A stretch of DNA of 64,000 bases from Apibacter mensalis (GTDB lineage: Bacteria; Bacteroidota; Bacteroidia; Flavobacteriales; Weeksellaceae), in assembly GCF_001418685.1 (NCBI RefSeq), contig NZ_LIVM01000003.1, forward strand, positions 124,001 to 188,000. Direction: 5' to 3'. This document shows, in pieces, positions 1 through 64,000 of this stretch. How positions within the stretch are numbered: the first letter of the stretch is position 1; every line of letters begins with the position of its first letter. The translations under genes were made by a program, and so were the position numbers. Below the pieces are notes generated by a model. It was not told the DNA's origin and made no database searches. It saw only the letters and a list, made by a program, of their open reading frames with translations.

Positions 1-1244
1 ATTTCTATTTCATCGTGATGGGCACCAATGGCGTTAACAACTGTTTGATTTTCTCCATATTTTTCTGCCCATTGCATTCCCAAAATTGCATGAGGATATT
101 CAGATTCTTCTTCAGGAACTTTTCCTATATCATGTAGTAATCCGGCACGTTTTGCGATTTTGGGATTAAGACCTAATTCGGAGGCTAATATTCCTGCTAT
201 ATTAGCTACCTCTCTTGAATGTTGTAAAAGATTCTGTCCATATGAAGAACGATATTTCATCCTACCGACCATCTTTACTAATTCAGGATGTAATCCATGT
301 ATTCCTAAATCAATAATGGTTTTTTTTCCAATCTCAATGATTTCTTCTTCTATTTGCTGCTGTGTTTTAGCTACTATTTCTTCAATTCTTGCAGGATGAA
401 TTCTACCATCTGTAACCAATCTATGTAATGATAATCTAGCTACCTCACGCCTTACCGGATCAAAACATGAAAGTAATATTGCTTCAGGTGTATCATCGAC
501 GATAATTTCAACTCCCGTAACTGCTTCTAATGCTCTAATATTACGCCCTTCTCTTCCTATAATTCTTCCTTTTATTTCATCAGATTCTATATTAAAAACA
601 GAAACTGAATTTTCAATGGCTTGTTCAGTACCTACTCTTTGAATAGTTTGTACTATAATTTTTTTGGCTTCTGCCTTTGCATTCAGTTGCGCCTCTTCAA
701 CTATTGCCTGAATTTGAGCTTGAGCCCTGGATCTAGCTTCCTGCTTTAAAGCCTCTACTAATTCTGCCTTTGCATCTTCAGCAGAATATCCGGAAATTTT
801 TTCTAAAATTTCAACCTGTTGCTGATGCATTTGATTTAATTCCGCTTGTTTTTTGGTTAAGGATTCAGCTTTAATCAGATTTTCATTGATAGCTTGTTCT
901 AATTGTTTTTTCTGATTATTATTCTGATGTAATTCTTCATTAAGCTTTGTTTCTTTATCTTTAACTCTTTTTTCTACTTCAAGCATTTTCTTTTCTCTCT
1001 GATTAATTTGCTCTTCGTGTTGTAATTTCAATTCTAAGAATTTTTCTTTTGCTTGAAGCATTTTTTCCTGCTTAATATTTTCGGCTTTAAGCTCCCCTTC
1101 TTTTAAGATCGCAGCAGCTTTGTCTTCCGCTTCTTTTAATTTATTTTCTCTATATTTATTTAGAGAACTTTTCGATAAGAAGTATCCTATACATCCACCT
1201 ATAAAAAGTGTCGCAATTAACTCAAATATTATCGTTACATTCAT
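1..1244 (-). CDS. rny: Ribonuclease Y, partial (C-terminus beyond the window)
   Basis: Membrane-anchored endoribonuclease that starts mRNA decay. Translating the minus strand from the ATG at 1242-1244 gives an N-terminal membrane segment (about residues 4-24), a long charged coiled coil (about 30-200), a KH domain with the motif [10 protein letters not shown] near residue 228, and an HD domain with LLHDIGK near residue 370. About 414 residues are present of the usual roughly 520, so the C-terminus lies off the left edge. The frame is open to position 1. Downstream of zapA on the same strand, separated from it by the structured RNA candidate. Identification is secure from domain order and motifs. 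Confidence 0.96.
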
Positions 1245-1319
1245 ACAATTAATTTATATAAAAAAACCTACATCAATTCTATTAAACTTTGATTTAAGTA
1301 AACTCCAATAAACAGGATT

Positions 1320-1525
1320 CAAGCTATGTTATTTTCTCTGTAATCTGCTGTTGATATTACTATCAAATCATCCCGAAAGATGAGAGGCAGCCCGCCATTA
1401 AAAAAAACAATCACTCAGTCAATCAATTCGTGTTGAGTTTACTAAATTGAGTTAGAATCAATGTAGGTTATATCTTTGTTCTACATTTACCTTATTATTC
1501 TAAGATCTATCTGGAAATATGTTAC
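1320..1525 (-). ncRNA. ssrS: Structured ncRNA candidate, probably 6S RNA
   Basis: This 286-bp space between zapA and rny has no open frame but a clear G+C-richer patch (about 1365-1400) with compact hairpins on the minus strand. One is a perfect TCATCT/GGATGA stem closing a TTCG tetraloop (about 1371-1386); another is ATGTAG/CTACAT at about 1462-1487. The place next to zapA matches the known zapA-6S RNA association, and 6S RNA is commonly annotated between zapA and rny in Flavobacteriia (from memory). I could not fold one long 6S-type rod by eye, so the class and the exact ends are inferred. Another structured RNA or a zapA 3' element would also fit. Confidence 0.42.
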
Positions 1526-1530
1526 TTTCC

Positions 1531-1800
1531 CTATAACAATTTACTTATTTTTTTTATTTTAAGTAAAATCTCCTCTTGTTCTTGGGATTTTTCCCTTAAA
1601 ATGTTTTCTAACTCTGATGCAAGTTGTAAAGCAGTCATCGCTAGAGCATCTTGTTTCTCAGATATGTTATAGTTTTTTTCAAAAGTATTAATGTATTTTT
1701 CTATCTTTTTTGCAGCAATCCGTAATACCTCTTCTTCTTCACTTTGTACTACTAGGGGGTAATTTCTTCCCGCTATTCGTATATTTATTTTTTGAGACAT
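1531..1800 (-). CDS. zapA: Cell division protein ZapA
   Basis: Small FtsZ-binding protein that bundles FtsZ filaments at the Z-ring. The 89 residues have the ZapA layout: an N-terminal strand-rich part (MSQKINIRIAGRNYPL) and a helical coiled-coil C-terminus rich in E, K and L. The run around residues 20-45 (EEEEVLRIAAKKIEKYI) fits the family. It starts 6 nt downstream of the small coiled-coil gene at 1807-2100, so the two are probably co-transcribed. Assignment rests on family resemblance and the rny neighbourhood typical of Bacteroidota. Confidence 0.88.
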   Translation of the reverse strand: MSQKINIRIAGRNYPLVVQSEEEEVLRIAAKKIEKYINTFEKNYNISEKQDALAMTALQLASELENILREKSQEQEEILLKIKKISKLL

Positions 1801-1806
1801 TTCTAT

Positions 1807-2100
1807 TTATGAATTCTGCAATTGCGAAATACATGCATCTATTTCTTTAATCATCCTATTCATTTGCAATTTCATCAACTTCTTATATTCTCCACTTCCT
1901 GAAATCGCATTGATGACTTTCAATCTTTTATTTTGCTCTTCAATTTCTTTATATTGTTTTTCTTTTTGAATAAATTTATCTTCTTTTTTTAAAAGAGAAC
2001 TTTCTAAGTATTCATTTTTCCTTATCAATTCTTCATTTTCCTTCTTTAATTCGAGAATCTTGTTTTCCAATTCATTAATTCCCTGAATAATCTCTTCCAT
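1807..2100 (-). CDS. Small coiled-coil protein upstream of zapA
   Basis: 97 residues, nearly all charged heptad-like sequence (about residues 5-75 rich in E, K, L, N), with no signal peptide or membrane segment. The gene ends 6 nt before zapA and so forms a two-gene unit with it. A -7-like box, TATATTTG on the minus strand at 2136-2143, lies 36 nt upstream of the ATG; I found no matching -33 element. A short coiled-coil gene in front of zapA is common in Bacteroidota genomes. A role with ZapA in division is inferred from position only. I do not recognise a named family. Confidence 0.75.
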   Translation of the reverse strand: MEEIIQGINELENKILELKKENEELIRKNEYLESSLLKKEDKFIQKEKQYKEIEEQNKRLKVINAISGSGEYKKLMKLQMNRMIKEIDACISQLQNS

Positions 2101-2430
2101 ATTAGAACGAAAAATTTACTATCCTAACTCTCTTGCAAATATAAGAAATTCTTTTTTAAAAATTAATATCCTATTTAATAGTTTATCCAATAAAATTTTA
2201 CATGCTTCATTAATAAATTATATCATGCCTAAATTTGTTATTTCGTTAATTAAATTTAAACTTTTCCCCTAATTCTCTTCAAGTTTTTATTAATATTAAT
2301 TTAGGTTACTCTATCTTAGCTTTATTTTTTTATCCTTTTTAATTATTCATGAATGTAAAGGCATAAAATAATAAATTAGCATTTACATTTAATATAAAAC
2401 ATACGAGAATAACAGATGTAAGTAAATAAA
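2101..2430. other. Gene-free spacer between zapA operon and porT
   Basis: 330 nt, very A+T-rich, between the start of the coiled-coil gene and the stop of porT (both minus). Apart from the possible -7 box at 2136-2143 I see no open frame, repeat or convincing hairpin. It probably holds the zapA-operon promoter and the porT 3' end. Confidence 0.5.
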
Positions 2431-3192
2431 TTATTCAAATTTAACTGAAAAAACAATAGCTCTAGTATGTATTGATTTTAATGCTCCTGCCCAGTATGGA
2501 GGCGTTCCCGGATTATCTGCAACCAATTCATTATTGAAAAAGAATATTCCTCTTACAGATGGGGTCATTTTAAATCTTTTAAAATAAAGTTCTACACCGG
2601 CTTCTAATTGATAGGAAAAGTTATTAGTTTTCATTCGGAAAGTTTGATTGGTATTATCTTTTTCCTTTTTCTCATTACTTTGTAAGTTTATTAACCAACT
2701 TAAACCAGCCTGTAAATAAGGTCTGGAATTATACCATCTTTCACCGTGAAAATTTAAAAAAAGTGGAATATCTAAATACGTAGATTTAACGTTACGTTTT
2801 ACATCCTGTTCAGTATAAGTAGTTTCGAGACCGTTGGCAATCTCTTCATCAATGATCTTTTGAACATTATTAAAAATTAAATCTCGCTGTGTAAAATGCA
2901 TAGCCGGTTCTAATCTCAAATCAATGTAATCATGAACTTTCATTTTACCAATTAATCCTACCGTAAAACCGCCTTTAGAGTCTACATCAACTAAATACTT
3001 GCCGGTATCTTCAAGACCTTCTTTATTGGGATGAATCTTTAAATCAAAATAATTCATTGCGAGATAATATCCCCAGGAAAATTCCTGATCATCAAAATCA
3101 GAATATTTTTCCATGACATCTCTTGAACGGAACTGCGCATAAACTCCACAATGTATAAATATTAATAATAAGACTATGACTAATTTCTTCAT
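2431..3192 (-). CDS. porT: Type IX secretion protein PorT (outer-membrane beta-barrel)
   Basis: 253 residues with a signal peptide (about 1-19, ending GVYAQ) followed by a small outer-membrane beta-barrel of the PorT family. PorT is needed for the type IX secretion system of Bacteroidota. The sequence has the features I associate with the family: early aromatic residues (FDDQEFSWGYYLAMNYFDLKI), a central MKVHDYIDLRLEP strand pair, and an aromatic-ended C-terminus (VFSVKFE). It follows ubiE by 27 nt on the same strand, and ubiE-porT adjacency is common in this phylum. porZ (55.7 kb) and a PorV/PorQ-family gene (36 kb) in this window support a working T9SS. Confidence 0.87.
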   Translation of the reverse strand: MKKLVIVLLLIFIHCGVYAQFRSRDVMEKYSDFDDQEFSWGYYLAMNYFDLKIHPNKEGLEDTGKYLVDVDSKGGFTVGLIGKMKVHDYIDLRLEPAMHFTQRDLIFNNVQKIIDEEIANGLETTYTEQDVKRNVKSTYLDIPLFLNFHGERWYNSRPYLQAGLSWLINLQSNEKKEKDNTNQTFRMKTNNFSYQLEAGVELYFKRFKMTPSVRGIFFFNNELVADNPGTPPYWAGALKSIHTRAIVFSVKFE

Positions 3193-3219
3193 AGTAGAGA
3201 AAACGATTTTTTAATATAT

Positions 3220-3942
3220 TTATTTTATACCCTCATAGACAGTAGCAACTCCAAAAGTCAACTTTCTAAAATTTGCCTCTTTAAATCCATTTTTAAGGAT
3301 CAGGTTCTTCATATCCTCCCCATAGGGCATAGCATCAACTGAATTGGGTAAATAAGTATAAGCTTGTGAATCTCCTGAAATTATTTTTCCTATATTCGGT
3401 AATATTTTCTTAAAATAGAACATAAAGAAGGGAGCAAAAAAACCACTGGGCTTTGAAAACTCTAAAATCAGTAATTTTCCGCCACTTTTAAGAACTCTTC
3501 CCATTTCAGATATACCTTTTTCTAAATTTTCAAAATTACGAACACCAAAAGAAACCGTAACAATATCAAATTCTCCGTTTTGAAAAGATAATTTTTCCGC
3601 ATCGCCTTTGATAAGCTTTATTCTGTCCTTAAGCCCTTTTTTATTTACTTTAACCTGGCCGTAATCCAACATTTTCTGGGATAAGTCCAATCCGGTTATA
3701 GCCGCTTTTGTTTTTTTTGCATGCTCTATAGCTAAATCAGCCGTTCCGGTGGCAACATCTAATATTTTCCCGGGATTATATGCCACCACTTTTTTTTCCA
3801 ATTGATTTCGCCAATAAATATCGATGTTAAATGATAATAATCTGTTTAAGAAATCATAATTTTCAGAAATATTATCAAACATCTGTTCGACCTGTTTCTT
3901 TTTACTTTCTGTATCGTTATAAGGCTTTACAATATTCGGCAT
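3220..3942 (-). CDS. ubiE: Demethylmenaquinone methyltransferase UbiE/MenG
   Basis: Class I SAM-dependent methyltransferase that makes menaquinone from demethylmenaquinone. 240 residues. The opening (VEQMFDNISENYDFLNRLLS) is the UbiE signature. The SAM-binding motif I is VATGTADLAIE near residues 63-73, with GLDLSQKMLDYG after it and a late motif GGKLLILEFSKP. The C-terminal segment YLPNSVDAMPYGEDM is also typical. Flavobacteriia respire with menaquinone, so the menaquinone role is the likely one. porT is directly downstream. A TACTTTTG box on the minus strand at 3969-3976 could be a -7 element. Confidence 0.95.
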   Translation of the reverse strand: MPNIVKPYNDTESKKKQVEQMFDNISENYDFLNRLLSFNIDIYWRNQLEKKVVAYNPGKILDVATGTADLAIEHAKKTKAAITGLDLSQKMLDYGQVKVNKKGLKDRIKLIKGDAEKLSFQNGEFDIVTVSFGVRNFENLEKGISEMGRVLKSGGKLLILEFSKPSGFFAPFFMFYFKKILPNIGKIISGDSQAYTYLPNSVDAMPYGEDMKNLILKNGFKEANFRKLTFGVATVYEGIK

Positions 3943-3982
3943 ATTATTAATTTGCTGTTCTTAACTTACAAAAGTAAATGTT

Positions 3983-4549
3983 TTATTCAAATGTAGACCG
4001 ATAAAACTCTAAAAATTGGTTTTTTCTAAATAATTTAACCCTTGATTCAATCGAATCAACCTTATTTATTATTTTAGGAAATTTTTGATTAATGTTATAA
4101 TAAAAATCTTGTATTATTAATTGACTATATTCATTAATTTCTCCCATAAATTCTTTTCCATCAATCTTTCTCCGATGGGCTTGATATAACGAATTCATAT
4201 TTTTTATATGACCGTAATATCTTCTAAAAGTGAAATAGGTTGATAAGGAAGGATTAATAAGTCCTCTTGTATTTTTAGTGATCACAAAAAAAGTATCTTT
4301 TAAAATACTTTTACCATGTATATCTTGACTTGAAATAGTATTCTTACCTGAAATAACAGGAATTGAAAGAGATTGCCCTGCGGCAAGTAAATAACTTTTC
4401 CCATTTAATATTACTTTTATTTCATCATTGCTGGGATTATCCAACAAAAATTCATCATTCTTTTCAATATAAATTTTATATATAAAAAATGAAATTAACC
4501 CTATAGATATCGCTATACATAATCCTTGTAAGGAATTTTTATTCAGCAT
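3983..4549 (-). CDS. Hypothetical membrane-anchored protein
   Basis: 188 residues with one N-terminal membrane segment (about residues 9-25). The rest is soluble, with a beta-rich first half (about 40-90) and a helical, lysine-rich second half ending ...LEFYRSTFE. I recognise no family. The gene lies alone between ubiE (minus, 40 nt downstream) and the divergent FabH-like gene (start 103 nt away). Base composition matches its neighbours, so it looks native. The sidedness of the soluble part cannot be decided by eye. Confidence 0.7.
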   Translation of the reverse strand: MLNKNSLQGLCIAISIGLISFFIYKIYIEKNDEFLLDNPSNDEIKVILNGKSYLLAAGQSLSIPVISGKNTISSQDIHGKSILKDTFFVITKNTRGLINPSLSTYFTFRRYYGHIKNMNSLYQAHRRKIDGKEFMGEINEYSQLIIQDFYYNINQKFPKIINKVDSIESRVKLFRKNQFLEFYRSTFE

Positions 4550-4652
4550 ATAACCTTACTTTTATACCCAAAGGTAACAATATTGTAGATTTATTAGTAA
4601 TTATTACATAAATTTGTCGAATTATTATCAAGAATAATATCAAAATTTTAAT

Positions 4653-5735
4653 ATGTTGCAAAGTATTATAACTGGCTCTGGATCGTACTTACCTAAGAAA
4701 ATCGTTCCTAATAGCAATTTTGAAGGAATTACTTTTTATGATGAAAACAGAGACCCCATAACCAAACCTACTCCGGAAATTATTAAGAAATTTGCAGATA
4801 TCACTGAAATAACTGAAAGACGTTATGTTGACGACAAACATGTAATGAATTCTGATCTGGCAGCTGAAGTAGGTAAATTAGCAATTGAAAATGCAAAAAT
4901 AAATAAGGAAGATCTCGATTATATTATCGTAGCTCATAATTTTGGAGATATTGATGCTAATGAAAGACAAGTAAGAATAATGCCATCCATATCTGCTTTA
5001 GCCAAGAAAAAAATTGGAATTAAAAATATTTTGTGTAAGCCTTACGATATGAATTTTGGATGTCCGGGATGGAATGAAGGAATGATTTTAGCTGACCAAC
5101 TATTGAAGGCAAAAGTTGCTAAAAAGATATTAGTAATTGGTTCGGAAACCCTTTCCAGAACTGTTGATCCTTTTGATAGAAATTGTATGATTTTTTCTGA
5201 TGGAGCTGCGGGTGTAGTGTTAGAATCTAGAGAAACGGACAACCCGGTAGGCATTCTCCGGCATTATACTAGAAGCGATAATGGTGAAGAAGTATCCTAT
5301 ATTGCTACAGACTCTTCTTTAAACCCTAATTATGTTGGATCTAAGGCTAATATCCGAATGAAAGGAAGAAAAGTATATGAATATGCATTAACTTACGTTC
5401 CTCAAGTCGTGAAAAAAGTAATCGATGATTCAGGATATACGATATCCGATATAAATAAAGTTCTAATTCATCAAGCGAATGCAAAAATGGATCATGCTAT
5501 ACTGGAAAGAATTTTCAAATTGTATAAATTAAATGTAACTGATATTCCGAAAGGAATAGCACCCATGACTATCCAAAAATTTGGTAATTCTTCAGTAGCA
5601 ACCATACCAACAATGTATGATATGATGGTCAAAGGTAATTTTTTGAATCAAACATTAAAATCCAATGACTTGGTCATATTTGCTTCGGTTGGTGCGGGAA
5701 TGAATATAAATGCTATTTTGTATAGAATGCCATAA
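4653..5735 (+). CDS. FabH-like 3-oxoacyl-ACP synthase III family protein
   Basis: Thiolase-fold condensing enzyme of the KAS III family, 360 residues. The catalytic triad is visible: Cys137 in NFGCPGW, His273 in LIHQANAK and Asn312 in FGNSS. The glycine-rich ending (FASVGAGMNINAILY) also fits. KAS III enzymes condense an acyl-CoA with malonyl-ACP to start fatty acid chains. This longer, divergent form is common in Bacteroidota beside a standard fabH, so starter-unit choice or a secondary lipid pathway is possible. It is divergent from the unknown at 3983-4549 and is followed after 27 nt by the phosphoesterase. The class is secure, the substrate is not. Confidence 0.88.
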   Translation: MLQSIITGSGSYLPKKIVPNSNFEGITFYDENRDPITKPTPEIIKKFADITEITERRYVDDKHVMNSDLAAEVGKLAIENAKINKEDLDYIIVAHNFGDIDANERQVRIMPSISALAKKKIGIKNILCKPYDMNFGCPGWNEGMILADQLLKAKVAKKILVIGSETLSRTVDPFDRNCMIFSDGAAGVVLESRETDNPVGILRHYTRSDNGEEVSYIATDSSLNPNYVGSKANIRMKGRKVYEYALTYVPQVVKKVIDDSGYTISDINKVLIHQANAKMDHAILERIFKLYKLNVTDIPKGIAPMTIQKFGNSSVATIPTMYDMMVKGNFLNQTLKSNDLVIFASVGAGMNINAILYRMP

Positions 5736-5762
5736 ATTAATTACAGAAAGTTTGAAAATACA

Positions 5763-6989
5763 TTGGGCGCTTTAATAGGAATATTGTTTGTCATTTCACT
5801 TATTGTTGAATACTATTGTTATCAAGCTATTAAGGTTTTGACAAATAATAAGCTATTTCGACAATATTGGGTGTTTTTTTCAAGCAGTATCTTATTGACT
5901 ATCCTTATATGGTCCGTATTTATTGATAGGAATAACAAAGGTCAAGTTCATTTTTTATTAGGTTTTTTCATGATTGTTTTTGTACCGAAATTTATTTTGG
6001 CAATAACCATAATCTTTGAAGATTTTATAAGAATGTTGACTTTTTTATTTAAAAAAACTTTTTCAAATCCGTCTGTTAATAAAACTTATTTACCTGAAAG
6101 AAGAAAGGCTATAAGTACTATTGGATTAGGACTTGCGAGTATACCTTTCTTTTCAATAATTGAAGGCATTGTTTGGGGCAAATTTGATTTTCGTGTCAGG
6201 AAAGTTACTTTAAGATTTCCTGATTTACCCGAAAGCTTTGATGGGTATAAAATCGCCCAGCTTTCAGATATACATTTGGGAAGCTTTGACATTCAGGATT
6301 TTGATAAGGTATCCAGAGGTATTAAACTCCTTAACGATCAAAATGCTGATTTATTTGTTTTTACCGGAGATTCTGTAAATAATCTTGCTGAGGAAATGGA
6401 GCCATGGCTTCCCCTTTTGAAAACTATAAAAGCTAAAGATGGTAAATATTCTATTTTAGGAAATCATGACTACGGAGTATATGCTTTTGGAAATAATAAA
6501 ATTGCCCAACAAAAGAATATTGATCTGTTACACCAATATCATAAATCTATTAATTGGAAATTATTAAGAAATGAATCTATAAGACTTTATAAAGAAAACC
6601 AATTCATCAATATTGTAGGTGTTAAAAATTGGGGCCAAGGACATTTTCCAAAAGATGGGGATTTAAATATTGCTTCACAAAATATCAAAGATGGGGAATT
6701 TAATATTTTGCTATCTCATGATCCTTCCCATTTTGACGCCATTGTAAAAAATTTCGCAAAGAAAATGCATCTCACTTTATCAGGCCATACTCATGGAATG
6801 CAATTTGGAATTGAAATTCCCGGGGTTATAAAATGGTCTCCTATTAAATACCGGTATCCTAAATGGGCAGATTTATATCAAGAAAATGGTAAATACCTTT
6901 ATGTAAACCGTGGGTTTGGATTTATAGGATTTCCGGGAAGAGTGGGAATTTGGCCGGAAATAACTGTAATTGAATTAAAAAAAGGTTAA
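5763..6989 (+). CDS. Membrane-anchored metallophosphoesterase
   Basis: 408 residues. Hydrophobic membrane segments cover about residues 1-90, followed by a calcineurin-like metallophosphoesterase domain. The metal-binding motifs come in order: DIHLG near 169, GDSVN near 202, GNHDYG near 233, SHDPSHFD near 320 and GHTHG near 341. The layout resembles YkuE/YaeI-type enzymes, some of which hydrolyse lipid pyrophosphates; the substrate here is unknown. The start is TTG at 5763, chosen because it opens the first membrane segment and no ATG lies nearby. It follows the FabH-like gene by 27 nt. Confidence 0.88.
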   Translation: MGALIGILFVISLIVEYYCYQAIKVLTNNKLFRQYWVFFSSSILLTILIWSVFIDRNNKGQVHFLLGFFMIVFVPKFILAITIIFEDFIRMLTFLFKKTFSNPSVNKTYLPERRKAISTIGLGLASIPFFSIIEGIVWGKFDFRVRKVTLRFPDLPESFDGYKIAQLSDIHLGSFDIQDFDKVSRGIKLLNDQNADLFVFTGDSVNNLAEEMEPWLPLLKTIKAKDGKYSILGNHDYGVYAFGNNKIAQQKNIDLLHQYHKSINWKLLRNESIRLYKENQFINIVGVKNWGQGHFPKDGDLNIASQNIKDGEFNILLSHDPSHFDAIVKNFAKKMHLTLSGHTHGMQFGIEIPGVIKWSPIKYRYPKWADLYQENGKYLYVNRGFGFIGFPGRVGIWPEITVIELKKG

Positions 6990-7061
6990 TTTTGCAGTTC
7001 CTATAATAGCAAACTACATTTAAATTAGCTTACGCTTAGTTAAAACAATATCTTATTAACT

Positions 7062-7922
7062 ATGTTACAATCAATGACTGGCTATGGAAAGTCAGAAGCC
7101 AATACAGAAAATTTAAAAATTTCAATTGAAATTAAAACCCTTAACAGTAAATCTTTAGATTTATTTGTAAGGATTTCGCCAAGATACAGAAATAAAGAAC
7201 TGGAATTAAGAAAAATTATAGGAAATAAATTAGTTAGAGGTAAAATTGATTTTTCCATAGTTATTGAAAATTTAGGTGTAGAAAATAACTCTCGCATTAA
7301 TGTTAATGCTGTTAAAAATTATATATCTAATCTTGAAGAATTACATATCGAAGGATCCCAACTGGATTTCCTTAAGATGGCTATAAGAATGCCAGAAGTA
7401 TTTACTAACCAAGAAATAGAAATTAGTGATGATGAATGGTTGCTTGTTTTAGAATGTCTAAACTCTTCACTTGAAAAGGTAAATGATTTTAGAGCTGAAG
7501 AAGGTAAATCTTTAGAAATTGTTTTAAAAAAATACAATCAAAATATTCTTAATTCATTATTCGAGATTGAAAAATACGAACAGGAAAGAATTGAATCCGT
7601 CAGACAGAAATTGGAAAAACAATTAGCTGAATTGAAAGTCCAATTTGATGAACAGCGTTTCCATCAAGAATTAGTATATTATATTGAGAAGCTAGATATT
7701 AATGAAGAAAAAGTGCGATTAAAACAACATTGCGAGTATTTTTTTAAAGTTATTGAGGAAGAAGAACAAGCCGGGAAAAAATTAGGTTTCATCGCCCAAG
7801 AAATGGGTAGAGAAATCAATACCATCGGTTCTAAAGCCAATCATTCGGAAATACAGAAATTAGTCGTACTAATGAAAGATGAACTTGAAAAAATAAAAGA
7901 ACAAACCAATAACGTTTTATAA
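7062..7922 (+). CDS. yicC: YicC family endoribonuclease
   Basis: 286 residues beginning MLQSMTGYGK, the hallmark start of the YicC/YloC family. The N-terminal domain (about 1-150) and the helical C-terminal DUF1732 domain with EKVRLKQHCEYF and GKKLGFIAQEMGREINTIGSKAN are both complete. E. coli YicC has been described as an endoribonuclease involved in small-RNA turnover. gmk starts 7 nt after its stop, the yicC-gmk pairing seen widely in bacteria. Identification is firm; the function in Bacteroidota is inferred from the family. Confidence 0.93.
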   Translation: MLQSMTGYGKSEANTENLKISIEIKTLNSKSLDLFVRISPRYRNKELELRKIIGNKLVRGKIDFSIVIENLGVENNSRINVNAVKNYISNLEELHIEGSQLDFLKMAIRMPEVFTNQEIEISDDEWLLVLECLNSSLEKVNDFRAEEGKSLEIVLKKYNQNILNSLFEIEKYEQERIESVRQKLEKQLAELKVQFDEQRFHQELVYYIEKLDINEEKVRLKQHCEYFFKVIEEEEQAGKKLGFIAQEMGREINTIGSKANHSEIQKLVVLMKDELEKIKEQTNNVL

Positions 7923-7929
7923 GTAATTC

Positions 7930-8571
7930 ATGGGATTAATATATCAAAAACCGGGAAATGACACTCTTCAACTCAAGGAATTGCTTCCTGGAAAGCATAC
8001 TGAAGGTAAATTAATTATTTTTTCTGCTCCTTCAGGTGCAGGAAAAACAACTATTGTTCATTACCTTTTATCAATATTTCCTGAAATTTCATTTTCTATT
8101 TCCTGTACAACACGTCCTAAAAGAGAAAATGAAGTGGATGGAAAAGATTATTATTTTCTTACGGAAAAAGAGTTTGAGGAAAAAATAAAGAATAATGAGT
8201 TTATTGAACATGAGGAAGTTTATAAAGGACGATTTTATGGAACTCTTCATTCTGAAATAAAAAGATTGTGGAACCAAGGAAAACATGTTATTTTCGATAT
8301 TGATGTAAAGGGTGGTCTTAATCTTAAAAAACAATTTAAAGATAGAGCCTTGGCTATTTTTATAGCTCCTCCTTCTTTAAAAGATCTTGAGGAAAGATTA
8401 AAGAATAGAAATACTGAAAATCTAGAGTCATTACTGGCAAGGATACAAAAAGCTGATCAGGAGCTTTCTTTTGCTAAGGATTTTGATGCAGTTATTATCA
8501 ATGATAATTTGGAAAAAGCTCAAAAAAGAGCAAGAACTCTAGTCAAAAATTTTCTCTATATAAAAGAGTAA
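7930..8571 (+). CDS. gmk: Guanylate kinase
   Basis: Phosphorylates GMP to GDP with ATP. 213 residues. The P-loop is FSAPSGAGKTT (about residues 36-46), and the GMP-binding part includes SCTTRPKRENEVDGKDYYF and IEHEEVYKGRFYGT. About 26 residues precede the usual start of the fold, but there is no internal Met or close alternative, so the upstream ATG is kept. Co-directional with yicC at 7-nt spacing. In many Bacteroidota nadD follows gmk; it does not here. Confidence 0.96.
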   Translation: MGLIYQKPGNDTLQLKELLPGKHTEGKLIIFSAPSGAGKTTIVHYLLSIFPEISFSISCTTRPKRENEVDGKDYYFLTEKEFEEKIKNNEFIEHEEVYKGRFYGTLHSEIKRLWNQGKHVIFDIDVKGGLNLKKQFKDRALAIFIAPPSLKDLEERLKNRNTENLESLLARIQKADQELSFAKDFDAVIINDNLEKAQKRARTLVKNFLYIKE

Positions 8572-8986
8572 GCTAATTACTACCTTCTGCCTCGAAAAAA
8601 TTGCATTTATCATCCTACAATTATTAAATTATTATACTCCAAAAATGTATCATCATTTTTGCTTGGGGCAATTAATTATCAATTATCTTAAATTTAGTAC
8701 TCCCATACAAATTCGAAAATACCTTTAAAAAGTAAAAAATTATTGAATATATAGCTTAAAAAAAGTATTTTTTTAGAATATAAAGCACTTAAAAGATATT
8801 TTAATATATTACAGTTTCATATCAAATCTATTTTAGACTCATTTACTTACCGTTAAATTTTTATTTAGCTTAAAACAACTAATAAGTTTTCACTTATACT
8901 GATAGTTTTGTTAAATTTGAATAATCTTATTCTTGAGACGAACTAAATTATTCTTAAATATTAAATGAGTATCTTTTTATATATCC
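8572..8986. other. Gene-free spacer after gmk
   Basis: 415 nt, A+T-rich. It contains one hairpin, CAAAAATG/CATTTTTG with a 6-nt loop at 8640-8661, that might be the gmk terminator, though no T-run follows it. A possible -7 box TAAATTTG lies ahead of the muramidase gene. The open stretch just after gmk does not resemble NadD or any protein I know. Confidence 0.4.
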
Positions 8987-9838
8987 ATGAAAAGAAGGAT
9001 AAATAAGAAAAATTGTAAAAATGAAATTCCATATAAACTATATTACTGGTTAACTGGAGCAATCATTTTATTATCTGTGTTCTTTTTTTTTCGAACTTCA
9101 CTAATTATGTATTATTACATTATAAAAGATAATTTCACTATACATGAATTGGGAAACGGAAATTTTCAAAAAAGTATTAAAATATCTGAAGCCGATAAAA
9201 TTCAGGCAGTTTTCAAGAAATATAAAAGTTATGCTTTCGGTCTGGATATTAGTCAACATCAGGGCAAAATACTTTGGGATAGTGTTCAATTCATCCATAA
9301 GGATATTCCTATCTCATTTGTCTTTGTTAGAGCAACACGAGGAGCTTTTACCCAAGATGCCTTTTTTAAAAAAAATTGGAAAAATCTTACGAAAAAAAAA
9401 ATACTCAAAGGCGCATATCATTATTATGATGTAAATAAAAATTCTACCATACAGGCTGAAAATTTTATTAAGACAGTTACTTTAGAAAAAGGGGATTTGC
9501 CTCCTGTGCTCGACGTGGAAGATTTGCCCAAAAAACAATCTTTAGAATTACTGAAATCAGGACTTATCAATTGGCTAAATCTGGTTGAAAAAAAATATAA
9601 AATAAAACCCATTATTTATTCCAATGATTTTAATTTTATCCATCATATTTCTGATCTAGATTTAAAAGATTATATCATATGGACGGCAAACTATAATCCT
9701 ATCGAAAGTCCTTTGCACCAAAGATGGATCTTTTGGCAATTTACTGAAAAAGGTGTTGTAAAAGGATTTACACAAAATTTTGTAGATATAAATGTATTTA
9801 ATGGAACTATAGAAGAATTGCAAAAACTTACCCTTTAA
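8987..9838 (+). CDS. GH25-family muramidase (lysozyme-like)
   Basis: 283 residues. An N-terminal membrane anchor (about 20-45) precedes a glycoside hydrolase family 25 domain. Family features: FGLDISQHQGKILWDSV near residue 85, GAYHYYDVN near 145, the acidic catalytic motif PPVLDVED near 172-179, IIYSND near 208 and a late FWQFTEKG. GH25 enzymes cleave the N-acetylmuramic acid-N-acetylglucosamine bond of peptidoglycan. The anchor suggests a periplasmic housekeeping or remodelling enzyme rather than a phage lysin, and no phage genes are nearby. Transcribed alone. Confidence 0.9.
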   Translation: MKRRINKKNCKNEIPYKLYYWLTGAIILLSVFFFFRTSLIMYYYIIKDNFTIHELGNGNFQKSIKISEADKIQAVFKKYKSYAFGLDISQHQGKILWDSVQFIHKDIPISFVFVRATRGAFTQDAFFKKNWKNLTKKKILKGAYHYYDVNKNSTIQAENFIKTVTLEKGDLPPVLDVEDLPKKQSLELLKSGLINWLNLVEKKYKIKPIIYSNDFNFIHHISDLDLKDYIIWTANYNPIESPLHQRWIFWQFTEKGVVKGFTQNFVDINVFNGTIEELQKLTL

Positions 9839-9842
9839 AAAA

Positions 9843-9875
9843 CAATAAGGAAAGAAAATATTTCTACCCTTATTG
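9843..9875 (+). terminator. Terminator-like hairpin after the GH25 gene
   Basis: CAATAAGG at 9843-9850 pairs with CCTTATTG at 9868-9875, with further AGAAA/TTTCT pairing inside. It starts 5 nt after the muramidase stop. No clean T-run follows, so factor-independent termination is only probable. Confidence 0.45.
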
Positions 9876-10088
9876 CTCTAACTAAGTATAAATTTATTTG
9901 AAAGAAATTTTACTTTAAAAAATTAATTTACTTTTAAATTAGGTGTTACAAATTCTAATTTAGAAATTTTACTGCATAACTAATCAATTACTATTTACTA
10001 TTTTGCTAATTACAACTGCCATTTAAATTAAAATTTCAAAAAACTTGCCAAAAAGTCCTTTAGATAAACAGATTACAAAAATAAATAC

Positions 10089-10120
10089 TTGACTTTAGGG
10101 GTATGCTTATTGTATATTTG
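10089..10120 (+). promoter_or_regulatory. Bacteroidota-type promoter for queA-rlmN
   Basis: TTG at 10089-10091 and TATATTTG at 10113-10120 are spaced 21 nt apart, matching the Bacteroidota sigma factor consensus (TTTG about -33, TAnnTTTG about -7). The ATG of queA at 10143 lies 22 nt past the -7 box, giving a short leader. Because the box would fall inside an upstream-extended frame, it supports the 10143 start. Confidence 0.65.
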
Positions 10121-10142
10121 TAATCTAAACATAGATTTAATA

Positions 10143-11192
10143 ATGAAAACTTCAGATTTTGATTTTAAATTACCTCCTGAACTTCTTGCTGATAGACCTT
10201 CCAAAAACAGAGATGAGGCAAGGTTAATGGTGATACATAAAAACACAGGAGAAATAGAACATAAATTATTTAAAGATGTCATTGATTATTTTAATGAAGG
10301 AGATGTCTTTATTTTAAATAATACTAAAGTATTTCCGGCACGTTTATATGGTAATAAAGAAAAAACAGGAGCTCAAATAGAAGTTTTTTTATTAAGAGAG
10401 CTCGATGCTGAGTCAAGAATTTGGGATGTATTGGTAGATCCTGCAAGAAAAATAAGAATTGGAAATAAATTATTTTTTACGGAAGACGACAGTCTCGTAG
10501 CTGAAGTTGTAGACAATACCACTTCTCGTGGCAGGACTTTGCGTTTTTTATTTGATGGTTCTTATGAAGAATTTAGAAGAAAATTAAAAGAATTAGGTGA
10601 AACTCCCCTACCTAAATATATTAAAAGAAAACCGGATGCTGATGATGCTGAAAGATATCAAACTATTTATGCTAAAGAAGAAGGTGCGGTTGCAGCTCCA
10701 ACAGCAGGATTACATTTTTCTAAACATTTGTTAAAAAGGTTGGAAATTAAGGGAATTGAATTTGCGGAAATTACTTTACATGTCGGTTTAGGTACCTTTG
10801 CTTCTGTAGAGGTTGAAGATCTCTCTAAGCATAAGATGGAAAGCGAACAAATTTCCATATCCGAAAAAACCTGTAAAATTGTAAATCACGCCATTGAGAC
10901 TAAACACCGCGTATGTGCTATCGGCACTACATCAATGAGGGCTATTGAAACATCTGTTTCCGCTAATAAACGACTAAATCCTTTTGAAGGATGGACAAAC
11001 AAGTTTATTTTCCCTTCTTATGATTTTGGTATTGCCGATTCTATGATTACCAATTTCCATACACCTAAATCAACTTTAATGATGATGGTTTCTGCTTTTG
11101 CCGGGTATGACTTAATTATGAAAGCATACAAAGAAGCTATTAAAGAAAATTATAAATTTTACTCCTATGGAGATGCGATGTTAATCATTTAA
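10143..11192 (+). CDS. queA: S-adenosylmethionine:tRNA ribosyltransferase-isomerase QueA
   Basis: Makes epoxyqueuosine in tRNA by transferring the ribosyl part of SAM to preQ1. About 349 residues beginning [20 protein letters not shown], a typical QueA N-terminus. Other family motifs are [44 protein letters not shown] and [18 protein letters not shown]. The start at 10143 is preferred over an in-frame ATG at 10089 because the longer form adds a non-homologous tail and overlaps the promoter. rlmN follows after 22 nt, so two RNA-modification genes form one unit. Confidence 0.96.
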
Positions 11193-11214
11193 TTATAGTA
11201 TTATTATAGTAACT

Positions 11215-12261
11215 TTGAATCAAAATAAGAATAAGAAAGATATTAGAGCCTTAAGTTTACAAGAACTTGAGGCTTATTTTTCATCAATAGGAGAAAAACC
11301 TTTCCGAGCCAAGCAGGTTTATGATTGGCTGTGGAATAAAAATGCTCATTCTCTCTCAGAGATGACTAACATTTCTAAATCTCTTCGTGAAAAATTAGAA
11401 AACCATTTTTCAATTAAACCGGCTGAAATTCACATCATGCAAAAGTCTAAAGATGGGACTATTAAAAATGCAGTTAAATTATATGATGGAAATATAGTGG
11501 AATCTGTTTTAATACCTACCGCTAAAAGAACTACAGCTTGTGTATCTTCACAGGTAGGGTGTAGCTTAGATTGCACTTTTTGCGCTACGGCACAATTAAC
11601 GCGAATGAGAAATTTGACCGCTGCCGAAATCGTGGATCAAGTTATTCTAATCGATAAGCAAAGTAGAGAATATTATCAAAAGCCTCTTTCCAATATAGTA
11701 TTTATGGGAATGGGAGAACCTTTACTAAATTATTCTTCCGTAACTGATGCGATCCGAAAGATCACAGAAGATAAAGGGTTAGGTATGTCGCCCAGGAGAA
11801 TCACTGTATCTACTTCGGGAATTCCTAAATTGATTGAAAAATTAGCTGATGAAAATTTAAAGGTTAACTTAGCCTTATCCTTACATTCAGCCCTCGAGGA
11901 AAAACGCAATCAATTAATGCCATTCAGTATGAAATTTCCTCTTACAAGTATTATGGAATCTCTTTCCTATTGGTATCAGAAAACTAAGAGTAGGATAACG
12001 TTAGAATATATTATTTGGAAAGGAATTAACGATAGCAATGAAGATATAAATGCATTAATTAAATTCTGTAAATCAATACCGTCAAAAGTTAATTTAATCC
12101 AATATAATCCTATCGAAGGAGGAAAATATTCTCAAGCAAATTTTGAAGTAACTCAACAATATGTATCTGTCTTGGAAAAAGAAAACATCATTGTTAAAAT
12201 AAGAAAAAGCAGAGGAGATGATATTGATGCCGCATGCGGGCAACTCGCTAATAAACATTAA
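11215..12261 (+). CDS. rlmN: 23S rRNA/tRNA (adenine-C2)-methyltransferase RlmN
   Basis: Radical-SAM enzyme that methylates C2 of A2503 in 23S rRNA and A37 in some tRNAs. 348 residues. The [4Fe-4S] motif CSLDCTFC lies near residues 118-125, followed by FMGMGEPLLNY and NLALSLHS. The second catalytic cysteine is near the C-terminus in DAACGQLA. The N-terminal part with FRAKQVYDWLW is the usual accessory domain. The start is TTG at 11215; the next Met would delete that conserved domain. Downstream of queA on the same strand. Confidence 0.95.
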   Translation: MNQNKNKKDIRALSLQELEAYFSSIGEKPFRAKQVYDWLWNKNAHSLSEMTNISKSLREKLENHFSIKPAEIHIMQKSKDGTIKNAVKLYDGNIVESVLIPTAKRTTACVSSQVGCSLDCTFCATAQLTRMRNLTAAEIVDQVILIDKQSREYYQKPLSNIVFMGMGEPLLNYSSVTDAIRKITEDKGLGMSPRRITVSTSGIPKLIEKLADENLKVNLALSLHSALEEKRNQLMPFSMKFPLTSIMESLSYWYQKTKSRITLEYIIWKGINDSNEDINALIKFCKSIPSKVNLIQYNPIEGGKYSQANFEVTQQYVSVLEKENIIVKIRKSRGDDIDAACGQLANKH

Positions 12262-12329
12262 TAATAAATTTTAAGGAAAAGTTTATAGTAGATTATAATC
12301 TTATAATCAATAAATATAATTTTAAATTA

Positions 12330-13006
12330 ACAAATTGCATCATTTATTAGAATCAGCATTCCATTTATAAATACCTACTTTCATATAATACGGATTGGAC
12401 AGCAAAAATATAATTGTGTGAAATCAAATTCAATGACAACCCTACTAAATTGCTTATACCCCACAAAATCCAGGAAAAGGGCTGCCTCATTATCATAATA
12501 AATTGAACAGATACTCTTATCATATAAGCAATACAATTAAGTAAAAGTATGTACCTTGAAGAGTCTTTTAAAAATATAATCTCCCAATAAAAACATAAGA
12601 ATTATGTCTGATATGCAGAATAAAATCGTAAATGTAAGGGTTATGTTATTTGTTTTTGATACTCTAATTCCACCTTCTTGATCTTGATTTTTTTTCTTGG
12701 TCTATAAAAAAAGCCCGAAGGTATGAGTTATAAAATTATATAGATACTAATATTACCATATAACAGATGGGTATATATTTTTCCAATATTTGGCCGACAT
12801 TCCTAATATATTGGATAATATCGGTGATCTATATACCAATACATTAACACAAACATAACCAAGCAAAGCCGTTATGGTAAAAATCAGAATATGAGCAGGT
12901 GTTTCTTTATGATCCTTCCCCTTATTAAATCCCAGGTAAATAGTAAAAATAACGCAATTATAAACCATATAATTCTAAATATTTTTTGCAACTTGGCTGA
13001 AAACAT
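12330..13006 (-). pseudogene. pnuC: Decayed PnuC-like vitamin/nucleoside transporter
   Basis: Three minus-strand pieces in different frames read as one multi-pass membrane protein. Piece A (about 12753-12960) contains LGFNKGKDHKETPAH and GYVCVNVLVYRSPILSNILG. Piece B (about 12555-12740) reads LYNFITHTFGLFL-stop-TKKKN and then LFCISDIILMFLLGDYIFKRLF, where the stop (TAG) stands where a Trp is expected. Piece C (about 12365-12545) contains SVQFIMIMRQPFSWILWGISN, and after one more shift VGIYKWN. Order and motifs fit the PnuC family (NMN, nicotinamide riboside or thiamine uptake). At least two frameshifts and one nonsense change are needed, so it cannot make a full protein. The likely original start is the ATG at 13004-13006. 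Confidence 0.58.
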
Positions 13007-13079
13007 TTTTCTTACCTGTTTAATTTTAATTAGGCTTTTTTCTACTAATACAACCTTCTTTGCTACATAAACTTCCAAT

Positions 13080-13950
13080 AATACCTACCATTGATTCATA
13101 TGACAGCTACATTTTCATTCAAAATAATTGATGAGGCAATAATAGCAATCAACGGTATAATATGGATATAACTAGCTTATTTTTATTATTTCTTTTTTTT
13201 TCATTAATAAATTCTATGTAAAAAAGATCATAGAAGGAATAATTTCTAAAATAAAAGATTTAAAAACGAGCATAGGGGTCTACAATGAATTTTTTTAAAG
13301 TTTGATAGGATGTATAAAAAGTTAAGGTAGTAAAGTTAATTTCCATAAGAAAATTTATGTGTTGTATAAAGTATAACATAACTTTTTTTAAACTCTTTAA
13401 AAAGAAAGATATAGAAAGGTCAAGAAAGCACAGACATAAAGGTCATCACATCTTCTAAAAAATTTATTTTAGTATGAATACGTCATTGAAAACGACTAAG
13501 AATACCTTTAAAAAGCAAATAATACTCCATAAATTAGGCTCTTAATTAATTTTTCTTTTTTTTATATATTATAATTGTCAAAAAGGCAGTTACTATGGGT
13601 ATGGCTTGAGAATATTAACGATATATTGGAGATTAAAATTATTTTAAAAACTGTATTTTCTGTTATTATAAAGTTCCTCCCCCTTCAAACAATCCTAATA
13701 ACAAGAATAGTAATTCATATTTATAATTCTTTACAAAATATTATTATAGGAGAAAAAAATATACACATATATAAGCTAATAAAAAACGGTTGAAAAATAT
13801 CTCACCACAACTTAAATCATTATTTATTAATACTTTGGTATAGATAAATAAGGTCTTTCCCATGTACTATCGGTTAGTAAATCTATAATATAATACTAAA
13901 AATTTTTGTTATTCATATTTTTAAATTTTATGTAAAATGAAAAAATAAGT
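13080..13950. other. Gene-poor stretch, no recognisable gene
   Basis: About 870 nt of very A+T-rich sequence between the pnuC-like remnant and the gltD terminator. A 72-codon plus-strand frame from a TTG at 13575 and short minus-strand frames show no familiar motif or convincing start signal. Further eroded coding sequence is possible but cannot be shown by eye. Confidence 0.4.
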
Positions 13951-13976
13951 ACTGATAGCTTTTTCAAACTATCAGT
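13951..13976 (-). terminator. Terminator hairpin downstream of gltD
   Basis: ACTGATAG (13951-13958) pairs with CTATCAGT (13969-13976), followed on the minus strand by a T-rich run (ACTTATTTTTTC). It begins 8 nt past the gltD stop and ends the gltB-gltD unit. Confidence 0.7.
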
Positions 13977-13984
13977 TACCTCTA

Positions 13985-15421
13985 TTATTCACTAACTATA
14001 CTGGTTTTTAAAAACTCATCTATATGCTGGGCCGTTTTTCTTCCGGATGCAATGCTTGTTACAACCAGTGATTGTCCACTTACACAATCTCCTGCTGCAA
14101 AAATTTTATCAACATTGGTTTTTCTAGTTTCGTCAGTATGTATATTATTTCTTTCATTCATAATGATTTCCATTTCTTCCAAAAACCCTTCTTGAATTGG
14201 GTTTACAAAACCAAGTGCCAAAAAGGCTAAATCAACTTTTAAGATTTCCGGTTCTCCCACTTCTTTTATAATAAATTTTCCTGATGAATCTTTTTTCCAT
14301 TCAACTTCTACTACTTCCACTCCCGTCAACTTTCCACCTTCACCGATAAATCTTTTTGTCTGTAAAGACCATCTTCGTTCACATCCTTCTAAATGAGACG
14401 AGGAAGTTTTTAAATAAACAGGAAAAGGAACTGGCCATCTGTTTTCAACTTCTTTTAACTCTTTAGGTTTGGATAATATTTCAATTTGTATGATGTTTGC
14501 AGCACCTTGACGATTAGCTGTTCCTATACAATCGGAACCAGTATCTCCTCCTCCGATTACCAAGACATTTTTTCCTTTTGCGTTAATAAATTCTTCTTCG
14601 GAAATTGATTCTTTCGCAACGATCTTATTTTGCATTTTTAAATATTCCATCGCGTAATGAACTCCTTTAAGCTCTCTTCCTTCAATAGGTAGGTCTCTGG
14701 GTGCTTGGGAACCGATGGCTACACAAACGGCATCGTAATTCTTTAAAATCTCTCTTCCTTTGATATCTTTGCCAATCTCTGTGTTTACTACAAATTCAAT
14801 TCCCTCATTTTTCATCAAATCAACTCGTCTTTGGACTACATTCTTATTTAATTTGAAATCTGGAATACCGTAACGAAGCAATCCGCCTATACTGGTATCT
14901 TTTTCATAAACAGTTACTGAGTGTCCTTTTTTATTCAATTGATTGGCAACAGTCATTCCTGCAGGACCTGATCCAATTACCGCTACTTTTTTTCCTGTAC
15001 GTGCAATCGGAATTTGTGGTTTCATATATCCTTCCGAATAGGCGTGTTCCATTACGGCTGCTTCATTTTCTCTAATTGTTACCGGTGAATCTTCTATCGC
15101 TAATACACAAGTTTTTTCACATGGAGCCGGGCATACTCTGCCTGTAAATTCAGGAAAGTCATTAGTAGATTGTAAACTTCGAGCCGCTCTTTTCCAATTT
15201 CCTTTATAGATGAGGTCTTGCCATTCGGGCATTTTATTTCCTAATGGACACCCATATTGACAAAACGGAACCCCACAGTCCATACATCTAGATGCTTGTA
15301 AGAGTCTATCTTCTGTATTTAATGTTTGCTCTACTTCTCCATAATCCGAAATTCTTTCATGTATTGGGCGATATTCTGCTTCTTTTCTGTTTATTGTTAA
15401 AAATGCTTTTGGATTTCCCAT
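13985..15421 (-). CDS. gltD: Glutamate synthase small subunit
   Basis: NADPH-dependent FAD subunit of glutamate synthase, passing electrons to GltB. 478 residues. The N-terminal iron-sulfur region has the cysteines of CMDCGVPFCQYGC and CPAPCEKTC. Two dinucleotide folds follow: VAVIGSGPAGM (FAD, about residue 146) and VLVIGGGDTGSDC (NADPH). The late AAGDCVSGQSLVV motif contacts FAD. Start ATG at 15421, 18 nt after the gltB stop; gltB-gltD is one operon for ammonia assimilation. Confidence 0.97.
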   Translation of the reverse strand: MGNPKAFLTINRKEAEYRPIHERISDYGEVEQTLNTEDRLLQASRCMDCGVPFCQYGCPLGNKMPEWQDLIYKGNWKRAARSLQSTNDFPEFTGRVCPAPCEKTCVLAIEDSPVTIRENEAAVMEHAYSEGYMKPQIPIARTGKKVAVIGSGPAGMTVANQLNKKGHSVTVYEKDTSIGGLLRYGIPDFKLNKNVVQRRVDLMKNEGIEFVVNTEIGKDIKGREILKNYDAVCVAIGSQAPRDLPIEGRELKGVHYAMEYLKMQNKIVAKESISEEEFINAKGKNVLVIGGGDTGSDCIGTANRQGAANIIQIEILSKPKELKEVENRWPVPFPVYLKTSSSHLEGCERRWSLQTKRFIGEGGKLTGVEVVEVEWKKDSSGKFIIKEVGEPEILKVDLAFLALGFVNPIQEGFLEEMEIIMNERNNIHTDETRKTNVDKIFAAGDCVSGQSLVVTSIASGRKTAQHIDEFLKTSIVSE

Positions 15422-15439
15422 CTTATATTTTATAATATC

Positions 15440-18400
15440 TTAATAATCATATTCTAATTTTGAAATTTTCTCATTAATTACTCGAATCTTCTCTTCTTGC
15501 AAAACTCTTTTATATTCAATGGGCATAACTTTTATAAATGAGTTTACTTCGTTTGTCCAATTATCCAGGAGTTTTTTAGCTAAAGGGCTTGATGTATTTT
15601 TGTGATGATTGCTGATAAGATCATGTAATTCACGTATATCGCTGATATCTTCAATTAAGGAAAGTTCAACCATTTCCATATTGCAATAGTAGTCGAAATC
15701 ACTATCTGGATTATATACATAAGCAATTCCGCCACTCATACCGGCAGCAAAATTTCTTCCGGTCTTACCTAAAACCACGGTTCTTCCTCCCGTCATATAT
15801 TCACAACAATGGTCTCCTGCTCCTTCAACTACAGCAATGGCACCACTATTTCTTACACAAAAACGTTCTCCTACCTGACCATTAATATATACTTCTCCTG
15901 TGGTTGCTCCATATAAAAGTGTATTTCCGGCAATAATATTATTTTCCGGAATAAAGTTGGATGAGCTTGGAGGCAATAAAATAATCTTACCTCCCGACAA
16001 ACCTTTTCCCAGATAATCATTGGCATCTCCTTGTAATGTAAAGGTTATTCCTTTGGATAGAAAAGCACCGAAACTTTGACCTGCCGATCCTTTAAAGGTG
16101 CAATGAATAGTGTTATCTGGTAATCCGTCGTTTCCATATTTCTTTGCCACTTCTCCGGATAGCATGGCTCCCACTGCTCTATCTGTATTTTGAATACTAC
16201 GCTTCAATGATACGGGCATAGACTTATCAATGGCATTTCGGCAAATGCTTATTAACTCTTTATCTAAAACATTATTTATTTTATGATCCTGAATTTTACT
16301 ATGTTTCAAAGAGTTATTATTTTTTTCGGAATAATACAGGATTCTGCTTAAGTCTAATTTTTCAAATCTTGGATTTTGTAGAGAGGATTTAACCCTTAAT
16401 AAATCAGTTCTACCTACAACATCTTCCAATTTTGTGAATCCCAGCAACGCAAGATGTTCTCGTACTTCTTCTGCTAGAAATGTAAAGAAATTTATAAGAT
16501 AATCGCTTTTTCCGCTAAATTTTTTTCTCAATTGCTCATTTTGGGTTGCCACTCCTACCGGACAGGTGTTTAAATGACATTTTCTCATCATAACGCAACC
16601 TAGAATAATCAAAGCACTGGTTGCAAAACCAAATTCTTCGGCTCCTAGCATTGCTGCTATAACAATATCCCTGCCTGTTTTTAATTGTCCGTCTGTTTGA
16701 AGGCGAATATTGCCCCTTAGATTATTTAAAACTAAAGTTTGTTGAGTTTCAGCTAATCCAATTTCAAGGGGCAATCCTGCATGTTTTATAGAACTTAACG
16801 GGCTGGCTCCGGTTCCTCCGTCACAACCACTAATTAATATTAAATCCGCTTTTGCTTTTGCTACTCCGGCTGCTATGGTTCCTACTCCGCTTTCAGATAC
16901 CAATTTAACGCTAATAACAGCTTTTGGATTTACATTTTTCAAATCATAGATTAATTGTGCCAGATCTTCAATAGAATATATATCGTGATGAGGCGGAGGA
17001 GAAATCAAGGATATCCCGGGTATAGAATGTCTTGTTTTAGCTATAATATTATCTACTTTAAATCCGGGTAATTGCCCCCCTTCTCCCGGTTTTGCACCCT
17101 GCGCTACCTTAATTTGTATTTCATCTGCATTTACTAAATATTCTGTAGTAACTCCAAATCTTCCTGAAGCTACTTGTTTGATAGCCGATCTTGCATTCGT
17201 GGAAAAACGCTCTTGAAGTTCTCCTCCTTCTCCTGTATTGCTTTTCCCCCCGATAGTATTCATAGCCACTGCTATAGCTTCATGCGCTTCTTTACTGATT
17301 GAACCGAAAGACATAGCTCCTGTAACAAATCGTTTCATTATTTCTGAAGCAGGTTCAACCAAGTCTATATCTATGGGTTTATTAGAGGTATAATCGATAA
17401 AATCTCTTATAAATATTTTATCCTCTTTATTATCAACCTCTTGCGTAAATTCTTTAAATTTATTGTAATCACCGGTTCTTGTGGCTATTTGTAGTTTTGC
17501 AATAGTTTCAGGATTCCAAGCATGAGCTTCCCTTCCTTTTCTCCACGCATACATTCCTAAGTTATCATATATGGTTGAATCATGTACTTCTTCAAATGCT
17601 TCTCGAAATGATTGTATAGTGTCGTATGCAATGTCTTCTAGGTCTATACCTTCTATTTTAGAAATAGTATGACCAAAATATTTCGACAATACTTTTGAAC
17701 TTAATCCAATAGCCTCAAACACTTGGGCCCCTATATAACTTTTAAGTGTAGATATTCCCATCTTTGAAAGAACTTTCAATAATCCTTTGTGTATGGATTT
17801 CATATAATTCCGTTCTGCTGTTGAAAATACCATTTGTATTTCACCATTTTGAACCAACTTATTTAACATGGCAAATGATAGGTAGGGATTTACAGCATTG
17901 GCTCCGTATCCAAATAATAAGGCAAAATGCATTACTTCTCTAGGTTCTGCTGATTCTACCACCAGATCAATTTGCATACGTTTCCTTTTTTTTATCAAAT
18001 AATGATGAACTGAAGAAACTGCTAATAGTGATGGTATAGCTATATGCTCAAGATCTGCTTTTCTATCACTCAAAATGATATAATTGCTTCCTTTATCCAC
18101 AGCTTCTTCCGCAGCTTTACAAAGTTCTTCAATCCCTTTTTCCAATCCGTAAGCATATTCATTGGATTGATAGGTGAAAGTTATGGGAATAACTGTTGAT
18201 TTAAATCCTTTATAATCTAAGTTCTCTAGCAGATCCAATTCTTTATTGGTTATAATTGGATATGCCAGTCCTACCATCTTACAATGTTCCGGCATGGGCT
18301 CCAATATATTTTTATGTAAAGAACCTATATATCCTGCCAATGACATTACTAATTCCTCTCTGATAGGATCTATGGGGGGATTGGTAACTTGTGCAAAATG

Positions 18401-19942
18401 TTGTCTGAAATAGGAAAATAAGCGATTCGGTCCTTTGGATAATATTGCTAGAGGAGTATCATTACCCATAGAACCTACCGGTTCTTTTCCGTCTTTAGCC
18501 ATAGGTATTAAAATTTTCTCGATATCTTCTCTATAATATCCGTAAGCAGATAACATAACATCTATATTCGGTACTTCGTATTTTACGCTTCTTCCCGAAG
18601 ATATATTATCTAAAGAAATTCTGTTTTTATCTAACCATTGCTTATACGGATATGCATTTGCCAGTTCTTCTTTTAATTCTTTATCATATTGAATAGTTCC
18701 TGTATCCGTATCAATCATTAACATTTTCCCGGGTTTTAGTCTTCCCTTTTCTCTAATTTCTGACGGATCAAAAGTAACTACTCCGGTTTCAGAAGCTACT
18801 ACCATCATATCATTATGTGTAATGAGATATCGAGCAGGACGTAATCCATTTCTATCTAATAATCCTCCAGCATATCTACCATCACTGAATAAGATGGTTG
18901 CAGGACCGTCCCATGGTTCCATAAGTATGCTATGATATTCATAAAATGCTTTCAGTTCGGATGAGATAGGGTTTTTATCATTCCATGATTCCGGTACCAT
19001 CATAGCTAAAGCATGAGGCAAAGACTTTCCAGACATTACTAAAAATTCCAATACATTATCGAATGAAGAACTGTCGCTCATTCCCTGCTGAACTATAGGC
19101 CATATATCTTCTATATTTCCAATTTTTTCAGATTTTAACACGCTTTCTCGTGCTTCCATCCACAACCTGTTCCCTTTTATAGTGTTGATTTCTCCATTAT
19201 GCCCTACTAAACGAAAGGGCTGAGCTAAATCCCAGGTTGGAAAAGTATTGGTACTGAATCGTGAATGAACTAATGCGATAGCACTGGTAAAATTGGGATG
19301 TAATAAATCAGGAAAATAATGTCTTAGCTGTAAGGATGTCAACATTCCTTTATATATTATAGTTTTGGTTGACAAACTTACCATGTAACATTCGCGCTTA
19401 TTTATTATATCTGATTCTAATAGAGCTTTTTCAAATTTTTTTCTAAGTAAATATAATTTTAATTCTAAAACTTCTTGAGAATATTCTTCTCCTTTTACGA
19501 ATATCTGCTTTATAACCGGCTCATTTGCCCTTGATATTTCTCCTAGTATGTCACTATTAACAGGTACATCTCGTAAGGCTAAGAAACTTAATCCTTCTTT
19601 CTTGATTAATCTTGATAGCAATTCAAATGCCTTTTTTTCTTCATTTTTTTCTTTAGGCAGAAATAATAACCCGCTTCCGTATCTGCCTTTTTCTGGAACT
19701 GGTATTCCTTGTAGGAGAACAAATTCATGAGGTATTTGCACCATTATCCCGGCACCATCTCCCGTTTTATTATCTGCACTTTCAGCTCCTCTGTGGGTCA
19801 TATTTTCTAAAACTTGAAGCCCATTTTCAACAATGGAATGGGACCTGACACCTTGAGTATGGACTATCATACCTACCCCACACGCGTCATGCTCAAATTC
19901 CGGATCATACAATCCTTTTTTACAGTATTCACTTTTCCACAT
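15440..19942 (-). CDS. gltB: Glutamate synthase large subunit
   Basis: Transfers the amide of glutamine to 2-oxoglutarate. 1500 residues, the normal length. After a short propeptide the catalytic Cys21 (in HDACGVGM) becomes the N-terminal nucleophile of the class II glutaminase domain. The FMN-binding synthase domain contains GEGGELQERFS, PGEGGQLPGFKV and SGCDGGTGASP. The 3Fe-4S cysteines are in CVMMRKCHLNTC. The C-terminal beta-helix domain is rich in glycine (GGRTVVLGKTGRNFAAGMSGG). First gene of the gltB-gltD operon; its promoter should lie in 19943-20277, divergent from tssD. Confidence 0.98.
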   Translation of the reverse strand: MWKSEYCKKGLYDPEFEHDACGVGMIVHTQGVRSHSIVENGLQVLENMTHRGAESADNKTGDGAGIMVQIPHEFVLLQGIPVPEKGRYGSGLLFLPKEKNEEKKAFELLSRLIKKEGLSFLALRDVPVNSDILGEISRANEPVIKQIFVKGEEYSQEVLELKLYLLRKKFEKALLESDIINKRECYMVSLSTKTIIYKGMLTSLQLRHYFPDLLHPNFTSAIALVHSRFSTNTFPTWDLAQPFRLVGHNGEINTIKGNRLWMEARESVLKSEKIGNIEDIWPIVQQGMSDSSSFDNVLEFLVMSGKSLPHALAMMVPESWNDKNPISSELKAFYEYHSILMEPWDGPATILFSDGRYAGGLLDRNGLRPARYLITHNDMMVVASETGVVTFDPSEIREKGRLKPGKMLMIDTDTGTIQYDKELKEELANAYPYKQWLDKNRISLDNISSGRSVKYEVPNIDVMLSAYGYYREDIEKILIPMAKDGKEPVGSMGNDTPLAILSKGPNRLFSYFRQHFAQVTNPPIDPIREELVMSLAGYIGSLHKNILEPMPEHCKMVGLAYPIITNKELDLLENLDYKGFKSTVIPITFTYQSNEYAYGLEKGIEELCKAAEEAVDKGSNYIILSDRKADLEHIAIPSLLAVSSVHHYLIKKRKRMQIDLVVESAEPREVMHFALLFGYGANAVNPYLSFAMLNKLVQNGEIQMVFSTAERNYMKSIHKGLLKVLSKMGISTLKSYIGAQVFEAIGLSSKVLSKYFGHTISKIEGIDLEDIAYDTIQSFREAFEEVHDSTIYDNLGMYAWRKGREAHAWNPETIAKLQIATRTGDYNKFKEFTQEVDNKEDKIFIRDFIDYTSNKPIDIDLVEPASEIMKRFVTGAMSFGSISKEAHEAIAVAMNTIGGKSNTGEGGELQERFSTNARSAIKQVASGRFGVTTEYLVNADEIQIKVAQGAKPGEGGQLPGFKVDNIIAKTRHSIPGISLISPPPHHDIYSIEDLAQLIYDLKNVNPKAVISVKLVSESGVGTIAAGVAKAKADLILISGCDGGTGASPLSSIKHAGLPLEIGLAETQQTLVLNNLRGNIRLQTDGQLKTGRDIVIAAMLGAEEFGFATSALIILGCVMMRKCHLNTCPVGVATQNEQLRKKFSGKSDYLINFFTFLAEEVREHLALLGFTKLEDVVGRTDLLRVKSSLQNPRFEKLDLSRILYYSEKNNNSLKHSKIQDHKINNVLDKELISICRNAIDKSMPVSLKRSIQNTDRAVGAMLSGEVAKKYGNDGLPDNTIHCTFKGSAGQSFGAFLSKGITFTLQGDANDYLGKGLSGGKIILLPPSSSNFIPENNIIAGNTLLYGATTGEVYINGQVGERFCVRNSGAIAVVEGAGDHCCEYMTGGRTVVLGKTGRNFAAGMSGGIAYVYNPDSDFDYYCNMEMVELSLIEDISDIRELHDLISNHHKNTSSPLAKKLLDNWTNEVNSFIKVMPIEYKRVLQEEKIRVINEKISKLEYDY

Positions 19943-20277
19943 AATTTTAACTCAGAATTTTTTAAGTTATAAAAGTAATAATTATAATTATAATTTATTA
20001 CATAAATTACATTATAATTTACAATTCGTAAATTAAAAACATAAATTAGATATTATTTTATATCTTAAAAGACATGTTGAGCTTTATTATCAATTGATTT
20101 TTTGAATTATAAATAGTTTACTCTTTATATTTTAAATGAAAATAGGACATACTAATATTTTTATATTTTACTATTAATTTAACATTAATTTGAAAATAAG
20201 ACAATTTTCATGTATTATATTTGTGTTATAAATTACTGTTAACACAATTTTATTAAGATAATCGTAAAATAATTAGT
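19943..20277. other. Divergent gltB/tssD intergenic region
   Basis: 335 nt, extremely A+T-rich, separating gltB (minus) from tssD (plus). It holds the tssD promoter candidate at 20189-20223. I see no open frame and no strong inverted repeat. Confidence 0.5.
20189..20223 (+). promoter_or_regulatory. Candidate Bacteroidota promoter for tssD
   Basis: TTTG at 20189-20192 and TATATTTG at 20216-20223 are spaced 23 nt apart. The -7 box lies 54 nt before the tssD ATG. The spacing is at the long end of what is accepted for this promoter class. Confidence 0.5.
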
Positions 20278-20664
20278 ATGTCATTTAAAGCGAAATTAGA
20301 AGTAGAAGAAAAATCATATAATATATTGAATATTAATTACTCTTTAGCTCAGGAAACAGATCCAACCGGTCGCCCATCATCTCAAACTAGAGGGGGAAGG
20401 ATTGAAGTATCTATTGAATCCACAGGCGAAACCGACATTTTTGAATGGATGACTAATAGCTTTGAAAGAAAAGATGGTAAAATAATATTTATAAAAATGG
20501 ACACCAATACTACTTTGAAAGAATTATATTTTTTTGATGGTTATGTTGTGAAATATAAAGAAAATTTTGATTCTTATGGTAAAATTCCTCTAATAGAAAC
20601 TTTTACTATTTCAGCTAAAAGCATTAAAATGGGTACCGGTGAACATGTTAATGAATGGATTTAA
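20278..20664 (+). CDS. tssD: Type VI secretion tube protein TssD (Hcp), Bacteroidota type
   Basis: 128 residues, complete. The pattern MSFKAKLEVEEKSYNIL, then NYSLAQETDPTGRPSSQTRGG and FEWMTNSFERKDGKI, is that of Bacteroidota subtype iii TssD/Hcp, whose hexameric rings stack into the T6SS inner tube. No other T6SS gene (tssB, tssC, tssK, clpV, vgrG) is visible within 20 kb on either side, so it is a lone copy, expressed from its own promoter and bounded by the hairpin at 20847-20875. It may feed a T6SS elsewhere in the genome or be a relict. Family assignment is from sequence resemblance. Confidence 0.9.
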   Translation: MSFKAKLEVEEKSYNILNINYSLAQETDPTGRPSSQTRGGRIEVSIESTGETDIFEWMTNSFERKDGKIIFIKMDTNTTLKELYFFDGYVVKYKENFDSYGKIPLIETFTISAKSIKMGTGEHVNEWI

Positions 20665-20846
20665 GGTTATATAACTTATTATTGAAATTAGATGAATTGA
20701 TGATTTGAATTAATCTTATAATTATTTTATCGTATTTTTATGTAGTTTAAACATTGCATTATTCATCTGTTTTATTCAATTAATCATACTGTTTAACATA
20801 CGAAAGTTACTATCATATAAAAATACTTTATTTTATAAAAAAAATA

Positions 20847-20875
20847 AAACGATGAATTTAAAAAAATCATCGTTT
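20847..20875. terminator. Bidirectional terminator between tssD and recA
   Basis: AAACGATGA (20847-20855) pairs with TCATCGTTT (20867-20875). A-runs precede and T-runs follow, so it can act for recA (minus, stop 24 nt away) and for tssD (plus). Confidence 0.75.
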
Positions 20876-20898
20876 TTTATGAGTAATTATTTCATATT

Positions 20899-21921
20899 TT
20901 ATTGTTCTGCTAATTTTTCTTTGATGCGGTTTTCTATTTCCTCCAATAATTCAGGATTATCTTTTAATAATTGTTTGACTGAATCTCTTCCTTGTCCAAG
21001 CTTCGTATCTTGATAACTAAACCATGATCCTGATTTTCCTACGATTCCCATTTCAACTCCCAAATCTAAAACTTCCCCTACTTTAGATATTCCCTCTCCG
21101 TACATAATATCGAATTCTGTTTGACGGAATGGAGGGGCTACTTTGTTCTTTACTACTTTTACTTTTACTCTACTTCCTATTGCATTATCTCCATCTTTGA
21201 TCGGGGAACCTGATTTACGTATATCAATTCTTACTGAAGCATAGAATTTTAATGCGTTTCCTCCGGTAGTTGTTTCCGGGTTTCCGAACATGACTCCTAT
21301 TTTTTCTCTAAGCTGATTTATAAATATTACCGTACATTTAGTTTTACTTATAGTGGCGGTTAGTTTTCTTAGGGCCTGAGACATAAGTCGTGCATGGAGT
21401 CCCATTTTAGAATCCCCCATTTCTCCTTCTATTTCAGCTCTGGGAGTTAATGCAGCTACTGAATCAATAACTACAATATCAATAGCTCCTGATCGAATCA
21501 AATTATCCGCAATTTCCAATGCTTGTTCCCCATCGTCGGGTTGTGAAATAATCAAATCGTCCAAATTTATACCTAATCGTTGAGCATAGGTGGGATCAAA
21601 AGCATGTTCAGCATCAATAAATGCTGCTATTCCACCTTTTTTCTGAGCTTCAGCTATTGCGTGTAAAGTTAGTGTAGTCTTTCCCGATGATTCCGGACCG
21701 AATATTTCAATAATTCTTCCTCGTGGATAGCCTCCGACACCTAATGCTAAGTCCAACCCGAAAGATCCGGTAGGAATAGTGTCTACTTCTTCTACAGGCT
21801 TATCTCCCATTCGCATGACTGATCCTTTACCATAGGTTTTGTCTAATTTGTCTAAAATTAGATTCAACGCCTTTTTCTTTGCTTCTGAATTATTTGCGTC
21901 TTTGCTTTCTTTTTCTGCCAT
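20899..21921 (-). CDS. recA: Recombinase A
   Basis: DNA strand-exchange protein of homologous recombination. 340 residues. Walker A is GPESSGKTT (about residues 70-78), followed by [10 protein letters not shown], Walker [19 protein letters not shown], the loop-2 region [21 protein letters not shown] and the C-terminal domain ending in an acidic/basic helix. Length and motifs are normal. Downstream of bcp on the same strand with an 82-nt gap. No LexA-type operator could be recognised in the gap. Confidence 0.98.
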
Positions 21922-22003
21922 TATTTATTTTACTTATATGTATTATCAAATCTTTTAATATAACCGCTGTTTACTCATATCGGAATTCGGTACTAAGATA
22001 ATT

Positions 22004-22462
22004 TCAAAGGTTGATGTTTCTAAGTATTTGTTCTGCATGATTCTTGGTCTTTACTTTAGTAATAATATCATTAATTATTCCATTTTCATTTACTATATAG
22101 GTAAATCGTAAAATTCCTTCATATTCCTTGCCCATAATTTTTTTCTTACCCCATGCTCCAAAAGATTCTATAATTTTTTTATCCACATCAGCTATGAGAG
22201 GAAAAGGAAATGAATATTTATCATGAAATGATTTTTGTTTATCTACTGAATCTTTACTTATTCCTATAATTTTATATCCTTGTTTCTGAAGAGCTTCATA
22301 ATTATCTCTAAGACTGCAACCTTCAGCTGAACAACCCGGGGTATTTGCTTTGGGATAAAAATATATGATAAGTTTTCTTCCTTTATAATCTGAATACTTA
22401 ATTGTTTTCCCTTCTTGGTCGATTCCTTCAAAATCAGGAACTTTATCCCCTATCTTTAACAT
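22004..22462 (-). CDS. bcp: Thioredoxin-dependent peroxiredoxin (BCP/PrxQ)
   Basis: Reduces hydroperoxides with thioredoxin. 152 residues, full length. The peroxidatic Cys44 and the resolving Cys49 lie in NTPGCSAEGC, the PrxQ arrangement five residues apart. The motifs YFYPKANTPGC and IGISKDSVDKQKSF are typical. It sits between the GHMP kinase gene (198-nt spacer) and recA. Confidence 0.93.
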   Translation of the reverse strand: MLKIGDKVPDFEGIDQEGKTIKYSDYKGRKLIIYFYPKANTPGCSAEGCSLRDNYEALQKQGYKIIGISKDSVDKQKSFHDKYSFPFPLIADVDKKIIESFGAWGKKKIMGKEYEGILRFTYIVNENGIINDIITKVKTKNHAEQILRNINL

Positions 22463-22660
22463 AATCTTAAGTTTAAACTTTTTGATATGTAAAGATATTC
22501 ATAAAATATATAAGTATCAATTTTTTAAAAATCTAAAACAGAGGCAAACACTAACCAATATCATAAACAAGTATATATCAAATAATTATAATATTAAATT
22601 ATTATTATCGTTAGCACCTCAATTACTATCTATGTGTTTTCCCCAAAATTTATACAAATG

Positions 22661-23584
22661 CTACCGTATAAGATCCTTATAATTTTTGATTACATCATAC
22701 CCTTTATTTTTAAAATATTCTTCCGTAAATTCAAATTTTTCAGCCATAATAAAATCCCCTCCCCAAGCTCCTAGACTTTTAATAAATCCGGGGTAATCGT
22801 TGAATAAAACCTTTTTTACAGGATCTAATTTTATAAACTCGGAAATCATTTGCTCATGTTCTGAAATAAGAGTTCTAAATTGATTAAAAGTAATTTTAGA
22901 ATTAGTAATTTTTTGGGTTATCTTTGAAATATCGTCAATAAGACGTTGAGATTTTTTTCTTTGTTTATAATGTTGTATACCTTCTCTTGAATTTTGCTTT
23001 TGATTCAAATAAATAAATATAAGATTTTCTGTTATTTCTGATGATAACTCAACCTTATTAATATTCTTTAATTCGTCTTCTTTGAGTTGATAAGTAATAG
23101 GTGTATTGGCATTGGCACAGGCTATATCATAGCCACTCCCTCCAAAAGTTTTTTCTAAAAGTTTATAGGGATTAACTTGTGCCCATTGAGCAATGTTATT
23201 GATTAAGGTTGAACTGGTTCCTAACCCCCAATTTTCGGGAAAGTCCAATCTTGTAGTAAACTCATATCCCACATGATTTTGTAATTTTACACTTCTCAGT
23301 TTTTGAACTTGTTTAAAAATATGAAGTAATTTTTTTGAAAAATTCAGGTTCGTCGTTTCTTCTATTTTGTTGTCATGTATATCCAAAACAGTTTTAAACC
23401 ATAATTTTCCATCATTTTTGTAAGCAATCCATACCGTTTTTTTAGGATGCTTTTCCATTTCATATACTTCTAGAGATTGACCCAATCGAGCAGGTAGTGC
23501 CAAACTTAACGCACCATCCAGTACTGTATATTCTCCGGTTAGAAGTAACTTACCGTTACTTTTAAATTTTTGTAAAACACTCAA
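22661..23584 (-). CDS. GHMP-family kinase (mevalonate kinase-like)
   Basis: 307 residues. Starts with a GHMP N-terminal strand region (SNGKLLLTGEYTVLDGALSLA) and has the ATP-binding motif NWGLGTSS at about 118-125. GSGYDIACANA follows in the position of the third-strand motif. Bacteroidota carry such kinases in the mevalonate route to isoprenoids, so mevalonate or phosphomevalonate kinase is plausible, but other GHMP substrates are not excluded. The thioesterase gene lies 20 nt upstream on the same strand. Confidence 0.82.
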   Translation of the reverse strand: MSVLQKFKSNGKLLLTGEYTVLDGALSLALPARLGQSLEVYEMEKHPKKTVWIAYKNDGKLWFKTVLDIHDNKIEETTNLNFSKKLLHIFKQVQKLRSVKLQNHVGYEFTTRLDFPENWGLGTSSTLINNIAQWAQVNPYKLLEKTFGGSGYDIACANANTPITYQLKEDELKNINKVELSSEITENLIFIYLNQKQNSREGIQHYKQRKKSQRLIDDISKITQKITNSKITFNQFRTLISEHEQMISEFIKLDPVKKVLFNDYPGFIKSLGAWGGDFIMAEKFEFTEEYFKNKGYDVIKNYKDLIR

Positions 23585-23604
23585 ATTGTATGAGTTTATT
23601 TTAT

Positions 23605-24015
23605 TTATTTTTGAAAATATTTAGCAAATGATTCATCTAATATTGCCGGCATACTTACACGTCCATTTACAACACTTACTACTTCTGCTTTTGCCTCAGA
23701 ACATACTTTGTTATCGGATTTGCGTATAATTTTTTGATTAAATATATATCGTATTCCTTCTTTTTCCAATGAATCTATGGTGCAGAAAAATTGCTCTCCT
23801 CCTCTTAGTGAGTTCATATAGCGTACATGTATGCTTATTAAAACTAAATCGATTCCTTTTTGATGCAAATCGTAAAAATCAAGCCCGTTATGCTCTAAAA
23901 ACTCATGACGAGCTACTTCATAATAATGTTGATAATTTGCATTGTTTACGATGCCTTGTGCATCACATTCGTAATCGCGTACTTTCAAATCGATTTCAAA
24001 AAGAGGAGTATTCAT
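23605..24015 (-). CDS. Acyl-CoA thioesterase, YbgC/FcbC hot-dog family
   Basis: 136 residues with the hot-dog thioesterase signature VRDYECDAQGIVNNANYQHY near the N-terminus; the Asp in CDAQGIVNN is the expected catalytic position. Followed by the EFLEHNGLDF and LVLISIHVRYMNSLRGGEQF strands. Hydrolyses acyl-CoA thioesters; substrate unknown. Co-directional with the GHMP kinase at 20 nt. No signal peptide, so cytoplasmic. Confidence 0.9.
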   Translation of the reverse strand: MNTPLFEIDLKVRDYECDAQGIVNNANYQHYYEVARHEFLEHNGLDFYDLHQKGIDLVLISIHVRYMNSLRGGEQFFCTIDSLEKEGIRYIFNQKIIRKSDNKVCSEAKAEVVSVVNGRVSMPAILDESFAKYFQK

Positions 24016-24104
24016 AATATAACTTTTTACACGTAATAGTAAACACTAATTTATGGAAAATTTTGCTTATAAAAAAGGAATAATAAAAATTTTATTTAAT
24101 GTTT

Positions 24105-26060
24105 TTAAGTGAATATATACCAAAGTATTCCTACATTTAAACGAAAATCCGTGTACGGATTGAGTGGTGAACTATAGAATTTATAACCACTAAAACTGGA
24201 ATTGAAATGTTGTCCTTCTAGTATTATCAACATTCTTTTGACTTTAAAATGCAGAAATAAATCTAAAACGGGATATTCTCCTATATTGTAATTTTCTGTT
24301 TTAGATTGTAATCTAAACTCATTAATTACAGGCACAAACAGTCTGGATTGGAATTTATTAAAGTAATAAGCATTTAATCCTAATTGAAATTCTGCATTGT
24401 TTTTAAATGCCTTTGATTGGTAATAAATGGTTGCTCTACCTATAAAATTTGGCAAGGGCAACAGTGGTTTATTATCGGTAACATTTTGATAAGCTAAATG
24501 AGTTTCTAAGTGGAACTTTTTATATTGAAAGCTGTTTTTTATGCCTACTTGTACTATATCCACAGAGGATGAAAACTGTTTAGGCAGATAATCGCTATCT
24601 AAATAAGTATAATTTTTTATATTATAAAATTGTGTGAAAACTCGTGTGTTATATGGCCTAATATGTAATTCTCCGCCTACTTGTACAGTTTTTTCGTTTT
24701 CCGGATCTTGCACAAAATAATTCATGGACTTATAAAAGCTTTGATTATATAGCAGGTTTAAGGACGGTAGCTGTGAGTTAACTCCTAGATTAATCCCTAC
24801 ATAATAATCTTTTAATGGACTTATTATTAAATAATTATCTAAGTAATATGAATTTTTAAACTCGTTTCCTGTCATGGCTTCTCCTTGAGTTTTTAATACT
24901 ATTTCTTTTTTCCAATTGAAAGAGAGTTTTCCTGCTATTCCTATTCGGTCATCTTTTAAATTTTTTGGAAAGGTTATACTAGGATCTACTATTCTATCCA
25001 AGTTAAATTCTAAATGTTCATATTTAAATCCTGTTTCCAAATGTAATTTATCATTCCAATCAAAAACTGCCATTGACCGACTGGTAATTTTTCTAAGTTT
25101 TTTAGTATTATAATGACTTTTTAAATTATCTGCATTAAAAATCCCTTTTTTATCTGAAAAATAGGTGTTAAGGTTTTTAAATTCTTCGTAGGTATAGTGA
25201 GAGGATTCTGCTGTAAAAATATTTTTTATAGATAACGGATATGTGTTTTTTCCTGAATTAATTATCCCTAATTGTTGTCCTAGATAAAATCTCCGTCTTC
25301 CGTATTTTGATTGCGCTCCAGTCAGATTTACTTCCATTCGGTCCCGATCTTTGAATCTACTATCTCCATCTTCAAAGTTTTTAGGAAATTGTATTCCTCC
25401 ATTTTCTTCATCATCTACGTTGGCAGTTATATAATGAGTCCACAAATTATATTTTTGATTTTTAGTATGATAGTTAAGGGTAAATAAAAGTGTATTGTTG
25501 GATGATAATTGTTCTAAATATTTTCCTTCTGAGCGTAATCCTCTGTATTGAATGGAGTAATTAAGTTTTGAGTTTATATTATGTGTAAATAAGCTTGATA
25601 ATGAATGCCCCTGTTTATACCCATTATTGTATTGGAATTCCGTCATCGGTGTTTGAACATCAAAATATCTTACTTCATCTGCTTCAATAAGGTTGAAAGA
25701 TTTTCCCGTGGGAATTAAATCTATTTCAGAATTAATTTTAGTTGAATATAGTAACGGATTAAAGGCATGTCCTATATTGGAAAACGGCATAGCACCAAAA
25801 CTATCTTTATGATTGTACATTTTATTTTTATAGTACTTATTTATAGTTAATACAGTATCAAAAACTTCCTTAGTATTATTTTCTGTCCAATATTTATAGG
25901 ATTGTATGGTAGGATTATAAAATTTTATAGAGTCAGAAACTGAAGTCGTTATATTAGTTGCAGGCAGCTGGTTTGTTTTATCTTCTGTTACCTGAGCAAA
26001 AGAAAATATTGAAACTATATTTGAAAAAAAACAGATAAAAAATATTTTAGTTCTACTCAT
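24105..26060 (-). CDS. Putative porin (outer-membrane beta-barrel)
   Basis: About 651 residues from the ATG at 26058-26060. This start places a signal peptide (MSRTKIFFICFF... ending SFAQ) at the N-terminus; a further upstream ATG at 26102 would add 14 hydrophobic residues and is not favoured. The mature part is made of alternating amphipathic strands rich in Y, N and F and ends with an aromatic C-terminus (NVGILWYIFT), typical of an outer-membrane barrel. It resembles the Bacteroidota putative porin family (Porin_10). Substrate unknown. Lies 89 nt downstream of the thioesterase in map order on the same strand. Confidence 0.82.
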   Translation of the reverse strand: MSRTKIFFICFFSNIVSIFSFAQVTEDKTNQLPATNITTSVSDSIKFYNPTIQSYKYWTENNTKEVFDTVLTINKYYKNKMYNHKDSFGAMPFSNIGHAFNPLLYSTKINSEIDLIPTGKSFNLIEADEVRYFDVQTPMTEFQYNNGYKQGHSLSSLFTHNINSKLNYSIQYRGLRSEGKYLEQLSSNNTLLFTLNYHTKNQKYNLWTHYITANVDDEENGGIQFPKNFEDGDSRFKDRDRMEVNLTGAQSKYGRRRFYLGQQLGIINSGKNTYPLSIKNIFTAESSHYTYEEFKNLNTYFSDKKGIFNADNLKSHYNTKKLRKITSRSMAVFDWNDKLHLETGFKYEHLEFNLDRIVDPSITFPKNLKDDRIGIAGKLSFNWKKEIVLKTQGEAMTGNEFKNSYYLDNYLIISPLKDYYVGINLGVNSQLPSLNLLYNQSFYKSMNYFVQDPENEKTVQVGGELHIRPYNTRVFTQFYNIKNYTYLDSDYLPKQFSSSVDIVQVGIKNSFQYKKFHLETHLAYQNVTDNKPLLPLPNFIGRATIYYQSKAFKNNAEFQLGLNAYYFNKFQSRLFVPVINEFRLQSKTENYNIGEYPVLDLFLHFKVKRMLIILEGQHFNSSFSGYKFYSSPLNPYTDFRLNVGILWYIFT

Positions 26061-26324
26061 GTACGTAAACAATATGCAAATATAAAAATAAAAAAAAGGC
26101 AAAAAAACCGACTGTTTATTCTATATGTAATATTATCCTTAATATCTGTTAAAATAATGCCGAATATCATCATTTATACCCTATATTTTAAGTTTATTTT
26201 ATTATTATATAGTTTAAGAGATTTATAAAACTATTTGTTTTAAGGATTTATATATGCATATTATTTATTTAAATAAGATTGTTAAACCAAAGCTTAAATC
26301 AATAAACAAAAGTTACCTATAAAA

Positions 26325-26350
26325 AAAACCACCTTATTTAAGGTGGTTTT
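26325..26350 (-). terminator. Terminator after susD
   Basis: AAAACCACCTT (26325-26335) pairs with AAGGTGGTTTT (26340-26350) around a 4-nt loop, an 11-bp stem with flanking A/T runs. It lies 19 nt past the susD stop on the minus strand. Confidence 0.85.
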
Positions 26351-26368
26351 TATCGTATTTATAATCAT

Positions 26369-27784
26369 TCAATAACCTTTATTTTGTTGGTCTTTGCTTA
26401 TTCCTGAATTATTATCTATTTCAGCTTGTGGTATTGGAAAAGCTAATCTGTAATCTCCTAATGGCAGAGTGATATCTTGCTCTCCTGTTAAATCTGTTCT
26501 AGTTAAGGTTTTATTCCATCTTAATAAATCCCAAACTCTGAATCCTTCTCCTACTAATTCTTTCCTTCTTTCTTCTTTTAAATCATCCATAGTTAGAGTC
26601 GTTAATGGCATAATTCCTCTTTGGGCTCTAATTCCGTTAATTAATTCTAAAGCTTCATCATTAGAACCACCTCCTCCCATTAGTATAGCTTCTACCTGAT
26701 TTAAAGCAATTTCTTCATATCTTACTAACTTTTGATTGGATTCTCCTGTCAATACCGGATATTTACCTTCCATATAGGTTGCATTTTTAGAAGAATTTTG
26801 ACGTAACATTCCGGTCTTATCTTTATTATCTTTTTTTATTCTAGCTCTAATATCATCAGGGTCATATGCTGAGACTAAACTCGGATTTATTCTGGTATTT
26901 GCATATCCATCTAGTGAAAAAATATAACCTACACCTGATGTGCCTATCGCACCTGCAACACCATAGGCTAATTCAAATATTGAGTTAAGCCCTTCAATCC
27001 TCCAACTTGTTACATATAACCCTTTGTCGATGGGAGCATATTGGCCAGTTACTTCGCTGGCATATTTATAGACATTTTTATAGTCTTCTTTGTATAAATA
27101 GTATCTTGACATCAATCCTGCTATAGCTCCCTTAGTTAATGTTTGCTTAACATCCAGATTGTGCACTGATTTTTCATATGCTTGTTGAAAGTCAGATTCA
27201 ATTTGAGCATAACATTCTTCTAATGTTGCTCTTGATACTGCAAATGATGCTGGATTATTGGTATTATCTAAAATCAATGGTACTCCTAAATTTTTATCCT
27301 GGGTATATTTTTGTCCGAATAATTTAATTAGATCGAAATATGCCCAAGCTCGTATAGCGTAGGCTTGTGATTTTATTTCGTTAATTTTTTCTTCTGAAGT
27401 TCCGTCTGTGAGGGTTGCATTTATAACAATATTTGCATTAGATATTACCCGATAAATTCTTTTCCAAGTGTCACTGGCATAACTATCAGTTGCATTCATG
27501 GTAAATTGAGAAACCGTCATATATCTTCCTGAAGAACCTGTTGAATACATTTCGTCACTTCCTCTAACCTCCCCAAATACTATATAATTACAACCGTAAT
27601 AATATTGAGATCTCATCAAAGCATAGGTTCCGTTCATAAACGTTTCCAGCTGCCCTAATGTTGTAATGGGGGTATCTTCTATTATATCGTTTTGCTGCAA
27701 TTTTGGATCTGTAAAATCATCTGAGCATGATACTGTTGAAATTAATGATGATAAAACAGTTGCTAATATTATAATTTTTTTCAT
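26369..27784 (-). CDS. SusD/RagB family nutrient-binding outer-membrane lipoprotein
   Basis: 471 residues. A lipoprotein signal with Cys20 (LISTVSCSDDF) anchors it on the outer-membrane surface. The helical SusD fold is indicated by the TPR-like region (NATDSYASDTWKRIYRVISN, AYAIRAWAYFDLIKLFGQ) and the C-terminal family signature RRKELVGEGFRVWDLLRWNKT. Pairs with the SusC-like transporter 17 nt upstream to bind and import an oligomer. The locus has no glycoside hydrolase, peptidase or regulator, so the ligand is unknown. Confidence 0.94.
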   Translation of the reverse strand: MKKIIILATVLSSLISTVSCSDDFTDPKLQQNDIIEDTPITTLGQLETFMNGTYALMRSQYYYGCNYIVFGEVRGSDEMYSTGSSGRYMTVSQFTMNATDSYASDTWKRIYRVISNANIVINATLTDGTSEEKINEIKSQAYAIRAWAYFDLIKLFGQKYTQDKNLGVPLILDNTNNPASFAVSRATLEECYAQIESDFQQAYEKSVHNLDVKQTLTKGAIAGLMSRYYLYKEDYKNVYKYASEVTGQYAPIDKGLYVTSWRIEGLNSIFELAYGVAGAIGTSGVGYIFSLDGYANTRINPSLVSAYDPDDIRARIKKDNKDKTGMLRQNSSKNATYMEGKYPVLTGESNQKLVRYEEIALNQVEAILMGGGGSNDEALELINGIRAQRGIMPLTTLTMDDLKEERRKELVGEGFRVWDLLRWNKTLTRTDLTGEQDITLPLGDYRLAFPIPQAEIDNNSGISKDQQNKGY

Positions 27785-27801
27785 GGTTATCTTCTTATTA
27801 T

Positions 27802-30800
27802 TTAAAATCCGACATTAACTCCAACAGTAAATGTTTTTAATATGGGTTGTTCAAAATTACTTCCGCCTCCATTAACATTTTGTTCTGGCTCTAATTTCAG
27901 GTGTCTTACTTTACTATCAAAGCAATAGGTCCAAATATTAGTACCTCTTAAATATATTTTAAGATTAGTAAGTCCTATATCATCTAGTACTGATTTTGAA
28001 AAAGTATATCCAATTGTTAAATCTCTTAATCTTATGAAATCACCATCATATAAAAATCTAGTTGAAGAATAGTTTGATTTGGAATCGTTGGTAAGTATAG
28101 GTTTTGGATTAGATGCATTAGGATTATCCGGTGTCCAGAAATCGCCTTGTTCTTCATAGCCGCCATATATGTGTATATATTGTCCGTCACTAGTGGTATA
28201 ATTTCTCCATCCATCATATATTTTATGACCAAAGTTACCGCTGAATGTTGCAGATAAAGATATCCTTTTATAGGATAGATCTGTTGAAACTCCCGCCATG
28301 TATTTAGGAAGTGTAGTTCCTTGAACAGCTCTCTCTGCCTTATTATATTCTGTTGTAACTTCTCCTCCTTTACCATTCACATACCATTGTCCTTCTCCTG
28401 TAGTCGGGTTGACTCCTGCCCATTTTCTCATATACCAACTTTTTACTGCTTCTCCTTTTCTAACAATATTTACTCCTGTAATGGATTCACCCAGTGGTAG
28501 GCTTGTTACCTCATTTTTTACATAAGTGAAATTTCCTGAAACATACCAGTTAAAACCTTCCGGAGTATCTGATTTAATTACAGTACCCCCTAAATCTAAT
28601 TCTATCCCTTTATTTACCATATCTCCAGCGTTAACCAATACAGTAGAAAAACCTGTTGTTAGCGATATACCCTTAGGGAATATTAAATCTTTTGTTTTCT
28701 TATGAAAATAAGAAGCTGAAAAATTCAATCTATGGTTAAAGAATTCTGTTTCAAAACCTGCATCAAATTGTCTAATCTTTTCCCAGGTAAAATCTTTATA
28801 ACCTAATTGATAAATATATCCTCCGGCAGCATCATTATAATTTAGATTATATCCATATTGTGCAAAAGAATTTAAATCGTCATATAATAGTTGGTTTCCT
28901 AATTCTCCGTATGAAGCTTTAATTTTTAATAAATTAACGGATGATCCGATTAAAAATCTTTCATTAGAAATATCATAGGCTGCTCCGACTGACCAAAATG
29001 TGCCCCATTTATTTTCTGAACTAAAGTTATTCAACGCTTCTCTTCTTACTGTTCCGTCAAGAAAATATTTTCTACTGTAATCGTAACTTATGTTCGCTGC
29101 ATATGCATTTCTGGTAGCCATATAGCCATTTCCATTTGTTTCTTCGTTTTTAACAAAATTATCTGTAGAATATAACCCTAATCTACCTAATGTTGTATTA
29201 GAAGTACTTAAATATTTGTAGTCTTTTTTATAAGCTTCTTGTATAATTCGTGCATCAAAATGGTGATTCTCTCCTACTGTGAAAAAATAATTTAAAATAT
29301 TCTGTACATTCCAGTTAAAATATCTTACTCTTTCATTGATCATTCTTCCATTTGTGTTTGCCCCGTCTCCATGAATAGGGTTATCATATTTATCTCTTTC
29401 GATGTTTATATACTCAGGTGCAAAATTTATAATATATTTTAAATTATTAATGATTTTGTATTGCCCTTGTACATTAGCAAAAACTCTGGCAGTTTTAGTG
29501 GTTATATAATTGTTTTCCAATAAATAAGCGGCATTAAACATACCGTTAAACATTCTTCCCCTTTTTCCTAAATTGTAACTTCCATCTGGATTTTTAGCCT
29601 GATCTGTTGGTAACATAAAGTATTTAGTTAATAGCGGGTTAGAAAAATATCCCCCGTTTAATACACTATTTTGTTTGGTATATGCGGCATTGATGTCTGT
29701 ACGTATGGTTAATCTGTCAGTTGCTGTATAATCAGTTGCTAATCTTCCGCTAACTCTATCAAAATCTGTACTTCTTACTGTTCCTTCTTGTGAAAAATAA
29801 TTAAGTGAGGAAGCGTATTTTAATTTTTCGGAACCTCCGGTTACTCCTATATTAAGACTATTTTGAGAGGTATAATCTCTTTCCACTAGTTTAGTCCAAT
29901 CTGTAACCGGTGTTTTACCATCCCATAATGGTAACGTTGTTTCTTTGGGAGCTAATTCATTCGTAATATAATCTATTGCTTCCTGTTCAGTTATATTCTT
30001 TTTATTTTTGACAGCTTCTGTTAAAACTCTATTCCATGTTCCCGGAGTAATTGATTTAGGTCCTTTTACCGCTTTTTTTCCAAAGCCTCTTTCTAAATCA
30101 ACCGTAAATTTGGCTTTTCCATTTTTTCCTTTTTTGGTAGTTATCACAATTACTCCTGCTCCTGCATCTGCTCCATATAAGGAGGTTGCTGCTGCATCTT
30201 TTAGCACAGTATACGACTCTATATCATTGGGATTGATTGTTGCTAAAACGTTAGTGGACGGATCTGTTTCGGAATTATTTCTATTGTTAGTTAAATTACC
30301 TGAAGATATTCTTACCCCATCAATTATATATATCGGATTATTATTCCCGTTTACAGAGGTTATACCCCTTAATCTTACTTGTGCAAGTCCCCCCGGCTGT
30401 CCGGTAGATGAATTTACAGATAAACCTGAAACTCTTCCTGCCAATGCTTTATCAAATGATGCAATCGGGGCATTTGATATATCCGATCCTTTTACGACAG
30501 ATGCTGTTCCTACCACATCTTTGGCATCCCTTATCCTTCCAAACCCTAAGACAACTACTTCATCAATTTCTTTTTCGTCTTTTTTCTCAATTTTTTTCGA
30601 AAATTTAAATATTAAATCATCTTTTGCCATTACTTCTTCAGAATCTTCTTCTAAATTAGTAATTACTAAAACATCACCAACTTTCCCTGCAGATAATTCA
30701 AAATTACCCTCCTCATCGGTTCTTGTAAAAGTATTCGTTCCCTTAATTTCGACCTTTGCTCCTATGGCAGGTTCACCATCAGCCTCTTGTACGTTACCTT

Positions 30801-30873
30801 TAATTTGCCCAAAAGCAAATTGTCCGGATAAGCACAAACCTAGCACGCTTAAAATTTTAAGTTCTTTCCTCAT
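27802..30873 (-). CDS. SusC/RagA family TonB-linked outer-membrane transporter
   Basis: 1023 residues. A signal peptide (about 1-22) is followed by a carboxypeptidase-D-like beta-sandwich (IKGNVQEADGEPAIGAKVEIKG). An acidic linker then leads to a plug domain (VVVLGFGRIRDAKDVVGTAS, NPIYIIDGVRISSG, TVLKDAAATSLYGADAGAGV) and a 22-strand-type barrel ending FTVGVNVGF. This is a complete SusC architecture. It forms an operon with susD (17-nt gap). A -7-like TATTTTTG on the minus strand at 30928-30935 may belong to its promoter. Substrate not deducible. Confidence 0.95.
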   Translation of the reverse strand: MRKELKILSVLGLCLSGQFAFGQIKGNVQEADGEPAIGAKVEIKGTNTFTRTDEEGNFELSAGKVGDVLVITNLEEDSEEVMAKDDLIFKFSKKIEKKDEKEIDEVVVLGFGRIRDAKDVVGTASVVKGSDISNAPIASFDKALAGRVSGLSVNSSTGQPGGLAQVRLRGITSVNGNNNPIYIIDGVRISSGNLTNNRNNSETDPSTNVLATINPNDIESYTVLKDAAATSLYGADAGAGVIVITTKKGKNGKAKFTVDLERGFGKKAVKGPKSITPGTWNRVLTEAVKNKKNITEQEAIDYITNELAPKETTLPLWDGKTPVTDWTKLVERDYTSQNSLNIGVTGGSEKLKYASSLNYFSQEGTVRSTDFDRVSGRLATDYTATDRLTIRTDINAAYTKQNSVLNGGYFSNPLLTKYFMLPTDQAKNPDGSYNLGKRGRMFNGMFNAAYLLENNYITTKTARVFANVQGQYKIINNLKYIINFAPEYINIERDKYDNPIHGDGANTNGRMINERVRYFNWNVQNILNYFFTVGENHHFDARIIQEAYKKDYKYLSTSNTTLGRLGLYSTDNFVKNEETNGNGYMATRNAYAANISYDYSRKYFLDGTVRREALNNFSSENKWGTFWSVGAAYDISNERFLIGSSVNLLKIKASYGELGNQLLYDDLNSFAQYGYNLNYNDAAGGYIYQLGYKDFTWEKIRQFDAGFETEFFNHRLNFSASYFHKKTKDLIFPKGISLTTGFSTVLVNAGDMVNKGIELDLGGTVIKSDTPEGFNWYVSGNFTYVKNEVTSLPLGESITGVNIVRKGEAVKSWYMRKWAGVNPTTGEGQWYVNGKGGEVTTEYNKAERAVQGTTLPKYMAGVSTDLSYKRISLSATFSGNFGHKIYDGWRNYTTSDGQYIHIYGGYEEQGDFWTPDNPNASNPKPILTNDSKSNYSSTRFLYDGDFIRLRDLTIGYTFSKSVLDDIGLTNLKIYLRGTNIWTYCFDSKVRHLKLEPEQNVNGGGSNFEQPILKTFTVGVNVGF

Positions 30874-31070
30874 ACAATATTATATACTTAGTTAAACAAC
30901 AAAATTCTAACATTTTTTTAATATATCCAAAAATAATATTAAATTATCTTAAAATATTGATTTTTTGTTATAGAATTAGCCAATTTTATAAATATATATT
31001 AAAATAACAGTAAAACGAACTATTTTTTTTGAAAGAACATTATAATAATAATATAGATAGCATAAAAATA

Positions 31071-31103
31071 AAAAAGCTGTATAAAAATTTCATACAGCTT
31101 TTT
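31071..31103 (-). terminator. Terminator after infB
   Basis: AAAAAGCTGTAT (31071-31082) pairs with ATACAGCTTTTT (31092-31103), a 12-bp stem, 25 nt past the infB stop on the minus strand and 198 nt or more before susC. It ends the rimP-nusA-infB operon. Confidence 0.85.
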
Positions 31104-31127
31104 TAGTAGTTATTTATAATTTTACAA

Positions 31128-33974
31128 TTAAATCTTCAATTTTTTCTTTACCTCTACTTCTTCATATACTTCTAATAAATCGCCTATCTGTATATCATTA
31201 TAATTTTTAATATTCAATCCACATTCGTATCCTTTGCTTACTTCCTTTACATCATCCTTAAATCTTTTTAAACTTTCAAGCTCTCCTGTATAAACAACTA
31301 TTCCTTCTCTTATAATACGTATTTTAGAATTCCTGTTAATTATTCCATCTAAAACCATACACCCTGCAATAGTTCCCACCTTCGAGATTTTAAAGGTTTC
31401 TCGAATTTCAACATTTCCAATAATTTGTTCCCTTATTTCAGGAGAAAGCATACCTTCCATGGCTTCTTTAACATCATTAATTACGTCATATATAATAGAA
31501 TAGGTTCTGATTTCAATTTCTTCTCTCTCTGCTAAATCTCTGGCACTAAGATTGGGACGAATGTTAAATCCAACTAATATAGCATCTGAAGCTACTGCTA
31601 ATAAGATATCGGACTCTGTGATTTGACCAACCCCCTTATGAATAATATTAATTTGAATCTGATCATTAGATAATTTTTGTAAAGAATCTGTTAATGCTTC
31701 CACCGAACCATCTACATCTCCTTTTAAGATAATATTTAATTCTTTAAAATCACCTAATGCTATTCTTCTTCCTATTTCATCTAAAGTTATATGTTTTTGA
31801 GTCCTTATGGACTGCTCTCTTATTAATTGCTCGCGTTTATTAGCAATTTGTTTTGCCTCTTTTTCATCCTCAAATACTCTGAATTTATCACCAGCAGTAG
31901 GTGCTCCATCTAAACCTAAAACAGTTACCGGAACTGAAGGCCCAGCTTCTTTCATAGGTTTTCCTCTTTCATCCATCATAGCTCTTACTTTTCCATGATT
32001 TTTTCCTGCTAAAATATAGTCTCCTACTCGCAAAGTTCCATTTTGTACTAATATTGTCGAAACATAACCTCTACCTTTATCTAGAGCTGCTTCGATGACA
32101 ACTCCATTAGATAATCTGTTGGGATTGGCTTTCAGATCTAAAATTTCAGCTTCCAATAAAACTTTTTCAAGTAATACATCAACATTAGTCCCAAATTTAG
32201 CGGAAATTTCTTGAGATTGAATATTACCTCCCCAATCTTCGACTAAAAGGTTCATTTGTGACAGCTCCTCTTTAATTTTATCCGGATTGGAATTAGGCTT
32301 ATCAATTTTATTAATTGCAAATATCATAGGAACACCTGCTGCTTGAGCATGACTAATAGCCTCTTTAGTTTGTGGCATCACATTATCATCAGCCGCAACT
32401 ACAATTATTGCTAAATCTGTAACTTGAGCACCACGCGCTCTCATTGCTGTAAACGCCTCATGTCCGGGAGTATCTAAAAATGTTATTTTTTGATCATTGG
32501 AAAGCTTTACATTATAAGCTCCTATATGTTGTGTAATACCCCCTGATTCACCGGCAATCACATTGGTATTTCTTATGTAGTCTAACAACGATGTTTTTCC
32601 ATGGTCGACATGCCCCATTACGGTAACAATTGGAGCTCTGGTAACCAAATCTTCTTCTTTATCTTGATCTTCTTCTATAGCGGAATCATCTACTTCTGAA
32701 TCAGTAAATTCAATTTTATAACCAAATTCATCTGCTACTAATACCATGGTATCGGCATCTAACCGTTGATTCATGGTTACCATAACACCTAAAGAAAAAC
32801 ATGCGGAAATAATTTCTGTTGCTGCAACATTCATTAGACTTGCCAACTCGTTTACTGTAATATACTCAGTTACTTTTATGGTATTATCTTTTCTTTCTTG
32901 TTCGTGTAATTCCGCTTCTTGCTCTCTTCTTAAAATTCTCTTATCCCTTCTGAATTTTGAACTTTTAGATTTTCCACCTTTAGATGTTAATTTTTCTAAA
33001 GTCTCTTTAATTTGATTTTTTACTTGTTCATCAGTTAATTCTGCAGGACGAACATTTCTGTTAATTCCGCCTGAATTTGTACGTCTGTTTCCTCCACCTT
33101 TTTTAAAGTTTTTATTTTGTCCTTGACCAGATCCGCCTTTCTTATCTCCATTGCTATTAATTGATTTGGCAACTGCATTTACATCAACTTTAGAATCTTT
33201 TACAATTCTTTTTCTTTTCTTTTTTTCAGAATTTGAATTTTCTTTGTTGACTTTTTTGGGTTTTTGAAATTGAGTTAAATCAATTTTTTGACCTGTAATT
33301 TTCGGCCCATCTAATTTCTGATATTGGGTCTCCAACTTTTCAGGTTCGTCATCCTGTGATCTTTTTTCATTTTCTTCAACCTTTGAAGGTGAAGAAACGA
33401 TTTGAGGTTTTTCTGATTTTATTTCTTCATTAATTTCCTGTTTCGGCTCATCTACAATACTCTTCTCCTTCGGCTTTTTAACAGGATGTGTGGGTTCTTT
33501 AGCCCTTTGAAGATCTTCCGGTGATATTTTTCCGACTATTTTAATGCCCGATTTCTTTTCTTCAACTGGTTTTATTTCTTTTTGCTCAAGAATTTGAGAG
33601 GGAATTACTTTTACTTCTTCTTTCTCTTTCTCTTTTCGAAAATCTTTTTTTGCTTTTTTATGAGCATCAAGGTCTATTTTACCTATAGTTTTAGGTGCAG
33701 CTATTTCATCGGCTTTAACCTTAAATATTTCCGGTTGCTCCACCTTCTCTTCCTTTCTTCTTTCCGGAATTTTATTTATGACCACATCTAAAGACGCATC
33801 TTTTTTCATTTTATCTTCTGAAAATTCAGTAACTAAGAGCTGATACGCTTTTTGATCTAACTTTACGTTAGGGTTTTTCTCAATCCCGACATTTTGAGAA
33901 TGTAAATATTCAACTGCTCTGTCAAGAGAGATGTTAAGGTCTTTTAATACTTTACTTAATCGAATACCCGACAT
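31128..33974 (-). CDS. infB: Translation initiation factor IF-2
   Basis: GTPase that places initiator tRNA on the 30S subunit. 948 residues. An N-terminal IF2N-like segment ([20 protein letters not shown]) is followed by a long lysine/glutamate-rich linker (about 60-370) and the conserved core. G-domain motifs are GHVDHGKTS near 455, DTPGHEAF near 500 and NKID near 555. C-terminal domains contain the initiator-tRNA region with [13 protein letters not shown]. Last gene of rimP-nusA-infB, 62 nt from nusA. Confidence 0.98.
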
Positions 33975-34036
33975 ATATACTTTGTTGTTATTCTATTTTT
34001 TTTACAAATATGATAATTTATTGGAAGAAATTCATA

Positions 34037-35272
34037 TTATTCTTCAAATTCTTCTTTTAAAATACGGATTACATCTATGATAGTTTCTTCTTCTAAATCC
34101 GTTAATTCTAATAAATCATTTACATCTTTTTCTAATACAGATCTTGCTGTATCTAATCCTACTTTTTTCAATTCCTCAATAACCCAGCTTTCTATTTCAT
34201 CGGAAAATTCTGTCAATTCAATATCTTCTTCTTCAGGTTCATCTCTTCTTACATCAATCTCATATCCTGTTAACCAACTAGCCAATTTAATATTTTGCCC
34301 ACCTTTACCTATAGCTTTAGAAACTTCTTCCGGTCTCAAGAAAACCACTGCATGTTTATTTTCCTCATCTAATTCCATTGAAGACACTTTCGCTGGGCTA
34401 AGTGCTCTTTGGATAAACAATTGCTGATTATTGGTATAACTGATTACATCTATATTTTCATTTCTTAATTCTCTTACAATTGAATGGATTCTAGATCCCT
34501 TCATACCTACACATGCTCCTACAGGATCTATCCTGTCATCATATGATTCTACTGCAACTTTGGCTTTTTCCCCAGGTATACGCACTGTTTTCTTTATGGT
34601 AATTAAACCGTCATATATTTCAGGAATCTCAAATTCAAACAATTTTTCTAAAAATTTCGGTGAAGTTCTAGATAGAATTATCAACGGCTTTCCACCTTTA
34701 AATCCAACTTCCTCAACTACAGCTTTTACTGTTTCTCCTTTTCTAAAGAAATCAGATGGTATTTGATTTTCTTTAGGAAGTATCATGTCATTTTGATCTT
34801 CATCCACTAATATAACCTGCTTGTGACGAATGTAATGCACTTCACCGCTTACAATCTCTCCTTCAATAGATTTAAACTTTTCATATAAATTAGAGTTATC
34901 GTATTCTGCTATTTTAGTATTCAATACTTGTTTGAATGCAAGAATATTCCTTCTTCCTAATTCATTCAATTCGATTTTTTGAGTATATTCTTCTCCAACT
35001 TCAAAACTTGGATCAATTTTTCTAACTTCACTAATTTCTATTTCTAATAAATCATCTTCAGACATTTCATCTTCGACGATTTTCCTATTCAAATATATTT
35101 CCAAGTCACCTTTATCCGGGTTAACAATAACATCAAAATGATCATCTGAACCATATCTTTTTCTTAAAACGGTTTTCATTGATTCTTCAACAATCGCCAT
35201 TAAAGTAATTCTATCTATGTTTTTTTCGTCTTTAAAATCTGCAAATGATTCTATTAACTCTATGCTATCCAT
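34037..35272 (-). CDS. nusA: Transcription termination/antitermination factor NusA
   Basis: 411 residues in the Bacteroidota form: an N-terminal RNA polymerase-binding domain (about 1-125), an S1 domain (EGEIVSGEVHYIRHKQVIL), and two KH domains (PVGACVGMKGSRIHSIVREL and KAIGKGGQNIKLASWLTGYEIDV). An acidic C-terminal tail follows. Modulates pausing, termination and antitermination. Starts 19 nt after rimP and precedes infB, the standard operon order. Confidence 0.97.
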   Translation of the reverse strand: MDSIELIESFADFKDEKNIDRITLMAIVEESMKTVLRKRYGSDDHFDVIVNPDKGDLEIYLNRKIVEDEMSEDDLLEIEISEVRKIDPSFEVGEEYTQKIELNELGRRNILAFKQVLNTKIAEYDNSNLYEKFKSIEGEIVSGEVHYIRHKQVILVDEDQNDMILPKENQIPSDFFRKGETVKAVVEEVGFKGGKPLIILSRTSPKFLEKLFEFEIPEIYDGLITIKKTVRIPGEKAKVAVESYDDRIDPVGACVGMKGSRIHSIVRELRNENIDVISYTNNQQLFIQRALSPAKVSSMELDEENKHAVVFLRPEEVSKAIGKGGQNIKLASWLTGYEIDVRRDEPEEEDIELTEFSDEIESWVIEELKKVGLDTARSVLEKDVNDLLELTDLEEETIIDVIRILKEEFEE

Positions 35273-35291
35273 CGGTCCGTTCTAATTTAAA

Positions 35292-35759
35292 TTAAAATTT
35301 TATATTTATTGTTGCTCTTTTTATATCGTTGTAGGGTATTTGTTCTTTGACTTCTATAGTTACATTACCTTTACCTCTTTCTTTAGCTCTTCTTTCCTTC
35401 CATATAAGATCTACTTTTTCTTCATCTGCTTCCATTATAATTCCATTTAACTCTCTATTTTCTATGGTAATTATCTTTAATTCTCTTCCCTTATTTTTAA
35501 GATATTGTCTTGGATATAATAAAGGATTGTCTATGCCATAAGAATAGACTGACAATTCGAAATCCTCCTCTTCTCTATCTAAGTTATTTTCAATAGCTCT
35601 ACTACAATCTAAACAATCCTGTACTGAAACTCCATTATCACCATCTATGGTAACCTCTATTTTATTAGTTTTAGAAATTTTACAAGATATTAAAAACAAA
35701 TCTGTCCTAGTTTGAAGAAAATCTTCTAATAATACATTTACTTTCTCTTCTAATGTCAT
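35292..35759 (-). CDS. rimP: Ribosome maturation factor RimP
   Basis: Needed for assembly of the 30S subunit. 155 residues in two domains: the N-terminal part with VSVQDCLDCSRAIENNLDREE and the C-terminal SH3-like part with SYGIDNPLLYPRQYLKNKGRELKI. First gene of the rimP-nusA-infB operon. Family recognition rests on these signatures and the gene order. Confidence 0.93.
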   Translation of the reverse strand: MTLEEKVNVLLEDFLQTRTDLFLISCKISKTNKIEVTIDGDNGVSVQDCLDCSRAIENNLDREEEDFELSVYSYGIDNPLLYPRQYLKNKGRELKIITIENRELNGIIMEADEEKVDLIWKERRAKERGKGNVTIEVKEQIPYNDIKRATINIKF

Positions 35760-35830
35760 AATAACACCTTCTAATAAAAACTAAATTTCAATCATAATTT
35801 ACTATACTTTTCTAAGAATAAAGTACAAAA

Positions 35831-35854
35831 AAAAGCCCTTGTAGATAGGCTTTT
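35831..35854 (-). terminator. Weak terminator after the PorV/PorQ-family gene
   Basis: AAAAGCC (35831-35837) pairs with GGCTTTT (35848-35854) and is followed by A/T-rich sequence on the minus strand. It lies about 110 nt past the stop of the gene at 35962-37071 and ahead of rimP, separating the two units. Confidence 0.55.
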
Positions 35855-35961
35855 AATAATCTTTTAAATCCCAAAAACTTTACAAATGTAACACTTATTT
35901 TCTAAATAATAAAATTATACTCTCTATGTATAAGATAATTACACTCCTATATTCTATAAAA

Positions 35962-37071
35962 TTATTTAATAAACTCAGCCATATCAATTTTAACTGAAAA
36001 TATATTAGAATATAAAGCAATTGAAGAGTTTCCTATATTGGTTAGAGCATAATCTACCGTTACTCCTTTGTAACGAAAACCTATACCCGCATTAGGTTGA
36101 ATGGTTAATTTTCTTGAATCGTCAAATCGGGTCTCATATTGCATATTATTTAAGCCTGCTCGTACGTACACAACTTGATCATAATCGAACTCTACCCCTA
36201 TGGAAGGAGACATACTTACCGCATCAGATGAAATCCAATCATTGTTTTTATCAAATTCAAAGTTTAAATCTAACTCTGCCAATAACCCGATTTTTTTATT
36301 TAAATCAAATTTTTTGGCGGCTCCTAATTTCAATTTAGGCATGGTAAGCTCTATTTTATCTTTAGGAGCTTCATTAAGTGTTTCCTCGTCTAATTCTAAC
36401 TTATTTAATTTTTTTTCATTTACAGACCATGCATTAAAAGTTGTACTTATATCTCTGGCCATAACTCCAAAATAAAATTTATCTTGAGTCCGATATTGTA
36501 ATCCTGCATCTAAACCAAAACCAAATGCATTAGCAAATTTACCGATATGTCTATATACAATTTTTGCATTGGCACCTATCGAAAGATTAGGATCATTAAA
36601 TAAATTACCGGCATAGGAAGCCATAAATGCATAATCCGCAGTTGAAAAACGGCTTATTTTATTATAATCTATATTTCCCTGCTTATCTATTAATTGAGTA
36701 GTATTCATAATATCATCTACGGCAAATCGGTATAGTGAAAAACCAATAGTGCCTTCTGTTCCACTATTTAATGGAATAGCAGCAGCTGCATATTCATATT
36801 TGGCGATAGACTGAAAATATTCTGCATGCATCAAAGCTCCTTGCCAGGAATCTCTAACTTCCGTCAGTCCTGCCGGGTTCCAGTATGCGGCATTTACATC
36901 AGATATATTGGCTACTACATTATTACCCATTCCGAAAGCCCGAGCATCCGCTCCGATATTCAAAAATTCGTTAGAATACTTTCTAAAAGCTTGTGCATGA
37001 AGATTTGCATTTGCGCAAGTAGTACAAATGATAAAGACTAATTTAATTTTTTTTAAAAATTTCCCTTTCAA
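35962..37071 (-). CDS. PorV/PorQ family outer-membrane protein
   Basis: 369 residues with a signal peptide (about 1-27, ending NLHAQA). The family signature follows: EFLNIGADARAFGMGNNVVA, then DVNAAYWNPAGL. The body is an FadL-like beta-barrel with repeated amphipathic strands and ends VKIDMAEFIK. PorV and PorQ work with the type IX secretion system, PorV shuttling cargo to the attachment complex. Whether this is PorV, PorQ or a further paralogue cannot be told by eye; several paralogues are usual. Single gene. Confidence 0.85.
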   Translation of the reverse strand: MKGKFLKKIKLVFIICTTCANANLHAQAFRKYSNEFLNIGADARAFGMGNNVVANISDVNAAYWNPAGLTEVRDSWQGALMHAEYFQSIAKYEYAAAAIPLNSGTEGTIGFSLYRFAVDDIMNTTQLIDKQGNIDYNKISRFSTADYAFMASYAGNLFNDPNLSIGANAKIVYRHIGKFANAFGFGLDAGLQYRTQDKFYFGVMARDISTTFNAWSVNEKKLNKLELDEETLNEAPKDKIELTMPKLKLGAAKKFDLNKKIGLLAELDLNFEFDKNNDWISSDAVSMSPSIGVEFDYDQVVYVRAGLNNMQYETRFDDSRKLTIQPNAGIGFRYKGVTVDYALTNIGNSSIALYSNIFSVKIDMAEFIK

Positions 37072-37226
37072 ATAATATTATCTTTTGAAAAAATCAACTA
37101 TTCTTTAAACGTTAAAAACTATTTTTTTATTACTTAGGTTACTCTGGATTTTTAAAAATAATTCTTACTTTTATAACTTAATTAGCTTTGTATTTGATTA
37201 TACTTTATTTATAAAATAATAGAAAA

Positions 37227-37973
37227 ATGAAATATCTTCCCAATACACTCACTCTTGCTAATTTACTTTGTGGTAGCATTGCGTGTATTTTAACAATAAT
37301 AAAAACTCCCATAAATTATATTTTAATTCTGCTTCTGTGTTCTTTGATTTTTGATTTTTTCGATGGTTTTGCTGCTCGTCTTGCAAAGGTTTCAGGAGAT
37401 TTTGGAAAAGAGCTTGATAGTTTGGCAGATATCGTTACTTTTGGTGTATTACCCGGCTTATTTATGTTTACCATGCTGGGAGGAGATGATTTTTATGCGC
37501 GTCTAAATAATTTGTCAAACGGATTTATTCATAATAAATATATAGTACTATTTCCTTTTTTGGGATTGTTAATTACTTTATTTTCTGCTTTACGCCTTGC
37601 TAAATTTAATTTAGATGAAGAGCAAAGCTATTATTTTAAAGGATTGCCTACACCTGCAAATACTATATTGATATTTTCATTATACTATTTACATCAGAGT
37701 CATACTTTTTTATTATTGGATAATTGCTGGTTTTTATTATCCATTACGGCATTATCTAGTTATTTGCTGGTTGCTAATATTCCACTATTAGCGTTTAAAT
37801 TTAAAAATTTTAAATGGAAAGATAATTCTCTCGTATTTTCTTTTCTTATAATATGTATAGTTATGTTAATTTTTCTTAAAATATCAGCTATACCATTACT
37901 TATTTTAATTTACCTAATTTTATCAATTATATTTAGAAAAAAAATCATTTCTAATGGACCTAAAACTACATAA
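37227..37973 (+). CDS. pssA: CDP-diacylglycerol-serine O-phosphatidyltransferase
   Basis: Makes phosphatidylserine, precursor of phosphatidylethanolamine, at the inner membrane. 248 residues with several membrane segments. The CDP-alcohol phosphatidyltransferase signature DG-x2-AR-x8-G-x3-D-x3-D is complete in DFFDGFAARLAKVSG plus DFGKELDSLAD (about residues 43-70). The start MKYLPNTLTLANLLCG is typical of PssA. Its end overlaps the exonuclease gene by 20 nt. A TAGCTTTG box at 37183-37190 could be the -7 element. Confidence 0.92.
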   Translation: MKYLPNTLTLANLLCGSIACILTIIKTPINYILILLLCSLIFDFFDGFAARLAKVSGDFGKELDSLADIVTFGVLPGLFMFTMLGGDDFYARLNNLSNGFIHNKYIVLFPFLGLLITLFSALRLAKFNLDEEQSYYFKGLPTPANTILIFSLYYLHQSHTFLLLDNCWFLLSITALSSYLLVANIPLLAFKFKNFKWKDNSLVFSFLIICIVMLIFLKISAIPLLILIYLILSIIFRKKIISNGPKTT

Positions 37974-38718
37974 ATCAATCTGCTTTTTCGATCTGGAAAC
38001 TACCGGAATAAATATAAGCAAAGACCGGATTGTTGAAATAAGTATATTTAAAGTTAATCCTGATCAATCTAAGGAGAGCAAAACTTGGAGAGTTAATCCG
38101 GAAATTCCAATTCCTAAAGAATCCTCTTTAATTCATGGGATTTATGATCAAGATATTGTCGATGCTCCTACATTTAAGGAAATTGCCCCTCAAATTCTGG
38201 AAATGATTAAAGATTCTGATCTAGCAGGATATAATTCTAACCGATTCGACATCCCCTTACTTGCTGAAGAACTTTTGCGAAATGGGTTCGAATTTGACAC
38301 AAAAAAACACCGCCCTATTGATGTTCAAGTTATCTTCCATAAAATGGAACCTAGGAATCTTTCTGCTGCTTATAAATTTTATTGTGATAAAAATTTAGAA
38401 AATGCACACTCTGCATCTGCAGATACTTTCGCTACCTATGAAATACTAAAAGCTCAACTTGAAAAATATGAGGAAATTCAAAACGATATGAAATTTCTAC
38501 ATGAGTTTACTTTGCAAAGCAAAAATGCTGACTTGGCCGGATTTGTAGGCATAGATAAAGATGAAGATGAGATTTTCAATTTTGGAAAATATAAAGGGAA
38601 GAAATTAAAAAATGTTTTCCTTAGTGATTTAGGGTATTATTCATGGTTAATGAATGCTGATTTTCCTTTATATTCGAAAAAAATTTTTACAAGAGCCAAA
38701 TTAAAAAGTGTTTTATGA
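37954..38718 (+). CDS. 3'-5' exonuclease (DEDD family)
   Basis: 254 residues. Exo I motif FFDLETTGI (residues 11-19), Exo II in DLAGYNSNRFDIPLL and Exo III in AHSASADTFATYEIL show the DEDDh-type DnaQ fold. The C-terminal part (FNFGKYKGKKLKNVF, YYSWLMNADFP) resembles the accessory segment of exonuclease X-like proteins. Removes nucleotides from 3' ends in repair or proofreading. Overlaps pssA upstream by 20 nt and the next gene by 4 nt (ATGA), so the three are translated as a unit. Confidence 0.9.
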   Translation: MDLKLHKSICFFDLETTGINISKDRIVEISIFKVNPDQSKESKTWRVNPEIPIPKESSLIHGIYDQDIVDAPTFKEIAPQILEMIKDSDLAGYNSNRFDIPLLAEELLRNGFEFDTKKHRPIDVQVIFHKMEPRNLSAAYKFYCDKNLENAHSASADTFATYEILKAQLEKYEEIQNDMKFLHEFTLQSKNADLAGFVGIDKDEDEIFNFGKYKGKKLKNVFLSDLGYYSWLMNADFPLYSKKIFTRAKLKSVL

Positions 38719-39323
38719 AATTTATCTGTGTAGGAAGAAATTATAGTAATCACGCGAAAGAATTAAACAATGAAATTCCTAAAGAGCCGGTTTTATTTAT
38801 TAAACCGGATACGGCTTTTGCTAAACCCGGTGATGATTGGTATATTCCTGAATTCACTGAAGACCTTCAACATGAGGTGGAAATTCTCATAAAAATTTCT
38901 AAAGTTGGAAAGTATATACAACCGGAATTTGCCGGAAATTATTATTCTGAAATTGGTCTTGGTATTGATTTTACAGCTAGAGACTTACAAGATAAATTAA
39001 AAGAAAAAGGGCTTCCTTGGGAAAAATCTAAAGCTTTCGATCGGTCTGCTTTAATTGGAAATTTTGTTAATAAAGAAAAGTTCAATTTAGATAATTTGAA
39101 TTTTTCTTTAGTTAAAAATGGTCAAATTCAGCAGAAGGGTAATACCTCAGAAATGATTTTTTCATTTAATTTCCTCGTCTCATATATTTCACAATATTTC
39201 ACTTTAAAAATGGGAGATATAATTTTCACCGGAACTCCATCGGGAGTTTCTAAACTTAAGGAAAATGATTTTCTGGAAGGTTATATTGAAGGTGTGCGGT
39301 TTTTTGAAGTAAAAATCAGGTAA
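38715..39323 (+). CDS. Fumarylacetoacetate hydrolase-family protein
   Basis: 202 residues of the FAH C-terminal-domain family. Starts MKFICVGRNYSNHAKELNNE. The metal-binding acidic cluster is in LQHEVEILIKISK and GIDFTARDLQ, then PWEKSKAFDRSALIG and a late GDIIFTGTPSGV. Family members hydrolyse or decarboxylate acylpyruvates and related oxo-acids, for example oxaloacetate decarboxylation or tautomerisation; the substrate is unknown. Translationally coupled to the exonuclease by a 4-nt overlap. Ends 5 nt before the convergent DUF421 gene. Confidence 0.9.
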   Translation: MKFICVGRNYSNHAKELNNEIPKEPVLFIKPDTAFAKPGDDWYIPEFTEDLQHEVEILIKISKVGKYIQPEFAGNYYSEIGLGIDFTARDLQDKLKEKGLPWEKSKAFDRSALIGNFVNKEKFNLDNLNFSLVKNGQIQQKGNTSEMIFSFNFLVSYISQYFTLKMGDIIFTGTPSGVSKLKENDFLEGYIEGVRFFEVKIR

Positions 39324-39328
39324 TAATC

Positions 39329-40024
39329 TTAATCATTAATCTTCAATTTGTAATCTTGGCTTTTAGGTACAATAAAAAATTTATGTGGTGACCATTGTGC
39401 AAGGAAAATTTCTGATACATCATTATATCCTTCTTTTCTTAATTCATTCTTTAGCCAATCTTCTGTTTTATCAATTCCTTCTAAATAAACATGATTAATT
39501 TTGCCATCAATAACTAATAATACTGCATATTTATCATAGTCATCTGTAAAAGCAGTAATTGAACCGTCTTGCTCCATTTGAGCAAAATACACTTTTGATA
39601 TATCATATATACCATTATTTTTTAATACGCTGGCATAAGTCATTATATCAATCTTCGCTTTTTTAAACCCTTCTATATTAAATTTTCCTTTTAATATTAA
39701 GGGAATAATTGGACCTTCAACCAATCCCCTTAAACGACTAAATTTTTTGGTGAGAATTGCTATTAAATACACTATTAATGTCCAAATAAACAATACTAAG
39801 GCAAATTCCATAATGGATATTTTAGGATTATATATGATTCCACCTACTAGTCCTCCTAAGACTATATTTTGAATTAAATCAATTCCTGAAACTTGGTTTA
39901 ATATCGTTCGTCCTACTAATTTAATATAAATCAATACAGCGATGAATGCTACAACTAGTTTAATTGATATAAAGATATTATCAAATATATTGAAGTTTCC
40001 TATAACAGCATTTTTTAAATCCAT
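39329..40024 (-). CDS. DUF421 (YetF-like) membrane protein
   Basis: 231 residues. Three membrane segments (about 15-100) with YIKLVGRTILNQVSGIDLIQNIVLGG, then a soluble domain with KAKIDIMTYASVLKNNGIYD. This is the DUF421/YetF layout. Function unknown in general; the family is cytoplasmic-membrane with a cytosolic domain. A -7-like TACTTTTG lies on the minus strand at 40056-40063, 32 nt upstream of the ATG. Convergent with the FAH-family gene. Confidence 0.88.
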   Translation of the reverse strand: MDLKNAVIGNFNIFDNIFISIKLVVAFIAVLIYIKLVGRTILNQVSGIDLIQNIVLGGLVGGIIYNPKISIMEFALVLFIWTLIVYLIAILTKKFSRLRGLVEGPIIPLILKGKFNIEGFKKAKIDIMTYASVLKNNGIYDISKVYFAQMEQDGSITAFTDDYDKYAVLLVIDGKINHVYLEGIDKTEDWLKNELRKEGYNDVSEIFLAQWSPHKFFIVPKSQDYKLKIND

Positions 40025-40409
40025 GATAATTTTATTTGTAATTTAGTGTTATATACAAAAGTATAAATTAATTTGATAATTTAATACATTATTATCTAAT
40101 TATTTACTATTTTATTTTAAAGAAATATATATGTACATAATTATAATAAAACAAAAAAGCTGAAATTGTAATGCTTTCAGCTTTTTAATAACACATAAAA
40201 ATATATATTCAGACAATCTTTCTTACAGCGTTTTAGCTTTTTGTAATCAAATAAATATTAAAATTTTTTGGTTCTTTTTCCAATAAGCTAATTTATCTAA
40301 ATTTTTAGATTATTTAACATTGTAATTTTAAAATTTTCATAAAATATTAATTTTATCGTTTACTATTATTATAAAATATAAGGCATTAATAAATTTAACT
40401 TAATTCATT
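40025..40409. other. Spacer between metE and DUF421 gene
   Basis: 385 nt, A+T-rich. It contains the hairpin at 40154-40186 and the possible DUF421 -7 box at 40056-40063. Nothing else recognisable. Confidence 0.5.
40154..40186 (-). terminator. Terminator downstream of metE
   Basis: AAAAAGCTGAAA (40154-40165) pairs with TTTCAGCTTTTT (40175-40186), a perfect 12-bp stem with a 9-nt loop and A/T runs on both sides. It lies about 220 nt past the metE stop and upstream of the DUF421 gene. Confidence 0.8.
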
Positions 40410-42716
40410 TTAGCATTGTTCACGCAATTCTATTGCTGCACTTACCATTTCTATAAGTGCTTTCTCTGTTTCTTCCCACCCTCGAGTTTTAAGCCCACAA
40501 TCAGGGTTAATCCATAATTGCTCTACCGGTATGCTTTTTATTGCTTTTTGTAACAAGGAAACCATTTCCTTCTTGGAAGGTATTCTTGGAGAATGTATGT
40601 CATAAACGCCGGGACCTATATCATTTGGATATTTAAATTCTGAAAAAATGTTTAATAATTTCATATCTGATTTAGAGCACTCAATAGTAATTACATCAGC
40701 ATCCATATCTGCTATGTTTTGTATTATATCATTAAATTCTGAATAACACATATGTGTATGAATCTGTGTTTGATCTTTTACTCCGCATGAAGCAATCCTA
40801 AAAGCTTTTATTGCCCATTCTAAATATATTTTCCAATCTTTTTTTCGCAATGGAAGGCCTTCTCTAATGGCTGGTTCATCTATTTGAATAACCTTTATAC
40901 CTGCCCTTTCTAAATCCAGCACTTCTTCCCTTATGGCTAATGCAATCTGAAAACATGTTTCCTTTCTCGGTTGATCATCCCTTACAAAACTCCACTGCAA
41001 TATGGTTACAGGCCCGGTCAACATTCCTTTCACATGTTTTTTTGTTAAAGATTGTGCATACGAGGACCATTTCACGGTCATGGAATTAGGCCTGAAAACA
41101 TCTCCATAAATAATAGGTGGTTTCACACAACGGCTTCCATAACTCTGTACCCATCCGTTTTTGGAAAAAGCAACTCCTTCAAGTTGTTCTCCAAAATATT
41201 CAACCATGTCGTTTCTCTCAAATTCTCCGTGAACCAATACATCAATGCCTATTTTTTCTTGAAAACGTATTGCTTTTTCTATTTCCTTTTTTATCAACTC
41301 TTCATATTCTAAAGGAGTTATCAATCTTTTTTTCAGTTTTGATCTCCAGCTTCGAACTTCAGATGTCTGAGGAAAGGATCCGATCGTCGTCGTCGTAAAT
41401 AAAGGTAATTGCAATGACTTGGCCTGCTTTTTCTTTCGTTGTGAAAATACAGAATGTCTTTTATCTTCTACTTTTTCTATATTTCTTATTTTTTCTTTGA
41501 CTTTTTCATTATGTATTAAAGTAGATGTTTTTCTACTGGTTGCAGCGTTTTTATTTTCTTGTAATTTTTTTTGCAGTTCAGGGGTATTTTCATTTTCTGC
41601 AAGTCGTTTAAGTGTTACCACCTCATCTATTTTTTGCTTTGCAAATGCCAACCAATTTTTAATTTCTGTTGAAAGAGCTTCGGTGTCTGTTTCCAATTCT
41701 AAATCTACAGGGCTATGAAGAAGTGAACAAGATGGAGCTATCATAATACGGTCTTCACCAATTTTAGAAATTGCTTTATGAATTAGTTTCAATGATTTAT
41801 CAAAATCGTTTTTCCATATATTTCTTCCATCAACGATTCCCAATGATAACAATAATTTTTCCGGTATATTTCCTAAAATTTCATCGAGTTGTTCTGGACA
41901 ACGAGCCAAATCAACATGTAAAGCTTGTACGGGAAGACTAAAGGCTAGATGTAAATTGTCTTTTAAGCCGTCAAAATAAGTGGTAAGTATTTTATTTATA
42001 TAAGGAAATTGTTTATGGATTTCTTTATATGCATACTGGTAAGTTTCTTTAGCTTTTGCATCTAAATCCAGAGCCAGAAAAGGTTCATCGAACTGTACCC
42101 ACTCAACCCCTTCTTTTTTCAACTTATGTAATATTTCTAGATAAACAGGGAGAATATCTTTTATTAAATCCAGTTTGTTGAAGTTTTCCTCTTTTTCTTT
42201 TCCCAACAATAAATAAGATACGGGCCCAACAATAACCGGTTTGGTCTTGATGCCTGCTTTTTTGGCTTCTAAATATTCATCTATAACTTTTGTAGAAAAC
42301 AATGAAAATTTTTGATTGTTTTCAAATTCAGGTACAATATAATGATAATTGGTATCAAACCATTTGGTCATTTCCATGGCTTTTATATCAATACCTTCTT
42401 TTTGATACCCTCTTGCCATGGCAAAATATAAGTCTAATTCTGTGTTTGACTTATCCAGTATTACCTGATTATATCTTTTAGGAATTGCTCCAACCATTAA
42501 GGACATATCGAGTACCTGATCGTAATAAGAAAAATCATTAGAGGGTATCCAATCAATTCCTAAATCTTTTTGTGTTATCCAGTTTTGATGCCGGATATCT
42601 TTACTTGTTATCATCAGTTCTTCTACTGATGCTTTACCTGTCCAATATTTTTCACAGGCCTTTTTAAGTTCTCTGTCACTACCAATACGCGGATAGCCAA
42701 GATTGTGTGTCTGCAT
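40410..42716 (-). CDS. metE: Cobalamin-independent methionine synthase
   Basis: Transfers the methyl group of 5-methyltetrahydrofolate (polyglutamyl) to homocysteine without B12. 768 residues in two TIM-barrel halves. The N-terminal half starts MQTHNLGYPRIGSDRELKKA. The zinc site is in the C-terminal half: HTHMCYSEF near residues 654-657, ECSKSD, and the last Cys in NPDCGLKTRGW. The motifs LTGPVTILQWSF and QIDEPAIREGLP are complete. A cobalamin riboswitch lies upstream, which fits repression of the B12-independent enzyme when B12 is available and predicts a B12-dependent MetH elsewhere. Confidence 0.97.
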   Translation of the reverse strand: MQTHNLGYPRIGSDRELKKACEKYWTGKASVEELMITSKDIRHQNWITQKDLGIDWIPSNDFSYYDQVLDMSLMVGAIPKRYNQVILDKSNTELDLYFAMARGYQKEGIDIKAMEMTKWFDTNYHYIVPEFENNQKFSLFSTKVIDEYLEAKKAGIKTKPVIVGPVSYLLLGKEKEENFNKLDLIKDILPVYLEILHKLKKEGVEWVQFDEPFLALDLDAKAKETYQYAYKEIHKQFPYINKILTTYFDGLKDNLHLAFSLPVQALHVDLARCPEQLDEILGNIPEKLLLSLGIVDGRNIWKNDFDKSLKLIHKAISKIGEDRIMIAPSCSLLHSPVDLELETDTEALSTEIKNWLAFAKQKIDEVVTLKRLAENENTPELQKKLQENKNAATSRKTSTLIHNEKVKEKIRNIEKVEDKRHSVFSQRKKKQAKSLQLPLFTTTTIGSFPQTSEVRSWRSKLKKRLITPLEYEELIKKEIEKAIRFQEKIGIDVLVHGEFERNDMVEYFGEQLEGVAFSKNGWVQSYGSRCVKPPIIYGDVFRPNSMTVKWSSYAQSLTKKHVKGMLTGPVTILQWSFVRDDQPRKETCFQIALAIREEVLDLERAGIKVIQIDEPAIREGLPLRKKDWKIYLEWAIKAFRIASCGVKDQTQIHTHMCYSEFNDIIQNIADMDADVITIECSKSDMKLLNIFSEFKYPNDIGPGVYDIHSPRIPSKKEMVSLLQKAIKSIPVEQLWINPDCGLKTRGWEETEKALIEMVSAAIELREQC

Positions 42717-42745
42717 TTTTATAACTTTTTAAACGATTATATTAT

Positions 42746-42779
42746 AAAAAGCTCTTATTGCTAAACTTCACAATGCTTT
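42746..42779 (-). terminator. Terminator-like hairpin in the metE leader
   Basis: On the minus strand AAAGC (42775-42779) can pair with GCTTT, with ATTG/CAAT inside and a small bulge. The 3' arm runs into TTTTTAT (42742-42752). It ends about 30 nt before the metE ATG. Its 5' arm is also complementary to 42910-42920, just past the riboswitch aptamer. Candidate expression platform; not a strong stem by eye. Confidence 0.4.
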
Positions 42780-42925
42780 CTTTTTTTTATTAAAATTAAA
42801 GAAAAATTCAAAATAGGACTGACATATAAGTAAACTATCTAAGTAAATAATATATTCATGAAGTTTCTTATATCCAAATTTTATATTTTGTGATCTTGCT
42901 CTTAATCGCGAAAGCATTGTCAATT

Positions 42926-43092
42926 AAGAATAGGCAGGTCTCCTGGCTCATAACATTTTATCTACCTTCTCACCTTCATATCGGCAATGGTTTTTATTGA
43001 TAAAATTTTTACTCGTTACTTACAGTTGCGCGTCAGCTCATGATTTTCACATGATTCCCTATTAAGTCGTTTTTACACAGCACCTTATTCTT
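42926..43092 (-). promoter_or_regulatory. Cobalamin (B12) riboswitch upstream of metE
   Basis: The minus strand carries the B12-box GCCAGGAGACCTGCC (42933-42947). It also has GGTGCTGTG (about 43076-43084), an AGGGAATC segment and GAGCTGACGCGCAACTGTAAG (about 43021-43041, shown in part), all core elements of cobalamin riboswitches. The ends close as a P1 helix: AAGAATA at 43086-43092 with TATTCTT at 42926-42932, seven perfect pairs. It lies 210 nt upstream of metE on the same strand. Repression by adenosyl- or methylcobalamin is expected from known metE riboswitches. Confidence 0.93.
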
Positions 43093-43266
43093 GTTGATAA
43101 AGAAATTAAGTAAAGAACTTGTTTTATACAAAGATAAAAAACCTTTTCTTTTATTTCTTTATTTAAATAAAAATTAAATCCTGATCTCTATTTTTATATT
43201 ACTGCTATTTTTGTACTTTTATTAATATAATTCTTTTAGTTGATCTTTAGAAGATTCTTTAAGCTT

Positions 43267-44307
43267 TTATAAATTTTCTTTTTTAATTTTCAATACCCAT
43301 TTTGGATCTGAAAGTAGTGCTCTTCCAACTGCTATTAAATCTAATGTTCTATTTAATTCATCAAGAGAATTATCGGATGCTTGAAAACTTTGTCCTTTGA
43401 ATGCCCCTATAAAGTCACCGGTAAGCCCCACTCACCCGACACTTATTCGATGGTTTGGCCGTAATTTTTTTTTTGCCCATCCTGCAAAATCTAAATTTGA
43501 ATTTTCAAATCCCGGTTCCCAAAATCTTCGTTGAGAGCAATGGAAAATATCTACTCCTGCTTCTGACAAAGGTAGTAACCATTGCTCCATCTTTTCAGGG
43601 CTTTTGGCTAATTTAGCTATATAATCTTGCTGTTTCCACTGTGATAAACGCAATTTTATAGGAAAATCTTCTCCTAAAGCATTTCTAACAGCTTTTATTA
43701 TTTCGGTGGCAAAACGACTTCTTACGGCTATTGTAGTACCTCCCCATTTATCTTTCCGTTTATTAAATTTATCCCAAAAGAATTGATCTATCAAATATCC
43801 ATGTGCACCATGTAATTCTAAGGCATCAAAACCTTTTTTCTTAGCTTGATAAGCAGATTCAGCAAAAGCTTCTATTTTTCTATATCGCTTTCGCTCGTTT
43901 CCTTTCTTCCTTGTGTTTCCGGATTTAAAAGTCCGGAAGGCCCTTTAAAAGACTCTGACGGTTTCCAATTTTTATAGGTTGGAATTATTGCCATATGCCA
44001 AAGTTGCAAAGCTATTTCCCCATCATTAGCATGTACTTCCTTAATTACCCTTTTTCATCCCTCTAATACTTGTTCATTATAAAAAATAGGTACATTCGGA
44101 TCATTGGATAAAGCCATCCTACGAACGAACGTTCCTTCTGTAATAATTAAACCTACTTCTGACTGTGCTCTTCTTTGATAATAATTAGCTACTTGTTTAG
44201 GTAGGTATGCCCTCATAAGCAAAAGACCGAGTTATAGTAGTCATTACTATCCTGTTTTTTAATTGTAGCTTTTTCGAATTAAACGGTTGAAATAATGTAT
44301 GTTCCAT
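43267..44307 (-). pseudogene. Broken NADH:flavin oxidoreductase (Old Yellow Enzyme family)
   Basis: Read from ATG at 44305-44307 the sequence begins MEHTLFQPFNSKKLQLKNRIVM and ends ALLSDPKWVLKIKKENL, both typical of OYE-family flavoenzymes, with ELHGAHGYLIDQFFWDKFN in the middle. The frame is broken at least four times: a frameshift near 44200 after GIPT, a TGA where Trp is expected (44055-44057), a frameshift in an A-run near 43875, and a TGA at 43432-43434 inside the SVGxVGLTGDF region. The longest surviving frame is only 120 codons (43432-43794). It is a recent-looking loss because all parts are still legible. Confidence 0.9.
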
Positions 44308-44335
44308 TTTAATTTTTGATGGGTGGGGTTAATAC

Positions 44336-45067
44336 TTATTTAATTTCATATTCTAAACGAATAGTAATATTTGCTGTTTTTTTCTTTGAAGATACATTAA
44401 ATACTCCTCCCCACGAATAATCTTCTTCGGATGAATTTTGGGCAGTTATCTGAAAAACTCCTTGACTGGCATTTTTTAATTTCCCTAGTTTACACCCAGC
44501 ATTAACTGCTATTTCTTCTGCTCTTCTTTTTGCATCTTTGGTTGCATCTGATATCATTTTTATTTTTAAATCAGATAATCTAGTATAGTAGTATAAAGGA
44601 GGACGGGAATATAGTTCTACACCGTTATTGATTAATTCTGTAATTTGACGTGAAAGATCTTCCACTTTCAGCACATCCTTAGATTCTATGGTTATAGTTT
44701 GATCTAATTGATATCCTGTAAAAATATTTTGATTTATCCCATCAACATATCTATAATCGTATTGTTTACTTATGTCAACAGATGAAAAAACCATATCTTT
44801 ATTGGAAAATCCTTTGGACAAAAGATATTCTTTCACTTTTTGTCTATCAACATCCAATTCTGCATAGGCTTGTTTTAAATCTAGATTTTTCTTTGAAAAG
44901 TTTGCTTTCCATACTATTAAATCTGATTCAAAATCTTGAGTACCCAATCCCTTAACAATGATCGAGTGGGATTGGTTTCTTTTTTTGTAAGAATTGCCCA
45001 GAAAACACGCGGCGAGAACTACTGAAATGGATGCAATTAGTGTTGAAAATATTAGCTGGTTTTTCAT
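44336..45067 (-). CDS. SIMPL domain-containing protein (DUF541)
   Basis: 243 residues with an N-terminal signal or anchor segment (about 5-22). The SIMPL/DUF541 body contains IIVKGLGTQDFESDLIVWKA, YQLDQTITIESKDVLKV and the C-terminal AKRRAEEIAVNAGCKLGKL, then VSSKKKTANITIRLEYEIK. The family is periplasmic or surface-located; E. coli YggE is linked to oxidative stress, but the molecular role is unknown. Monocistronic between the OYE pseudogene and fba. Confidence 0.87.
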   Translation of the reverse strand: MKNQLIFSTLIASISVVLAACFLGNSYKKRNQSHSIIVKGLGTQDFESDLIVWKANFSKKNLDLKQAYAELDVDRQKVKEYLLSKGFSNKDMVFSSVDISKQYDYRYVDGINQNIFTGYQLDQTITIESKDVLKVEDLSRQITELINNGVELYSRPPLYYYTRLSDLKIKMISDATKDAKRRAEEIAVNAGCKLGKLKNASQGVFQITAQNSSEEDYSWGGVFNVSSKKKTANITIRLEYEIK

Positions 45068-45093
45068 ACTTCTTTTTTTTTCAAATATACAAT

Positions 45094-45120
45094 AAAAGCA
45101 CCTTAAATTAAGATGCTTTT
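45094..45120 (-). terminator. Terminator after fba
   Basis: AAAAGCA (45094-45100) pairs with TGCTTTT (45114-45120), with CTTA/TAAG inside and one mismatch. It is 32 nt past the fba stop on the minus strand. Confidence 0.75.
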
Positions 45121-45151
45121 ATTGTTATAATTAAATTTTATATTTTTATTT

Positions 45152-46219
45152 CTATAGTGTATTGATATTATTTAAATCCTCGAAAGCTTTTTCTAATCTT
45201 TTAGTGAATCCCTCTTCACATTTTCTCATCCATACTCTTGGGTCATAATATTTTTTATTGGGAGCTTCATCTCCGGTAGGATTTCCTACTTGAGTTCTTA
45301 AATAATCGATATTTTTTTCTACATAATCTCTGGCCCCTTCGGTATAAGCAAATTGTAAATCTGTATCAATATTCATTTTAACTACCCCATAACTTATGGC
45401 TTCTCTTATGTCTAATAGAGAGGAGCCAGATCCACCATGAAATACAAAATTAATTGGTTTAGAAGATCCTCCAACTTGTTTTTGAACATATTCTTGGGAA
45501 TTATGAAGTATTTTGGGCTCTAATTTAACATTACCCGGTTTATACACTCCATGAACATTACCAAATGCTGCTGCAATAGTAAAATTAGGACTTATTGCAC
45601 TTAATGCTTTATAAGTCTTATAAACGTCTTCAGGTTGTGTATATAATTTAGAACTTTCAACCTCTGAATTATCTACTCCATCTTCTTCTCCACCGGTAAT
45701 ACCTATTTCAACTTCTAAAGTCATTCCTAATTTAGCCATTCTTTCAAAATATTTTGAAGAGATAGATAAATTTTCATCTAATGGCTCTTCTGATAGATCC
45801 AACATATGTGAAGAATAAAGTGTTTTACCTTCTTTTTTATGGAATTCTTCACACGCATCCAATAAACCATCAATCCATGGTAATAGTTTTTTTGCACAAT
45901 GGTCTGTATGTAAAATTACAGTTGCTCCATAGGCTTCTGCCAATGTATGGACATGTTTTGCTCCAGCAATTGCTCCTAAAACATCTGCTCTTAAGGACTG
46001 GTTTTTAAATCCTTTTCCTGCATTAAATTGAGATCCCCCGTTTGAAAATTGTATAATTATGGGTGCATTTACTTTAACAGCTGTTTCAAGAGCTGCATTA
46101 ATATTGCTAGATCCTATAACATTACATGCCGGTAAAGCAAACTGTTTTTCTTTAGCATAGTCGAATATTTCTTTTACTAGCGATCCTGTTGCTACTCCTG
46201 CCGGAAATTTTCTGCTCAT
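45152..46219 (-). CDS. fbaA: Class II fructose-bisphosphate aldolase
   Basis: Zinc-dependent aldolase of glycolysis and gluconeogenesis. 355 residues. The zinc ligands are in ILHTDHCAKKL (about 105-115), GNVHGVY and FHGGSGSS. ITGGEEDGVDN and the late KMNIDTDLQFAYTEGARDYV are the class IIA signatures. Cytoplasmic. Single gene with its own terminator; a long A+T-rich upstream region separates it from tpx. Confidence 0.96.
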   Translation of the reverse strand: MSRKFPAGVATGSLVKEIFDYAKEKQFALPACNVIGSSNINAALETAVKVNAPIIIQFSNGGSQFNAGKGFKNQSLRADVLGAIAGAKHVHTLAEAYGATVILHTDHCAKKLLPWIDGLLDACEEFHKKEGKTLYSSHMLDLSEEPLDENLSISSKYFERMAKLGMTLEVEIGITGGEEDGVDNSEVESSKLYTQPEDVYKTYKALSAISPNFTIAAAFGNVHGVYKPGNVKLEPKILHNSQEYVQKQVGGSSKPINFVFHGGSGSSLLDIREAISYGVVKMNIDTDLQFAYTEGARDYVEKNIDYLRTQVGNPTGDEAPNKKYYDPRVWMRKCEEGFTKRLEKAFEDLNNINTL

Positions 46220-46750
46220 GTTTTTATAATTTTTTTTGTTATACTTTTTTAAATTGTAAATGTAAAAACTATTTATATCCCAAAGAGTTATTTCTTGTTG
46301 AAATTTCTCATGTTTTTATTTTTTTACAAAAAGTTATAATTTTAATTGAACTCATTGCTTTAATTTCTAATAATACAGCTAAAATTTTAAAAAGAATTGA
46401 ATTATTTTTTAAAATTTACTGTGCTTCTTTCAAATTAAAAATTTAAATTATATAATATTAATATACATTCTCATATTTTTTCCTACTTACTTCTTTATAT
46501 ACCCCTTGTTAACTGCTAATCTCAATTATCGTACTAGTTTTACATTCTAAGTCTAAGTATTTTGTCAAAAAATAAGTTTTAATACATATGTTTGTATATA
46601 GTAAATATTTTAAAAAAAATATTTAAATTAAAGAAGGAACGAAAATAAATGTTTACTGAACTTAATTTTTTTTAATTACAAGCAGATATTAGCAAAAAAT
46701 TCAAATGCCTCATATTAAAAATATAAGGCATGGTTTATCTAAATTTGTTT
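46220..46750. other. A+T-rich spacer between fba and tpx
   Basis: 531 nt. Contains the tpx terminator at 46706-46732 and an imperfect inverted repeat at about 46375-46422 (ACAG...TTTTAAAAA against TTTTTTAAAA...CTGT). No convincing frame; the 85-codon plus-strand frame overlapping the fba start is a low-complexity shadow. Confidence 0.45.
46706..46732 (-). terminator. Terminator after tpx
   Basis: ATGCCT (46706-46711) pairs with AGGCAT (46727-46732), extended by ATATT/AATAT around a 3-nt loop with one mismatch. It lies 19 nt past the tpx stop. Confidence 0.7.
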
Positions 46751-47251
46751 TTATTTTAAAATAGCAGCCATCACTTTTTCATAATTAGGCTCATTAGTCG
46801 TTTCCGCTACTTGTTCTTTATATATAATTTCACCTGAAACGTTAAGCACAATTACTGATCTGCTAAACAACCCTTTTAATGGACCATCCGAAAATTCTAA
46901 ATTATATTCTTTACCGAAATTTGAACGAAATGCAGAAAGGGGAATAACATTATCTAAACCTTCTGCAGCACAAAAACGTTTTTGTGCAAAAGGGAGATCT
47001 TTTGAAATACACAAAACCACCGTATTTTCCATATCAGATACTTTTTCATTAAATTCTCTGACAGACATGGCACAAGTTTCTGTATCCAAGCTTGGAAATA
47101 TGTTTAAAATAACTACTTTACCTTTATAATCCGATAATTTTTTTTCTGATAAATCCGTATCCACTAATATAAAATCCGGAGCTTTATTTCCAACTTCAGG
47201 GAGAGCTCCCAATGTATGTACTTCATTACCTTTTAATGTTATTGTTGCCAT
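46751..47251 (-). CDS. tpx: Thiol peroxidase Tpx
   Basis: Atypical 2-Cys peroxiredoxin reducing alkyl hydroperoxides via thioredoxin. 166 residues. Peroxidatic Cys60 is in PSLDTETCAMSVREF and the resolving Cys near 94 in KRFCAAEG, the Tpx spacing. The start MATITLKGNEVHTLG is the family N-terminus. Single gene. Confidence 0.96.
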   Translation of the reverse strand: MATITLKGNEVHTLGALPEVGNKAPDFILVDTDLSEKKLSDYKGKVVILNIFPSLDTETCAMSVREFNEKVSDMENTVVLCISKDLPFAQKRFCAAEGLDNVIPLSAFRSNFGKEYNLEFSDGPLKGLFSRSVIVLNVSGEIIYKEQVAETTNEPNYEKVMAAILK

Positions 47252-47494
47252 TGTATTATTTTTTAATTATTTTATTATTATTACACTAAATTTATAACGA
47301 CTAATTTATGAAATAATATTAATTTTGATTATTTGTTAAATATTATATTATACAATCCTCATATCAATTATTTCTATTTAAAAGATTTTTTTACTATTTT
47401 GAAAATGATTTATTATAATTTTAATATAAAAAAAATTTTGGTTACACTTTTTTATAAATACTTAATTAAATTTGGATATTAAAACTTATGTAAT

Positions 47495-48013
47495 ATGCAA
47501 CCAATTTTCAAATTCTGTCCCAATTGTAAAAGTAATCATTTAGAATATCCACACGGATCTAAGATTGTATGCTTAGATTGTAATTTTGAATATTATCATA
47601 ATACAGCCGGAGCAACTGCTGTTGTCATTCAAAAAAAAGATAAAGTATTATTGACTATAAGAAATAAAGAACCTAAAAAGGGTTATTTGGATCTGGCGGG
47701 AGGATTTATTGATGCCATGGAAACTGCAGAACAAGCCAGCTTTAGGGAATTACAAGAAGAATTAAATATATCCATTGACACATCTAAGTTAAAATATATA
47801 AATTCATATCCCAATACTTATTTATATAAAGATATTTTATATAACACTATTGATTTATTCTTTCTTTATAAAGATGATAATTTATCCGTTGGAGATTTCG
47901 ATCCTATTGAGTTAAAAGGTTATGTATGGAAAAATTTATCTGAAATAGATCTTAATGAAATTGCTTTTGACAGTCATAAAAAAACTTTATCTATTCTTAA
48001 AAAAATAGATTAA
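47495..48013 (+). CDS. Nudix hydrolase with zinc ribbon
   Basis: 172 residues. A four-cysteine zinc ribbon (Cys8, Cys11, Cys26, Cys29) precedes a Nudix domain whose box GFIDAMETAEQASFRELQEE (about 70-92, continuing LNI) contains all conserved residues. The ribbon-Nudix arrangement resembles NADH pyrophosphatase-type and related Nudix proteins, but the substrate is undetermined. A -7-like TAAATTTG at 47467-47474 lies 20 nt before the ATG. Single gene ending before the strong hairpin at 48123-48159. Confidence 0.9.
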   Translation: MQPIFKFCPNCKSNHLEYPHGSKIVCLDCNFEYYHNTAGATAVVIQKKDKVLLTIRNKEPKKGYLDLAGGFIDAMETAEQASFRELQEELNISIDTSKLKYINSYPNTYLYKDILYNTIDLFFLYKDDNLSVGDFDPIELKGYVWKNLSEIDLNEIAFDSHKKTLSILKKID

Positions 48014-48452
48014 CTTAATAATTATGGTTATTATAAGGCTATTTATTATTAATAATTTTTTTATCATGAAAAATAAATTCTATTTCTTAACTATTATGGA
48101 GCACAAACCAGTCTAAACTAAAAAAGAAATGATTCTGCATGTATTAGAATCATTTCTTTATTTTTGCTTTCGATTTAATAAAAAAACTATTTTATAGAAA
48201 GTAAAAATCACAAATTCTCATTTTTTATGATGTGTTTGAAGCCTAAACTCCCTTCTTTGCTAATGTAATGAATTTTATTCTATATCTAAAATTTATTATA
48301 AATAAATTAATAATATCAATTTTAATATTTTTTAATTATAAATTCCAATTTGCTGAATAATAGATATATTATCATTTTTTATTACATTTCAATAATTAAA
48401 ATTAATTATATAGCATTTATTTGCTTACTTTAAAAAACTTTTCATTCACTCC
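48014..48452. other. Spacer between Nudix gene and alkyltransferase-like gene
   Basis: 439 nt of A+T-rich DNA. It includes the perfect hairpin at 48123-48159. No open frame with coding character was seen on either strand. Confidence 0.5.
48123..48159 (+). terminator. Strong terminator hairpin after the Nudix gene
   Basis: AAAGAAATGATTCT (48123-48136) pairs perfectly with AGAATCATTTCTTT (48146-48159) around a 9-nt loop. An A-run precedes and ATTTTTG follows, so it can work on both strands. It is 110 nt past the Nudix stop. Confidence 0.75.
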
Positions 48453-48776
48453 ATGAAAACAACCAATTTTTATGAAAAAGTATATCAAATTGTACGAAGA
48501 ATACCTTATGGTAAAGTAACCACTTACGGTCTTATTGCTGCTCATTTGGGAGTTAAAAGCTCATCCAGAATGGTCGGATATGCTATGAACTCTTCTCATT
48601 CTTTACCAAATATTCCGGCTCATAGAGTAGTAAACAGAAACGGAATGTTAACGGGGAAATTTCATTTTCCCACCCCTACACTTATGGAAGAACTTTTACA
48701 AAATGAAGGAATCCGAGTTAAAAATGATATGATCATCAATTTTAAAAATTATTTATGGATACCTGAAAATGATTGA
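48453..48776 (+). CDS. Alkyltransferase-like protein (MGMT family, Cys replaced)
   Basis: 107 residues of the MGMT DNA-binding domain (NFYEKVYQIVRRIPYGKVTTYG, SSSRMVGYAM). The active-site motif PCHRV reads IPAHRVV, with Ala56 in place of the alkyl-accepting Cys. Alkyltransferase-like proteins with this change bind O6-alkylguanine without repairing it and flag it for nucleotide excision repair. The N-terminal MGMT domain is absent, as usual for the group. Upstream of mntH by 61 nt. Confidence 0.9.
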   Translation: MKTTNFYEKVYQIVRRIPYGKVTTYGLIAAHLGVKSSSRMVGYAMNSSHSLPNIPAHRVVNRNGMLTGKFHFPTPTLMEELLQNEGIRVKNDMIINFKNYLWIPEND

Positions 48777-48837
48777 TATTATATTTTATAATGCAAAAAT
48801 TTAATTTATATTTGCAAATATTAGAAAAGTCTAACAA

Positions 48838-50241
48838 TTGAGTAAGAAATCTCTGCAAGAAGTTCATGAAAGTATAAATACTGAAAATCCTAAAAAATGG
48901 AAAAGGATACTTTCTTTTTTCGGCCCGGCTTACCTAGTTGCTGTTGGATACTTGGATCCGGGAAATTGGGCAACTGATATTGCGGGAGGCAGTAAGTTTG
49001 GCTATGCTTTAATTTGGGTTTTATTAATGAGCAACATTATGGCAGTATTGCTTCAAGCTTTAAGTGCTCGATTAGGTATTGTTCGCGGGTTAGATTTAGC
49101 GCAAACCAATAGAGAGTATTACCCAAAATGGATGAACTATATTTTATATGGTTTTGCAGAAATAGCCATAGCAGCAACTGATTTAGCTGAAGTATTAGGA
49201 ATGGCTATTGGGTTGCAGCTTCTATTTGGACTTGATCTTATCTGGGGGGTTTGGTTTGCTGCATTAGATACTCTGCTTTTACTTGTTCTACAACGATTTG
49301 GTATAAGGAAAATGGAAGCCTTTATCATCGCTTTAGTTGCGATTATAGGGGGATGTTTTCTTGTTGAGATGTTCTTAGCAAAACCTAATATAATTGAAGT
49401 TTCTAAGGGTTTTAAACCAACCCTTCCCAATACTGAGGCTCTATATATAGCAATCGGAATTATAGGAGCAACTGTAATGCCACATAACTTGTATCTTCAT
49501 TCTGCTTTAGTTCAAACTAGAAAAATAAAAAGAGATTATGAATCTTTAAAAAGAGCTATTAAATATAACTTTTACGATAGTCTCATCGCATTAAATTTGG
49601 CATTTTTTGTGAATGCTGCAATATTAGTTCTCGCTGCCTCAACTTTTTATAGTGCTGGATTACATGATATTGATGGATTACATGATGCATATAAAATGTT
49701 ATCCAATTTATTGGGCCCTCTAGCCCCCGTTCTTTTTGCCATTGCTTTAATTGCTTCCGGACAAAGTTCAACCGTGACCGGTACACTTGCCGGACAAATT
49801 GTAATGGAAGGATATCTCCACTTTAGAATGAATCCCGCCTTAAGAAGATTGTTGACACGCATACTTGCAATTATACCCGCTGTCATGGTAATAAGCATAT
49901 TAGGAGATAGTTCCGTTAATGAAATGCTTATTTTTAGTCAAGTTCTATTAAGTATGCAATTAGGCTTCGCAGTGATTCCTCTCATCCATTTTGTTAGTGA
50001 TAAAGATAAAATGGGAAGGTTTGCAATCAAATTACCTTTAAAAATTATATCTTGGATTGTATGCATAATCATTATTATTTTAAATATAAAATTAATTTAT
50101 GATGAGGAAATTAATGTTTATAGTAATAAAGATATATCTTTAAGCGTAAAAATTATTTTAGGGGTTGTATCTATAGGTATATTATTATTCTTGTTTAACA
50201 TTGTTTTATATCCTTGGATAAAGAGGTCACATAAAAATTAA
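48838..50241 (+). CDS. mntH: NRAMP-family divalent metal transporter
   Basis: Proton-coupled importer of Mn2+ or Fe2+. 467 residues with about 11 membrane segments. The metal-binding motif of TM1 is LDPGNWATD (about residues 39-47, DPGN) and that of TM6 is MPHNLYLHSALVQTRK. Both are intact. The start is TTG at 48838, giving a 30-residue cytoplasmic lead-in. A -7-like box TATATTTG lies at 48807-48814, so it can be transcribed apart from the gene before it. Mn versus Fe preference is not deducible. Confidence 0.93.
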   Translation: MSKKSLQEVHESINTENPKKWKRILSFFGPAYLVAVGYLDPGNWATDIAGGSKFGYALIWVLLMSNIMAVLLQALSARLGIVRGLDLAQTNREYYPKWMNYILYGFAEIAIAATDLAEVLGMAIGLQLLFGLDLIWGVWFAALDTLLLLVLQRFGIRKMEAFIIALVAIIGGCFLVEMFLAKPNIIEVSKGFKPTLPNTEALYIAIGIIGATVMPHNLYLHSALVQTRKIKRDYESLKRAIKYNFYDSLIALNLAFFVNAAILVLAASTFYSAGLHDIDGLHDAYKMLSNLLGPLAPVLFAIALIASGQSSTVTGTLAGQIVMEGYLHFRMNPALRRLLTRILAIIPAVMVISILGDSSVNEMLIFSQVLLSMQLGFAVIPLIHFVSDKDKMGRFAIKLPLKIISWIVCIIIIILNIKLIYDEEINVYSNKDISLSVKIILGVVSIGILLFLFNIVLYPWIKRSHKN

Positions 50242-50917
50242 TCTATTATTCATCAATTACTTATCCAAAAAGTAAAAATTAATTATGCCCATTTTAAGTT
50301 ATCGGTATAGCATCAGATTTTAGTAAAGGAGATCTACGTTTTTCAGTTATTTCCTTTTTCGACGTTTCTACTTTAATGATTGTATTATTTCCTGTCATTA
50401 AAATTATATTTGTCAATTTATAATTGAATATTGGCTTATTTAGATAAAATTTAACTTTATCTAAATAAGCCAACTGATTAAAAATTACCTGCTTAAATAA
50501 GTATATACACTTGTTGAGGCAAAATTAAGATTTGTTAATCCTGCGATTTTACTTCCTAATTCACGTAATGAAAATAAGATTGATATTTGTATTGATGGTA
50601 AAACATTACATTTGGTATTATGACAATAGAGTATGCAATAAAATGATCACTCCTATTTTAGTCGTATATACTTATACTTAAATTATTAACGTACTGCTTA
50701 TTTTTAATTAATTATTTCTCTTATATGTTTCACATTATTTTAGATTATATACACAATTATATCAAACATCATTTACATCTAACCGTTACCTTGTTTTTTA
50801 TAAAAATTTTATATTTTGCATAAATTTTATTTAATATTTATCTAAAGTTTACCTTTGCTTTCTAACTTTTACAATTTTTTGCTTTTATAATAGTTATAAC
50901 CTCATTATTTAAAATTT
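50242..50917. other. Spacer with coding remnants and an 18-bp hairpin
   Basis: 676 nt. A minus-strand frame of about 80 codons without a usable start ends at 50294-50296 (it includes NQLAYLDKVKFYLNKPI and VETSKKEITEKRRSP). A plus-strand stretch at about 50510-50625 reads VEAKLRFVNPAILLPNSRNE. Neither is recognised; they look like gene remnants. The perfect hairpin at 50431-50473 lies within the minus-strand frame. Confidence 0.35.
50431..50473. repeat. Perfect 18-bp inverted repeat with 7-nt loop
   Basis: TTGGCTTATTTAGATAAA (50431-50448) and TTTATCTAAATAAGCCAA (50456-50473) are exact complements around ATTTAAC. No T-run follows on either strand, so it is not a classic terminator. It lies 190 nt past mntH. 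Confidence 0.85.
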
Positions 50918-50942
50918 ATGAGATATTTTATTAATTTATCAA

Positions 50943-51542
50943 TTGTTTTTTTTGGTCTTTTTCAGCATTACTACAGAAAGTTATACTTTTATCTATGGTG
51001 ACGTTCATCCATTAATTTTAAATGAAAAATCTTATTTAAATCGTTTTATTTATTACTACAGTTATTTTACTATTCAATCTAATTTGGCTGTTGGAATTAC
51101 TTCATTAATATTGCTTTTTAAATCTGATTATTCTAAAAAATGGTTTCGTATTTTACAATTAGATGGTATTATTTGTACAACTATTACTTGTATAGTATAT
51201 AACATTGTTCTAAGACATGATCATAAACTTAAAGGTATTATAATATTAACCAACGAAGCTTTACACGTAATAATTCCTTTTTTATCAGCATTATACTGGA
51301 TATTATATGGTTTTGTACAAAAATTAGATAAAAAAATTGCTGTCTTTGCTATTTTTCCTCCTCTCATTTATATTATTTATATTTTTATAAGAGGTCATTT
51401 CACAGATATATATCCCTATCCATTTCTAGACGCAAACAAAATAGGTTTACAACAAGCTGTATTAAATACATGTGGAATTATACTCTTATTTTTATTTCTT
51501 GAATTTATCTTACTATATATGGATAAAAAATTGAAAAAATGA
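50943..51542 (+). CDS. Pr6Pr-family membrane protein, probable N-terminal frameshift
   Basis: 199 residues with about five to six membrane segments (TESYTFIYG, then YYSYFTIQSNLAVGITSLIL and ALHVIIPFLSALYWILYGFV). The pattern resembles Pr6Pr-family membrane proteins of unknown function. The readable frame starts at a TTG (50943), but a better start, ATG at 50918 encoding MRYFINLSIVFF, is one base out of frame. The break lies at a run of eight T (50946-50953); seven T would join the two parts. So this may be a pseudogene, a phase-variable gene or a sequencing error. The tsf terminator lies just past its stop. Confidence 0.62.
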   Translation: MFFLVFFSITTESYTFIYGDVHPLILNEKSYLNRFIYYYSYFTIQSNLAVGITSLILLFKSDYSKKWFRILQLDGIICTTITCIVYNIVLRHDHKLKGIIILTNEALHVIIPFLSALYWILYGFVQKLDKKIAVFAIFPPLIYIIYIFIRGHFTDIYPYPFLDANKIGLQQAVLNTCGIILLFLFLEFILLYMDKKLKK

Positions 51543-51591
51543 ATAAATTCTAATTCTTAAATTTATTTAAATAATATATATCTAAAATAAA

Positions 51592-51615
51592 AAAGACTGC
51601 ATAAATGCAGTCTTT
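51592..51615. terminator. Bidirectional terminator between Pr6Pr-like gene and tsf
   Basis: AAAGACTGCAT (51592-51602) pairs with ATGCAGTCTTT (51605-51615). It is 19 nt past the tsf stop (minus) and 49 nt past the Pr6Pr-like stop (plus). Confidence 0.8.
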
Positions 51616-51634
51616 CTAATATATAACTTTTGAA

Positions 51635-52453
51635 TTATAATCTTATAAACCCGGTTATTTTAACTTCAGGATCAATTGATTTCACATAATCTTCAACTGA
51701 AATTTTTTCACCCATTATATAATCTTGCTTTAACAAGGTATTATCTTTAAAAAACTTATTTAATTTTCCTTTAGCTATATTTTCAAGCATAGCTTCCGGT
51801 TTACCTTCTTGACGCAATTGATCTTTAGCAATTTCAAGTTCTTTTTCAATTACACTAGAATCAACCTGTGTTTCATCTAATGCAATTGGGGTCATTGCTG
51901 CAACTTGCATTGAAATATTTTTAGATACTTCAGCTGCATTGCCGAAAGACTTTGATAAACCAACTGCAGAAGCTATTTTATTTCCGGCATGTATATATGA
52001 ACCTACAAATGGAGCTTCTAATTTTTTAAATCCGGATATTTCTATTTTTTCACCGATTACTCCCGTTTGCTCGATAAGTTTTTCACTTACAGGAATACCA
52101 TTGAAATCGGCTGCTAATAATTCTTCTTTGGTATTGAAATTTAATGCAAGTTTTGCAAAATCCTTAGCCAATTTAACAAAATCTTCATTTTTTGCAACAA
52201 AATCTGTTTCACAGCTTAATTTAATTACAACTGCCTTTGTATGGGCGTCGTTTACTGCAGCTATTACTGCTCCTTCAAGATTTTCTCTATCTGCTCTATT
52301 TGCAGCAACTTTTTGTCCTTTTTTTCTTAATAAGTCAACCGCTTTGTCGAAATCTCCTTCTGCTTCAACTAAAGCTTTTTTTGAGTCCATCATTCCTGCT
52401 CCTGTAGCATTTCTTAGTTTTGCTACATCAGCTGCTTTTGGTGAATATGACAT
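51635..52453 (-). CDS. tsf: Elongation factor Ts
   Basis: Nucleotide exchange factor for EF-Tu. 272 residues. The N-terminal UBA-like part has VAKLRNATGAGMMDSKKALVEAEGD, and the core contains VVIKLSCETDFVAKNEDF. The C-terminal coiled coil and GEKISVEDYVKSI follow. Starts 23 nt after rpsB; rpsB-tsf is the universal pair. Confidence 0.97.
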   Translation of the reverse strand: MSYSPKAADVAKLRNATGAGMMDSKKALVEAEGDFDKAVDLLRKKGQKVAANRADRENLEGAVIAAVNDAHTKAVVIKLSCETDFVAKNEDFVKLAKDFAKLALNFNTKEELLAADFNGIPVSEKLIEQTGVIGEKIEISGFKKLEAPFVGSYIHAGNKIASAVGLSKSFGNAAEVSKNISMQVAAMTPIALDETQVDSSVIEKELEIAKDQLRQEGKPEAMLENIAKGKLNKFFKDNTLLKQDYIMGEKISVEDYVKSIDPEVKITGFIRL

Positions 52454-52476
52454 CTTTATTTTATTTAAATTTAATT

Positions 52477-53277
52477 TTATTCTGCATTATTTTCTTCACT
52501 ATTATCAGATACTTCAGAGTCATTAGTATCTTGCATTAAAACGTCTTCTTCTTCTGCTGCGCCTTCTTCTTTTGCCTTGGCTTTTTCAGCTTTTCTCACA
52601 CTTAACCCTTCTTTAATAGAATTGGTAACTGTTTCTAATATCAAATCTATAGATTTTGAAGCATCATCATTACCCGGAATAGGAAAGTCTACCAACTGAG
52701 GATCTGAATTAGTATCTACGATTGCAAAAACAGGTATACCTAATTTTTTAGCCTCTGTCACAGCGATATGTTCTCTTAGTATATCTACTACAAAAAGAGC
52801 AGAAGGTAAACGAGTCATGTCAGCAATAGATCCTAAGTTTTTTTCTAATTTTGCTCTTTGACGATCTACTTGCAGTTTTTCTTTTTTAGATAGAGTTTCA
52901 AAAGTACCGTCTTTTTTCATTCTGTCAATTGAATTCATTTTTTTCACTGCCTTTCGAATGGTAACAAAGTTTGTTAACATTCCTCCGGGCCATCTTTCTG
53001 TAATATAAGGCATGTTTACAGATTCTGCATGTTTAGCAACAATATCTTTTGCTTGCTTTTTAGTTGCTACAAATAGAATTTTTCTTCCTGATGTAGCAAT
53101 TTTTCCTAAAGCGTTAGACGCTTCATCTAATTTTACAGAGGTTTTGTGTAAATCAATAATGTGGATCCCATTTTTCTCCATAAATATATAAGGAGCCATA
53201 TGTGGATTCCACTTTCTGGTAAGGTGACCAAAATGCACACCTGCATTTAAAAGGTCTTTTACGTCTACTTTTGCCAT
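52477..53277 (-). CDS. rpsB: 30S ribosomal protein S2
   Basis: 266 residues with the S2 signatures LLNAGVHFGHLTRKWNP and the late PVFAIVDTNSDPQLVDFPIPGNDDA. The C-terminal tail (about 235-266) is acidic and disordered, as often in Bacteroidota. Followed by tsf. Its leader holds a 9-bp hairpin at 53314-53337 and is separated from rpsI by the terminator at 53400-53427. Confidence 0.97.
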   Translation of the reverse strand: MAKVDVKDLLNAGVHFGHLTRKWNPHMAPYIFMEKNGIHIIDLHKTSVKLDEASNALGKIATSGRKILFVATKKQAKDIVAKHAESVNMPYITERWPGGMLTNFVTIRKAVKKMNSIDRMKKDGTFETLSKKEKLQVDRQRAKLEKNLGSIADMTRLPSALFVVDILREHIAVTEAKKLGIPVFAIVDTNSDPQLVDFPIPGNDDASKSIDLILETVTNSIKEGLSVRKAEKAKAKEEGAAEEEDVLMQDTNDSEVSDNSEENNAE

Positions 53278-53313
53278 ATTTTTTTTAGTTTACGTTCCGC
53301 TGTTTTTGCAATC

Positions 53314-53337
53314 AACTTAAAATTTAACTTTTAAGTT
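53314..53337 (-). promoter_or_regulatory. Hairpin in the rpsB leader
   Basis: AACTTAAAA (53314-53322) pairs with TTTTAAGTT (53329-53337) around TTTAAC. It is 37 nt upstream of the rpsB ATG and past the rpsI terminator. It may be leader structure with a regulatory role; function not shown. Confidence 0.4.
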
Positions 53338-53399
53338 TGGATGCTAAACTAAACGACAAGTTAAAATTGTTTATTAAAATCGTTATTTTTTTATATAAA

Positions 53400-53427
53400 A
53401 TAACCACTACAATAAAATAGTGGTTAT
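53400..53427 (-). terminator. Terminator after rpsI
   Basis: ATAACCACTA (53400-53409) pairs with TAGTGGTTAT (53418-53427), 10 bp, 21 nt past the rpsI stop on the minus strand. It separates rplM-rpsI from rpsB-tsf. Confidence 0.75.
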
Positions 53428-53447
53428 AAGTATTTTTATTAGTTGTA

Positions 53448-53834
53448 TTAACGTTTAGAGAATTGGAATCTTTTACGCGCTTTTTTCTGTCCAAATTTCT
53501 TTCTTTCAACCATTCTAGGATCTCTGGTTAAAAGTCCTTCAGGCTTTAAAATCGTTCTATTTTCTTCATTTAGTGATACTAGAGCTCTAGACACTGCCAG
53601 TCTAATAGCTTCAGCCTGTCCGGTTACTCCCCCTCCATATACATTTACTTTAATATCGTATTGACCTAATGTCTCAGTTAATTGAAAAGGTTGCGCTATT
53701 TTATATTGTAATACTTCTGTAGGAAAGTAAACTTTATAGTCTTTTCCGTTTATAGTAAAGTCTCCTTTTCCTTCAGAAAGATATACTCTTGCAACAGATG
53801 TTTTTCTTCTTCCTATTTTATGTGTAACTGCCAT
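53448..53834 (-). CDS. rpsI: 30S ribosomal protein S9
   Basis: 128 residues, normal length. Starts MAVTHKIGRRKTSVARVYL and ends KARKRFQFSKR, the conserved basic tail that reaches the P-site tRNA. GGGVTGQAEAIRLAVSRAL is the central signature. Begins 5 nt after the rplM stop; rplM-rpsI is a universal pair. Confidence 0.98.
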   Translation of the reverse strand: MAVTHKIGRRKTSVARVYLSEGKGDFTINGKDYKVYFPTEVLQYKIAQPFQLTETLGQYDIKVNVYGGGVTGQAEAIRLAVSRALVSLNEENRTILKPEGLLTRDPRMVERKKFGQKKARKRFQFSKR

Positions 53835-53839
53835 TATTT

Positions 53840-54295
53840 TTAGATGAAAGCGTTAATATCAAATGTTTTAGGTTGTTGAGCAACTTGTTCATGCTCTACT
53901 CCTTCATATAAGTATAAATTTTTAAGTACTTTTCTTCCCAATTTATTTTTAGGAAGCATACCTTTTACTGCATACTCCAACAATCTTCTTGGATCTTTTA
54001 CCTTAATTTCGGCAACACTTGAAAATTTTTGTCCACCGGGATATCCTGTATGTCTCACATATTCTTTTTGTTCTGTTTTATCCCCGGATAAAACAACTTT
54101 TCCTGCATTGATAATCACAATATTATCACCACAATCTGCATGTGGAGTAAAATTTGTTTTGTGTTTTCCTCGCAATATTTTAGCTATTTTAGAAGCTAAA
54201 CGCCCTAATTTTTGTCCTTCTGCATCAATAAGTAACCACTCTTTATTTGCAGTCTCTTTATTTGCCGATATGGTTTTGTAACTTAGTGTATTCAC
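53840..54295 (-). CDS. rplM: 50S ribosomal protein L13
   Basis: 151 residues. Signatures WLLIDAEGQKLGRLASKIA, HADCGDNIVIINAGKV and the late MLPKNKLGRKVLKNLYLYEG are all present. First gene of rplM-rpsI, with a near-consensus promoter at 54340-54370 and a small hairpin near the expected transcript start at 54325-54336. Confidence 0.98.
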   Translation of the reverse strand: MNTLSYKTISANKETANKEWLLIDAEGQKLGRLASKIAKILRGKHKTNFTPHADCGDNIVIINAGKVVLSGDKTEQKEYVRHTGYPGGQKFSSVAEIKVKDPRRLLEYAVKGMLPKNKLGRKVLKNLYLYEGVEHEQVAQQPKTFDINAFI

Positions 54296-54324
54296 TTTTC
54301 TTCTTTTTCCTTTATTAAAAATCG

Positions 54325-54336
54325 CCCTAAATAGGG
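54325..54336 (-). promoter_or_regulatory. Small hairpin at the start of the rplM leader
   Basis: CCCT (54325-54328) and AGGG (54333-54336) flank AAAT, placed about 4 nt past the -7 box of the rplM promoter on the minus strand. It would be the very 5' end of the mRNA. It could stabilise the transcript or take part in ribosomal-protein feedback; no proof. Confidence 0.3.
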
Positions 54337-54339
54337 TTG

Positions 54340-54370
54340 CAAATTTAAAAAATATTTTTAATTTAACAAA
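54340..54370 (-). promoter_or_regulatory. Bacteroidota-type promoter for rplM-rpsI
   Basis: On the minus strand TTTG (54367-54370) and TAAATTTG (54340-54347) are separated by exactly 19 nt, a near-ideal match to the Bacteroidota -33/-7 consensus. The rplM ATG lies 44 nt downstream. Confidence 0.75.
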
Positions 54371-54560
54371 TATCTTATGAACATTTTATCGATTTTATGT
54401 GAGTTATTGTATATACCTTTAGTTCTTTAGGTATTTTATATGCTCAATTTATTTACAAAAAAGATGATCGTAAGAATTTTTTTATTTATTAAAAATTTTA
54501 GATTTTTTAATTTATATTAATTATAATTTTATTTATTATTTATTAAACTAAATACTAATA

Positions 54561-55574
54561 ATGCGCAAAAATAATTTTGATTTTTTACGGTTATTGTTAT
54601 CAATTTTAATTATTATAACTCATTCATATGATCTGAAAAATAATAATACTACTGACTTTTTAAGTGATTTTTCTGGATTTAGTGTTGCTTATTTAACTGT
54701 AAAAAGTTTTTTTGTTATGAGCGGTTTTTTAGTGTGCAACAGCTTATTAAGGAGTTATTCTTTATTTATTTTTTACTGGAAAAGATTTTTAAGAATATAT
54801 CCGGGGCTTTTTGCAGCATTATTCTTTACCATTTTGTTATTACCTTTTGCTTATGATAAGAGTTTTTCAGATTATATCACTAATAAGGATGTCTATACTT
54901 ATATACCTAACAACTTATCCTTATTCAACTTGCAATATACTGTCTCGGGAATATTTGAAAATAATCCGTTTCCTAAAGTAATTAATGGCTCATTATGGAC
55001 TTTACGTTATGAATTTTTCTTTTACATTTTAATTTCATTTTTATTTTTCATAAAAAAATATCATTTGTTTTTAAAGATATTTTTAATAACTGTTTTATTC
55101 TCTAACATGGTCTTATATTTTTATTTTACTGCTCATAATCCCTCTTCTATTCAAATTCACTTTACAGACCTTTCTATCTCTTTCATTTCAGGGGTTTTAT
55201 TTTCTGTTTTCAATTTCCACAGACTTAATTATAATTATATTAAAATTATTTTTTTTGTTTCGCTATTGTTATTTTTTTTATTTGCTAGAATTTTTGATGA
55301 GCACTATTTTTTATTTTGCCAATATTTTATTTTCCCTTTTATCGTAATTTGCTTTGGATTATTATCTATATATCCATTAAATAAAATAAATATCATAGGT
55401 GATCTTTCCTATGGAATCTATATTTCAGCTTTTGTTATACAACAATTTATTATTAATTTTTCACCTGAAATTCATCCACTTAATTTAGCTATATTTACTT
55501 TCATTTTATCTTCAACATATGCATACTTTTCGTGGCATTTTATTGAAATTAAAGCTTTAAATCTAAAAAAATAA
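54561..55574 (+). CDS. Membrane acyltransferase (acyltransferase-3 family)
   Basis: 337 residues, almost entirely membrane segments (about ten). Starts NNFDFLRLLLSILIIITHSY, the acyltransferase-3 pattern with FDxLR and the catalytic His in ITHS. A middle GSLWTLRYEFFFY and late GDLSYGIYISAFVIQ are further family features. Such enzymes O-acylate surface polysaccharides, lipid A or peptidoglycan sugars; the target is unknown. Single gene before porZ with an 89-nt gap. Confidence 0.88.
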   Translation: MRKNNFDFLRLLLSILIIITHSYDLKNNNTTDFLSDFSGFSVAYLTVKSFFVMSGFLVCNSLLRSYSLFIFYWKRFLRIYPGLFAALFFTILLLPFAYDKSFSDYITNKDVYTYIPNNLSLFNLQYTVSGIFENNPFPKVINGSLWTLRYEFFFYILISFLFFIKKYHLFLKIFLITVLFSNMVLYFYFTAHNPSSIQIHFTDLSISFISGVLFSVFNFHRLNYNYIKIIFFVSLLLFFLFARIFDEHYFLFCQYFIFPFIVICFGLLSIYPLNKINIIGDLSYGIYISAFVIQQFIINFSPEIHPLNLAIFTFILSSTYAYFSWHFIEIKALNLKK

Positions 55575-55663
55575 ATTTTTCAATATTTTTCAAATAAATA
55601 AATACTATTTTCACTAATTTTCCACTAAATCTATTAAATTTACATGCTATATATGTCATTTCT

Positions 55664-57910
55664 ATGAAGAAGTTTACTTTCTTACTTTTATTAATTATTA
55701 CCGGTCTTTGCCACTGCCAAAGTTCAAGATGGAAAGATTATTTTTCTTATTTTAATGTTAAAGCAATTCAACAAGTCGATAATCTTATTTTCTGTGCTTC
55801 TGAAAACGGGTTATTCTCTTATAATAAATCAACCGGAGAATTAAAAAAAATCTCAAAAGCTAACGGTCTTCATGAAGTTAATATTTCTGCTTTTGCTTAT
55901 AATTCCAGTAATAAAACTTTACTAGTTGGGTATAACAGCGGTAAATTAGATATTTTAAAACAAGATAAGATCCATTTAGTTGTGGATATCCCTTTTGATA
56001 AAAATTATCAAGGTAATAAAAAAATTAATCATATATATACTGAAGGCAACTATGCGGTACTTTCAATGGATTTTGGAATAACTTTATTCGATTTAAAAAA
56101 ACTTGAATTTAAAGAAACTTGCTATTTTAAACAAAGTCTCAATTACTATAAAGTCAATAAAAGCGCAATATTGAATAATAAAATATTCGCTGCCTCAACT
56201 AGTGGAATTTATTCTCACGATATAGATAATATGCTTCCTAATTTTTCTGCCTGGACTCACACTAACAATGGAATTAATTTTAATCAAATAGCTAAAAATA
56301 ATTCATCCTTATTTATTAGCTCTAACAATACTATTTATAAAAGTGATGATGGAGGTATTACCTGGCAAAATAAAGGTAATTATATTGATTTAAAGGATAT
56401 CGTTTCAATTGATGGTTTCCTTTTATTGATTCAAAAAAATAAAATATTTTTATTAGATAATTTCTTAAAAGTTTTAAAATCAATGGAATTTTCTGATGAT
56501 CTAAATACCGGTTTTTATTCTGATGGTATTTTTTATGCAGGAACACAATTTAAAGGTCTTATTAGAAACAATACTTACGTGGTACCGGATGGCCCCTTTA
56601 ACAACCGTTCTTATTCATTAACCATCTGTGATAATCAATTGTGGGTAGCCCCGGGAGGAAGAAATATAGATAATTATTATCAAACGAATCCTAATACCTT
56701 TGGTTTTTATCATTTTAATGGACAAAGATGGGATCATGTATCAGCCGAGAGCATTAATGATGAACGATATATTATGAAAGTTATTCCTAATTGTAATAAT
56801 ACTCGTGAAGCCTTCATTCTTTCCTATGAAAATGGTTTGTTAAAGATGGTTAACAATCAATTGAAATTTATTTATAATCGTACTAATTCGCCAATAATTG
56901 AATATGAGCGATTGGTTGGCGGTGATTTTGATGCTGATGGGAATTTAATTTTGATTCAAACCTTTGCAGCTGAATCTGCCAATGGGGTAAACAATGCCAT
57001 TATTATAAAAACTCCAAGTGATCAATTTAAATTTTTAAGCCTTTTACCAAAAAGAGTTAATCTTACCGGAGGAGCTATGAATCCTTATATTGATTCCCAA
57101 GGATATATATGGGTACCCTCTCCAAGAAATAATGGACTAATAGTATATAAATATAATCGGACTCCGCTTAATACATCTGATGACAAAATTTATTTAATTG
57201 ATTCTAATAAGGATTCAGGAAATTTACCCTCTAATAATATTTTATGTGTAAATTTAGATAAATCCGGAACTGCGTGGATTGGAACTGATAGTGGTCTTCG
57301 TATATTACGTAACCCATATCAATCATTAGAAACAGGTAATTATAATACCGAAAGGATTGTTATTACTCAAAATGGTTTAGGTGAAGAAGTTTTACGAGAG
57401 ACTAAGATTACAGTAATTAAAACCGATGCTGCTAACAGGAAATGGATAGGTACACATAGCTCAGGGGTTTTTTATTTATCTGAAGACGGAACCACTCTTT
57501 TAAATAGATTTACTGAAGAAAATTCCCCACTACCCTCCAACCTCATCACCGATATACAAATTGATAAAACCGGAGAAGTATATTTTGTTACTCCATCCGG
57601 TATTGTTTCTTATAGAAGCGACATTGTTGATTCCGACGATGAATTTGGAGATATTGTTGCGTATCCTAATCCGGTCAGGCCCGGTTATACAGGAAATATA
57701 ACTATACGCGGTTTAGCCCACGATTCTTTTGTCAAAATTACAGATGTTGCAGGTAACCTCGTTTATGAGACTAAAGCTCCCGGAGGAGTTGCAACTTGGA
57801 ACGGTACTAATTTTAACGCTAAGCCGGTCTCTTCCGGAGTATATTTAGTGTTAGTAAGCAATTCGGAAGGGAAAAAACATGCTACAACTAAAATTGCAAT
57901 CATTCGATAA
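55664..57910 (+). CDS. porZ: Type IX secretion surface protein PorZ
   Basis: 748 residues. A signal peptide (about 1-19) is followed by two beta-propeller-like regions with repeats such as LIFCASENGLFSYNK, GITWQNKG, GTAWIGTDSGLRIL and RKWIGTHSSGVFYLS. The C-terminal domain reads VAYPNPVRPGYTGNITIRG and VSSGVYLVLVSN, like a T9SS sorting domain. This is PorZ architecture, which helps the attachment complex deliver anionic lipopolysaccharide and process cargo. recO follows after 14 nt, an arrangement seen in related genomes. The call is based on architecture and context. Confidence 0.84.
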   Translation: MKKFTFLLLLIITGLCHCQSSRWKDYFSYFNVKAIQQVDNLIFCASENGLFSYNKSTGELKKISKANGLHEVNISAFAYNSSNKTLLVGYNSGKLDILKQDKIHLVVDIPFDKNYQGNKKINHIYTEGNYAVLSMDFGITLFDLKKLEFKETCYFKQSLNYYKVNKSAILNNKIFAASTSGIYSHDIDNMLPNFSAWTHTNNGINFNQIAKNNSSLFISSNNTIYKSDDGGITWQNKGNYIDLKDIVSIDGFLLLIQKNKIFLLDNFLKVLKSMEFSDDLNTGFYSDGIFYAGTQFKGLIRNNTYVVPDGPFNNRSYSLTICDNQLWVAPGGRNIDNYYQTNPNTFGFYHFNGQRWDHVSAESINDERYIMKVIPNCNNTREAFILSYENGLLKMVNNQLKFIYNRTNSPIIEYERLVGGDFDADGNLILIQTFAAESANGVNNAIIIKTPSDQFKFLSLLPKRVNLTGGAMNPYIDSQGYIWVPSPRNNGLIVYKYNRTPLNTSDDKIYLIDSNKDSGNLPSNNILCVNLDKSGTAWIGTDSGLRILRNPYQSLETGNYNTERIVITQNGLGEEVLRETKITVIKTDAANRKWIGTHSSGVFYLSEDGTTLLNRFTEENSPLPSNLITDIQIDKTGEVYFVTPSGIVSYRSDIVDSDDEFGDIVAYPNPVRPGYTGNITIRGLAHDSFVKITDVAGNLVYETKAPGGVATWNGTNFNAKPVSSGVYLVLVSNSEGKKHATTKIAIIR

Positions 57911-57924
57911 GATAAGTTTAATAA

Positions 57925-58635
57925 ATGATTCAAACCACTAAAGCTATTGTTTTGTCTTTTTTAAAATATGGAGATTCTTCTCTTATTGTTAAATGCTATA
58001 CTGAAAAATTTGGTTACAAAGATTTTATTTTAAAAAATTCTTTTTCGAAGAAAAATAGAAAAAGTCATTTTATTTTTTTATTTAATGAAATCGAAATTAC
58101 GTTTTATTCCAATAATAACAATTCTTTAAAATTAATTAAAGAAATTCATCAAGCCCACATTTTTAATACTATTCATACGAACATTATTAAATCATCAATT
58201 ATAACTTTTATTGGAGAAATAGTGAACCAAACTCTTAAAAAAGAGGATGCACAAGACTTGTCTTTATATAATTTTATAAAAAACAGTTTAATTGATTTAG
58301 ATGTTAAAGACAGTTATTTTTCTGATTTTCATCTTTATTTTTTACTGCATTTTTCTAAATATATTGGTTTTTATCCTCTGGAAAATAATTCAGATTTCCC
58401 TTTTTTCAATATTAAAGAGGGTATATTTTCTCTAAAGGCTGATACTGTTTCGAGGGAAGAAAATGCACATCTATGGAAACTGTTACTTACTTATGATTTC
58501 AAATCTTTAAAAAATTGCTTTAATTCATCACAGCGTAAGCAAATGCTTTCTGAAATTTTAACTTATTTTGATATGCATTGGTCTAATTTTAATAAGCCTA
58601 TTTCATTAAATATTTTAAAACTTATTTTCGATTAA
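57925..58635 (+). CDS. recO: DNA repair protein RecO
   Basis: 236 residues. The N-terminal OB-fold has TTKAIVLSFLKYGDSSLIVKCYTEKFGYKDFIL, the RecO opening; the C-terminal helical domain follows. Loads RecA onto SSB-coated DNA together with RecR. Begins 14 nt after porZ. The sequence is divergent and lysine/asparagine-rich, as expected in an A+T-rich genome. Confidence 0.9.
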   Translation: MIQTTKAIVLSFLKYGDSSLIVKCYTEKFGYKDFILKNSFSKKNRKSHFIFLFNEIEITFYSNNNNSLKLIKEIHQAHIFNTIHTNIIKSSIITFIGEIVNQTLKKEDAQDLSLYNFIKNSLIDLDVKDSYFSDFHLYFLLHFSKYIGFYPLENNSDFPFFNIKEGIFSLKADTVSREENAHLWKLLLTYDFKSLKNCFNSSQRKQMLSEILTYFDMHWSNFNKPISLNILKLIFD

Positions 58636-58652
58636 TAATTTTAGCTAAATAA

Positions 58653-59837
58653 TTAAGAAATAACCCCACTTCCTATTAATTCGTCGTCAACATACCAAGC
58701 GGCAAACTGCCCTCGGGTTATTGCTGATTGCAAATTTTCGAATTCGATATATAGTCTCTTTTCAAATTGATATAAAACTGCATTTTGTAATGATTGTCTA
58801 TATCTTATCCTTACTCTTACTCTTAAAGTATCTCCGATCTTCATTTTTAAGTCCTCTCTAACCCAATGTACTTCATTTTGATCAATAAATAATGCTTTTC
58901 TAAATAAACCGGGATGATTTTTACCTTCACCTACATAAATCGTATTATTTCTTACATCCGTATCAATTACAAAACACGGCTCAACATGTCCTCCTATACC
59001 CAATCCTTTTCTTTGCCCGATTGTGTAATAATGAGCCCCTGAATGTTCTCCAATGATTTTTCCATCTGCTTCATTATAATTTAATGGAGTAGACAAATAA
59101 ATCAATTCTTCTTCTTTGGATTCAAACGATTGTTCTTCTGTTTTATATATAGAATTGTCTGAAAAAATTTCAATTAATTTGCCTTTTTTAGGTTTTAATT
59201 TTTGTTGTAAAAAATCAGGTAATCTAATTTTACCGATGAAGCATAATCCTTGAGAATCCTTTTTATATGCAGTGATTAAACCAATTTCCTGTGCAATTTG
59301 CCTTACTTCGGGCTTAGTTAAATTTCCTATAGGAAATAATGTTTTGGACAGTTGATATTGGTTAAGCTGACATAAAAAATAAGATTGGTCTTTATTGGTA
59401 TCTAAACCCGATAAAAGCCGATAAATTGTTTTATTTTCGCCATCAAATGAATTAATTCTAGCATAATGGCCGGTTGCTACTTTATCTGCTCCTAAAGATA
59501 AAGCCGTTTTAAGAAATATATCAAATTTGATTTCTCTGTTGCATAAAATATCCGGATTCGGGGTTCGTCCTGATTCGTATTCATGAAACATATAATCAAC
59601 AATTCTTTCTTTATAAATTTCAGAAAGGTCTACTACTTGGTAGGGTATATTCAGTTTTCGAGCTATCAGCATTGCATCATTACTATCTTCAACCCAAGGA
59701 CATTCATCTTCAAGTGTAAATTCAGAATCATTCCAATTCTTCATAAAAAGACCTATAACTTCATGACCTTGTTGTTGCAATAAATATGCTGCAACGCTTG
59801 AATCTACCCCCCCGGATAAGCCTACTACTACTTTCAT
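58653..59837 (-). CDS. mnmA: tRNA-specific 2-thiouridylase MnmA
   Basis: Forms 2-thiouridine at U34 of Lys, Glu and Gln tRNAs. 394 residues. The PP-loop GLSGGVDSS (residues 6-14) binds ATP. Catalytic cysteines are Cys99 in [12 protein letters not shown] and the one near 204 in GLCFIGK. The central domain has [13 protein letters not shown] and DQSYFLCQL; the C-terminal domain is complete. Convergent with recO; separated from yajC by the terminator at 59851-59882. Confidence 0.97.
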
Positions 59838-59850
59838 TCTATATAATTAA

Positions 59851-59882
59851 AAGGCATACTCTATTATTATAGAATATGCCTT
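59851..59882 (-). terminator. Terminator after yajC
   Basis: AAGGCATA (59851-59858) pairs with TATGCCTT (59875-59882), with TCTAT/ATAGA inside. It lies 19 nt past the yajC stop and 14 nt before the mnmA start on the minus strand. Confidence 0.8.
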
Positions 59883-59901
59883 AAGTTTTATTTATATTCT
59901 T

Positions 59902-60228
59902 TTATTTTTTTGCTGGTGAATTTTCCGAATATCTGGCTATGGATAATTCTCTGGAAATTGCTGATTTTTCAATTTTTATTTTACCGGCCATAGTTTCTAT
60001 AATTAACCCATCATCCATAATTTCTGCAACTTTTCCATGAATACCGGAAGTGGTAACTATTCTTGTTCCTTTTGCTATATTATCTTGAAAATTCTTTTCT
60101 TGTTTTTGTCTTTTTGTTTGCGGCCTAATAAAAAAGAAATAAAACACCACAAATAGGAGTACTAAGGGAAGGAATGCTCCTGCTTGTTCCATGAAACTTC
60201 CTTTTGCTTGTAAAATTATTGTTAACAT
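59902..60228 (-). CDS. yajC: Preprotein translocase accessory subunit YajC
   Basis: 108 residues. One membrane segment (about 17-36) leads to the family motif FFIRPQTKRQKQEKNFQ, then GTRIVTTSGIHGKVAEI. YajC associates with SecDF at the inner membrane. Downstream of the DUF1573 lipoprotein gene by 18 nt; nusB-DUF1573-yajC is a familiar Flavobacteriia order. Confidence 0.96.
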   Translation of the reverse strand: MLTIILQAKGSFMEQAGAFLPLVLLFVVFYFFFIRPQTKRQKQEKNFQDNIAKGTRIVTTSGIHGKVAEIMDDGLIIETMAGKIKIEKSAISRELSIARYSENSPAKK

Positions 60229-60246
60229 TTTTATTTAAATTTATTT

Positions 60247-60699
60247 TTAATTAACTTTTGCTTGAAATTTAATTAATTTAGTTTCAAAGTTGCCTGAAAT
60301 CGCTATAATTTTAACTACCTCTCCCTCAAAATTAGATGAATCGAAAGTAACCGTAACTTCACCTTTCTTGCCCGGATATACCGGTTCTTTAGTATATTTA
60401 GGAGTCGTACATCCACAGGAAGGCCGTACTTCTGAAATTAATAAGGGACGTTTTCCAATATTGGTAAATTTAAAAATATGGGTAACTTTTTCTCCCTTTT
60501 TTATATCTTTAAAATCATACGTATCTTCACTAAATTTTATAACAGATTCTTCTGTTATTTTAGGTACTTCATGACTACTATTATTTTGGGTATTATCCTG
60601 AAGTGTACTTTCTATCTGCTTTTGAGAAGATTTTTTTTTATTGCAACTGAATGTGATTAACAGACCAACTATTAAAAATACTACTGCTGATTTTTTCAT
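60247..60699 (-). CDS. DUF1573 lipoprotein
   Basis: 150 residues with a lipoprotein signal (Cys19 in ITFSCNKKK). The DUF1573 domain has YDFKDIKKGEKVTHIFKFTNIGKRPLLI and SEVRPSCGCTTPKYTKEP, an Ig-like fold with the CGCT motif. Function unknown; abundant in Bacteroidota envelopes. Between nusB (12 nt) and yajC (18 nt), so it is probably in one transcript with them. Confidence 0.92.
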   Translation of the reverse strand: MKKSAVVFLIVGLLITFSCNKKKSSQKQIESTLQDNTQNNSSHEVPKITEESVIKFSEDTYDFKDIKKGEKVTHIFKFTNIGKRPLLISEVRPSCGCTTPKYTKEPVYPGKKGEVTVTFDSSNFEGEVVKIIAISGNFETKLIKFQAKVN

Positions 60700-60711
60700 A
60701 TGTTAGAATGT

Positions 60712-61617
60712 TTAAACTTTATTCATATCTCTTGCGTATCTATCTAAAATACCGTTAATAAATACATTACTTTTCGCACTTGAATAAACCTTTGCTAATT
60801 CAATGCATTCATTAATTACTACTTTAGCAGGAACTTGTGGAAAATAATTAAGTTCTGTAAATCCCATTGCTAATATGATTTTATCTATTTCTGCAATTCT
60901 ATCCAGTTCCCAATTATTTGATCTTTTTTCGATTAATTTTAAACTTTCCGGATAATGCTTTACCGTTGTCCTAAATAGATTTTTTGCAAATAAAATACCT
61001 TCATCCGATTTTAAAACTTGAATTAATGTATCAAATGGCGCACCTTCCTCCATAGATTTTATAGTCTTCAATGTCATATTATTTGCAATATGTATATCGT
61101 CAGCCCACGAAAGCTTCAATTCTTCAAACCATTCATACATGATATCATTATCTGCTATATGTTTTAAGAATAATTTAAGCAATATTTTTTTCTCAGATTC
61201 AAAATCTGTTTCTTTACTTTGCATATACTCTAAATAACTTCTGGTAGTTTGAAATTTTTTAAAGATAATAGCCGGATAATTATTATTTAAATGCCACGAT
61301 AATTCTAAATGTTTGTCTGAATACTCTTTTCTTGCTTTGTTTTTTTCTAACAACTCAAATATTCTATTATTAACAAACTTAAGATTAGGATTTTTTTCCT
61401 CTTCTGTTGCAAAACGTTTTTGCTTTTTCCTTTCAATAACTTCAAGAGCATAATCTCTTATAGCCAATAGAAGATTTAACTGATAAATGTATAAATCATA
61501 TATCTCATCTATAGACTGAAACATACTTTTTTCAACATATTCTAACTCATTCACACTTATATTATATGCATATAGAACCTGTAGAATTTTTTCTCTAATT
61601 TGCCTTCTTCCTAACAC
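60712..61617 (-). CDS. nusB: Transcription antitermination factor NusB (long Bacteroidota form)
   Basis: 301 residues, longer than the roughly 140 of E. coli because an N-terminal helical extension (about 1-165) precedes the NusB domain. The NusB part has ELDRIAEIDKIILAMGFTEL and PAKVVINECIELAKVYSSAKSN followed by FINGILD. Binds boxA RNA with S10 for rRNA antitermination. Start ATG 61617 with MLGRRQIREKILQVLYAYNIS, itself a NusB-like opening. First gene of nusB-DUF1573-yajC. Confidence 0.94.
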   Translation of the reverse strand: MLGRRQIREKILQVLYAYNISVNELEYVEKSMFQSIDEIYDLYIYQLNLLLAIRDYALEVIERKKQKRFATEEEKNPNLKFVNNRIFELLEKNKARKEYSDKHLELSWHLNNNYPAIIFKKFQTTRSYLEYMQSKETDFESEKKILLKLFLKHIADNDIMYEWFEELKLSWADDIHIANNMTLKTIKSMEEGAPFDTLIQVLKSDEGILFAKNLFRTTVKHYPESLKLIEKRSNNWELDRIAEIDKIILAMGFTELNYFPQVPAKVVINECIELAKVYSSAKSNVFINGILDRYARDMNKV

Positions 61618-61679
61618 ATCGATAAATTTTTAAGAACATTATTAATTACTATTTTTAGTGTTAATTACTATAGTGTATT

Positions 61680-62006
61680 TTATTTTACGTTAGTTTTTGG
61701 CAATGCCTGTTCTTGCTGAGTAGTTGAAGACTGATTTGAATTTTTGGTTGGAGTTGATGTATATATAGTTGGCTTTGCAATCAATACAGATGCAAAAATT
61801 GATAATAATACTATTACCCCTCCTAAAGTCCAAGTTGCCTTTTCCATAAAATCATTTGTTTTTTGAACACCAAACATTTGTGTGCCACTACCTCCGAAAG
61901 TTGAACTTAACCCTCCTCCTTTTGGATTCTGAGATAAAACAACTAATATTAGTAAAATGCACGCGATAATGATGAATATCATTAGTATTCCATATACTGC
62001 TGTCAT
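61680..62006 (-). CDS. secG: Preprotein translocase subunit SecG
   Basis: 108 residues, two membrane segments (about 3-23 and 57-77). The loop motif LSQNPKGGGLSSTFGGSG is diagnostic for SecG. The C-terminal tail is polar. Follows the TPR-like protein by 1 nt in the order lptE-hypothetical-secG on the minus strand. Confidence 0.96.
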   Translation of the reverse strand: MTAVYGILMIFIIIACILLILVVLSQNPKGGGLSSTFGGSGTQMFGVQKTNDFMEKATWTLGGVIVLLSIFASVLIAKPTIYTSTPTKNSNQSSTTQQEQALPKTNVK

Positions 62007-62007
62007 G

Positions 62008-63120
62008 TTATTTTGAATTTTTTATCTTTTTTATTCTTCTTATTTCTGAAGCAAAAAAACTACTTTTTTCTGGATATTTCAAACTTAATATCTTAAAAGC
62101 TGTTAATGCTGTATCATATTTTCCTTGCTCCACATATAATTGAGCTAAAGTAATAGTCATTAAATTCGCAATATCTTGAATTTCTTCTTTTTTAAACTCT
62201 ACATCTTTACTATATTGCGTGTCTTTTGCGACCGGTTTTATCTTTGGATTATTTTCAATAAAATTTGAAATGATGTTGTTTTGTCTTTCTTGTTGTGGAA
62301 TTGTTTTTTTAGCTTTTGAAGCATTTTTTTGTTTTGAAAGGGAGATCCATTGGTTGAAAGTTAATTTACCTAATCCTAAAGTAATATTCTCCTTTTCATT
62401 TTCAATATTTTGATCATTCAAACTAGCATCTTTGATTTTGCTTTCATCAAACTTTTCATTTAATTCTTCTATATCTGAATTTTCAATTTCACTACCAATT
62501 TGCGTTCCGAAATTCGAAGTAAATAAATGAGATATTCCTAACTTTTCTATGTTAGTATATAATATATCTTTATTTAAAAAATTGCTTTTCTTACTGAGTT
62601 CTTCTTCATTAGATGAAAGCAATTGAATTTTGGAAGTATCCTCTACTGGTTGAAAATCTAGTTTTTTACTACTATCACTTAATAATTCTTCAGATGTTTT
62701 TATTTTATTTAAAATTTTCTCATAATTTACATCTATCTCATTCAATTTTATCAAATTATTCTCTTCTTCCATAAATTCATTACTATCAATACTTTCAAGA
62801 ATTATATTTTCATCAGCTAATAAATTTTTATTTTCTTCTTCTCTTATTATATCCTCTGTCGTCGTTACTGATTTCATTAACTTCTTATTGTCATCTGTAG
62901 ATTTTTTTATAAGCTCTCGATAACTTGTATAAATTGATATCTTTTGAAGGTCTTTTTTATTTAATGAATCTGAAATATATCTATTTTTCCAATTTAAATA
63001 AACCAAATGAAAAGATTGAGCAAATGGATATTTAGTTATTAAATCTTCAATATAATTCTTATCGGAAAATTTAAGTTTTCCAGGATTTTCTATTAACTGT
63101 ATAATTCTGCTATTATCCAT
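62008..63120 (-). CDS. Conserved hypothetical protein between lptE and secG, TPR-like C-terminus
   Basis: 370 residues, no signal peptide or membrane segment. The N-terminal 65 residues (IENPGKLKFSDKNYIEDLI, YPFAQSFHLVYL) are ordered-looking. The middle (about 70-270) is acidic and low-complexity. The C-terminal part (LAQLYVEQGKYDTALTAFKI, LKYPEKSSFFASEI) is a TPR-like unit. Such a protein lies in this slot across Flavobacteriia. Gaps of 3 nt to lptE and 1 nt to secG imply co-expression. Cytoplasmic; an envelope-biogenesis link is inferred from context only. Confidence 0.82.
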   Translation of the reverse strand: MDNSRIIQLIENPGKLKFSDKNYIEDLITKYPFAQSFHLVYLNWKNRYISDSLNKKDLQKISIYTSYRELIKKSTDDNKKLMKSVTTTEDIIREEENKNLLADENIILESIDSNEFMEEENNLIKLNEIDVNYEKILNKIKTSEELLSDSSKKLDFQPVEDTSKIQLLSSNEEELSKKSNFLNKDILYTNIEKLGISHLFTSNFGTQIGSEIENSDIEELNEKFDESKIKDASLNDQNIENEKENITLGLGKLTFNQWISLSKQKNASKAKKTIPQQERQNNIISNFIENNPKIKPVAKDTQYSKDVEFKKEEIQDIANLMTITLAQLYVEQGKYDTALTAFKILSLKYPEKSSFFASEIRRIKKIKNSK

Positions 63121-63123
63121 AAA

Positions 63124-63633
63124 TTACCAATCGGCTACTATTGCTAAAAATATTTGATCTATAATTCTTTGATTAATTTTCTGCGCTAGGTCATCTTGAA
63201 CATTAATTAATAATTCTTTGCTCGAATAATCTTCATAATCGGAAAAGGTTTTTTCAAAGCTTTTATCTGGCTGCTTTTTATTTTCGTATCTAACTGAAAC
63301 ACTTATTGTCAATCTGTTTTGAGTTGCTTCATCTGAATTACTTTGTATATTTACCGGAGTAATAAAAAAATTCGTTATTTCACCTTCTAAAATTAAATCC
63401 GGATCTATATTTGTCTCTACAAGCCTAGTTCTTTGATTAAATCTACTTTGTAAGGCGGTAGTAAAGTCAACACTCAAATTTGGGCTTTGATATGCTGAGT
63501 AATTAGGAAATGACTTAATCTCTATAGTTTTTATATCGGGATTCAATGAAATCCCTGTGAATGAATAACATCCTGACAAAGATATAAAAAAAAATCCTAT
63601 TATAAGTAATATGATTTTATTCTTCAATATCAT
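63124..63633 (-). CDS. lptE: LptE family LPS-assembly lipoprotein
   Basis: 169 residues with a lipoprotein signal (Cys22 in SLSGCYSFTG). The motif CYSFTGISLNPDIKTIEIKSF is typical of the Bacteroidota LptE family. The outer-membrane protein pairs with LptD to insert LPS. Its 5' end overlaps the regulator gene by 17 nt, so translation is coupled. Confidence 0.9.
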   Translation of the reverse strand: MILKNKIILLIIGFFFISLSGCYSFTGISLNPDIKTIEIKSFPNYSAYQSPNLSVDFTTALQSRFNQRTRLVETNIDPDLILEGEITNFFITPVNIQSNSDEATQNRLTISVSVRYENKKQPDKSFEKTFSDYEDYSSKELLINVQDDLAQKINQRIIDQIFLAIVADW

Positions 63634-64000
63634 ATTGTTTAATTTTTCTATATAATGTTCTTTCCGATATCCCTAGCTCCTTTGCCGCTAATTTACGTTT
63701 CCCATTATACTTTTCTAATGCTTTTTTTATAAGTTCCTCTTCCTTTCTTTGTAAAGATAAAGATTCAGAATGATTAGACACATCTTCATATTCATAATCA
63801 TCCAAAATTTCATGGTAATCGTTAACAGTTGATTGAACAGTTGGTATAACAGGTTTTTCATCGTAGTATACAAGAGAATCTCCAGATTTAGGAATTTCAT
63901 AATCTTTATAAACTCTATGAAAAAGATCTTGATCATTGGGTTTTAGTCTCAAATCTCCTTTATTTTTAATGAGTTCTAAAGTCAACGCTTTCAAATCATT
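63617..64000 (-). CDS. Sigma54-type response regulator, C-terminal part
   Basis: Only the C-terminal roughly 127 residues are inside the window; the frame is open through position 64000. The end is a Fis-type helix-turn-helix (KALEKYNGKRKLAAKELGIS then ERTLYRKIKQYDI), as in NtrC-family activators. The ATPase domain would lie off the right edge. A regulator of this kind upstream of lptE-secG is usual in Bacteroidota. The 63994 start that can be read here is artificial. Confidence 0.88.
   Translation of the reverse strand, partial: NDLKALTLELIKNKGDLRLKPNDQDLFHRVYKDYEIPKSGDSLVYYDEKPVIPTVQSTVNDYHEILDDYEYEDVSNHSESLSLQRKEEELIKKALEKYNGKRKLAAKELGISERTLYRKIKQYDIEE

Follow-up and report, generated by a model that had tools for sequence, protein, structure and literature searches.

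A candidate B12-repressed translational riboswitch in the metE leader of Apibacter mensalis, with a P13 strand that resembles the metE start

The metE leader of Apibacter mensalis, on the minus strand of the window (the whole stretch of 64,000 nucleotides that was analysed), is read here, with confidence somewhat above even, as a B12-repressed translational riboswitch in which one strand, D, has two alternative partners. Without B12, the 5' side of P13 (strand a) would hold D, leaving the metE start relatively open so that the protein can be produced; in the presence of B12, loop L5 of the aptamer would kiss L13, P13 would close and strand a would be withdrawn from D. The freed D, bridged by the hairpin of strands E and F, would fold onto the AUG and the first codons and block initiation. 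Translation initiation in Flavobacterium hinges on low structure between -20 and +20 of the AUG, with no dependence on Shine-Dalgarno pairing (PMC6847099). Comparative evidence backs the a:D, P13 and E:F helices and speaks less strongly for D:start; we infer the direction of the switch and its translational read-out. Coordinates are collected in Table 1.

Table 1. Elements of the metE leader and gene, numbered by position in the window
Feature	Position	Strand	Basis
Cobalamin riboswitch aptamer	42916..43103	(-)	RF00174, 91.2 bits, model 1-189
TATCTTTG, likely Bacteroidota -7 promoter element	43129..43136	(-)	Sequence and conservation in the genus
CGCG in aptamer loop L5, proposed half of the kissing loop	43029..43032	(-)	Position in the aptamer
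CGCG in L13, proposed half of the kissing loop	42907..42910	(-)	Sequence
P13, phylum-wide form	42891..42922	(-)	Both sides covary
Hairpin TCTTAATTG/CGATTAAGA, alternative longer P13, from the sequence-only reading	42900..42929	(-)	Kept in the genus
Strand a: 5' side of P13, first 11-nt copy, holds start-like AATGC	42910..42920	(-)	Complementary to D
Strand D: predicted to pair with a (via 42770-42780) or with the metE start (via 42759-42774)	42759..42780	(-)	Window profile, partner swaps, folds
Strand E: 5' arm of the hairpin beside the AUG; earlier taken as the 3' arm of a terminator with its T-run	42745..42753	(-)	F:E covariation
Strand F: 3' arm of the E:F hairpin, ends 6 nt before the AUG	42723..42731	(-)	Pairing and covariation
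metE AUG with codons 2-5, which D would cover in the OFF state	42702..42716	(-)	Partner swaps, pairing in the genus, fold
metE, cobalamin-independent methionine synthase, 768 aa	40410..42716	(-)	ORF and homologues

By its aptamer, the leader is assigned to the cobalamin riboswitch family: the RF00174 score of 91.2 bits stands against a gathering threshold of 31.5, and the match covers the full length of the model, B12 box included. The complete aptamer lies upstream of metE on the same minus strand of a low-GC Flavobacteriales genome, and metE has homologues of 54-91% identity in Bacteroidota and other phyla. The -7 promoter consensus of Bacteroidota is TAnnTTTG; the candidate element TATCTTTG is retained as TATnTTTG in seven Apibacter leaders. 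Within the genus, metH is present in nine of nine genomes, which fits B12 repression of metE, and metE itself in seven of the nine. The two genomes with metH in which metE was not detected, G005 and G006, are 97% and 83% complete, respectively. The only other cobalamin riboswitch of the A. mensalis genome (L001 1501-1699, contig C2) is followed by a gene that resembles a TonB-dependent receptor; riboswitches of this type (L001 and L015) have ATATAGTTT just past P1 and its complement about 90 nt downstream (AAACTATAT in L015).

The comparison draws on metE genes gathered by scanning the proteins of GTDB genomes and by whole-genome searches. A box search divides their leaders into 54 with a cobalamin riboswitch and 41 without, at least three of the latter (L099, L162 and L163) carrying a compact riboswitch that escaped it. 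In one compact variant, L162, TTTGTGTTT before the start perfectly complements AAACACAAA in the first metE codons; elsewhere, a Flavo-1 sRNA (RF01705; L010 1271-1346) adjoins a metE without a riboswitch. Pairing was assessed in 31 leaders, most of them the single representative of a genus or deep lineage and a few genera contributing two or more. In the window profile, 20-nt windows are matched to strand a, to the start region and to F, each against shuffled queries. In the swapped-partner test, D is fixed at -72 to -37 and own partners are compared with swapped ones after removal of row and column effects; 16 control segments from the aptamer and coding sequence give a mean z of -0.07 (sd 0.90), two of the sixteen having unusable energies (N in one leader). 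The narrower D window was chosen after the window profile had been seen; with it and the many controls, this test replaced an earlier one with a wide D window, which gave low p for control segments too. The z values ignore the tree, shared ancestry being partly handled by the small number of leaders per genus.

The sequence-only reading had pointed out that ACAATGCTTTC, strand a, is a perfect minus-strand complement of GAAAGCATTGT (42770-42780), and it is. Between P1 and the AUG (216 nt), no inverted repeat with arms at least 20 nt apart is longer than 11 nt, but length by itself is weak evidence because 56 of 1000 dinucleotide shuffles of this stretch reach it; the reality of the pair rests on its conservation in relatives. 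In seven Apibacter leaders, aligned blind to structure, 68 of 77 cells are standard pairs: A. muscae (L008) has a double change from C-G to T-A, four other leaders have G-U changes, and L007 is out of register through an insertion. The sequence between the two copies is barely alignable in these seven leaders, yet the copies are kept. Across Bacteroidota, the pairing is kept and covaries, with a z of -4.4 for own against swapped partners in the 31 metE leaders, -3.8 without Apibacter and -3.2 when the most divergent genus is also removed; among 13 leaders with a divergent P13, z is -3.7. Cases include AATGTCTT with AAGACATT (L065), CTTTGC with GCAAAG (L069) and CAACTACTCTC with a D that contains GAGAGTTG (L157), while the pairing is weak in L061, L147, L074 and L083. 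The 129-nt distance between the arms, earlier called unusual, is no obstacle since the intervening stretch can fold locally, and its length varies in relatives. Judged by comparison of leaders, a:D is a real, conserved and covarying long-range element.

Leaders of the Chryseobacterium group (L063, L064, L066, L150, L152, L153 and L154) span 300-740 nt from the B12 box to metE, against about 210 nt. The additional length falls after P13 and before D, leaving D, E and F beside the start.

Strand a is also the 5' side of P13, for which two versions are possible in Apibacter. The phylum-wide one pairs TGA with TCA (42920-42922 with 42891-42893) and GCTT with GAGC (42912-42915 with 42898-42901), and its two sides covary (z -5.8, swapped-partner test, 31 leaders). 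The longer one is the hairpin in which the sequence-only reading had placed the first 11-nt copy; it does lie directly after the aptamer, its arms TCTTAATTG (42921-42929) and CGATTAAGA (42900-42908) are present with one G-U pair and overlap the 3' arm of P1, and in the genus 56 of 63 cells are paired, with double changes at two positions. Strand a is paired in the short GCTT/GAGC form, whereas in the TCTTAATTG/CGATTAAGA form it is part of the loop, close to the kissing bases; the proposed logic would require no more than that a be kept away from D in the B12-bound state.

Nearly every metE leader has CGCG or CGTG after the P13 5' side, and in the Apibacter leader L5 and L13 both carry CGCG, mutually complementary. 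Experiments on the cobalamin class show that the kissing loop stabilises P13 on ligand binding (PMC10653944), and by analogy with this class an L5-L13 kissing loop is proposed for the metE leader RNA. The L5/L13 match suggests that the B12-bound state locks P13 and frees D, a direction that suits B12 repression of metE. Riboswitches with a CGCG loop are also found before other genes (L140, L145, L146, L213 and L215); as named by eye from the translations, these include a predicted acyl-CoA thioesterase-like gene (L145, L146) and a ribonucleotide-reductase-like gene (L213, L215).

The second partner of D emerges from the window profile of the 31 leaders, in which, counted back from the AUG, matches peak at -66 to -44 for strand a (t -7.4), at -60 to -41 for the start region (t -4.6) and at windows beginning at -48 to -42 for F (t about -6). 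The overlap of the first two peaks points to one site, D, that complements both a and the start, with the following strand, E, complementing F. In many leaders strand a holds AAUGC, as does the metE start, so that a single strand D can serve both. metE begins with AUGC in 47 of the 54 leaders with a riboswitch versus 5 of the 41 others, a contrast that shared ancestry inflates; three of these five are the missed compact riboswitches.

For start:D, own against swapped partners give a z of -3.0 in the 31 leaders and -2.8 without Apibacter; without L173, L075, L186 and L187 it drops to -1.8, which makes this the least secure step. Within Apibacter, 84 of 91 cells are paired, mostly invariant and with no double changes, and shuffles of single leaders are mostly not significant individually for D:start. 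Since start:D is the weakest of the helices and its metE bases are constrained by coding, it could be a by-product of conserved sequence, with a real a:D pairing read out by E:F alone or through mRNA stability. This account is quite unlikely: start:D exceeds all controls, and long perfect helices join UCGCAAUGC with GCAUUGCGA in L173, CGUAAUGCA with UGCAUUGCG in L075 and GUAUGCUUAC with GUAAGCGUAC in L186. A leader with a different start context, L199, pairs GCAAUGUC with GGCGUUGC. Because the other partner of D is the metE start region, a translational read-out is the more likely one.

Beside the start, E and F form a hairpin that covaries with a z of -7.4 in the swapped-partner test (31 leaders); 58 of 63 cells are paired in the genus, with a double change, and metE leaders with a riboswitch show stronger E:F pairing than the other metE leaders do. 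The sequence-only reading had instead made the second 11-nt copy the 5' arm of an intrinsic terminator. If so, D and E would be the terminator and a:D the antiterminator, and B12 would cause premature termination before metE. A short T-run does follow E in the window, the Priestia megaterium metE corrinoid riboswitch uses a terminator/antiterminator pair (PMC10653944), and many Gram-negative taxa reportedly have cobalamin riboswitches that terminate transcription (PMC12121620). The D-E hairpin, however, exists only weakly, and the covariation of its stem is nil (z 0.0 in 31 leaders), whereas E covaries with F; a consensus scan for terminator-like sites returns 0 sites, and T-richness 3' of E is often low in relatives. 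With no site and a stem that does not covary, the leader gives no support for the terminator, exclusive with an antiterminator, that marks transcription-terminating riboswitches. Its off-switch is probably not a transcription stop, and termination by D and E is quite unlikely. Of the earlier proposal of mutually exclusive folds, the exclusivity of two folds survives and the terminator fold is unsupported.

Termination might still enter at a later stage: translation would be the controlled step, and its block would bring on termination, at a terminator or through Rho, at another point of the leader or in early metE, which would account for a large part of the effect. At E. coli btuB, translational effects are coupled to transcriptional ones (Nou and Kadner 1998, as cited in PMC12121620). 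This variant is unlikely for the metE leader, where a simple hairpin-plus-T search gave no consistent terminator candidate across leaders. Two other uses of these strands were rejected. Pairing of the P13 3' arm with E as a second strand exchange breaks down, by eye, in L065, L069 and L077; if E:F were the sole block and B12 opened it, metE would be activated by B12, which is unlikely with metH present.

Predicted folds bear on the translational reading, in which D moves between strand a and the metE start. For the sequence downstream of P1, the unconstrained minimum-energy fold includes a:D (-41.3 kcal/mol). When P13 is forced and its loop left free, the start-covering hairpin forms without further constraint (-35.8 kcal/mol), D pairing with codons 4-5, then 2-3, then the UGC of AUGC, around E:F; forcing the longer P13 hairpin together with three pairs of the supposed terminator stem yields -25.5 kcal/mol. 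The ligand and the kissing loop would have to make up the 5.5 kcal/mol by which the a:D fold and the start-covering fold differ. Even with a:D formed, the model leaves GUUU and GCA of D able to pair close to the AUG; the start can thus be partly paired, and the ON state as modelled is not wide open. Over 41 leaders, locking P13 raises the calculated cost of opening the start by a mean of 0.89 kcal/mol versus 0.39 kcal/mol for a control block, a small and uneven effect; this accessibility calculation weakly favours the model.

In translational riboswitches of the sequestor/anti-sequestor type, two exclusive folds set access to the initiation region, as the proposed model would have it for metE. 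The Apibacter leader differs from such switches in general in that its anti-sequestor, the P13 5' side, carries the AAUGC of the start and is decoy-like, and in that the covered sequence would be the AUG and early codons. On the proposed model it resembles the P. megaterium metE riboswitch (PMC10653944) in placing a cobalamin aptamer before metE, in the L5-L13 kissing loop proposed to stabilise P13 and in the pairing of a ligand-free P13 arm with a downstream strand, leading to expression. In P. megaterium, however, the P13 3' side pairs with a terminator arm, whereas the Apibacter leader would use the P13 5' side, and its partner strand D would alternate with the start region over a long distance, with no terminator supported. 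In E. coli btuB and env8, as far as their description in PMC10653944 goes, a kissing loop stabilises P13 and translation is blocked, as is proposed for Apibacter, but there through a ribosome-binding-site hairpin via P13; in Apibacter a separate distal strand would cover the AUG and first codons. Leaders of the btuB riboswitch type have a different architecture and lie outside the comparison. The Apibacter leader would depart from the known switches in the long reach of strand D, in hiding the AUG and codons, and in its likeness to a decoy.

Genes other than metE may also have a start-like P13 strand: in L036, L054 and L055, which precede a different gene, the P13 5' side has GATGCTTTCG and the predicted start is CCAATGCTAAAAAG. 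It is an even call whether the arrangement represents a widespread Bacteroidota platform in which a P13 strand imitates the metE start context and one antisense strand picks the decoy or the real start. No description of such a platform for Bacteroidota was found in openly accessible literature, an absence that is not proof of novelty. The reading of the metE leader as a terminator is corrected, and the proposed wiring, with its named strands, is explicit and testable and recurs over many genera. To our knowledge, Bacteroidota do not use Shine-Dalgarno sites, so the sequence that a riboswitch of this phylum masks to block translation is not self-evident. The decoy platform, if true, would be a translational riboswitch built without a Shine-Dalgarno sequence.
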